Shown in pieces: positions 1-64,000 of a DNA stretch of 64,000 nucleotides (positions are counted from its first letter, which is position 1; every line of letters starts with the position of its first letter). Location: positions 62,001-126,000 of the forward strand of contig JAQGDQ010000147.1 of assembly GCA_030141605.1 (NCBI GenBank), read 5' to 3'. The position numbers were made by a program, and so were the translations under genes. The stretch comes from Tubiluchus corallicola (taxonomy: Eukaryota; Priapulida; Priapulimorpha; Priapulimorphida; Tubiluchidae). The notes under the pieces were generated by a model. The model was not told where the DNA came from. It did no database searches and was given only the letters and a program-made list of their open reading frames with translations.

Positions 1-375
1 ATACAATTCGGATATCCGGAGCAACACTAGTAAAAACCAAAAAGTACATATTTTACTAACGTGTTCCTCTAACTAGCAAACAGCTAAATGCATGTAACAG
101 TGAACACTAACAGCGGGACAATGAAATTAATCTTCCATGAAAATAATTCTCTCACACAAACATTTTTGAAGAAACATTTTTCCTTTCAATATTTTATACA
201 TTTGAACACTTTTAACATTAGTTTTGGTTTTCGTTCAAGTGTATGTAACAGTAGCATTAAAAACGCCTAAAAGTTTTGACTAAAAGAGCAATTAAATTAT
301 AAACATACCTACAACAATCAAGGAGGGAAAGAGAATTTTCTTCACGATCAAACATTGGCAAACAGAAACGTGTTT
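1..375. other. 3' flank of the USP gene, no gene seen
   Basis: AT-rich sequence downstream of the minus-strand USP stop codon. The 60-codon plus-strand frame at 88-270 has biased low-complexity content and matches nothing I recognise. Confidence 0.5.
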
Positions 376-380
376 TTATT
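375..380 (-). terminator. AATAAA overlapping the USP stop codon
   Basis: On the minus strand the last codons read CCG GTG CAA TAA AAA, so the hexamer AATAAA contains the stop codon. If used, the 3' UTR would be only about 10-30 bases. Confidence 0.55.
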
Positions 381-2593
381 GCACCGGATTCTCTAACTCT
401 GCCTCATGCAGTAATCTGTAAAAGAGGAGGTACGAGTTCTCACGTAGCAACTTGGTCCGTAATTCGAACGAAATGTTCACGCTTGACACATACTCATCGT
501 CATATTTGTACCACGGGCCACTTTCGGACTTTGTGTAGGCAACGTAGTGACCCGTAAACGTATTACCACTGCCGACATGCACACAAACACCATATAATTC
601 ATAAGTATGCCCACCGATGCTGTCCGAGGTATCCGTGTCCGGGTTTAGCGAAGCATCGAAAACGAAAGAAGACAGGTTCAAAACCAGTGGTATTTCCACC
701 GGCAAGTGGATTTTCCTCGATGAACCAATAACTTGATCGAATGTAAATCGCAAAAGTTGAACGACTAGGCACTCGGGAAGCTGACGCAGAAGAGTGACAC
801 GCTGACCGGTTGATCGCGAAATGATCGCAGGACTTTCCACCGGCGTCGATGTCCTAAATCGTGGATCCGAACCAAAAGTAAAATTGTCCCGTACAACGGA
901 TGTACCAGGGGCTATCACATTCGATTGTTTCTGAATATAGTTTGAATCCACACTACCCAGTCTACATGACCGACCAGCTGTGTCAGGGGTCCATTGTAGC
1001 CGTTGACTACTGATACTGGGCGATCCCATTTCTCTGACAGCCTGGTACCCCTTACAGGGACAGAGAAGCCCATTCCCACCTTGGAGTTTTTCGGCAGTTG
1101 TAAACTTTTGAAAACAATCTTCTAGGCGCACGACTGGCAAACGCGAATCGGTCTTTGATGTCAGGAGTGGAACGGGCAACATGCTGAACGTTTGTGTACT
1201 AACACTTATTCGATTACAAGCCATACAATGCTGCACTTCTATAAGCTGGCCTGTGAACATATCATCCACAGGAGAAGAATTCTTGTCCTTGTAGGTCATC
1301 CACTGTAGATCAGATAGCCGTTGCAAAGGCTCGGCTAATTTACTATGATCTAAATTACCACTCAGTTCAATTTGTTGCTGGCACTCGAGGATTAAAGCTT
1401 CGACGGCGTGAGGGGTCAAGTCTCTGTAGATGTGTTTTAACAGTCCCAGAGGTGTCTTGCGATCATTGTTCAGCTGTGGGAAGCTGCGCAATGGGCTTGA
1501 CTGTGGACTGGCAGCTTTCACCTTCACATTCAATGAAGCATGTAACACATAGAACAACCAGAGTAAAAATTCGGCTACGTCCTGCTGTGCTTGCTCCAAA
1601 GCAGCGTCAGCGATTAGAGCAGGATTTAAGAGAGAACCGGCTTGACAGAACGTGAAAGAGTCCAATGCAGAGACCTTGCACACTTTGGAACTATCCATCA
1701 ATTTGAGCATCTCTGCAATCAAATCCGATTCCGGACTGGAAATGTTGGGAATTGTTTTCACGTTATCGTAGATGGCCTGTGAGAGACCGGGTGTTCGGAA
1801 CAAGCACTGCAACACAGAGTTCACAAAACAAATGTTACGTCCGCTGTTTTTCATACCAGGGGGCTTTTCACCATAAATACTTCTTCCCAGAAAAGTCATC
1901 AAGCGGTTTTTCACTGTCTGTTCTTGTACCACGGGGTTTACTCTTGTGGTGCTTGCTGTGCTAGATAATTTGTCTGGAGCTATCACTGGAGACACACTGG
2001 CACCATGCTTGTGTCCGGCTGAATAAACATCATGTTGACTACGGCGTAACCATGGAGCAGAGGCGCAAACAACAGCTGCATTGCCCATATTGGCACTGTT
2101 TCCACGTCTAAACTCTTCCAAGCTCCTCCTTCTTAGCTCAGTGTCATATCTGGAGTTAGTGTTTCCAAATCCAAGCCAATGGTATGGCTGGCTGTCTTCA
2201 GAAATGGTCGGATAGTGATCGATTACAGCACTGGCATATTCACTACGTGGCGCTTTTACATTTCTGACATCAAAGCTCGACTCTTTCACATCAATTTCTA
2301 CAAAATCACCACAACTCACATCTGGAACATTGTAGTACGATTTATATACACAATTCACTATACTGACTAGATAGGTTTTTATAGACTGAAAGCAGTAAAT
2401 GACCGCAACAAGAACTTGCCTGATGAATGTACGGACTTTTGCTTTAAAATCTCTGTCACACGAAGACAGAAAAGTAATGATGGTTAGAGACAGCAAAACC
2501 AGTGGAAAATGATGAAACACATGAATAGCAAAACTAATGGACAACAATAGTAATGACTGGTACTTCCACAATGATCGTCTTTCAATTTCGTCC
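376..2593 (-). CDS. USP-family ubiquitin carboxyl-terminal hydrolase, last coding exon, N-terminally anchored
   Basis: Peptidase C19 deubiquitinase that should cleave ubiquitin from substrates. The 3' acceptor (tttatttcag) ends at 2594, so the exon starts at 2593; a frame opened at 2571 would use TTG, and the first in-frame ATG lies about 160 codons in, so the true start must be in an upstream exon not found here. Counting from 2571: two hydrophobic stretches (about 5-37 and 53-75) suggest membrane insertion. The Cys box (GMKNSGRNICFVNS) has the nucleophile near C248; QQDVAEFLLWL near 329-339 is the usual QQDAxEF helix; the His box (TGHYVAY) is near H675 and the Asp pair near D691. The finger shows CxxC (449/452), then only CxC (504/506) in place of the second CxxC. 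LLFYRL closes the fold. All catalytic residues are present. FLLWL recalls USP31/USP43, but the subfamily is unresolved. Confidence 0.9.
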
Positions 2594-2644
2594 CTGAAAT
2601 AAATAGCAAAAAATTCAGCTCAAATTAAGTTCCATGTTACTATA

Positions 2645-3365
2645 TTAATTGACTCAAAAACATCTGGAACAGGCCAGTCTATTCAAATGTAAATAAAAAC
2701 AGTCGGGAATTCACTCAAATAACTCGGCATAATTGGCTTAACTTTTTTCTTTCACGTTCTTAAAATAAGACACTTCTGTGTGCCCAAAGAGCTTTCACTG
2801 CTTTTATGTTATCTTTACATCGATTCTGTGCACCATAATGTATGTAGTTCTAACAGTCATGTTGAGAACAGCTTTGTTTGTAAGCAGGTACAGTATGTAT
2901 ATCACATGTGCTAATAGGTTGACATAGAGGTTTTGCTATCTGTCACCTGCTCATCTGGTGCTATTAACCTCATTGTTTCTGGAAGCTAAGCATTTAATCC
3001 ATTGTTTAGCAGTTGGCTTTTGAAGCTCCTGCTGCTTTTCACAAGGTCATCACCAACTGCACTAAGTGACTAGATGTTTTGCGTGATTATATGGAGCATA
3101 TCATAACAGTTTTTCAACGTTTTTATCTATATGAGAATTTCATAAACAAAATTTTTCGTGAAGAAATGAAGCAACCAACCTTGAATGAGTTTTTGTAATT
3201 TTTAATGGTAATAATCAAAATTTTTTAATTTTTACTTTTTTAGTTAATTCAGCTATATAAATTATGCTTCCTAAATAATTCCACATAGGTATTTTTGACA
3301 TTAATTCGTTTGTAAATTCATTTAAAGCCTTTGCAATGGGTATTAAGTTGATGAGTGATGGCTCG
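2645..3365 (+). mobile_element. Pogo/Tigger-like non-autonomous element, copy D, both ends missing
   Basis: About 720 bp aligns by eye with the copies at 31880-32838 (same orientation), 46665-47614 (inverted) and 48602-52096. Shared landmarks include GACTCAAAAA, TATTCAAATGTA, TTCTGGAAGCTAA and TTTTTCAACGTTTTTAT. The CAGTAGGCACC termini are absent, so this is a truncated copy. It lies just upstream of the USP exon, inside its intron. Confidence 0.7.
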
Positions 3366-3429
3366 TCAACTCAAGTTCCCAACTTTGTCATATTTCCTGT
3401 CTTTCAACATTGGTATCAAATTTAAACTA

Positions 3430-3700
3430 TATGCATTTGTTCCGTTATACATTCTAACTTTTCTTAATTTATCTTTATTGAATTTGCTTATATCTTGCAG
3501 ACTTGCACAGATAATACCCATTTATTGACATTTTCCACTTTACATTTAGACACGTTCAATGGGATTGGCTGCAAAATGATAGAATGAACATTTAAGTCAT
3601 GTTTATACCAATCTTTAAAATTTGCTTTTAGATCAACCATGTTCACATTTACGTCAGCATTTGCAACATTAGGGAAAAGGCCTGTCCTCATAATGCTCAA
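3430..3700 (-). repeat. Dispersed repeat with coding trace, copy 1
   Basis: Similar by eye to 16610-16830. On the minus strand both read a related peptide; here NMVDLKANFKDWYKHD, there NMVNFKANFKNLYDLK. Flanking words such as TTGCTTATATCxTGCA and GAACATTTAAG are also shared. Probably pieces of one decayed mobile-element or retrogene family; I do not recognise the protein. Confidence 0.5.
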
Positions 3701-5689
3701 CTTCTTTTATCTGTTGTGGTCCAGGATGTGCACCGTAGTGGATTATTGCTAATTTATCAGATATGGTCCACAACAAATGGTGCATATAGGACTTTTTATA
3801 GGTAAGGTCTAGTAATACGAGCTGACTTTTATTTCAAGCGCAGACATAGAGAATCAGGGGTTTGGTACATAACTTCAACAAGACCAGAACAAAACAGAAT
3901 AATCGATTTACCTTAAAAAAGGCTTTATCATAATCACAAAACTGAATTTTACTGATATGGAAATGCTCGGTGAAAAAATGCAGTGCCTGTATCTTTGGCT
4001 CTACTGTATCAATTACACAGAATTATGCTTGCTGGCTAATTTATTTAAATAGATATCTGCAGATTACAAAGCATGCCTGCAGACCGGCCCTGTTCAGGTT
4101 TTGCCCACCATTTCCGTAAAGACTCTATGTCTATGTAATTATAATAATTTAATTAATAGTAAATAAACTTTGAACAGATTTTCAATCGAGTCTGCATCTT
4201 CAAAAACTAACTGCAACAACTTAATACCACGCCTAAATTTCAGAATTTGCCTAAGGTCCCTACCTGGATTGTTTTAGGGAAAACTTCGCTATGCGATCAA
4301 CGATGACGAAAAACAAATACTCAATAATGAAGCTCAAAGATGTCGACCAAAGCAAATGCAAAATCAACATTATTATAATCTACATAATCTCGGTTATTAA
4401 ATGATCCTGACGCATATCTAAAAGACACATAAAAGTCGTAAATAGCACACATGGCGCCAAACAACAAAATGATCCGGCAAGAACGTAATGTTGAAAAACT
4501 TCATTCCTTTCGATCTTATTTCATGAAATGTAAAACCACTTTTCCCGGGCCACGCTTTACTGCACGCAAATACTTGTAGCATTTTCCAACTTCTTTCAAG
4601 GAAAATAGAAGGATCTTTCATATCCTACCCCATTTTGAAATATAGTACAAAGTACGCATTTGACTAACTATACTAATGCCAAAGTGTTTCTAATACTAAT
4701 AATGTTATCAATTAAATTTAATTTAATTTGCTCAAATACATTATTATGTGCTTTGGCAAAACACACTTAGTACAACTCATGCAGATCAAAGAATACTTAC
4801 ATATAAGATTAATGCATATAAACTTTATGCAAAAGGTTAGTACAGACAGTTATTGTAATAACAGTTTTGGTACACATTAAGAAAGTTAAGTTAGCTACCT
4901 ACTAATAATTAGGGAACGAGTTTTTTTAGTTCAAATTCGATTCGGACCTAAAATCATTAATTCAAATAATTCAGCACTTCAGCCACATATGTTCTTTATC
5001 ATTAAAATGTTTGACGCAGCATGGAAATAGCATAATTTCGCTGCAGTTTCTTTGCAAAATTTTTAATAAACTAATAGTAGTTTTACTGCAGAACAAAATC
5101 AAGCACTAGGCCCCTACACATGATCTTTGTAAGACCACTTTTTACAAGTGGTTCCACAACCTGTTCGAAAATCTCTCAAACTCGGACTGAATTCGATTCA
5201 AATTCGAAAGTCACAAATTTTATTGTGGTAGAGAATGCTCACTCTACTTTTAATCTACTACATACAAAAAGACACAGCTTAATATTGTATTTAGCAAGCA
5301 ATGAGAGCAGAAAATTTCATGAGAGTAGTACCTATTTAAGCTACTTTAATAAAAGTTTATAAACAAGAATAATGAAAATTAAAGTGAACATGATTAATAA
5401 AATTAATACTGAACAAGATCGATAACATGCAATTTTACTTAGCAATGTAAAAAATGTTGTGAAAGTAACTTGGTGATGCATATTAAAGAAAACTATAATC
5501 TGTACACTCATAAATATAATAATAATAATTATGTAATAAATACAATATAAATATAATAAATATATATAATAGGTTTGCTTCATATTATGAAACATAAGCA
5601 CAAAGCATATAAAAACAACTAATTAACTATATATTACACAACATTATAATACAGACATCTTTAAATATCTATTCTTAAGCATTTGAGTT
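3701..5689. other. Non-coding AT-rich stretch
   Basis: No gene, RNA gene or clear repeat found. Upstream USP exons could hide here, since short exons need comparative evidence. ATA/TAT-rich simple sequence lies around 5515-5575. Confidence 0.4.
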
Positions 5690-6560
5690 ATAGTTGAAAG
5701 GGTCCAACTACGTGTAAAAAGAGTTAGTTCTTGATTTTCCTTATCTGGATTTTTTTAAAGATTCATTATATTCTCCTACATGGATGATAAAAAATTATCT
5801 TCTTGAGGATTACTGTTAAATAACCACATGAGATAAGTGGTATTTCTGGAGAAAGACATTACATTATAAAGCTCATTTTCATAATTGCTTCTATTTTCAG
5901 CAAAAGTGGACAGTCATAAATAAAGTGCCTTTATCTTCTATTTCATGGTTTTAAGGGATGAGTTTGCGCAATAACTGCATACGGGCTCATTCTTGTTCTG
6001 GTGTTTTGGTATAATGTGCGATTTCCATAATTGTGAAAAATATTGGCTAAGGGATACATCTGATTCTTTATTACTTGTGTGAAATACAAGATTTTAGACT
6101 TGATGTTTTCAGCTTGTAGTGTAGACTGGAATTTTTGGAACTATTGTACAACAGCAGCTTATAGCTATTTCTAAATCCTGCTCTATTCTTATTTTAAATT
6201 CCAATTGGCCATGATCTGAAAAGCTGTTATATTTTCCTACGGCAGACATTAGTTGTCACACCATTGAGCTGGGCGTCCGCATTAATCATACAGTACATGC
6301 ACAGTCTGCTATACTACTGAAACAGCCATTATTGGTGATATATGTAATATTTCCGATGAATTCGCCTAGCTTTCTTCAATTTAGTCATCAGTTCTAATTT
6401 TAGTTGTATTAACAAGTCAACAAGATTTTGTCAAAATTGTGTATTTTTTGTAACTGGCGTTAAAGTCATCTCATTAAAACTGTTGATCCTTTTGTCACAA
6501 AAACAGCAATGATTTCAAATTCTATGTTACTCCACTGCTGCTGTAGTAGAAGGAATTCTC
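5690..6560 (-). pseudogene. Decayed non-LTR retrotransposon with endonuclease and C-terminal zinc traces
   Basis: Minus-strand conceptual reading, with stops and frameshifts, shows FSDHGQLEFKIRI at about 6195-6222, like the SDH motif ending an apurinic-type endonuclease domain. A CxxC trace (EPVCSYCANS, about 5961-5985) and HFIYDCP (about 5901-5926) follow, together resembling the C-terminal CxxC...H...C zinc motif of L1-like ORF2 proteins. Only about 200 bases separate endonuclease from zinc motif, so the reverse transcriptase between them is deleted. Confidence 0.5.
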
Positions 6561-7498
6561 CAGGGGCACTTAATCTGGATAATGAAAAATGATCTGTTTG
6601 CTTTTTTCACTTTCAAGTTTTAACGAAATGAGAAATCAGATCTGGCATTCACGTTAGTCATTTTATAACCTGAAATATTTTGTAGTAAATAACAAGCACA
6701 TGTATTGCGGTATTAAATTTTTAATGTTGATTCGTTGAATCACTTTTTTAGGATTTCCATGTTTAGATATGTGAGTATAATGATTTAGATCCATTTTAGA
6801 ATACATGCTACACCATGTGGCAGAAAATCCTATAATATCATTCTAAATTTTACTATGTTGCTGACAAAATCGAATCTCTAATCCTCCATGGATGTTTCAT
6901 GAAGAAAGTTTAGCCATTAAAGGTGTTAAAGTCTAACAGAGATAGGTTACCAGCTAGAATAACAATCTAAACTTACTTTAGTTTTGAATCATTATTCTGT
7001 TATTTATGTTAATTTTCCGAGGTGTTTAAATCTCTGGCAATTATCACATTTTAAGTGAAAGCTAGGTCTGATTCTAGACTTAAATTTCACTGCTTATATT
7101 GATTCAAGAGAAAAACTGTAATATTAGTTTAAATGCTTAACCTAACATATTAAAAATGTTGCTTGAAAAGGATATCAATGATTGCCGATACAAAATTCTG
7201 GAAAACCAAAAATTAAATTGTAAATATTTAGGTTGAGGTTGGCAGTGTAGTGTATATGCTGATAGTGTATGACAATTGTCAAATTACGTGTTATTCAAGG
7301 TAATACTTACGCTGTGCAATCTATGAAAAAAGGTAATTAAAAGAATTATAATGGTTGAAAAAATTAGAAATAAAGGCATGCATTTTGGGCAAGGCCGTTT
7401 GAGCATGACCGTGTGGGCGCTGGCTCACGGTGCAAGACATTTGGGAGGCAACGCCGATGCACAATGCGTTGTTAATCATGTAAGTTAAGGGTCATTCT
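6561..7498. other. Non-coding stretch, nothing specific
   Basis: AT-rich sequence without a readable gene. The part next to 6560 may be more of the adjacent LINE relic, but I cannot read protein in it. Confidence 0.35.
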
Positions 7499-8095
7499 TT
7501 GAAATTATCTCACAATACAAGTAAATATTCTGCCACCTCTTTAAGAAACTCCATGAAAATCCCGATATTAGAAGCCCACAGAGATTATCAAACTCTCCTT
7601 CTTCTCTATAAATATATCAACAATATTAATTATCCTTTCAAAAACAATAAGCTCCCACTTCTTAAAAACCACAGTATGAATAACAAAACACTAAATTTAA
7701 GAAACATCAGAACGAACAATCAGTATGGAAAGAATTCCATTACTATGCAAGCAATACAACTTTGGAATTCATTAAAAACATCACTAAAACACAGCAGCTC
7801 TTTATTAATACTCAAGTCTAAATTAAAAAAAACATTTAATGACTCGTTTTGAATATCCGACATACGAACACGATGATACTTACTCAAATCATAATTTCAT
7901 TTTTCATAGACCCTACTAAACTAGTTTATATTTTATTTTTGAATTTCTAGTTGCACTTATAGTTTAGCTTGCACCAGACGCATTTGCCCAGAACAGTGTA
8001 TGTTGTTTATATGAACTAACACTGATTGTCTGTCTTTTATTATGATGGTCAATGTTTTTAAAATGGCAAATAAAGATTTTACTGCTACATTAAGC
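7499..8095 (+). pseudogene. 3' end of a LINE (reverse transcriptase C-terminus and tail)
   Basis: A 117-codon open stretch (7499-7852, no ATG at its start) reads like the extreme C-terminus of a CR1/L2/jockey-type polymerase: LLYKYINN, then NIRTNNQYGKNS, then AIQLWNSLKTSLKHS and a basic helix KSKLKKTF before the stop. About 220 bases later AATAAAG occurs near 8070, plausible as the element's 3' end. The rest of the polymerase is missing, the usual result of 5' truncation at insertion. Confidence 0.65.
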
Positions 8096-9868
8096 ATTGA
8101 TCTGGTTTATTTCGAGTGAGTAGTTAGTGTAAACAATTAAACAACCCATTACACGTCCGTTTCCTCTAAAGCACATCAATATAAATTGTGATGTAATTGG
8201 TTTAGCCGCTGCAGTAATGTTAAATTTGCTGTGACTAAATCTTTTTGTCATGCATAATTTTCTGTTATTTACTGTTTTTGTGATGCATTACATATTTATG
8301 AACTAACTTGCCGTCATTTTTTTACAAAATGCTAATCTAAACGTTCGGTGTCTCTTCCTACTTCATTCATTTTATAAACAACACACCAATAATTATTATC
8401 AAAGATGGAAAACCAGAAAGCGCAAAGTCAATTGACTGATTTTAATAGTTATAACACATGTTACTGCATACACTAAATTGAGTGAAACGATCTAAAAAAT
8501 ATCGTGTGTAATATCTTTTGTACACAATTGTACACTTTGAGTTGAAAGACGATAATATTATAATTATAAGAGTTTGAATTTAGTGAATTATTAAAGATTT
8601 ATTAAACAAAAATAAAAAATAGCGACAATTGTTCCTGTGTTTGAATGTAGCGTGCCCAAATGCCTCGTGCCCAAATAGCCACGCCCCAAATGTCATGTAC
8701 CCGTTTCTACAGATTAGTGCTTGCATGTACAAATTTGGGTTCTTTCATAAAGTTAAAGTCAACAGATACAGAATTGTTCTGTGTTTGTGATTACATTCAT
8801 TGCACTACACATATGGCATGAGAACGTTGCGCACATGCAGTATGTTATTATTATCACACCCATTAAACAACTTATCTATTTTGGATTTTGAGTTTTTACA
8901 GTCACTCCTCAACATAATAGATAGTCGGTCATAAGCTGTGCTTTTATAAGGCATAATTATATTGGCATAGTTCAGTCAATAATTAGATGGGCTCACAGCA
9001 AGAGGAATGGAGGCGGTTTGTGTGTGACATGTTAAGAAGTGCCTATTATTGAGGAGTCGAATTATAAATCCGATGCCGCCCATCATGAATGTCATTTTGG
9101 ACTTGCCGCAGTCTAGGTGTGGTAGCATTGAAGATCGCTTGCTTGAAATGTCGAGCCAACATTGCAGTACCCTTGGAATTGTTTAAATGTTTGTTATCTC
9201 CATACAAATGCTGTTTGAGTTCACCGTTTTGTAGTTACAAGTGTGAGCCATGATCTGTGTATTTTACGTTTTTTCTTTGCTGTAGAAACCTTTAATCTTT
9301 TTGTTGACAGTGCCAATTTTGCCCATGATATTAGCCTGAAACGAATTTATTGGTTTGAGGTGCTTTTTCAGTAAATAATAAGAAATGAATACAAATATGT
9401 GTCGCCCACAATGCACACTTGCCAAACTGAATCACAGCTAGTACGACTTGCCTAATTGGTGGAGTTCCTGCACATTAATTTTGTATAGTACACACTGCAT
9501 ATACCGTTGACTTTCCTTGTTGAACCAAGAAATATTGAGCTCCAGCCCTTGCCCAACTCTCTCTTTAATTGCGCCAAGTTTGATTTGATTGCGATCTTAC
9601 CATATGGAATAGCCAAACAGACAGAAAGTCAAACTGCAGACTAAACATTTCATGCAGCCCTCAAAATTTTATTTATGTGAAAGCCTCATGCAACTCGCAC
9701 AACCTAGCTGAAGGCTAGCGAGACTGGAGAGACCCAAGAAAATCAGAGTTGAGCGAAGGTTCGTCAAACACATCTCACAGATGTCTTCTGGGGTTATAGC
9801 TCGAATGTTGATCAACTATAGTAAGTTTTGGATTCTTTGTCATGGCCTCCACCTTGTGTCGTAACTTT
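8096..9868. other. Intergenic DNA between LINE relic and LTR element
   Basis: No gene seen. A short run at 8645-8710 repeats the word GTGCCCAAAT/GCCCCAAAT three times, degenerate and too short to classify. Confidence 0.35.
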
Positions 9869-9870
9869 AT

Positions 9871-10030
9871 TTATAACCATAAATAAAAGAGAAAATGATT
9901 GGAATTATGGCTTTATTCCAATTTAAAGAGCAGCGCCATTCCAGTTACAAGTTAAGGTGCACTGGTTAAAAGAACACCAAACCAAAGTGTTGTAACAGGC
10001 ATAGATATTAATTAGTTACTCAACATAACA
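9871..10030 (-). repeat. 3' LTR of the retrotransposon
   Basis: 160 bp identical to 14028-14187. On the minus strand it begins TGTTATGTTG right after the polypurine tract. It carries GGAATAAAGCC, a polyadenylation hexamer. It ends GGTTATAA followed by AT, where the 5' LTR has CA. Confidence 0.93.
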
Positions 10031-10042
10031 TTCTTCCCTCCT
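10031..10042 (-). other. Polypurine tract (plus-strand DNA primer site)
   Basis: Minus strand AGGAGGGAAGAA directly abuts the TGTTATG start of the 3' LTR, the position and composition expected for a polypurine tract. It also fixes the LTR boundary. Confidence 0.85.
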
Positions 10043-10290
10043 AAGAATTTGGGAACATTTAAAGCTACAATATCAATTATAAGTGTTATCAAATTGAACC
10101 AGACAAACAGTTCAAAGTTAACAGTATTAACTCGGAAACTAAACAAAATTTAGTACAGTTAGTTTAAGATACTTATATAAAAGGGATTTGATAAGCAGTA
10201 TACTGATTCACTGAATGTAATGTCCAATGCATATGAATTCTAAAATTAGCAAGAGTTTGATAAAGTTACATCCAATTCAGTTCACTACAA

Positions 10291-13200
10291 TTAATCACAA
10301 TAGCGTGCTGGCATTTTCCCTTTGTTTGCTCTAGAAGACCTCCTTACAGATTCTATTTCTTCACTGTCATGTGCAATTTCTGTAATCTCTTCCTTCCCAC
10401 TAGTGAAAACTCCATCCATCTTTGTATTAAGTGTATCCTGATTTGAGACTGTTTCTGTGTGTACAACGTTATGGGAATTCACAGGTTCCATGACCAGTTT
10501 TCTTTGAGGTTCTTCATTCTCTCCATCTATCACTGCTCTGCCACCTTCATCAACCTTTCCGCATGGTGCTAAGTCTTTAATAGATACAGTGCTTTCCCGG
10601 CCATCACGATATCGTATATGTGCATATTGGGGATTTGCTTCAATTAAATCTACCATATCCACTAGAGGATCAGACTTGCAGGTTCTAACAAATCGTCTTA
10701 ACAGTACCGGTCCAGGGGAAGTGAGCCAGCTGGGCACAGAACCTCCACTAGCTGATCTGCGAGCAAAATTAAAAAACAATTCATGTGGGGTGGCATTAGT
10801 GGACGTACACAGTAATGACCGAATCGCATGTAATGCTTCTGGTAAAACAATCTCCCAAGCTTTGATGTCTAAATTCTTGGATTCCAGTGCTAACTGTATC
10901 GACTTCCATATTATTCCATTGTATTTTTCACATTGCCCATTACCACGTGGATTATATGGAGTTGTTCGGCTAGTTGCAATTCCCCTGGAGTGCAGAAATT
11001 CTCGAACTTCTGCTGACAGAAAACTAGCACCTCGATCCGAATGTATGTAAGCTGCACATCCACAAAGTGAAAAAATTTGACTAAGGCCCTGTATCACAGT
11101 CTGAGCAGATAAATCTGCACACGGTATGGCAAATGGAAATCGGCTATACTCATCCACTACAGTTAGAAAATATTTGTTTGAGGTGCTACTGGGCAAAGGA
11201 CCTTTAAAGTCAATGTTCAACCTTTCCATTGGTCGCACAGCTTTAATAAGAGTTGCTCGTTCAGGCTTCATGAATCTAGGTTTCAATTTACAACATGCTG
11301 GACACTGAAAAGTGATTTTACGAATTTCATCCAAAGTATATGGTAAGTTTTTGGTTCTCACAAAATGGTACAGCCTAGTAGTTCCTGGGTGACATAAAGC
11401 CTCATGCAAAGTTTTTAAGTAATTCAAATCTGAAAATGTAGTTGCGCATCTGGAAAGTGCATCTGGGGCTTCATTATTTTTGCCCGGTCTGTATCTAATA
11501 TCATAGCTAAATCCTGTTAACTGTACCCTCCATCTCTGAATTTTATCATTCTTTACTTTACTTTTCTGCTTTTGATCAAACATGAATGATACTGACCTTT
11601 GATCTGTCACTAAGGTGAAGTGTCGCCCCATTAGAAGATGTCGCCATCGCTCCAATGATTCTACTATAGCATAAGCTTCTTTCTCCACAGAAGCATGGTT
11701 TCGTTCTGAACGATTTAGTGTCCTAGAATAAAAGGCCACTGGTCTTCCAGCTTGATTTAATGTAGCAGCAATTGCCGTTTCAGATGCATCTGTTTCCACC
11801 ACAAAAGGTATGTCGTCCTCTATATCTTTAATAGCTGCAGACTCAATATCAGCTTTCAGTTGAAAAAAAGCATGTTTTGCTTCACTGCTTAAAGGAAATT
11901 TATTAGCTTCATTCAGAGGCCTTATCTTTGCTGAAAAATTTGAGATCCATTGCGAATAGTATGCAAATAATCCTAATACACGTTTAAGCGACTTCTGACT
12001 GTTTGGCTCTGGCATATCCTGTAATGTTTTCAATCTATCAGGATCTGGTTTGATGCTCCCTTTGCTAATCTGATACCCCAGCATTTTAACTGTTTCCGTA
12101 GAATAGACACACTTTTTCTCGTTAAGTGTTAAGTTTGCTCTTTTTGCAGCCTCTAATAATTTCTGCAAATTTTCATCATGTTCTTGCTGAGTCATGCCAC
12201 CTAGTGTAATGTTGTCCAGATATGCATACGTATCTTTCAAACCAAAGTCCTGAATAAACTCATCCATTTTCCTCTGAAAACAGGAAACTCCATTGGTGAT
12301 TCCAAAAGGCAGGCATGTAAATTGATATAATTGCCCATTAGCTTCAAATGCCGTATATTTTCTATCTTGTTCTCTCAGCGGTATCTGATGATATGCTGAT
12401 TCCAGATCTACAGTACTATAAAAACGGTATTTAGCCATTGTATTTGCTAAATCACTCATTCGTTTAGCCGGATAAGCATCAAGTTCTGTAAATCTATTTA
12501 TTGTTTGAGAATAGTCTATCACTAGTCTTCTGCGGTGATTTTCATTAGTAGTGACCAGTACCTGGGCCCTCCAAGGCGAATTAGATTTCTCAATTCTACC
12601 GTCTTTTAGCAGTTTTTCCACCTCTAGCTCAATGAATTTCGTTTTCTCGATGTCGTACCTTCGCGATTTAGTTGCCACTGGTTTAATGCCATCTGTTAGA
12701 TTCTGAAAAGGCTCAGCCGGAGATATTTTCGCTCTCATTAATCCACAAACTTTTAGCGGTTCCTTCCCTCCCCCAAAATGAAGAGTAACTTTCTCGTGCT
12801 GAGACATGAAATCATGTCCTAAAATTACGTCAGCACACAGATTTCGTAGAACAAGCAATTTAACAGCATAATTTCTGTTTTGAAGAATCATATCTACATT
12901 ACATACCGATTTCACTTCAAAACTCGATGTGGCAACTGCCATTCCAACTTTGTCATTTGTTTGATCACATGGAATGCCCAATTGTTCTACAATTTCAGCA
13001 TTGATGTATGAATCTGAACTGCCGCTGTCTATCAGTGCCTTCAATTCTGTTTGCTGAATAGTAATTTTTACTGTCGCTTTAGTTAAACTGTTAGGAGTTC
13101 CATTCTGTTGATGTGCAGTTGCTAAAGTTAACCAGTTCGATTGATAATTATCACTTTTGTTCTTTCTCACAAGTGATGCAGTTGTCTTTTCAGTACATTT

Positions 13201-14001
13201 TCTTGAAAAATGTCCCCATTTGTTGCACTTAAAGCACTGTTCATTTTTCGCGGGACACTTATTTTTGAAGTGGCTATATCCGCAAGATTCACACACAGTC
13301 TTAGAATTTGGATTAGCCCTAGCACCGTAATGTTTTTTCTTTATGCTAGCAAGAGAACAATCTCCGTGGTCATCTTCTTTACTTGCCGTAAAAGCCGCTA
13401 TACCACCAATGTCTGACATTGCATTTCCGATATAATTTGATGAATGGGCCATAGCCATTTCTGTAGATTTGGCAGTTTTTAACACTTTGTCCAAATCCAG
13501 CTCTTCACAGTCTACTAGTATCTTCTGCCTAATCTCATTTGAAGCCAATCCAGATATGAAGGCAGATAGGATGGCTTCGTTTTTGTACTGCTCTGCACTA
13601 ACCGCATCAAACGAACACTCCTTAGCTAATTCTCTCAGAGTCTGCACGAATTTATCAATAGAATCACTTGACTTCTGCTTACAAGTCATCAATGCATGCC
13701 TAGCATAATGAATATTCTTTGGCTTTAAATAAACTTTTTTTAACGTGTCAACAGCGTCCTTGTAACTCTTGCATTCCGAAAATACTTTAAAAACTGAAGC
13801 AGATACGTAGTTCGTTAACAGTTCAAATTTCCTTCTATCTACTTCTTCCGCCACGGCTGCTACTTCATCCTCTTCTGCTTGTTTAGCCACTGCCCTTCCT
13901 TGAAAATTTTCGAATGTTTTCAACCAGTGCTGAAATTCTTCGTCAGCTGAGCTAGAATTCGGGTCCACACTTAGCCTCTCAGGTCGAAGATATTTGTCCA
14001 T
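10291..14001 (-). CDS. Gag-Pol polyprotein of the LTR retrotransposon
   Basis: The frame opens at 14037, but the first Met after the leader (ATG at 13999-14001, MDKYLRPERL) is the likely start: 1236 residues. Counted from it: Gag region about 1-230; zinc knuckles CX2CX3HX4C (C237, C240, H244, C249) and CX2CX4HX4C (C256, C259, H264, C269); aspartic protease LIDSGSS with D325; reverse transcriptase with VDLESAYHQ (D532) and YLDN (D596, N597), where most relatives have YxDD; RNase H with D738; integrase zinc HHCC (H866, H871, C900, C903); catalytic D931, D989, E1025. No chromodomain is visible; the tail is acidic, then basic. Gag and Pol are fused without frameshift or stop, so nothing visible sets their ratio. 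Apart from the Asn in YLDN, all expected catalytic residues are present. Confidence 0.93.
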   Translation of the reverse strand: MDKYLRPERLSVDPNSSSADEEFQHWLKTFENFQGRAVAKQAEEDEVAAVAEEVDRRKFELLTNYVSASVFKVFSECKSYKDAVDTLKKVYLKPKNIHYARHALMTCKQKSSDSIDKFVQTLRELAKECSFDAVSAEQYKNEAILSAFISGLASNEIRQKILVDCEELDLDKVLKTAKSTEMAMAHSSNYIGNAMSDIGGIAAFTASKEDDHGDCSLASIKKKHYGARANPNSKTVCESCGYSHFKNKCPAKNEQCFKCNKWGHFSRKCTEKTTASLVRKNKSDNYQSNWLTLATAHQQNGTPNSLTKATVKITIQQTELKALIDSGSSDSYINAEIVEQLGIPCDQTNDKVGMAVATSSFEVKSVCNVDMILQNRNYAVKLLVLRNLCADVILGHDFMSQHEKVTLHFGGGKEPLKVCGLMRAKISPAEPFQNLTDGIKPVATKSRRYDIEKTKFIELEVEKLLKDGRIEKSNSPWRAQVLVTTNENHRRRLVIDYSQTINRFTELDAYPAKRMSDLANTMAKYRFYSTVDLESAYHQIPLREQDRKYTAFEANGQLYQFTCLPFGITNGVSCFQRKMDEFIQDFGLKDTYAYLDNITLGGMTQQEHDENLQKLLEAAKRANLTLNEKKCVYSTETVKMLGYQISKGSIKPDPDRLKTLQDMPEPNSQKSLKRVLGLFAYYSQWISNFSAKIRPLNEANKFPLSSEAKHAFFQLKADIESAAIKDIEDDIPFVVETDASETAIAATLNQAGRPVAFYSRTLNRSERNHASVEKEAYAIVESLERWRHLLMGRHFTLVTDQRSVSFMFDQKQKSKVKNDKIQRWRVQLTGFSYDIRYRPGKNNEAPDALSRCATTFSDLNYLKTLHEALCHPGTTRLYHFVRTKNLPYTLDEIRKITFQCPACCKLKPRFMKPERATLIKAVRPMERLNIDFKGPLPSSTSNKYFLTVVDEYSRFPFAIPCADLSAQTVIQGLSQIFSLCGCAAYIHSDRGASFLSAEVREFLHSRGIATSRTTPYNPRGNGQCEKYNGIIWKSIQLALESKNLDIKAWEIVLPEALHAIRSLLCTSTNATPHELFFNFARRSASGGSVPSWLTSPGPVLLRRFVRTCKSDPLVDMVDLIEANPQYAHIRYRDGRESTVSIKDLAPCGKVDEGGRAVIDGENEEPQRKLVMEPVNSHNVVHTETVSNQDTLNTKMDGVFTSGKEEITEIAHDSEEIESVRRSSRANKGKMPARYCD

Positions 14002-14008
14002 CTTTTGT

Positions 14009-14024
14009 TTTAAATTGGAATAAA
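14009..14024 (-). other. Candidate primer-binding site, complementary to the element's own LTR
   Basis: Minus strand TTTATTCCAATTTAAA lies one base after the 5' LTR terminus (ATAACA, ending 14026) and seven bases before the gag-pol ATG. It is an exact 16-base reverse complement of 14069-14084 inside the LTR (and 9912-9927 in the 3' LTR). It does not end like the complement of a tRNA CCA end (no TGG at its start). This matches the self-priming layout known for Tf1. Confidence 0.65.
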
Positions 14025-14025
14025 T

Positions 14026-14187
14026 TGTTATAACCATAAATAAAAGAGAAAATGATTGGAATTATGGCTTTATTCCAATTTAAAGAGCAGCGCCATTCCA
14101 GTTACAAGTTAAGGTGCACTGGTTAAAAGAACACCAAACCAAAGTGTTGTAACAGGCATAGATATTAATTAGTTACTCAACATAACA
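14026..14187 (-). repeat. 5' LTR of the retrotransposon
   Basis: 162 bp, minus strand TGTTATGTTG...GGTTATAACA, with hexamer inverted termini TGTTAT/ATAACA. It matches the 3' LTR exactly over 160 bp. Very short for Ty3/gypsy. GGAATAAAGCC sits about 110 bases in, so the putative R region starts around there. Confidence 0.92.
14069..14084 (-). other. LTR segment complementary to the primer-binding site (putative self-primer)
   Basis: Minus strand TTTAAATTGGAATAAA, containing the AATAAA hexamer. If transcription starts just upstream of 14084, the RNA 5' end would fold back onto the primer-binding site with a 44-base loop, as in Tf1. I see only a weak TATA-like TTTTAA about 40 bases upstream. Confidence 0.5.
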
Positions 14188-16411
14188 CAGATTAAAATCA
14201 TGCATTACTTACCTACACCCGCCATTAAAAGCTGCACGTGAATAACCGTGTTTACATCACTGATGCGCAATCGCTCTCGCGCAGTGACGTGTGTGGCCCT
14301 TAACCTGTATTTTTAGTTTCCTCGCATAATTTATGATTATTAGGGTTGGTTGCAGCTACGGGAGTTTGTATCGTATCGCGGGTGGGCCTGGAACGAAACA
14401 GTTATTTATCATTAATTTTATTTATTACTGTAGTATTATTACTATTAGATTATAAAAAAAGTAAAGGTTTTTTCTTTATTTCGTAAATGCGGTGAAGATG
14501 AAAGTGTGTCACGTGCCTTTTAAGTTAGGCCCTGATAATGCATAAACTAGTACGAAATTCGTCACGTGACTACACACACAAACAAGATGGCGATACGCCC
14601 TGTATAGGCGTAGAACTGTGAATACAGCGTAATTATTGGTAATTATACCTAAATATATTATTAAATTACAATTAGATTAGCGGAAACATTCACTGATGAC
14701 GTAAGAATAATAGAATGATGACTTACGAGCCTAAAAACGAGTAATAACCTATAAAAAGCTAGGCGGTGCGAAAGTGTAATAGCGCCAATATAGTCTGTAG
14801 TGTTATATTGCACAAGAATACATTGGCCAACGAAAGACATTGTTCAAAGACATTTATAAGTTACTATAGCGTGATGATACTACATGAATTGCTTAAAACT
14901 ACAGTTTTGCTACAGGTTTATATCTTTTCAATTTGATAGCCGTTTGTTTACAAGTGTGTCTGTCCTCATTGTAATTTGCCATTAGAAGTTCTTGAGTTAA
15001 CTTTAAGTTAATTTAACAAGATAAGTGGCTGATTTGCTGTACTAGGTATTTTTGCCACCCTTTCTCTACACTTTTTTGTCTGTGTACTTAATATTTATGA
15101 AGTGGAACCTAATAAACTAAATCCTGATCTGAATATGGGATATGCTGGTATTCTATTAAATGTATACTACCACTTCCTTTCTAAAAAATATGACAAGCTA
15201 GACAGATTTTTTAAAGAAAAATGCTAGAGCAAGAATTATATCTGAATTACAAATTAACTGTGTGCAAATCGGCAACTACGTGGTAATTACTAGTTACAAG
15301 ATGCTGCTGTACTGTGTCCGAAACAAAACAAGCTGCTGGAAAAAGCAGAGATTACTAGCTTTTTTCAGGTTTCCTGATAACTAATCACAATAAGTTATCG
15401 TAATTAATTCTTAAATAGTTTGTCGAAAGTTTTTTATATCCGATTTAAGTAAATATGGTCTGTAAACATTATTATGGGCAAGGTTGTCATGGTCAAAACG
15501 TACACAGTAGTTAATTTTAGCGACTGCTTGTGGGATTGCTCTTATGTAAGCACTAAACATGGCATCTTTCGTGGTTTACAAATAAGAAATTTGTCTTGCT
15601 GTTGCATGCAATAGAAAGCGGAAACCTTATACACACTTAAAAGTAATTCAGGAATATAAAGCAAAATTTAGCGTTAGGTGTATTGAATCTGCTTTTTGAA
15701 TAAAGTTTGCCAGTTAAGCATGTCCCGTTTTTTTATGTTTCCCAATCCCAATATTAGACAATCGGGAATTACCTATGATCGGGCCCGATTGCTGATGGTA
15801 TGATCGGGATCGGCCATCCCTGCTGATATAGTCAGACTTTATTGTGTATGTAGCACGGTAATAAAAAATTATATACCATTATGACCTTGACCAAAGAGAA
15901 TGTAAATTCAACTATTGGTAAATAATTTATGTAGGGATTAATTCACATGGTAATCAGTATTGTTAATTTTAAGAAAAACGTAGCAGGATGTCTAATATAA
16001 ATCAAGAGTTACACAACTATTACAAAAAACACAGTTTGACAAAGAATTTTTTATTTTATATTTCCATTGTCATAGTAACTAGTTGCTAGTTCTTATGTTG
16101 TGAAAGTTTTTAATAGGCCTACCGCCATTAATGACAAAAGAAAAAAGATTTACATTCATCTATCTCTGATCTGGTTGGTTTTTTACTTGTAATGCAGTCT
16201 TTTGTTTTTTTGCCATTACTAGCACTCTAGCAGTACATATGGGATGAGACGAAGATTAAATTTCTGAAGCCGAATCAAACTTGATGTCAGATGTTTTCAT
16301 TGTGGATATGCTTGATTCGCTACAAAAATCAGTAAGCAAATAAAACGTCACTAAAAAGTGTCTGCAAGATCAATTACACAAATTTACATGATTTGTAAAT
16401 CACACTATATA
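14188..16411. other. Intergenic region upstream of the ABCA gene, possible promoter
   Basis: No coding gene. A less AT-rich patch with CG dinucleotides at about 14225-14310 and a YY1-like word AAGATGGCG at 14584-14592 could mark a promoter or 5' exon of the ABCA gene. Both are weak signals. Confidence 0.3.
15740..15822. mobile_element. Possible hAT element terminus
   Basis: The words GATCGGG/CGATTG recur several times and end at CGGCCATCCCTG. Subterminal repeats next to a CAGGGATGG-type inverted end are common in hAT elements. The opposite end was not found. Confidence 0.3.
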
Positions 16412-16433
16412 TGTGTGTGTGTGTGCGTGCGTG

Positions 16434-16526
<93 letters not shown>
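16412..16526. repeat. (GT)n microsatellite
   Basis: About 115 bp of GT dinucleotides with a few GTGC units near the left end. The overlapping frames on both strands (poly-Cys-Val, poly-His-Thr) are by-products of the repeat. Confidence 0.97.
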
Positions 16527-16528
<2 letters not shown>

Positions 16529-16609
16529 CATTTACTCCTTTGTGACTTTCTTTACTGTTTCCTTGTCTTTTAATTTTTAACTGCAATACTTTGCTGGCAA
16601 TTGAACGCA

Positions 16610-16830
16610 CATTCCAACTTTTCTTTGTCTAACTGTATTTGACTTGCTTATATCCTGCACTTTTTGGCCAAATTTATTGACACGTATTGCTTGATTTTCA
16701 AAAAAAGCGTTCTATAGTATTCTCTTCTGTGTAACATTATGAACATTTAAGGTCATATAAGTTTTTAAAATTTGCTTTAAAATTAACCATATTAAACAGA
16801 TAGCCAATAATTCCCTTCATTTCCCACATT
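16610..16830 (-). repeat. Dispersed repeat with coding trace, copy 2
   Basis: Counterpart of 3430-3700. Shared words include TTGCTTATATCCTGCA, GAACATTTAAGG and TTTTAAAATTTGCTTT. The minus-strand reading NMVNFKANFKNLY is interrupted soon after by stops. Confidence 0.5.
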
Positions 16831-17043
16831 TGCAGTTATATATTTTTCATTTGATATGCTTGAAAGTGTAATTAGAAAACAAGTGCTTTGTTTGAAAATT
16901 TTCTTTGGTTGGGTCATTGCTAGAACAAATTTGATCTTAGTGGCACTTAACGTTACTTGCATGCCTCAATACAAAAAAAATGATTAGATATTGCATTTTT
17001 TGGCAGCAACTGTCACTACTATTTTTTTGTTTGTTTGTTGTAG

Positions 17044-17150
17044 GCTGTGCAATTTTTTCAACTGACATTGGATATGATCAGGTTTCCTGTTCAGCAAAGA
17101 ATGTGGATAACTGGTACTAAGCTGATAATAGAATTGTAAACTTTAGTGCA
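17044..17150 (+). other. ABCA3: ABCA 5' UTR after a strong 3' splice acceptor
   Basis: A long pyrimidine run ending TTTGTTTGTTTGTTGTAG at 17043 is a consensus acceptor 107 bases before the ATG. Either a non-coding 5' exon lies upstream or this accepts a spliced leader. Confidence 0.5.
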
Positions 17151-20100
17151 ATGGGTCAATCAAGTTTTTGGCAACAATTAAAAGCCTTGTTGCACAGAAA
17201 TTTGCTCATAAAATGGCGATCCAAAGGTCAAACAGCTCAAGAAATCTTAACGCCTTTGTATTTTGTCGTCATTCTGATCGTTGTTGGGACATTTTCTGTA
17301 ACTGATGAAGAAGAGAAAATTCCTTCTTTTCCACAAGTAGATATATACAGTTCATTTCACTTTTTTCCTGGATACACAAGTTTTTATGGGGCAACACCAA
17401 ACTCATCACATGTTGCTGATTTTATGTCTGCCACAATGGAGGAATTAGGAAATGCTTTCAACATGACACAGCCACCAGAATACATGTTGTTTGAAAATGA
17501 AGAACTAATGGAAAGTTTTTATGAAATAAATGGTAGCTCTATGTCGCTTGCAGTGGTGTTTGGTGACAATGACCCACTAAAAGACTTGTCATACACAATT
17601 AGGCTTCCTGAAAAGTATATGTCCTTAGCAATAAATCTAAACAGCATGTACGGTTATCAAGGAAACTGTAGAAGGGTCAGCCCACCATATCCTATTCCCT
17701 TGTGTCTCGAAAACTACTATATATTTTCTGGTTTCGCTGTATTTCAGTCAGTCATCGATACTACATTTTTAAAGTTGAAAACAGGTAGGCAGAATTTAAC
17801 ACAAAAACTATACATTCGTCAGATGCCAAAGAGTTCACTTGTTCCTAATTTGGTTCTTCTGCAAACTCTGTCTTCTATTTATTTGGTTGCAGCATTTTCA
17901 CCTTTCGTATCATTTTTGTTGGTACTGCTTGTTTACGAAAAAGAGAAAAAAATAAAGGAGACCATGCGGATGATGGGAATGAGGGATTCTGTTTTTTGGA
18001 TATCGTGGGGATTGATCTACACTGCCATGGTCACCATTATCTGTCTGATTGTTGAAATTTTGGCAAAATTTTTGGGTCTATTTCCCGGTAGCAATTTCTT
18101 ACTGATGTTTTTGCTCTTTCTCTTTTACTGTTTGTCAATAATTACTTTTGGTTTCATGCTTACTCCATTTTTTTCTAAATCAAATACTGCGGGTGCTGTA
18201 GGAAGCTTTGCAACGGTCCTATTTTCAATGCTTTATTTTCTAGTAAAATATGTGCCAAACTTGAGCAGTGGTGTCATATGGTTGTTACGCATTCTGTCTC
18301 CTGTTGCTCTCGCGCTTGCAGTTGATGACACAGTTTTGTATGAAACTACTGCGGGTGGTATTAGTTGGGATAACTTTACTGAGGGATACTTTGGTAGCAG
18401 TATGTTGATGCTAATCATAGATACTTTCTTATACCTGTTGTTAGCAGCGTATTTAGATAACGTTGTCCCTGGTGAATTTGGCAGTCGATACCCTTTGTAC
18501 TATTGTTTCATGCCTTCTTATTGGTGTCCACCTGATCCATCGAATAAGGAACATTATGGACTGTTACAGGAAGATAGATCTATACACTGCATGAGCGATG
18601 GGAATAATGCCAAGGACATGGAGCCTATTTCTCAGGAATTCATTGGCAAAGAGGCAGTTAAAATATACAACATTACTAAAGTTTTCAAAGGAGCCGATGA
18701 TGAAGATATAAAAGCTGTGGATGATTTTTCTATCATATTTTACGAAAGCCAAATTACTGCTTTGCTTGGCCACAATGGAGCAGGTAAGACAACTCTTATT
18801 AATATATTGACAGGCATGATTCCACCCACAAGAGGTAAAGCCACCATTAATGGTTTAAATGTGTCAGAACCTACTGAGTTGAATGTCATTCGTACAATGA
18901 CAGGCGTTTGTCCTCAACATGATATACTTTTTGATCAACTGACCTGCAAGGAACATTTAATTGTCACTGCAAAGCTGAAAGGTGTGATCGCTGATCGAAT
19001 AGAGCCAGATGTAAATGCAATGCTGGAAGAACTGGATTTAGACGAAAAGGCTACAACAATAGCAAAGAAACTTAGTGGTGGTCAGAAAAGAAAGTTATCT
19101 CTTGCTATAGCACTTATTGGTGATCCAAAGATTGTGTTTTTGGATGAACCGACAAGCGGTTTGGATCCTTATTCTCGTCGAACAGTTTGGTCTCTTCTTC
19201 GTGAACGCAAGAAAGGAAAAATGATTTTGCTTACTACTCATTTCATGGATGAAGCCGATATTTTAGCAGATCGTAAAGCTATTATGTCTCTGGGGCGGCT
19301 AAGATGTGTTGGTTCTTCACTATTTCTAAAAAACAGGTTTGGAATCGGGTATCACTTATACTTGGTTATTAATTCAGAATGCGTGCCAGATTATGTAACA
19401 GCTGTAGTTATGGTGCACGTACCTACTGCACAGGTTGCTCGAATTCATGGAATGGAATTGTCCTATATTCTACCTCTAAAAAATGCTAGCAGTTTCTCAA
19501 AAATGTTTGCTGAGCTAGATGAAAAAAAGACTGAGCTGGGAGTTTGTAGTTATGGTATATCTATGACGACCTTGGAAGAAGTGTTTCTTAAACTTGGTGA
19601 AGGAGCAGATGAAATTATGGGAACAGAGGTAGAAGTTGCACAACATTTAGTTAAAAGACAGGCAAGTATGATGGGTGTTACTGACGAGAAGCGCAGTTGT
19701 TCTACACAGCGCCAGGTAAGCTGTCAGGTTGCACAGACGGCTAATAATGCTGAGATACTGCAGGTGACAGCTGGGCCACTCAGTTGTGGTACTTTGGTGT
19801 CTGAAGTGGAACAACATTCTCTGCAAGTTTCTCGCTGGCAACAATTTAAAACACTTCTTAGAGTACGTTGGCTAAATATACTGCGCAGCCCCAAGGCAGT
19901 AGTATTTCGAGTTGTACTTCCGGTGATACTGGTAATCATAAGCATGGTGTTTTTAGCAACTTATAAACCTCCAGAAACTAAGCAACCTGTCTTAGTTTTC
20001 TCTCACAACATGTACCCAGGTCCCTTGTTGTACATAAATTCGACTACAGGTGAATCATTAGATGACTTGGTTAACATTATTAGTTCATTAAATATTACCC

Positions 20101-22274
20101 CATCACTACTGTCCTCATATGATGACATCCTCTCTTTGCCAGGAGCTCATTATCTGGCAATGGATATTCGCTCATTTATGAGAGATGGAGAGGCAGTGGA
20201 TTGGGTGGCAATATACAATGACACCGGCATACACACTGTGCCAGTCCTATTCAACTTATTTGCAACATCACGTTTGTATGCTCTTACAGGCAATGAATCA
20301 TCAGTTATAACAACAAAAATAAATACGTGGAAATCGAAGGAATCCGAATTTACTTGGGACACGAATACATTTATAGCTGTGATGTTTTTGGGAACTGCTC
20401 TTTCTGTGGTGCCAGCAGGTTTTTCAGCTGAAATAGTAAGAGACCGTCAGATAAAATGCAGCAGTCAATTAAGGGTGTCAGGCATAGAGTTTGCAGTTTA
20501 CTGGGGCACATTTTTTGTCTCTCATATTATTCAGTGCTTAATACCATTTGTCCTGTGCTTGGCTGTAGTTTTAATATTTGACTTAGAACTTTTTAGTTCT
20601 GCAGGAGCTGTGCTCAGTATGATACTGCTAATCATACTTTGTCTGCCAGTCATTACTTTCAGTTCATATGCACTGTCATTTGTGTTCAATAATTACCAAA
20701 CTGCAGAAGGCATTGTAGCTTCACTTAATTATATGGCCGCTTACATTCCTTATATGGCTGTTGTTATGCCTGATATGTTTGGTGCAGAAAATGTTGCTTC
20801 AGCACTCCATATTGTCTTCTGTGTTATTGATCCATACTATTTATTACTTGGAGGCTTATATTATATCAGCAAAGTTCATGCAGTTGGGTTGATTTCAAAT
20901 CAATCATCTACAGTATCTAGTTACTTTAGTTGGAGCTCAAATATACCAGTTACGATGTTGGTTGCTGTAATAGACTTGTTTGCATTGGCACTACTAGTAA
21001 GGATTCTAGCTGTATTCAAGACTGGAGGAGACATAAGAGATGCTCTCTTTCTTGGCGGTAAACTTGCTGGAAAAAACAGGTCGTTTCCATTGAGCAATGC
21101 AGATAAGATAGACGACGAGGACAGTGATGTAAAGGAAGAGAGAGATAAAGTGGAACAGTATAATACTCCAAGTGATCCTGACAGTAATGAAAGTCAAGTT
21201 CCAGTTGTCATGGTGAGGAATTTGAGGAAAGAATACAATGGAGGTGGGTGCTGCAATACAAAGAAAAATATAAAAGTGGCAGTAAGAAACTTAAGTCTGG
21301 CCATAGATAGAGGAGAAGTGTTCGGCTTACTTGGTCCAAATGGTGCAGGAAAAACATCAACTCTAAATGTTATTACTGCTGAGGAAAGTCCCACAACTGG
21401 CAATGTAATGGTAACTGGTTATGACGTTACTTCATGTCTATCCGATGCTTTTCAAGCAATGGGTTACTGTCCACAACATAACGCACTCTGGCCAGATATT
21501 ACAGTTAGAGAACATCTGGAGAGCTATGCATCGATTCGTGGGATGAGCCCAGCCAATGTAAAAAGTGTAGCTAGTTATTTTTTGGATGCACTCAGTATTT
21601 CTGAGCATGCTGACAAGAGAGCTAAACAAATTTCAGGAGGCACTAAAAGAAAATTGAGCTTTGCTATGAGCATGCTAGGTGAACCAAAGATAGTATTGCT
21701 TGATGAACCATCTAGTGGCATGGATCCACAAGCTAAGCGTTTTCTATGGGACACGATTAGTGCCAGCTTTGTTGGCCAACGTGGTGCAATCCTCACGACT
21801 CATTCAATGGAAGAGGCTGATGCTTTATGCAGTAGAGTTGGTATTATGGTTGGGGGAGCTCTGAGATGTCTTGGTTCAACACAACATCTAAAAAACAAAT
21901 TTGGGGGAGGGTACTTACTTGAAATTAGAGGTAATTGGTCTGGCACAACATCTGATAGCCAAGAAAAAATGGATGAATTGCATGCATATATTGTGGAATT
22001 ATTTCCCATGGCTACTCGCAGAGAACATTTTGCTGAAAGGGCGACATACCATGTGCCTCAGAGTGATGTGAAATCACTTTCAAATGTTTTTGCAAACTTA
22101 GAGCAAGGTAAGGAAAGAGGTATTGCACAGTATAGCTTCAGCCAGTCAACACTTGAACAGGTATTCTTACAATTTGCAAAAATTCAAGAAGAAGAAGATT
22201 TCGATGACAATTTCTCTGTGATCAAGGATGACCAGCCAAAACACGTTTTCAGGTCCCTGTCATTGAATGTATGA
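17151..22274 (+). CDS. ABCA3: ABCA-subfamily full ABC transporter, ABCA3-like, single coding exon
   Basis: A 1707-residue frame, close to the length of vertebrate ABCA3 (about 1700). ABCA proteins use ATP to move lipids across or between membrane leaflets. Order: cytoplasmic start; TM1 (about 31-49); long lumenal loop with Asn-X-Ser/Thr sites; TM bundle (about 235-440); nucleotide-binding domain 1 with Walker A GHNGAGKTT (about 539), signature LSGGQKRK (about 641) and Walker B IVFLDEPTSGLDP (about 660); TM7 (about 925); second lumenal loop; TM bundle (about 1085-1300); nucleotide-binding domain 2 with GPNGAGKTS (about 1395), ISGGTKRK (about 1495) and IVLLDEPSSGMDP (about 1514). The second signature has Thr for Gln, otherwise canonical. 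The coding region has no intron, unlike every other host gene here. The ATG is the first Met before the conserved LKALLHRNLLIKWR start. Confidence 0.96.
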   Translation: MGQSSFWQQLKALLHRNLLIKWRSKGQTAQEILTPLYFVVILIVVGTFSVTDEEEKIPSFPQVDIYSSFHFFPGYTSFYGATPNSSHVADFMSATMEELGNAFNMTQPPEYMLFENEELMESFYEINGSSMSLAVVFGDNDPLKDLSYTIRLPEKYMSLAINLNSMYGYQGNCRRVSPPYPIPLCLENYYIFSGFAVFQSVIDTTFLKLKTGRQNLTQKLYIRQMPKSSLVPNLVLLQTLSSIYLVAAFSPFVSFLLVLLVYEKEKKIKETMRMMGMRDSVFWISWGLIYTAMVTIICLIVEILAKFLGLFPGSNFLLMFLLFLFYCLSIITFGFMLTPFFSKSNTAGAVGSFATVLFSMLYFLVKYVPNLSSGVIWLLRILSPVALALAVDDTVLYETTAGGISWDNFTEGYFGSSMLMLIIDTFLYLLLAAYLDNVVPGEFGSRYPLYYCFMPSYWCPPDPSNKEHYGLLQEDRSIHCMSDGNNAKDMEPISQEFIGKEAVKIYNITKVFKGADDEDIKAVDDFSIIFYESQITALLGHNGAGKTTLINILTGMIPPTRGKATINGLNVSEPTELNVIRTMTGVCPQHDILFDQLTCKEHLIVTAKLKGVIADRIEPDVNAMLEELDLDEKATTIAKKLSGGQKRKLSLAIALIGDPKIVFLDEPTSGLDPYSRRTVWSLLRERKKGKMILLTTHFMDEADILADRKAIMSLGRLRCVGSSLFLKNRFGIGYHLYLVINSECVPDYVTAVVMVHVPTAQVARIHGMELSYILPLKNASSFSKMFAELDEKKTELGVCSYGISMTTLEEVFLKLGEGADEIMGTEVEVAQHLVKRQASMMGVTDEKRSCSTQRQVSCQVAQTANNAEILQVTAGPLSCGTLVSEVEQHSLQVSRWQQFKTLLRVRWLNILRSPKAVVFRVVLPVILVIISMVFLATYKPPETKQPVLVFSHNMYPGPLLYINSTTGESLDDLVNIISSLNITPSLLSSYDDILSLPGAHYLAMDIRSFMRDGEAVDWVAIYNDTGIHTVPVLFNLFATSRLYALTGNESSVITTKINTWKSKESEFTWDTNTFIAVMFLGTALSVVPAGFSAEIVRDRQIKCSSQLRVSGIEFAVYWGTFFVSHIIQCLIPFVLCLAVVLIFDLELFSSAGAVLSMILLIILCLPVITFSSYALSFVFNNYQTAEGIVASLNYMAAYIPYMAVVMPDMFGAENVASALHIVFCVIDPYYLLLGGLYYISKVHAVGLISNQSSTVSSYFSWSSNIPVTMLVAVIDLFALALLVRILAVFKTGGDIRDALFLGGKLAGKNRSFPLSNADKIDDEDSDVKEERDKVEQYNTPSDPDSNESQVPVVMVRNLRKEYNGGGCCNTKKNIKVAVRNLSLAIDRGEVFGLLGPNGAGKTSTLNVITAEESPTTGNVMVTGYDVTSCLSDAFQAMGYCPQHNALWPDITVREHLESYASIRGMSPANVKSVASYFLDALSISEHADKRAKQISGGTKRKLSFAMSMLGEPKIVLLDEPSSGMDPQAKRFLWDTISASFVGQRGAILTTHSMEEADALCSRVGIMVGGALRCLGSTQHLKNKFGGGYLLEIRGNWSGTTSDSQEKMDELHAYIVELFPMATRREHFAERATYHVPQSDVKSLSNVFANLEQGKERGIAQYSFSQSTLEQVFLQFAKIQEEEDFDDNFSVIKDDQPKHVFRSLSLNV

Positions 22275-25200
22275 AAATCTTAGCATTTTTAGTTTACATC
22301 AGTAATGTGATGCAGGATCATGTCTTTGCAAAATTTATTTTACTGTTATTGGTCCTATCTGTCTCTAATAAGAACTGTATTTTGAAAAGTGCATGGCTCA
22401 GTGTGCATACTTTGTTAATATTGTACGAATAAGACAAATTACTTCTACTCATTGTTTTCTAATTGTACTTCCTATTATACTATTGTTATTCTCTTTCTGA
22501 ACTAGTTCAGGTTGTTTGTGAAAAAATGGTAATTTTTTTTCGGTATTTTGTGCTAACTTGCGAAAATCAGCAAGTCTCTTTGGGATTTTTTTATTTCTGA
22601 CTTTTGGTATTGGCTCACTTGATATGTTTTTTCACCAGCATGGGTCACAGTTCAAATTGTGTGAATTGTTTTTAAAGCTGCAAAAGAAACCCAAGCAAAA
22701 AAATAGTAGTAATACGTGATATCATAAAATAGTCATTATCGAATATTATTATCGTGTTAGAGTTCTTGATGATTTAAAAGATATGATTTGTTTGATAACC
22801 AGTTGCTTTTATGTTTTTAAATTAATCACTGATAACTATAGTATTTATTTTGATAATTATTTTTTGAAGATAATTTATTTATTTTTTGTGAAAATCTGTG
22901 TCACTGTCTGGTTATGTAGTCATTTATAGTTTTGAAGTTTTGATGATATTTTTTAAATACGTTTACTGTGAAAGTGATTGTAATTGATAGAAAAAGTTGC
23001 AGTAATAGATCATGTGCAGCACCCCAGAAGGAACTTCACTTACTTCTAAGTAAATAAACTTAGTAAGCCAAATCTCATACTGTTGAAAACTGGCAGCATT
23101 TGTCGTTTGCATATTGCAGGTTTTGAAGGTTTAGGTGCTGTAGCTTTCCACCCCTAAAAAATCACCAAAACGTGTTCAGAAATGTTTTGTTCAATGCAAG
23201 GCACTTTGATAGAATTGAAAATGCTGTCACTGCTATATGACATTGTTTTTAAGAGACTTCCAAAGTTGTTTAGAGCAAGAGCCCTAATTTTTTCCATAGG
23301 GATGTATGACACCTTTAGCACATCATTATAATTTGAGTATTCCAGATTACTGATTTGTTCACTATGTGATTCACTCAGTTAGAAGGTCATAAAGACAAAG
23401 TACTAAAAATGGGAAGTTAAGGATCACGAGGAGACACCATCTTACTGACCTTATATTACATTCAAAAGTAGAAGAGAGGAAATTTACGGCAGTTTATCAT
23501 AAAAGAGGTGACGTTACTTGAAATAGACTTAGTTTATGCAATGTTTGATAAACTCGTTTCTTGTGGTGTTGGTACATTATTTCTTGACATGTGTTTTTTT
23601 GTAATTTTATCATTGTAATAAGGCTGTGCCAGCTTGCAACAGTTTTGGACTTGAAACTTGTGCTAATGTGTTGATCAATTTATCTTAGTTGTCTTTAAAC
23701 TTTTGAACTTTTGAATTATGTAGTCTTTGTGCATCACCCAAATTCACGATTTAGCTGAGGTTGAGCGTAGGCCTATACTATGCTTTTACTGCCATTATTA
23801 GTCAGAAATTGCTTATTTGAATTGTTCACTAAAACAGCTATTTTACTTATACTGAGTAGGCGATAGGCAGTTAAAAAGACTCAGACTTTTGAACTTAATT
23901 TTGCATTCAGACTTTTTTGTGTAAAGTATATGTATCTTACCTCATAAATGTAAGAGCTATATTTATATAAGTATGATACACAACTTGAAAATTGTATGTA
24001 TTCTGTAATATAATGTAGAATTATACGTGTACAATTTTTTGTTCCTTTTCACTATTCAGTACGTCTAAGATGTGTAATGTAAGGTGTCTGAATTTACATT
24101 ATATTTCTATGTATTATTCCCACTCAAAAATGAACTAATTTCTATTATTACCATGGAATAGAAAAATCACAAGATATTTCACAGCTAGGCTTTGAATCCT
24201 GGGCTTCCTGCATGCTAGGATTTTTTTGCTGTTTGTAAGACAGTTGTTCCTGCAACAGAAGCCCAGGCTTAAGAAATTTTTTTAAGTATTTTCTTTTTAT
24301 GCTGATCATAGGTCAGCTTTTGTTATTTCATACTGTGCCTATCGATCACTACTGTCTCAGCATGGAAGATTGACATTATTATTTGGCTATACATATACAC
24401 TGATTAGTTAATTAACCAATTACATTCAAGTAATTTCCATGTACATGCGCTGCTAGGTAAAATTGTTCAAATTGTGTGTTTTTACTTGATTTTTACCTAG
24501 CATTGTGACTTCGTCACATAGATGAAAGCATTCTACCTTTAGTAATTTTGTTAAGTCATGTATACTTTGTATTTTTGTTTTACTGGGTGTTAACGAATTC
24601 CATTTTCAGTTAAATTTAGTTACTGAATACTTTTTGAAACTGACATTATAACTAGAAGTTCTGAAAATGTACCGATTAGTAAAAAATAACTAAATATGAA
24701 AATTATTATGGTATAATTAAACATTAATTATACAGTGATTATTGTCAGTAGCAATGGTTCTAATATGTAAAAATATAATTGTAAATAGATGAGAAAGTTA
24801 ATTTTTGTTTATTAATTTTTCTATAATTACTTGATTGTACTCATTTTAAATGCAAGCCTATAAAACAAAGTCATAATGGATATTGTTATACAATCTTACA
24901 ATAAATGTTCCAAAATTTATTTAATGCCGTACTGGTACTATAATTATTATTGCTCGATGATTTTATCATTATACTGTAATAATTATCATGCCGTGAAAAT
25001 GTTCTGATTTATCGGCTAAAGTTTTTAAGACTGTAGGTAAGTTCTGTACCATAACACCATGCGACAGTACTGGCTGCTAGAAATTCTGTAGCTTGAGAAC
25101 AGAATTTTACCTTTAAGACATTTAAAACGCATTACACACGGAATTCCGGATGATAAAGGATTTGTCCGGGAACAGAGCGCCATTTATATTATATATTTAT

Positions 25201-25599
25201 AAACTGTTAATGTAAAGACTTGCGTGGTTTCGGTACGGCAGCCAGTCATAACAAACACTTTGCAAGTGGTACCTGCTGTTGCTTCCACAGACAATGTAGA
25301 GAAACTTGACATAACAGAAAATAAGTCAAAACTTGAAAAAAATCTAGAGGGGGGAAAAGTCAAGGAAGCGATCCAAAAATATGTAAAAAATGAATTATCG
25401 AAGATAATTGGCGAAAAAAAACAAATTACGATTTCTAAGAAATAGTGTGGGGCTGTGGAAAAGACCGATGAAATACTTACATGTGAGATAACAGAGTGGA
25501 AACTTAATATGGCTGCAGTAAATGTAAATTACAGAAATAAATTTAAATTAGATACGGCCTGCCTGTCTATTACTCAATAAATCAATCAACTACAACAGT
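22275..25599. other. ABCA 3' UTR and intergenic DNA
   Basis: The first AATAAA after the ABCA stop is at 23053-23058, giving a 3' UTR near 0.8 kb; another (ACAATAAATG) lies near 24900. No further gene seen. A Lys-rich frame at 25224-25445 has no ATG at its start and no recognisable domain. Confidence 0.45.
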
Positions 25600-26190
25600 T
25601 TTTCTCATACTTAATGATTTATAACTGTGCCTGCTCCACTTATGTTTTTACTTCCATATTATGCTCTTCTTACTTCATATATGTTCACTTTATTATGATT
25701 ATTTTCCTCGTTGTTTCACAGCTATTATTAAGTTTTTATTATGTTTTGTTTGAGTTTATTACTACATATTTTGTTTCTTTCACTGACTTATTATTTATGT
25801 TTTTTTTGGTTTGACTTTTTTCTAGTTTTTTTTTGTTTTAATCATTAGTTAAATGCTTTACATATTTTGTTAATCATCATTTCATATTTTTCATTTTATT
25901 TCTTTGTTGCACAGCCTACTTAGTTGTTTCGGTTTCATGTTTAGTGTATCCCCCCATAAATTCATGTTAACAGCAGCACCACAAATTTTTTACAATTTTC
26001 ACTAACCTGAGACGGGTAGCTGACTTGATGACCAATTGGTCTTTCGCTACCCTTTCTCCTGCACCCCCTTAACTCTTTCCTTTTATGCTTAATTTATCCT
26101 TTTTAATCAATAACTAAAAAAAATAATTAGTCAATTTGTATACAGGTGTAAATGAGGAGATAAATAAAAATGTCTATGTCTATGTCTATT
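25600..26190 (+). mobile_element. Probable LINE 3' UTR and tail
   Basis: T-rich sequence ending AGATAAATAAAAA followed by three TGTCTA units at about 26171-26188. A polyadenylation-like word with a short tandem tail is typical of the 3' end of non-LTR elements. No coding part is attached. Confidence 0.4.
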
Positions 26191-26239
26191 ACAATGAAGA
26201 GAATCGATACAGCCGAGCATCCATTGTGATGCAAAAAAG

Positions 26240-26396
26240 GTATAGAAATATTGGGAGAAGCTACAATAACCGTAGATTACTTCTATGGTGATCATATTGA
26301 TAAATTGGTTGTATTAAATAAGCGCATATTGAAAGAGATGCAACTAAGAAAGAAAGGAATCGATCTAGAGATACAGTGTATAGATAACAAGAAATA
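26240..26396 (+). pseudogene. Unassigned coding relic
   Basis: An open stretch reading GIEILGEATITVDY...DKLVVLNKRI before a stop. The LGEATITV pattern resembles the loop after the catalytic site of retroelement aspartic proteases, but the catalytic DSG is not seen. Confidence 0.25.
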
Positions 26397-27199
26397 ACAA
26401 AAACCTAGGAAGATAAAAACAAGGACTGTAAAAAATTGGGGTTAATAAGAAGAGAAAGGCTTGCACTAAAAGTGCCTACTGAAAACGGCAGGGAGATCGC
26501 CATGTAGCCACTCTGCCTTGTGCCTTGTATTTTGGGTTAAAGTGTACGTAGTTGTAGTTCGATATTATTTTACGATCAGCAAAAGTTCATGAGCTTACAT
26601 GAGTCTTTACTCGAATGCCAACTAACCACCAGCACTGCTTTGGCAAAGGCTTTTTAGAACAATTTCCGTTCCATTTGAAGTGCCTTCTACATATGCTATT
26701 GTGAGCAGGGTTTTTTTAATTTCTTTAGTGCTCATCATCTTAGGTGTTTATGTTATGAATTGTTAACTGTGACTCATAATTTGATACCATATTCTCCCAA
26801 TGATTTGTTGCCACATGCCACTCTCTCTAGTGCTGTGTGTTGTTAGAAGCAGAAATAGCGATCGTACAACGGGAATTATTGCTAATTTACAGAAATTTCC
26901 GCCATTGCTGCTACCATTTGCACTATTTGCTCAAGTGAAAGAGCTAAAATTTAAAGTAAGGTAATTGAGCGTGTATTTATTGTCTCATACTTGTTTCATA
27001 TATGTGTATAGCATGTTCTTATATTTTGTTTGCTTGTTCGCATGAAATTAGACGTTTGGTCAAGTTTATTATTAGTTTATCACCATTTTTTATAATAGGA
27101 AAATACATAATTTATAATGTTGTACAATATACAATAATATTACAAAGTGCAAAAGTGATTATTGATTAGACTGGTGAAACGGTGGCGAAAGAACTATGA

Positions 27200-28100
27200 G
27201 TTATCGAGGTCAGCCACCCCCTCAGAATTGTTACTAACTAATATCTTACCTTTCAAAATCATAGGGACCTAGAGTTAAACTCGGTTACGTCCCTTCTTAA
27301 ACACGATTTAAAACTATTGACAGATGGCGCTTGAATGGCAGTCATTGGTAATTTGTTCCAAGGATAGATGACACAGGAGGCAATTAAGTGTGATAATATT
27401 GGTTTGTGAAAAAGGAACAAATATTTCGAGTGGCATCCACGGAGGGGTCTAGGAGGGCATGAAAAAAGTCATCTTCCTGGAGGATGGATGCTGCATTGAT
27501 AACATTTGATGAGGTCAATGTCTCTCTCCATTGTTTAAGAGTTGATATCATAGAAATGTCAGTGTCTTCAGTAATCTAACACATCGGTTTTATGTTTTTT
27601 TCAAAGATGCTTCGAGAGTGGAGTACTGCTGTAACCAGACTACTGAAGGATACTTAGGAATTGGGTATACTACAAGCTTTGTAAAGTGGGATGATGAACA
27701 GAGGCTTTTCAGGGTGCAATACAACATTTTATTAAGCTAATGCATTGCTTTGTTTGTGAAAACTTGAGATTGTTAATGTGGACATTTCAGTTTAAATCAT
27801 TCGTTATTGTGATGCCAAAATCTTTAAAAGATGATTTATCCTTACTTGCTCCATCTTTAAGATAATACGGAGTTTGACTTGATACGCAAAAGATGGCTCT
27901 TGCTTTTTTTAAGCTTCAAAGCCATTTCTTCACACCATTCAAATTGTTGAGGTCGAATTGTAGCATATACCTATTGCTGCAGTCTCACATCGGACGGCAT
28001 GGCTTTAAATTGTCATCATTTACGTATCATTTACTATTGATGCAAATTCTTCCAGATCTGCGATGATTTGTTGTTGTTCATTTACAACACTGCTTATTGG
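27200..28100 (-). pseudogene. Decayed LINE reverse transcriptase, C-terminal half
   Basis: On the minus strand, about 27260-27455 is open and reads a LINE polymerase C-terminus: IYPWNKLPMTAIQAPS, then SFKSCLRRDVTEF, then a stop. Upstream (about 27895-27955) FEWCEEMALKLKKSK matches the W...M.L..N..KS segment that follows the catalytic core. Stops and frameshifts separate the pieces, so it is dead. Confidence 0.6.
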
Positions 28101-28569
28101 TTGGCTGGTTTCAGGAAATGTTTACCATATCGGAAAAATTCTTTTCTGTTCTTTATGAGTCTACTGGCAATGTGCTCTTTGCTGACAAGATTGAAGATCT
28201 AACAAGCTGTGATGCTCGTGTGTGTTCAGACCGAACACTAGACAAGTAGGATGTCCCACAAATCTCTACATATAGCATTTCTTTGCTTTGGCTTGTAAAA
28301 CTAACTCGTCATGTTAGTGCGGAGGGAGGTTCTGCTATAATCCTTCCAAGGTCTGTTTCTTTGTTATTCGTTTCAAAATCAGTGAGGGCAAAAGTGCTCG
28401 AATCATGATCACTTACTCGAAAAGGCAGACTTGGCTATACACACATTCATTTTTTCAGGGCAGTTTGACATAAATAAATTGAAAAAATTGTCAAGCCTCG
28501 TAGGAAAATTCGCATGTGGAGTCAGCAAGTTGTCACAAAAGAGTCCTAAAAAACACTATAGATGTGGTA

Positions 28570-28740
28570 CAGGGTCGTTCGTTCCCTCAAGACTGGTCTG
28601 ATGCTAATGTTTTTCCTATGCCAAAGAAAGGTCCTAGAGGACTCACTAATTGTCTTCCAGTATTGTCGTTAAAATATTAGAACATTTAATTCAACAGCCA
28701 CTTATGGACTTTTGCATTGAAGAAAATCTTCTTTTATTTA
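28570..28740 (+). pseudogene. LINE reverse transcriptase fragment, N-terminal palm
   Basis: SFPQDWSDANVFPMPKKGPR resembles the P..W..A.V.PI.KKG block that opens non-LTR reverse transcriptases; NCLPVLSL follows in place of NYRPISLL, then a stop. It is opposite in strand to 27200-28100, so they are separate insertions or one was inverted. Confidence 0.55.
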
Positions 28741-31467
28741 TTTACTAAATCTTTTATTTTATCCCAAACAGAACTCAATAAATACAACTTATGACCAGTG
28801 GATAGGAAGGGGTGGTGACAAACTTACATTGTTGGAGCAGCCGCCCCACATCGGTTTTTGCATAGTTAAAGGCACCCTGGTGACTAGTTTGATACAAAAA
28901 AGCGGTTTTATTTTTTTATAAACTTGCACGTTTCGGTTTGGTTAGCCTTGAAACACTTCAAATTTAGCACCACACAGACATCTTGCGAAAAATGAAAAAT
29001 CCAGGAAGAAAGCAGAAGTGACATCATATTAGGAACGACATTGCGCATGTGTGGCTCTCGCTATATTTACATGTGGGCAAAATAAAGCGATACGCTGGTA
29101 ATGAAGAGACTGGGGTACTCACATTTTGGTATTTTAGTGTTAACCTCAAATAATAGGTTTGTCCACACTTACTTGAATGCACTATATTTTATAAATGAAA
29201 AAATATTAATAACGAAGTACAACGTGTAAAAGTTTTAGCGTGGCATAACTGGTATTTTGCGCTGGGCTGCTTTCTTGCTCATTTTCTGATCACTTGTCTC
29301 ACTGCCACGTTATTGTAAAAATACTGGCGGATTCTTAGATACGATGAGAGAATGAGAGAATCTGATGATTTTGTTTCCTGGGCTTTACCGACTTTTTGAG
29401 CCTGTGCAGACCAGGTATACTGTCTGACTTAATACGAGATTCAAAAGTAAAAGAAAACGGAAAATTTAGTTACAAAGGTTAATTATTACCTTACTTATTG
29501 TGCATCTAGCCCAAAATAATGGCTAGCAGCGTACTTGGAGCTTGATCGAATTTGCGGGATTACTCGGCACACCTATTGTTCATACAGCCTGCACAGTTTA
29601 AATAATGGTACAGTAACATCATAGTGCTCTGCATACTGTGTTTGTTACCATAAATTGGCTGTTCATTGTAGGTTTGTGAAATAAAAATTGATTCTTATAA
29701 GTTTATTTACTATAAATAGATAAATACTATCGGAAGAAACATTTTTATTAATAGATAAATCATTACTCAGCAATAACCGTTCTGTTCAGCGTTCACAGTG
29801 CTCTGCCTGCTCGGACCACTGGCCGTCTACTGTACTGCGGCTGTTAATTGCCACTTCCTATCGTGACATCACCGCACTGAGTGTCATGGCGGGTGATAAT
29901 ATTTGGGACAGTACCAACGGCACTTAATTTTAGTTACCATATCACATAAAAGCATGCATCAAAACTGTTTTAAAAATTAGGAAATATGTAATTCTGCCTA
30001 TGCTTCAAAAGAAAATAACAAAAAAAGTAGTGTCATAGGACTTTTTTAAAAGTGTAGTTGTATCTACAATTACTTTGTGAAAGTAGTGCCATTACGATAG
30101 CCACTGTTTCGCTTTATGACGACTTCTGAGCATGGTTGATATAGTAAAATGCCAAATGTAGTTGGCACATTAAAAGGGCCTGTTAATGGTGATAAAATTA
30201 TTTGAATTAAGTGGCAGCTAAAGAAACCCAAGTATAAGCACAAATTGCATTAAATTGTGCCAAAGTTCTATATAGCCTTATTAGCACAAATTTGAATTTT
30301 TTTACAATTTTTTGAAGATTCGCGTATAACAAATTTCTGTAGCTAATATCCCACCACTCGCATGTACATGATTAATAAACAACAGTGACAGCTAAGTGAA
30401 TTATGATTCATTAGCAGTGTATCAAATAACAACAGTCACTAACGTATGTTATGATGAAAAAAATTTTTTTCACTTGTCCCCATGTGCATTGCTTAATTTA
30501 ACCCACAGGATATGACCGTGGCTTGTGGTTTTTCACATCCAGCAAATATGTCAGTATCTGAATTCAGATTTTCATTTAAAGTTTTAAACCCACGCTCATT
30601 GTAACTTGGACATTTTAAAAGTTTTTCCATTAAAAATTACCGTTCCGGTTCTGCAAATTCTGACTCAACTAGTTGGATGCGCTTATATGATGGTCGATGC
30701 TGCTTCACTGAAATTTAGTATAACATTAAATGCCAATGCGGAAAATACATTTTTACGGTAGTCTCTAAGTTTGTTGATCTCATTGGGGCAACTGTGTCCT
30801 TCTATTTATATGATGGCTCTCTAGTTTTAGTAGCGATGCTACGTAGCGGCACTACATTGTGGCGCTACTACCCAACACTAGTTTGTAATTTTGGGTACAT
30901 AGTATATAGTCACAATAGAAGTTTAGTGCAGAAACGTTCGAAAATATGATTATTCAGAAAGTGTGTATATGACAAGGTTATAGAAAATAAGCTAGGCATA
31001 CACTAGGCATAGACTAAGTTAGCATTGAACACTGACAATGAAAGAATGGCTTGCTTGAGTTGCTTCTGCACTAACCTAAAGCAACCTCATACTTTAACTG
31101 GTAACTGTTTTAAGTGATATGCAGGACCATAGTATTAAAATAAATGTCGGACCAGGCATGTAACTATATATATGTCAAAACTCAAAAACAATTACTTAAA
31201 ATGCTTAACGTATGACAACCGGAAGACCAAAAGTTCTCTGGTCTTCAATTTTGGTGCATTAGACATCTGAAATAGCTGTTTTGCTGATGCACCTTTCCAA
31301 ATCAAGTGTTCAGTGTTAAACGTGAAAATTATGATGTTGTCGATGAATTTCTTAGATGTATTCTTAATTTGCATGCATGTGAGAACTTATGACACTGGCT
31401 AAAATATGTGTCTCAAGGCTTGGCAAACTTATCTGCTAAAATTAATTTTTTTTTATTAAATCAACAG
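28741..31467. other. Intergenic DNA upstream of SNAPC2
   Basis: No coding gene recognised. An upstream non-coding exon or the SNAPC2 promoter is expected here, but I cannot place it. Confidence 0.4.
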
Positions 31468-31473
31468 GAACAT

Positions 31474-34400
31474 ATGAAACCACCAAAGAGAGAACGAGTT
31501 GAGAAGAAGGTAATAGAAGATAATGAGGAAGTTCCTACAAAACACAGAAGAAAACGTCTTCGACGGTGGACTGTTGTTGAGAAAAAGGCAGTACTTGATG
31601 CCATTCAAAGGTATCTTAACTGTTTAGTCTTTCTTCATCATGCATACATACATCACTGTAGACTAGCTGTGCTATCTGATTGAGAGTGTTGTAAATGACC
31701 ATGTAAAATAAATTTTACAAAGGACGGTTCGTAAATGTCATGTTAACTTTATATTTTGCAGCTTAATTGGAAATATGATTCTGAATTTTTAAATTTTATT
31801 ATTCATCTATTAAATGTGTTGATTTTGCAGAACATCATTTAAATTTGCCTTTTAATGCATAGTAACATTATAGATAATACAGTAGGCACCTCTTAATAGA
31901 CTCACGGTTAATAGACTCAATTGCTTAATTGACTCAAAAATGCCTGGAATGGGCCTCTTCTATTCAAATGTACGTAAAAACTATGGGTAACTGACTCAAA
32001 TAACTTTGCTTAATTGACTCTATATTTTCCATCGCGTACCTAAAATAAGATATTTGTATGTGTCCAAAGAACCTTTCCTACTTTTATGTCATCTTTACCT
32101 CCTTTTTGTGCACTATGTATGCAGAAACAATCATATTAAGTACCATTTTGTTTGTAAGCAGGTACGTTTATCATGCGCTAATACGCTAGCATAGCAGTTT
32201 TGCTTTGAATCTGTTGCCCGCTCGCCCACTGTTACCCAAAGAATTTCTGGAAGCTAAACATTTAATCACTTGCCAAGCAGTTTCCTTTTGATACTCTCGT
32301 TGGAAATCACACTTTCGGGCTTAATGAGTTAACAGTCAAATATACAGGTACAGTAATCAGCTGGTATTCCTTGTGACTTACAAGAGTAAACATCATACAG
32401 CAAATAAGGGCAATGTAAGTGAGCAGATGATTGAGAACTGTTTTAGTCAGATTTTCAACGTTTTTATTATTATGAGAACTTTGTTGGCCAACTTCGCGAG
32501 AAAATAAAGCAGCCGACCTTGAAGGAATTTTTGTAATTTTTGCAAATAAACAGACTTAAAAAAGTCGGTGATTTAAAAATGTATACTTTTTAATTTATTG
32601 CTAATTCACTTATATAAATTAATATTTTAAAATATTTTTTCTAATTTTTAACTGCACAAAGGAATTTAGGTATTAGTTCGTTTCTAGAACTCATTAAAAA
32701 CCGTTGCAGTGCATAGTAAGCTGATGACTCATACTTCTCTATACCTGTAATAATGCACCCCTCGGTTACTAGGTTCAATCGGTTAATTGGGTCAAAACAC
32801 ATCGGTCACAAAGTGAGTCTATTAAGCGGCACCTACTGTATCTCAACGGATCAAATGACAATTTATTGTTTGTAAAACTTTGTATTATGTTTTAGGTATG
32901 GCAGTGATGACCTTCGTTCAATAATTCCATGTGTGAAATCTAGAAGTACATCGGAGGTAATTTGTTACGTACTTCGAATACTATGTATTTTATTTATTTA
33001 ATAACGCTGAACAACACTTGCTGCTTTTTGCTAGGATTGTCATGTTTACATATGTAAACAGAGGCATTTCGTTTAGTCACTCTGAATGCTTATTGATTTT
33101 TGTAAACGATAAACTGCTCCCTTCACTTTGTTTTCTTTAACAAGACAATCATCCTGAGAATGTACGCAGACAAACTTACCACTCTCGTTTATTTCTTTTA
33201 ATATGTATTTTTGTTTACTAGTTGTTAATATATTAGTGAGAAGTATGTGAATTTATTTAATCCCAGAATTGAAGGGTTAAACTAGTAAATAACCTACTAG
33301 CTTTGAACATACCAAGTTGCTGATAAACAGCGACAGTCAGTCTACTGAGCCGAAGCTGATGTTTTTGCTCTTCCAAGGCTGTTACAGTATAACTAATCAG
33401 TACTAATAACCTTTTTAACAATCCATCTAAAAGCATGTTATTTCCCTCACATTGCTGTTGAAATATTTGCATAAATGGATTCACAAGTTTACGTAATGCA
33501 TGCACACTAGAACAAGTGGAAAAAAGGATATGCCATAGCTGTGGCTTATCCGACTTTCTTTATTTTGTAAGGTAGACAAATTTCACAACTTTTGACAATT
33601 TTACATTAAAATTCCTTCCCAACCCTTTCTATTTGTATTCCTTCCTAATCTTTCTATTCTATTAAAAAATAAATATTATAGCATAGATTTATGGCTTCAA
33701 ACAAGCGAATACGAACTTGTACTGTATAATATTTAAAACACTGCCAATATTTAGAAATTAATTTACCTGTTAGGTTATCAAAATGTTAGACTGGAATGCA
33801 ATGTCAAAAGGGCAAAGCAAATAGTTTAGTGAATAGTCTAGCAGCAGTGTTTAATTAAGGCACCTAGACATTGTATTCCAAGCTAGATATTACAGATATT
33901 AAAGGCAATATATAGCTTGATAGAAGGTGATTTGTATGAGGAGGCATTTCACATTCCCACATACGAGCACACGTTTGTATAATACTGTAAACTGGCAGAA
34001 ATATAAACTAAATTTATGCAAATAGGGCTTCAAAGCATTGTTTGAGAAGAGATATTTTTGTGAAGCATGATTCTAAACAAATTACGTAGGTAAAGATTAA
34101 TGGAAATGCAAGCTTCATTTCATAATCATTGGTATGCATTGCTGCTTAGTGGGCACCAGTACAGTAAAACACATTGCCAAGTAATCCAATTATTTTAATA
34201 ATACAGTTTGTGATGAGTAGCGTATATAAGCACCTGCGCATTTACCAGCACCTTCGTTACTAGCGTATTTTATGCACCTGGAAATTAGTGCGTCAAAGCC
34301 ATCCGTGCAAATTTCGCAGATATTTCCATCAAGCATTAATTTTATCTGTATACAAATATTTTACAGTGTGGAAACAAAATCGTTTCATTTAGTAGGTGTA

Positions 34401-37400
34401 GCGTAAGCATTTACAAAATTTAATAAACATGACAGCCCTACTTTCGCTGATGTTATCACATGTGAAACTAACTGACACATCTTCTGGAATTTTTTTACAG
34501 GTCGAAAGGTTCATTAGAAATGTAAAGACTCATGCACTCAGAAAATTCAGTGAGTTTAATATAAGCATTTCTCACTTTAAAAGTTTTAACTTCTGTTATC
34601 TGAGATGTACCTTTGGTTATGCGTTGGTCTTTTTGAGTTATTTAAAAGCAAAAATTATTTTCTCTCAGAATAGCTGTAATTTCAGAAGCAACCAGAAAGA
34701 TGACAGAAGCTCCTTCAGCTCCTATTGAGGTGAGTCGAAAGACCGCTGCAAGCTAAGCAGTTTTATATAAGATATTTTTATTTTTAGAAAAATAGCTAAG
34801 TTTTTCTTACGTAAATCGCCCTAAACAATGCTAGTGTCACGTAAAGTAAGGGACTGAACCATTGATAATACCATTTTGCAATAGGTCGTCAGATTTGGAT
34901 TAATGTAGTGGGCTTAAACACCATCCCAGTTATGGATGTACTCATTGTACTGTAATACTTTGGACACATTCGAATAGTCAATTTATAAAGGAGTGCTGTG
35001 TTGTTGTAGTTACACATTAATCGTAGGAATCACAAAACGTTTATGATGATAGTAGGTCGCATAAATTAATAAGCAAGTTGTAGCTTCATTAATTCAGTCA
35101 AATTTTTTCTTATTCGAACATAGTGCTTTGTTTGGGAAATATTTAGGGCACAAAAAGTCGTGTGTTTTCCAGCAGCAAAAGAATTTGAGCTTCTTGGAAA
35201 GTGACAAAACACAAATAAATTTTGCATTTAATTTACTAACTTGCATTTTAATAGGAATGGTTACAACTTTGTGAGGAAATGCAGTCTTGCGAAGTGGATT
35301 ACTGTACGGCCATATCGGAAGTAAAGCTTATTATTTATATTGTCACATTTTTTTGGTTTGCTGTGGCACGCAAATGAATAATAGTAATTAAAATCTGTTT
35401 ATCGTTATCAGTAATTCAAATTGGTGGAAATAGCAGGAAATTTAATCATGTACGCGAAATAAATAATTCTATTTGGTGGATAAATTCAAACGAATAGAAG
35501 ATCGAGTATGTTCCTAGAAAATTGCAGAATTTTGCAGCGTTTTGCTATCAAAATGACATTAAGTTTATTTGTAAGGAAGAAGTACTGAAAACAATATAAA
35601 CCACCTGTGCTTTTTAAAAGGTATTGGCAGAAGCAGCAAAGCAAGTAGCCGAAGTCTCTCAAACAGCAGATGATCCAGTAAGTTGGCCAAAGTTGTACAC
35701 TTACCTGGAAAAACTATGTTCTAATTCTGCTCTGCCAACTGTTACTCCTACAGGTAAAACATTTGGTTTACTTTAAATTTACAGAATACTTGAAATTTAC
35801 AGGTTTTGCTAGGTTCAGTGTTTTTCCATAGCAGCAAAGAGCTACTTAAGTGTTTTATCTCTAAGTGAACTAAGAACATAATTGACCAACTAAAATGCTC
35901 ATAGTAGTCATGTGCACTGATGTGCCTTTGAACTCATTGGCAGCAACTCCACTTCAAGGGATTAGAATCTGCAGTGGTAGCATCCTGAATCGGTACACTC
36001 ACTGTTCGTTTTGCTCTGTTAGTGTAAAACAACAGCATCTGCACTCTGTTGAATCAGCTCAACATAGTATCCGACTAAGATTGTCAAAGTTGGGAAGTTA
36101 GCATTATCTTTTAGTGCACGGGTAGAGAGTAGAGATGCATATTAGTCACTGGCTTACTATAAACATGTTTAAATTTTTTTCACGATTATAAATTCAATGA
36201 ACGTAGTTAACAAGTTTAGTGAGTAATATACAGTCAAACTTAGTTTTAATGTCCCTATTTATAATGCTAACCTCGCTTAATGCCGAAATTTTTGGCAAAA
36301 CAAAAATATGCCTAGACGTGTGTATTAATATGCATTGTTATAATGCTAAACTCAATTATCACTGACTTTTTTGCAGTCCCAAAGTACGTGATGCGAAAAG
36401 GCTTGACGGTATTAATATTGTCATTCCAGAGGCAAAAATCAGTGTTGCTTAAGGGATAAAAACGGGGTAACTCAAGTAGGTTTCAGAAAAATTGCTTTAA
36501 AAAATTACATTATTTCATAACAATTTTATGCGTATATCATACTCATGTTGAGAGGATTTTTTGTTTGTTTTCATTTAAATCTCCCGCAATACCGTTCCGA
36601 CTGTGCCATTACATGATGTCATATACGCACAATATAAATCAGTGGAAGAAAAGGAAATGTTAAACTCTGTCCCAAAAAATTTTCCACGCAAAGTTATATT
36701 ACTTAGCATTTCGCTTACCTACTTGAAAGACTTAAGTAACTAGAAAAGAAAATTATTAATTATTTGAAATGTTTTCACCGATTGGTAAAATGTCGTTGAC
36801 TAACCTCCAGGGTGTACCACTCACTAACCAAAAAAAACGTGTTTTTAATCTTATTTGCAAGATACAGTAATTAAAATTTTACTTAGTTAGTGACATTAGT
36901 GCTGCAAATGCTCTGATTATTTTTCAAACTTTATCTAAACTTGTATCAAATGACTTATCATTAAAATGGCTGCGTCTAACTGTCATCACGGGAGTTTAAA
37001 TTTACATGTTTTATACATCATTGTATAAATGATGACGCAACCGTATGCAAAAAGGCTATATAAGTGGTATAAAATTTCAAGGCAAATTTTTTACGTCTTA
37101 TGTAAGTGGAGGGTTTTCTTGTGCTTGAACATTTTTTGAGTTTTATTCATATTTCCATTGATTAATTTCTTTCTGCTTGCTTGAAACTACCTGTCTTTCT
37201 AATGAGTAGACAGCATTTTCTACCCAGTACTTAGCTAACAGTTTCTCTTATGTTAACATTGAAGCCCTACACAGTTAGTGGTTAAGCATTGCATAATAAA
37301 AGCCAAGCCCCGGGAAGGCCTTGAGACAATTCTGTCTAGATACTGGCTGCTAAAGCAACAGGTTGCAGACAGAATTACTTCGGCATACAGCTTGTGTCCA

Positions 37401-38392
37401 GGTGTCTGGAGACATAAATCCCAAATAGATCTCTCTTTATACAAATGTCTAGCATTTAGCAGTCAGCCGGAAAGCAAAAACTTAAATAATAATTGTACTG
37501 TTTTAGGTTACTAGTATGTTTTTAGAGCAGAATAATGCAATGTGTCCTATTTTAATGCTTCAAATAAGGTAATAATGTTGTTGATAAAATAAAAAATGGC
37601 TTTGAGCAATGTAAGAAAAATTGTCGTTAAAGTGAAACATGCGTCATTAAGTGAGAAAAAGGTGTCAAATGTTCAGCCCTCGTTAAAGCGAAACATTGCT
37701 GATCGGGATATTTAAGCACAAGCCAAAATTTTTATACATTAGTTTGCAAAAAACAAATTCAAAGTCTGAAAACAAAACTTACAACAGACCAGACTTTTTT
37801 GTTCTTCTATAATTTAGTTGTGTGTTAGCAGTTTCTTTTCAAAATTTCATTAAATTTCGAGAACGAAAACTTTACTTAATAAGGAATTTAGCCCGTCACA
37901 GATAATGGGTAAGTGTATGTATCCGTTGGGAAGGAGTTAAGGTAAAAATGCATCTTTCCAGACTTACACAGAATGTGATTATAATGTTGTCTGATTGAAA
38001 ACACAAAAGTAGTGGTGCTCTAAAATTATTAATAATCTGGTCAAAACCAAGTCATTTGGTAATGTTACTAGTACATAATGGTATATCAGAATTTATTTTT
38101 GTTAGTGTGGTTGAAATTTAACATTTCAGAAGCGGCACTGTTGCTAGATTTGTTTCAAGCTTTGGCAATGAAAATGAGCGTAATCGATACAAGTCACCAA
38201 AGGGCATTTCTTGTCTCTCAGTACACCATTTTTAAGACACAGATGTCAAAAGCTCATGACAAAATTGTTTTTGAGGGCGGAGATTTCTTTGTGGAGGAAA
38301 ACCAAGAGGATCCATCCAGCAGTAGAGGAAAGCTTTCGTCACTTAATCCTCTTTCTATACCCAGTGATTTAGTTAATCCACCTCATCAATAG
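31474..38392 (+). CDS. SNAPC2: snRNA-activating protein complex subunit 2 (SNAP45)
   Basis: Seven coding exons: 31474-31610, 32896-32956, 34501-34549, 34674-34729, 35255-35320, 35621-35753, 38130-38392. All have GT-AG ends and the phases sum to 255 codons (254 aa). SNAPc binds the proximal sequence element of Pol II and Pol III snRNA genes. Resemblance to remembered human SNAPC2 (334 aa) runs end to end: MKPP start with a basic stretch; RRWTVVEKKAVLDAI (human RWSAREKRQL); VERFIRNVK; APIEEWLQLCE (human APIEVWTDLAE); WPKLYTYLEKL; EAALLLDLFQAL (human SAVVLDLLMSL); final LNPLSIPSDL (human LNPFLVPLEL). Similarity is modest but collinear. The ATG is only six bases after a 3' acceptor at 31467. Intron 1 holds a pogo-like element. 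Confidence 0.78.
31880..32838 (+). mobile_element. Pogo/Tigger-like non-autonomous DNA transposon, copy A, complete
   Basis: A 959-bp element with inverted ends: left CAGTAGGCACCTCTTAATAG..., right complement CAGTAGGTGCCGCTTAATAG..., both continuing ACTCAC. It is flanked by TA on both sides (31878-31879, 32839-32840). TA target duplications with CAGT ends are typical of pogo/Tigger elements of the Tc1/mariner superfamily. No transposase frame, so it depended on one elsewhere. Confidence 0.85.
36231..37720. mobile_element. Possible second Tigger-like element, right end unclear
   Basis: It begins TA then CAGTCAAACTTAGTTTTAATG and repeats GCTAACCTCGCTTAATG-like words, with related inverted words near 37620-37710. 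The style is that of a pogo/Tigger MITE, but I cannot find a matching right terminus. It lies in SNAPC2 intron 6. Confidence 0.35.
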
Positions 38393-38413
38393 TACGTTAT
38401 TTCAGTTTATTTG

Positions 38414-38419
38414 AATAAA
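38414..38419 (+). terminator. SNAPC2: SNAPC2 polyadenylation signal
   Basis: AATAAA, followed by an A run, starts 22 bases after the stop codon. Confidence 0.6.
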
Positions 38420-38987
38420 AAAAAACACATACAGTAATCTAGCAAAATTTAATGCATATAGATTTTCAACTATTTAAGAATTTTTACTTGATCATTTGAA
38501 CGAAAAAGCACGTAATTTTACAAGAGGTACATATAAATTTGTATGCATGCAAAATTCAATGCATATAAATTTATAAGTATTTAAGAATTTTTGCTTTGAA
38601 TGAAATTTGAATGAAAAAGATGACTTTCAGTTGCATTTATATGAGTAAAAAACGGTGCATTTTACAACATTCCAGTTACCTGTACATGATACTTACAAAT
38701 TTATCATATTCCACTGACATATTCCATTCAAATACGCTCAATTGATTACGAATTATGTGCTACTACTCTTAAGGTAGAGCAGTGTTGCAAAATATTGTGC
38801 AAACAACCTCAAAAACATATATGTGATTGAGAAAGAGACAAGCAGTTGTCCCATCTAGGAAGCAGGGAATATAGAAATGAACAAAATTCAATACAACATT
38901 ATTAAAAACTGTCTAAATAAAAATCTAATCTACCTAAATCCATAACTGTCCCACAGCGACTTTACTGTGTAATACTAATAATGTTAA

Positions 38988-38993
38988 TTTATT
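38988..38993 (-). terminator. TMEM161: TMEM161 polyadenylation signal
   Basis: Minus-strand AATAAA only eight bases after the stop codon at 39002-39004. The roughly 570 bases between this and the SNAPC2 signal show no gene; the two genes converge. Confidence 0.5.
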
Positions 38994-39001
38994 TCAGAGT
39001 G

Positions 39002-52481
<13,480 letters not shown>

Positions 52482-53908
52482 TGTAATTTTTCTCTGGTCA
52501 TCAAATACTTGTAGTTACAAAGCCAGAAAAATCACAGCAATTTGTAATGGAGTTGGCTGAAGCCCGAGGTTTCCCTACAAACCATTTCAGCTGCCTAAAT
52601 AAATAATTTGAAATCATGAATCTCATATTTTATATATTCACATTCGTTGCTATAAAAGTGCTTCATCACCAGATTATTATCAAAGTGAGACCTCTTGGCA
52701 TTACCGATCTAAGACTAGTGCAGTAATCTACAGTGCCATTCCTCAGGGCTCTAATTTGTGACCTTTGCTGTTGTTGATGACAGTGAATGAATTGCCAGAT
52801 TATATACAATGTAAACTTGGACTTTTTGCAGGTGATTAAAAATTATGGTCATTCAAAACAATACTATCTGTGCTAAATTTCAAGAAAATTCACTCCTTAT
52901 GAATTGCTATTATAATAATTAATATCAGAACAAATAGATCTAGTAATATATAAAGTAGACATAATTGTAAATAATAATAGGCGTGACAAAAACACACGAA
53001 CTTGTGCCAGAGCCTTTACATTTCACCATCAACATCATTTACTCGTCCCGTCTCTTGCTGAAGCCGATTTATGAGAATATTCCAGTTTCTTCTACTTTCA
53101 GCTAACAAGTTCATGCCAAATCATGGGCTCCTAATATTTTTTTAAAAAAATAAGCTAACCTAAAATTAAATTTGGTTGAGTTGTTGGACACTTCTACTTA
53201 TTTTAGCTATCCAAAGTGTTTTTGTTTGCCAGGTAGTTTTTCGCAAGTTTGTAAATCCTTCCCTGATCTTTAAAAAAGTTTACAATTTTATACAAGTATT
53301 TCTACAATTTTTTGTTTTTCAATGACAGAAATCTTTGACAAAACTTGACACATTACAAATTTGTTGGAAAGTATTCTGCTATTGGCGTTAGCTACGATGA
53401 AAGAGTGTTATCTGTTTTGTTGATATTTACTTGACACAGTTCACATGATGTGATGTAACATTAATTTTAATTAATTAATTTTACATAACTTTAATTTCAC
53501 ATTAAAAGAAAGCTTATTCTTTATGTCTGCTAGATACTAAATTATGAAATTCTTCTTTTAAAACTAAAAGTTAGCTAGATGTTATGTAATGACTATGTAA
53601 TGTAAAATTCATTTGTATTGCACACTACATATGACTACATCATTTTGAGACATATGACGTTAGCCGCAGTGTTAGCATTTGCTCATAAAATACCTTTAAA
53701 ATACATTAAAATTTAAAATACCTTAAATAATTAATTAATTGTAAAAAGTACACAAACAAATGTGTTTTATGTTGTTGTGAAAAAGAATTTAATGTAGAGC
53801 TTACACTATAGCAACAAGTAAGTAATTCTAGATACGTTTTCTTTCATTCTTTTGTGATGATTAATTTTTGCTTTTTCTTCTAGTTTTAGCACTTTTTAAA
53901 CTACCATA
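52482..53908. promoter_or_regulatory. Head-to-head spacer between TMEM161 and WDR59
   Basis: About 1.4 kb between the tentative TMEM161 ATG and the WDR59 ATG, AT-rich without obvious promoter words. A 3' acceptor (TTTTTCTTCTAG) ends at 53882, 26 bases before the WDR59 ATG, so WDR59 probably has an upstream leader exon or receives a spliced leader. Weak as a promoter assignment. Confidence 0.35.
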
Positions 53909-56900
53909 ATGGCAGGCAGAGGTTGGAGCACAGAAACCGTGGTTGCTGAGTATCGTGACCTGCAGGCTACTGCAATGGCTGTTGATTGTACTGGACAATA
54001 TGCTGTGCTTGCTGGGTATGTGAGTTAAATATTAGGTCTTCATCAATTTTTTCGTAAAATGCTAAGAAGTTATTAGCTTTACAAATTGCAAAACATGTGG
54101 TGAGCCTGTGTTTGCGTAATTTTTTTAGATGTTAGCACTTAATGTACTATATTAATTTTTACTGCCGTTTTTTTTTTGTTTATGAAAAGTGAAACTCACA
54201 ATATTTTAGGCGTAAGCAGTTAGCCATTGTTAACCTGGATGACCCTCTTGAACAAATCAAACGTATTTCTCGGCAGAGCAAGTATGAAGTCAGTGTTGTG
54301 CAGTGGAATCCGCATTTTTCACATAAAGATATTTTTATCACCGCTGTAAGTTGAATATGAGTTTTTCAATCCATAGTGTAATGAATTTGAGTTTCAATGT
54401 ACATAGGTATATTTTTGCTCTTTCTTTATTGGACTTAAACTTTTTATAGCACTGTGGTGTTAGTCAACAGTATTGCCGATATTGCTACACATCAATGTTT
54501 ATGCAGGTACCAAAAATCACACTCGGCTACCTTTTCTATTATGCCCACTGGTTACCTAGGTACTCAATTGTTAACATTCAGTGACAGTGAAGAAATTGAA
54601 ATTATTCTTGTTGACAATATAAAACAAGCACTAGTGCACTTCAACTAACTGCATTATTATTTTAACGATATACATTCATTTATTACATGCTGAGGGCTTG
54701 AAGACAGGAACTATGAGTCAAGATAGTTAGTGTTTTGCCACACATGACAAATGACTGAGTTTTTGCTCTTATCAGCTAGACTTCTTAATTACTTATATTG
54801 CACGATTTGTCAATGAATCAGCTACATTAGCCTAGGACCTTGATACCATGCTAAGCACTTTAAATGCTGTGTGTAAGGATTAGGGGACTATATAATAATT
54901 TGTGTTATCCTTTTTGTATGCAAACCATTTATTTGCACCTTTGTTAGTGGTCATAAGTGTTTAAATGTTAATAACAGACAATTTCATTTAGATGGTCAAC
55001 CTTTTGGTAAGGAAATCATAGTTTGTTTTTTGTAGGTCACCCCAACAGCATAAGTGATGCTTGCAACTGATAGAGATAATCGCTTTTAACTTACCCATGC
55101 TTTCATACAGTAATTCTAATAATAAAGACCAACGTGTTTGATTTTAATGTCTAACATCTAATGTATTTGAGTTTAGGCTGGCATTGTGCACTAGAGAAGT
55201 TGTTTTCAATAAACAGGCATGATGCACTGACTGTGCAGCAGTTAATAGTTTGCTAGTAGGTACCTACTGTAAAAATTATCAGCCGAAGGTGGTGTTATAT
55301 CATGGATATCATATTAGCAATAATGTCTGCATTTTCATTTTTGAAACCCACTCGTTTATCAGCTCGTTTAGTTAAAAATGTGTGCAGTTATTCGGGTACC
55401 CAATGGAAACACCACATAGTTGCTCATACGATCATAAAGTACTCATTTTTTATTCTAAAATAAATTACACAATATAATGTTTTTTGTGACTTTTTGTTAA
55501 TTATATGTGATCTGTTCTAGTGATTTAAAGCAAAAACCAACCCTTCAATGAACAGTCGTTGTATTTTAATATACACTCAAAAATGACCACATAATATTAT
55601 ACATGCATAAAATGCCTTGATTAAAAATGTACAAGAAATTTAAATAATTCATATCTCTTGCCAAACAAGCCCTGTTACAGGCACATTTGAAAAAATTAAC
55701 GTATGCTAGTGGACAACATAAAAACATGCGTAGCAGCACGAAAACATGCGCCACTCAGAAATCCCGCTGTGCTAGCTGATTAAATCTCTGTGTTGTTTAA
55801 CTATGTTTATGTAAAAATTAGTTAATTATCAGTAACTTTAAAGTGTTTACGTAGCTTTAATCCACAGGATTGTGCCTCAAAATGCGTAAGTAAGACACAT
55901 AATATGATTACTGTGGAATTCTGTAAGGTTGCGAGTACACAGAAGGTGCTGAGCGATTTACTTACCTAGTACAGCTCAGTTTTAGCTTGGTAAAATAATT
56001 ATTATCGTACTTTGTTGACATTAACTTGCGGAGTTGGCTATTATTATATTATTGTGGATAACTGGTTTTCATTAAATAATAATAGGTGGCAGCATTCATC
56101 AAAAAGCAAAAAAATGATATTATTAATTCTTGTTTAACATTTTGGATTGTTTATAGTTGGTAATAGTAACTATAGGTGCAAAAGAAGTGCGCTTAAGCAC
56201 CTAGCAAGATAAGTGTTTATTTTGCACAGTAACCGATTGATGCCATTTTTCATGCAAAATTGGATCGACCAAATGGAAGTGTTCAAGACCTTGAATTGAT
56301 TTTACTAATTACACCAAGCACTTATCACAATTTTATTACTGAAACTTTCTAACATTTTTCTAATATATTTAAATAAATTGAACTTCCCGAGAAACTTGGA
56401 TTTTGCTTTAATAAGTGTACTGTGCTAATATGACTGGTAACATTACACCAAGCACCTATCACAATTTTATTACTGAAACTTTCTAACATTTTTCTAATAT
56501 ATTTAAATAAATTGAACTTCCCGAGAAACTTGGATTTTGCTTTAATAAGTGTACTGTGCTAATATGACTGGTAACATAAGAACTATATGTTGTGAATTTT
56601 TTTTTTAATTTGAATGTGAAGCCAACCAAAAACGTTAGACTTCATCATCTGCATTGTGGTTTTTCAATCTTGGGGTGGGTCGCAAAGCAAATTTTGTGGG
56701 GTCGCGAGCATTTGCTTGCTATGTAAAAAAAAACTGTACAATGTCATTAACTTCCTACACTCAAAATGATAAACTGAGTGGATCTCTGGCAACTTTAAAA
56801 TTACTAGAAGAGAGTGGCTGCTAAATGTTTCACCGTGTTGCCTCGTCTGAATGCGGATTTAGAAATCTCCCAATGCAAAGATAGTGAAGTGGACAATCTT

Positions 56901-59900
56901 TCTTGTGAAATAACGAGTCATATTCAGCCACTCATTGAAGAGTTTGAATACCACTTTCCTTCCTGAGCTGGCTGTGCAGTCTTTTGCAGTGGTACTAATC
57001 CCTTTCAAAACTCTACTGAACTCAATTTCTGGTGAAGAGGATACCACTCAGGAGGAGCTTGTCCAGCTGCAGCAAGATACAGGAGCGAAGGTTCTTGTGC
57101 AGTCACTTACACCGCCATCATTCTGGTTGAAAATGTTCCTTCATGCCCAACCTTGGCAAGTCATGTCATCAAAGTTTTCATGTCTTATCCTTCATCCTAT
57201 TTGTGTGAACAGTCATTCTCAACTATGGTGGTTGTCAAAAACAAGTACAGAAATCGACTACACTTGGAACACAATATGATTCTGGCATTGTCGGCTACCG
57301 TACCTTGAATCGAGAAGTTGGTCTCTCAAAAGCAAGCTCATCCCTCTCATTGATTACACGCTTGCTATAACTAACTGTTATTATTTAAAACATTTTTTAA
57401 AACTTTTAAAGCAAATATTTGCCAATAGTTATAAAAAGGCCTTTTGATGCACATATTCTCATCTCTTTAATAAGTATCAAAGTTAGTTTCAAATGGTTGG
57501 GCAGCTGATGCAATTGGGTCCTCATCAGAGAAAGGTTGAAAACCACTGATCTACATTATATTACTGGGTTACTTCTGTCTTTAAAGGGTTATGTTTTTAT
57601 CCTTAATAATGGACATTTTGGTTTGTGAACTTTATTTCAGAGTAATCAGCGTGCAGAGATTTCTGTTTGGCAGGATGATCAACTTGTACCACAAGGATCT
57701 CTACGTGCTCATACTCGTGCCATCAGGTAAGAAAATTTTAAAAATGCACCACTGGCTTAAATTATTTCTTTTTTCTTTGCAATGCATCTCAATAGGTCAA
57801 GTGCAATATGCTGTTAAGAGTACCTGATGACATTTGGTCCTACCTCTACTAAAATTTCTATTCAAGGTAACAGAAGCTAGGTGAAAAGCAGAGTTGTCTT
57901 GTCAGCTTAGCAACTAAAGTTGAGCAATGTCAAGCCTGCTTGTAAGTGGGTTGGTGATTGCTAAAAAATCTTTGGACAAATCATCTGCCATGTTGCCGTT
58001 GGTTGCCCATTCCTTGCCATTTCTTCGAGAAATAATCTTTGATAATTAGAAGTTCCATTACTATCACAACCATCTACATTAAGCAGGCCTCGCTGCTCAG
58101 TACTGAATTTTTGCAGACTAGCAAACTGTATAAAAGTGTTAGACAAATTAATACCTGCCATTCAAATGAACTTCTCAAAGTGTTGTAATGAAAAACATCA
58201 TAAGCAGCATTATTGTGCTACTATGTACTGAACAACTTACCAATCCTGACCAACTGACAAATTAGAGTTATGTGTATGCTAGTTGATAGTCATTTTTATT
58301 ATTTTTGTATCTATGCATGATATTTTCACAAGTACTTTTCGAGCCAAACTTTACTGTTTTGTACACTGAGTCGTTCAGAACAGTGCCTGAGTATTAATAC
58401 ACAAGAAAGAGCTTGTAATAATAAAAAATCATAGTCACTTTGCAGTTGCAAACTCCAATTGTATTTAACATGTGTGCTAAGAAACAAATTGAAATTTATA
58501 TTTGTTTCTGAAGGCTAAGCCTACGTTCATCCAAAACCTGAATTCTTGTTGATTATCAAGACTATTTCGGAGATGAGATGCTGAAATGGGGGAGGTATGT
58601 TAACCATACCTGGATGAAAAAATAATGTCAAAATTTAATTGATTTGCGTAAAACGTCTAATGTCACTTTTGTCTTGTGTGTTTTATGTGCATTTTTAAGT
58701 TTTTTTGTAGAAACATGTACAGAGTTTGTATACAACCTTCTTATTCACCTACTGCCCTTTGAGCTAAATAATATAAACTGTAGTTATATATTATTTAGCA
58801 GCAGTTCTATTATAAATAAGAAATGACTCAATACTTATTTCAGTGATTTGGACTGGTCTGCATTTGATCCGAACAACTTAGCAACATGCTCTGTGGACAC
58901 TTACATATACTTGTGGGATGTGAGGTGAGAGCAAAATTTCTTCAAAATGTTCAAGTTTTTGAAGCCTGAAAGTTGTGAAATTTCACTGCCTTCACAGTAT
59001 GAAGAAACTTCGTGCACACTGGACACTCGTTAATTCATCATCGCATCCTCCGCTCGAGTGTGTATGCGGGGCCACCCCATGGTGCATAGCCCAATGTGAA
59101 CGAATTTGTCTAACTGGCTTTAAACCATACCTGATGGCAACCTACAATATCTAAAACTGACTGACACTGTACTAATGAAAATATAGACACAAGAAATGTG
59201 GGCCTTTAATAACAGTTGCGTTTGAATGAGATGCTGATTTTTTGCAAACACAAAAATAATGAAATTAAACCATTTTTTATGTTTGCCATAGGTTTGAATT
59301 AATAAATTTTTTTGGTCACTGTTTCACTTTGTATGTTTATTCGGTTAATGCTGGTGTAAATATTAAATTTAATTGTGGTAAATGATGCATTTGGTAATTT
59401 TCATTTCATTCTAGGGACACTCGAAAGCCGACTATCTCCCTCTCTGCAGTTGGTAAGTAGAATAAAATATTTGAGCCACTTCACTGATGTAATATTTTTT
59501 GTTAACAAAGTTTACATTGTGCAATTTGATGTTAAAGTAAATTTCTAAGTTACATTTGCTCATTTGTCCTTTTTTGGGGGAAATCTGGTGTCAAACTTGT
59601 TTGTTCGTTTCTGCATTATTAATGGTGGTTCATTGTCTTCAACAAATTGCCGTCATATTATATTACATTATATTAACCTATTCCAAGCTATCATTGATCT
59701 TTGCGTCCAGAAGGTTTGTAGGTCTATTCGTCATTCTGCACTGTGATATAATTTATCATTTTAGCTGGAGCATCACAGGTGAAGTGGAACAAGATTTCTT
59801 CTAACTTTCTTGCTTCTGCTCATGATGGAGATGTTCGCATTTGGGATCAAAGGGTATAAGCCATTATCATAAGACTTAGTTCATAGAAATATTATAACTT

Positions 59901-62884
59901 TTGGAACTTGCGAACAACATTAGTTATTAAACAACTTACTAAGACTAACCTGCTTCTAGTGCAGTTTTTTGAATAACATGGGTTACTTTGACTGTTTCTT
60001 AGAATGCTCCGTAGTTAAAAACCAGTCGTGGTTATATCCTCTAGGTGCCGCTGACTCAGGGAGTTTATGTGAGACGTTTACATGCCATACGCACATAGGC
60101 GTAGCTATCCCATTAAATACAATGTTTGCTGAATAAGGCACATTGTATTTAGTTATTGGTCTAGTGTAGTTGTGTTTGGACAACTATATTTTTTAAATAC
60201 GACATATTGCATTCCTTGTAATATTCTTTTTTAAGGTTTTTGGTTTTAGGGTTTGAGGTTGTTGAATGCGGATTGCTTTTGTTATAGTTCATTGTGTTGG
60301 AATTTCAGAAAGGAACAACACCTGTTCAATATATAGCTGCACATTTATCAAAAATTTATGGTTTGGATTGGAGTCCCGTGCAAGAATATTCTCTTGCTAC
60401 ATGTAGCCAAGATTACAATGTTAAGGTAACAATTTTGTGTTAAGGCTAACAGCATTTTTGTGGAGGAGGTTCCTGTTTAGTCAACATTTTTCATGAAAAT
60501 TGGCAATTAATTTGAATGTCAAATAGACTGCCTGGGAGTACCAATGGTATAGTTATTTTTTTCAGCATTTGTCATAACATTTTCAAAAGCTAAGTTGTAG
60601 CCTTGTCTTTTTTCATTGTCACCTGTTACCTGAATAATATGAAATTCTAAGTCAATATCTTCGCAGTGTTCGCTTCAAATATGTGACTCAACATTTTTTT
60701 ATTGTTACTTTTACCAGTTTTAATATTTAAACCGGAAATTAATTTCTGTTTAGAATATAGTTAGACTATTGATGAGCCGCTGCATATAGCCTTCTACGCA
60801 TATTTTACAGTCGATCGTTAGCTTTTTATTTGACTTAAAGTCTGTTTACAGCAAACACAATTTTCTTACAGCTGTGGGATGTATGTAATCCACGGAAAGC
60901 TGAACACACTATATCTTCTGGTGCTCCCGTGTGGAGAGCTCGGTTCATAGTAAGTATTGCTATCTAATATTCCTGTGACTTATGAAAACGTAACGCAGTC
61001 ATACTTTTCTTGATATCTTAGCTTGTCTGTGGTTATATAACTTTTTTGTAATACGAGTTGCCTTTGCCTTTTGTGAAAATTATTTATGGTGTTTTGTGCC
61101 ATTTTTATTTGAACTTGCACTTTTTGAGATATACAAAAGCAGCAATTTTAAACCTTTCATTAAATTATAAAAAACTGTATGGTACCACTTTTGATGTGTT
61201 TTTCTTATACACTTATTTCATCCATTAATGCTGCTAAGCATCACACAAACACTGTGATAGGTTATGAATTTCTATCATTGACTGTTGCTCTTTCAAAGCT
61301 CAAAAGTAAAGTGAGAAGTAAAAAAGTTTTGCATTATAAAGTTTCGTTGAGTACTATTCTCGTCACCCATCAAGTGTAACGACGGTTGTGCACCCGTCGC
61401 CTTAATCTGAAAATTGTAATAGCTAAACCTGCCCTTTGTCTTGCTTCCAAAAACCTTGTTGATAAATGTGATACTCGGTCATGTACTTGGGTTTGAACTT
61501 TAGCTTGTAGCATGAATCCTAATGTACCACCTTGTATGCATTTTACCACTCAAAACTTTCATCTGCTATAATCATTTTTTAATTTTTTAAATGTTATCAA
61601 ATACTCTGCTGAAGTGGCAAAGCTTGTCAATATCTTTGCATTTTTAGAATTTCGTTGAGAGTCAGACAGCAATCTAAAATGGCATATCCATTTTAAATAA
61701 GTATCGAAATTTTGTTGTCGTTCAAATTTTTATGTGCTTTAAAACTGAGTAAACACTTTGCAATGTGGAAACACACTTCTGAGACTTGCACTAATCAAGT
61801 AAGAGTAATGATACAATGTTAAGTAGGAAGATATTAAGGGCACTATATTCCTCACCTGATAGGTAGTCAGTGGTGAATTTTTAGTTATAATATAGTCATT
61901 GCTAGTACAGTGTTTTTCTATATTCTTCCAGCCATTTGGCCAGGGTCTTGTCACAGTGGTGGTTCCACAGCTTCGGCGTGGTGACAACAGTTTATTATTG
62001 TGGAACGTCACGGACTCGACAGCTCCTGTTCACACATTCGTGGGCCATACTGATGTCATACTAGAATTTCAGTGGCGAAAATCAGAGGGTAAAATATTGT
62101 TTATATCCGGCTTGTCGAAAATGACAGTGTTGAAAGTATTGTTTTTTGTATTTAGAGCTTAGCATGATAATAATATTGTCATAATTTATGTCATTGAAAT
62201 AATCATTGTTATTCTCGTGAAAGAGAAAATATCTTTACGTTTCATCGTAAACTGTAATTTAAAGTTTTTTTGTGTATGTCGTGAATTAAGATGTGAAAGG
62301 TTGCCTTAAATTCTTTCAGAAGCTGCAGACTTTCAATTGGTTACCTGGTCTAAAGATCAAAGCCTAAGAATCTGGAAAATAGAACCACATTTGCAAAAGG
62401 TAAGTAACCTTATAAAGTTGTTTGTAACTCAGTACATCAGAGACAGTTAACTGGTACTCATATTGCATCAATGACACAAATTCGTTTTTTAAAGCAAAGT
62501 GATCTTAAATTTGTGCCAAAATATTGTCTGAATACGAGCTGATATATTAATCATTCACTGTTTTAATTAAGAATGTAAGCTAATGTGCAGTATTTTATCG
62601 CGAGCAAAATTTTTGTGTTGCAGTTATGTGGATATGACACTCAGAATGATTCAGGAAATGAGTTAGAAACTCCTGGCATAATAGATATGGTTTCTGAATC
62701 AGGAGCTGAAACACTGAGTGTTGCTTCACGGGATTTTAAAGAAACAGATGGCACACCGTTTTCTGCAACGCCACCATCGACACCCAAAGTTGTCACAGAT
62801 GCGCCATCTCTTGGCCAACCGAAAACACTGCAGCAAGAGTTTGCTCTAGTCAACATGCATATTGATAATGTGATTTTCGGCAAT
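53909..62884 (+). CDS. WDR59: WDR59, GATOR2 complex subunit, N-terminal 410 residues (partial)
   Basis: Coding exons: 53909-54015, 54210-54345, 57641-57726, 58844-58924, 59415-59452, 59765-59853, 60309-60425, 60872-60949, 61932-62088, 62320-62399, 62624-62884. Phases agree throughout (1230 nt). WDR59 belongs to GATOR2, which acts at the lysosome to relieve GATOR1 inhibition of mTORC1 when amino acids are present. The product reads as the WD40 propeller: start ATAMAVDCTGQYAVLAG; ISRQSKYEVSVVQWNPH; SVDTYIYLWDVRDTRKP; LSAVAGASQVKWNK; SAHDGDVRIWDQRK; AAHLSKIYGLDW; LVTVVVPQLRRGDNSLLLWN; HTFVGHTDVILEFQWRK; VTWSKDQSLRIWKIEPH. Then comes an acidic, Ser/Thr-rich linker and TLQQEFALVN, the start of the RWD domain. 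The remainder (RWD, helical region, C-terminal zinc fingers; about 560 residues in human) lies beyond the window. Confidence 0.95.
56309..56576. repeat. Two tandem copies of a 134-bp unit
   Basis: 56309-56442 and 56443-56576 start TTACACCAAGCAC and end ATGACTGGTAACA. By eye they differ at one base (CACTTATC versus CACCTATC). In WDR59 intron 2, so recent and neutral, or an assembly artefact. Confidence 0.9.
56655..57548 (+). mobile_element. hAT (Charlie-like) transposon relic with transposase C-terminus
   Basis: The left end TGTGGTTTTTCAATCTTGG and the complement of the right end, CAGTGGTTTTCAACC, are imperfect inverted repeats of the Charlie type. Flanks ATCTGCAT (56647-56654) and ATCTACAT (57549-57556) are an 8-bp duplication with one change, as expected for hAT. 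Inside, EELVQLQQDTG and then, after a frameshift, PSSYLCEQSFSTMVVVKNKY and RNRLHLEHN are the C-terminal dimerisation region of ZBED-like hAT transposases. The catalytic part is mostly missing. Confidence 0.75.
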
Positions 62885-64000
62885 GTGAGTTCGATAAATA
62901 TGCTTTTGCTGTTTTTGTTGCCTTTAATATTAACATAGGTGTCTTAGAGACTTGTTTGTAATTTAGGAAAGTTTTTGGTCAAAATTTGGCTGTAGAAACA
63001 GAAGCATTTATTATTCTTTTTTGACATTGACACTGTAGATTTGCCATAATATTAGTTTGAAATTTGCATAAAACCCATGCTCTTTACTGATTTTGCATTT
63101 GAAAGTTGTTATCTTTCGCAGTGATAACTGAAATGGCACAACATGCATAACAATTCCATTCATCTTTGTTTTTATTAAAATGTTCTTTTTAATACCCCAG
63201 TTCATTGTTCTATCTGTTTGTACTTATTTTATTCAATGCGATATTTCTCACATATCACAATTGTAAGCAGAACTCTTTGAAGTGATGTGTTCTGTGGTTA
63301 TGTGCATGAATAATGTCATTGACGAACCACATGACCACGTAAAAATGTTATTACGAAAATGTAAACATTTAATTTCTGCAAATAATGGTAGCAAAATTAG
63401 TGTGTGCAAACTAAGCAATCCCAAACTTAATATGCATGATGTTTACTTTACACAATCTAATATTAATGAAACTAATCAGATTTTCTCGGGACTAGCACTT
63501 GGCTTTCTGCTCACAGCATCTGCATTGAGACAGGCAGGTGGTTGAAGACCAATGGACTATAAATTATGTGTTTTTGTAATGGCAAGAATTTGCCTGTTCA
63601 GCCCAAGTTTCATGCTTTATGATGTCACCACTATAGACAGAAGGTTTATGCATCCTTCAACTTTGATAGTTTGCAATCAACTTTTAAGCATAAAAATGCT
63701 AATGCTAATTCTAGCTTTAATGCAATAGCTGAAATTCTCTGCATACATATTTAACTGTGGTGTTTTATGATGTGTTGGTAATTGCACATTGTAATTTGTA
63801 CATCGATTATGGTGTGTTAACCCACGATGTATGATTTTTGTAATTGTTAGCTAAAATTATGTAAATCAACATACGAAATTCAGTTCAATTCACTGCCAGT
63901 TCTACTGTACATGATAGTCTTATGTAACTGAAAACTTAGAAATTTTTCCACGCTAAACATGTTTAGTGAACATTTAATTTCACTCAACTGTAAAGCATTA
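62885..64000 (+). other. WDR59 intron, open at the right edge
   Basis: No sequence matching the expected RWD continuation of WDR59 was found. An 87-codon frame at 63282-63545 opens with GTG, lacks usable splice context for WDR59 and matches nothing I know. Confidence 0.55.

Follow-up and report, generated by a model that had tools for sequence, protein, structure and literature searches.

We find that a Ty3/Gypsy element in the genome of Tubiluchus corallicola probably uses part of its own RNA to prime minus-strand DNA synthesis, in the manner of Tf1, judging from sequence comparisons and predicted RNA folds. A segment of the element's LTR has the potential to pair with a site just past the LTR, and a distant relative has changed both partners of this pairing in step. 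Tf1-like self-priming in a Gypsy lineage without a chromodomain is the best reading of these observations. An earlier annotation made from the letters alone (the sequence-only reading) had put forward self-priming without a chromodomain as a candidate; the complement itself, the two-sided changes in the relative and a comparison with host tRNAs now support that proposal. The priming of LTR elements is treated as mostly tRNA-dependent. Self-priming has hitherto been tied to the Tf1/sushi chromoviruses of fungi, vertebrates and some plants, with a further prediction in one plant copia lineage.

The element and its self-complement

The element lies complete on the minus strand of the 64-kb stretch of DNA analysed here (the window), with both LTRs and one gag-pol frame (Table 1). 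Its membership of Ty3/Gypsy is indicated by the TG...CA LTRs, by the TGTTAT...ATAACA ends and 5-bp target duplications of other copies and by the order of its Pfam domains, which run gag, retropepsin (aspartyl protease), reverse transcriptase (RT), RNase H and integrase as in Gypsy elements; zinc knuckles are also visible by eye in the gag-pol frame. The two LTRs agree without a difference over 160 nt, indicating a recent insertion despite the YLDN motif of the RT. Pfam detected no chromodomain in the element at E 0.001, and none in its C-terminus even at E 10, in agreement with the earlier statement that none was visible. An Rfam search of the window gave no match. The window copy itself has a 3' LTR that lacks the terminal CA and no visible 5-bp target duplication (9871-10030, 14187/14188), unlike other copies, as would follow from either trimmed-end integration or a later deletion at the junction. 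Upstream of its ATG, the gag frame stays open across the candidate primer-binding site (14037-14002) as far as another ATG, in frame and within the LTR.

Table 1. Features of the Gypsy element in the window, with positions given in the direction noted for each feature
Feature	Position	Strand	Description
5' LTR	14187-14026	-	162 nt, TGTTATG...TATAACA
Putative self-primer, LTR segment TTTAAATTGGAATAAA	14084-14069	-	3' end is AATAAA
AATAAA poly(A) signal	14074-14069	-	inside the putative primer; read directly
Second stem, 5' arm GCCAUAA	14068-14062	-	directly after the primer segment; from the fold
Second stem, 3' arm UUAUGGU	14039-14033	-	near the LTR end; from the fold
Leader	14025-14002	-	24 nt between the 5' LTR and the gag ATG
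Candidate primer-binding site TTTATTCCAATTTAAA	14024-14009	-	exact complement of 14084-14069; A14025 separates it from the LTR
gag-pol single frame	14001-10291	-	ATG at 14001, stop at 10291
RT active-site stretch YLDNITLGG	12222-12196	-	Asn replaces the second Asp of YxDD
Polypurine tract GAGGGAAGAA	10040-10031	-	precedes the 3' LTR; identical tract before the 3' LTRs of other copies
3' LTR	10030-9871	-	160 nt; equals the 5' LTR minus the terminal CA

On the plus strand, 14009-14024 (TTTAAATTGGAATAAA) and 14069-14084 (TTTATTCCAATTTAAA) are exact reverse complements of 16 nt, as the sequence-only reading had noticed and direct comparison confirmed. When LTR and leader were both shuffled with dinucleotides preserved, a run of at least 16 nt arose in 1 of 20,000 trials (a 17-mer), and across both strands of the window no second 28-nt stretch had a 16-nt complement in the 164 nt preceding it. 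Target duplications of 5 bp flanking other copies set the ends of the LTR, and hence the site begins one base (A14025) past the LTR. Three further particulars of the earlier description hold as well: the site does follow the 5' LTR after a single base, the second arm does lie within the LTR and include AATAAA, and the measured leader is nearly all primer site. The hexamer AATAAA is an established poly(A) signal.

The LTR and leader, used as a query, had at least 41 matches across the 343.5-Mb assembly (2344 contigs), and several copies are flanked by 5-bp target duplications (GGCCC, CCTTT, ATCAC, TACGG, CCACT and TATAG). The site is visibly retained in six copies. Four of these (L001, which is the window copy, L002, L004 and L005) have the exact complement, and the other two carry single mismatches, in the LTR segment of L003 and in the site of L008. 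In two older copies, L124 and L125, the stretches at the expected start have no match to LTR or leader. Over the 41 LTR matches, the primer segment varies less than U3 (0.043 versus 0.078 per site) and ranks 16 of 147 windows in conservation, which may be taken as mild support for self-priming.

Compensated changes in a distant relative and the search for a tRNA primer

When bacterial and archaeal assemblies were scanned with 120 residues of the integrase, a sole relative came up: L120 (JAAESD010000556.1), a contig of 3,949 nt recorded as 'bacterium isolate Ust_3', a bacterial MAG. We regard it as eukaryotic contamination. The same record contains a second Gypsy-like integrase (L122). L120 is 41% identical to the window element over gag and protease, 58% over RT and 63% over integrase, and its RT likewise carries YLDN. 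It has a single LTR at 237-435, whose ends were placed by eye using a purine tract and the TG...CA that follows it. The contig starts and stops within the last part of pol, as would happen if the assembler had merged two LTRs. Pfam found no chromodomain in L120 3500-3949 at E 0.001. The frame of L120 is also open across its own site.

The candidate site of L120 (TTTAATCAACAATA) again lies one base past the LTR and is the exact 14-nt complement of LTR positions 372-385 (TATTGTTGATTAAA), a length reached in 0 of 20,000 shuffles. Aligned to the window element from the primer 3' end, 9 of the 14 pairs are the same, 5 have changed on both sides and none is broken; when the LTR segment of one element is crossed with the site of the other, only 9 of 14 positions pair. 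The two LTRs otherwise lack significant similarity (best E 1.9). Both LTR segments finish with a hexamer of the poly(A) type, AATAAA in the window element and ATTAAA in L120, and GCC comes next in each. The sequence-only reading had proposed looking for compensating changes among genomic copies: they are absent from the six site-keeping copies of the genome, which share the site, and appear instead between the window element and L120. We regard these two-sided changes, as a comparison of sequences, as the decisive new evidence for the self-priming reading.

The same comparison bears on the view that the complement arose by chance or is a DNA-level hairpin without a role. The AT-rich sequence, the lack of covariation inside the young family and the mild conservation of the segment described above all agree with that view. 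It would nevertheless require two independent elements to carry, at the same place, complements that shuffling reproduced once and never in 20,000 trials each, together with five compensated pairs, and we find it hardly credible.

Other searches for relatives added little. The viral contigs scanned gave no usable one, and two of them, L078 and L079, were dropped because they matched over 20-25 residues only. A tblastn search of plasmids with the integrase piece returned 49 records, all below 60%; ten of these are 24-32% identical, several of the ten being named IS3 transposase. A sister copy, L126/L127 (C2043), has integrase pieces 44-47% identical to L120; L126 is decayed, with uncertain LTR ends, and gave no clear self-complement, the search reaching no more than 8 nt.

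The 24-nt leader of the window element has no TGG. Compared with 40 tRNAs of the assembly (40 of 49 hits, representing 16 anticodons and perhaps including some bacterial contaminants), its best match was 7 nt and internal to the tRNA, while tRNA 3' ends matched over at most 5 nt. A better match to a host tRNA, which the sequence-only reading had named as a sign against self-priming, was thus not seen in this partial set. The TGG sites of three control Gypsy families were compared with the same tRNAs and matched over 11 nt (L075, at the 3' end of tRNA-Ser), 9 nt (L077) and 6 nt (L073); since only one of the three reaches 10 nt, the test has limited power and gives no firm negative. In these three other Gypsy families of the genome, all with TGG sites, the self-complement after the LTR is at most 6 nt. 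The controls come from six fetched stretches (L073-L077 and L123), of which three with LTR pairs were counted and three without pairs left out; the LTR pair of L077 is 84 nt long with approximate ends. Some of the tRNA hits in the assembly, for example a bacterial-looking tRNA-Ile with anticodon GAT, hint at contaminant or symbiont contigs.

Half-tRNA priming is known for copia-type elements, and a half-tRNA or another host small RNA might prime at the site, making the match to the LTR secondary. The partial tRNA set leaves room for such a primer, as do the two of three TGG control sites that also have no 10-nt match. A conserved host RNA would, however, not be expected to follow the L120 site, where 5 of the 14 bases are different and the LTR of L120 has changed to match, and the longest match among the 40 tRNAs is the 7 nt given above; we consider priming by a host RNA very improbable.

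RNA folding and the proposed priming mechanism

When folded from 14084, the RNA of the window element forms the 16-bp primer duplex, against which a stem of 7 bp is stacked (z -3.71; as good in 0 of 200 shuffles). A 300-nt fold retains the primer duplex, with an unremarkable total energy (z -1.04; 33 of 200 shuffles equally good). With both primer arms held fixed, shuffled loops gave a stacked helix of at least 7 bp in 75 of 5000 cases and an equally good fold in 17 of 1000. A possible third pairing, of AAAAGA with UCUUUU, was noticed by eye. In the 3' LTR, which is not followed by a site, the primer segment sits in a weaker small hairpin. The RNA of L120 also folds with a stem beside the primer duplex (z -2.44; 3 of 200 shuffles as good); its stacked stem by itself is within chance (1109 of 5000 shuffles; 12 of 500 for energy). 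In Tf1, the primer:site duplex is flanked by two other duplexes, giving a three-duplex fold, according to the accessible text of PMC10085805; the first 11 bases of the RNA pair with the site and the cut falls between bases 11 and 12, as given in the accessible text of PMC7175516. The duplex and stacked stem of the window element agree with this scheme.

On the self-priming reading, the LTR segment, which would lie at or near the 5' end of the RNA, would pair with the 16-nt site past the LTR. The element's RNase H would then cut after AATAAA, at the AATAAA/GCC junction with the second stacked stem, and the freed 3' end of the primer would be extended into A14025 and the LTR end, U5 and R. Plus-strand DNA that copies the primer would renew the site with the sequence of the LTR segment; exact complementarity would consequently be kept during drift, and changes on both sides, like those of L120, are what this predicts. 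The primer duplex would also bury the 5' poly(A) signal in the computed fold and leave the 3' copy in its weaker hairpin, a difference that may have a role. All steps after the pairing are ones that we infer.

The main doubt concerns where the RNA starts; on the self-priming reading R would begin near 14084. A TTTAAAT lies at 14084 and a TCATTT about 31 nt downstream, both in the LTR, and these could be a TATA-like box and an initiator. If the RNA started at the initiator, the segment would be confined to the 3' part of the transcript, which would favour a role in end-to-end pairing. Ty1 and Ty3 RNAs pair end to end, and in a corresponding arrangement the site would pair with the 3' LTR copy of the segment, either on the same RNA molecule or on a second one, bringing the ends together while another primer is used. 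The primer segment is indeed also present in the 3' LTR, TTTAAAT and TCATTT fit an RNA start after the segment, and such pairing would likewise be kept by compensating changes. Against this, the leader, at 24 nt and with no TGG, has no room for another site, tRNA matches in the partial set do not exceed 7 nt, and the complement lies one base past the LTR, where a primer must sit, in two distant elements. We therefore judge end-to-end pairing with a separate primer improbable and prefer self-priming.

Lineage, a palindromic insertion and comparison with known systems

The sequence-only reading had called for placement of the RT in a Ty3/gypsy tree. In an RT tree the window element and L120 pair with 100/100 support on a long branch of their own. 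Seven other Gypsy RTs of the genome fall elsewhere, as does Ty3, the only outside reference, which itself sits on a long branch with its own place unsure. YLDN is shared by L120 and five nearly identical copies (L031-L035), YLVN stands in one decayed copy (L036/L038), and all 23 other Gypsy RT loci compared have YxDD. Sequences resembling the YLDN clade of the window element are presumably common in aquatic animal genomes. Among solved structures, the integrase piece 10291-11400 is closer to the prototype foamy virus integrase than to that of Ty3; the best match of the RT, unlike that of the integrase, is Ty3. A chromodomain search of the genome assembly gave 10 hits, which were left out of the comparison.

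One further copy, L065 (C1844), is a 301-nt palindromic insertion that reads U3-R-U5, one base, the site and then reverse-complement U3, with LTR starts at both ends. Its halves meet through the complement of site and LTR segment, the match stopping at LTR base 119 on one side and at the site on the other, and its U3 arms are 85% alike where aligned; inspection by eye shows differences from the window family that the two arms have in common. L065, an old copy and a single case, may be a fold-back product: the primer-site end of plus-strand strong-stop DNA would have folded back on the LTR segment and been extended to the LTR start. For self-priming it is a lead, not proof. Alternatively, L065 could consist of two unrelated LTRs nested in opposite orientation, which we consider rather unlikely though deserving of weight. 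The age of the copy and the 85% likeness of the aligned U3 arms leave space for nesting, as do a left LTR segment that has since diverged past TTTAAATTGGA, a target duplication matching at 4 of 5 bases (ATTAT/TTTAT) and a repeat-rich surrounding. A junction pattern allowing up to 3 mismatches matched no copy; this pattern was built from the young family and misses L065 too, and is hence uninformative on old palindromic copies. Nesting would not by itself be expected to join the halves through the site/LTR-segment complement, to place LTR starts at both ends or to give the arms their shared differences from the window family.

Self-priming has been implicated in elements from fungi to vertebrates, according to the available part of PMC4600332. 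The window element resembles Tf1/sushi elements in having a site past the LTR that is complementary to an LTR segment and, as far as the consulted parts of the sources describe them, in its single-ORF gag-pol and in a stem stacked beside the primer duplex. It differs in giving no chromodomain match, either itself or in the scanned stretch of L120, in that the primer 3' end of the window element coincides with the poly(A) hexamer, and in its YLDN motif and an RT that does not group with Ty3, the sole outside Gypsy reference; its complement of 16 nt (14 nt in L120) also exceeds the 11 nt described for Tf1 in the accessible text. For Tj1 of Schizosaccharomyces japonicus, self-priming was proposed from LTR:site complementarity (PMC4600332, available part); Tj1 differs in having a chromodomain and a fungal host (PMC10085805, accessible text). 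In the TAR lineage of plant Ty1/copia elements (Houba, Osr-1), self-priming outside Tf1/sushi has been predicted, as given in the available text of PMC6317226; in that text it is a prediction only, and for a different superfamily, Ty1/copia, in plant hosts. The fungal copia element GalEa has a conserved hairpin at the expected tRNA site and differs in that the site is palindromic, its authors detected no complementary U5 repeat and it belongs to the copia superfamily (PMC5445492, available text). In the open literature searched, no case of self-priming by an animal non-chromovirus appeared.

We tentatively offer, with more doubt than confidence, a joint reading: self-priming arose or persisted outside the chromoviruses, in a YLDN Gypsy lineage that is probably animal; the poly(A) signal doubles as the primer 3' end; the site is rewritten from the LTR in each cycle; and self-complementary plus-strand strong-stop DNA sometimes folds back, is extended as far as the LTR start and then inserts as a short palindrome bounded by two LTR starts, as in L065. 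Were this joint reading true, insertions like L065 could be made by self-priming elements only. A self-priming lineage without a chromodomain, if real, would show that primer choice can leave tRNAs more than once, and such elements might be freed from host control based on tRNAs. LTR:site complementarity with compensating changes is a simple genomic test that can be applied across animal genomes.

Elsewhere, the window contains an ABCA-type transporter of 1,707 aa in one uninterrupted frame (17151-22274, plus strand) and a 731-aa frame that encodes a ubiquitin carboxyl-terminal hydrolase domain (376-2571, minus strand). A dispersed repeat of about 1 kb is present in inverted orientation at 31871-32845 and 46658-47623 (86% identical), with partial copies at 2645-3360, 48599-48999 and 51812-52098, and a 136-nt sequence is tandemly duplicated at 56308-56577 with 99% identity.
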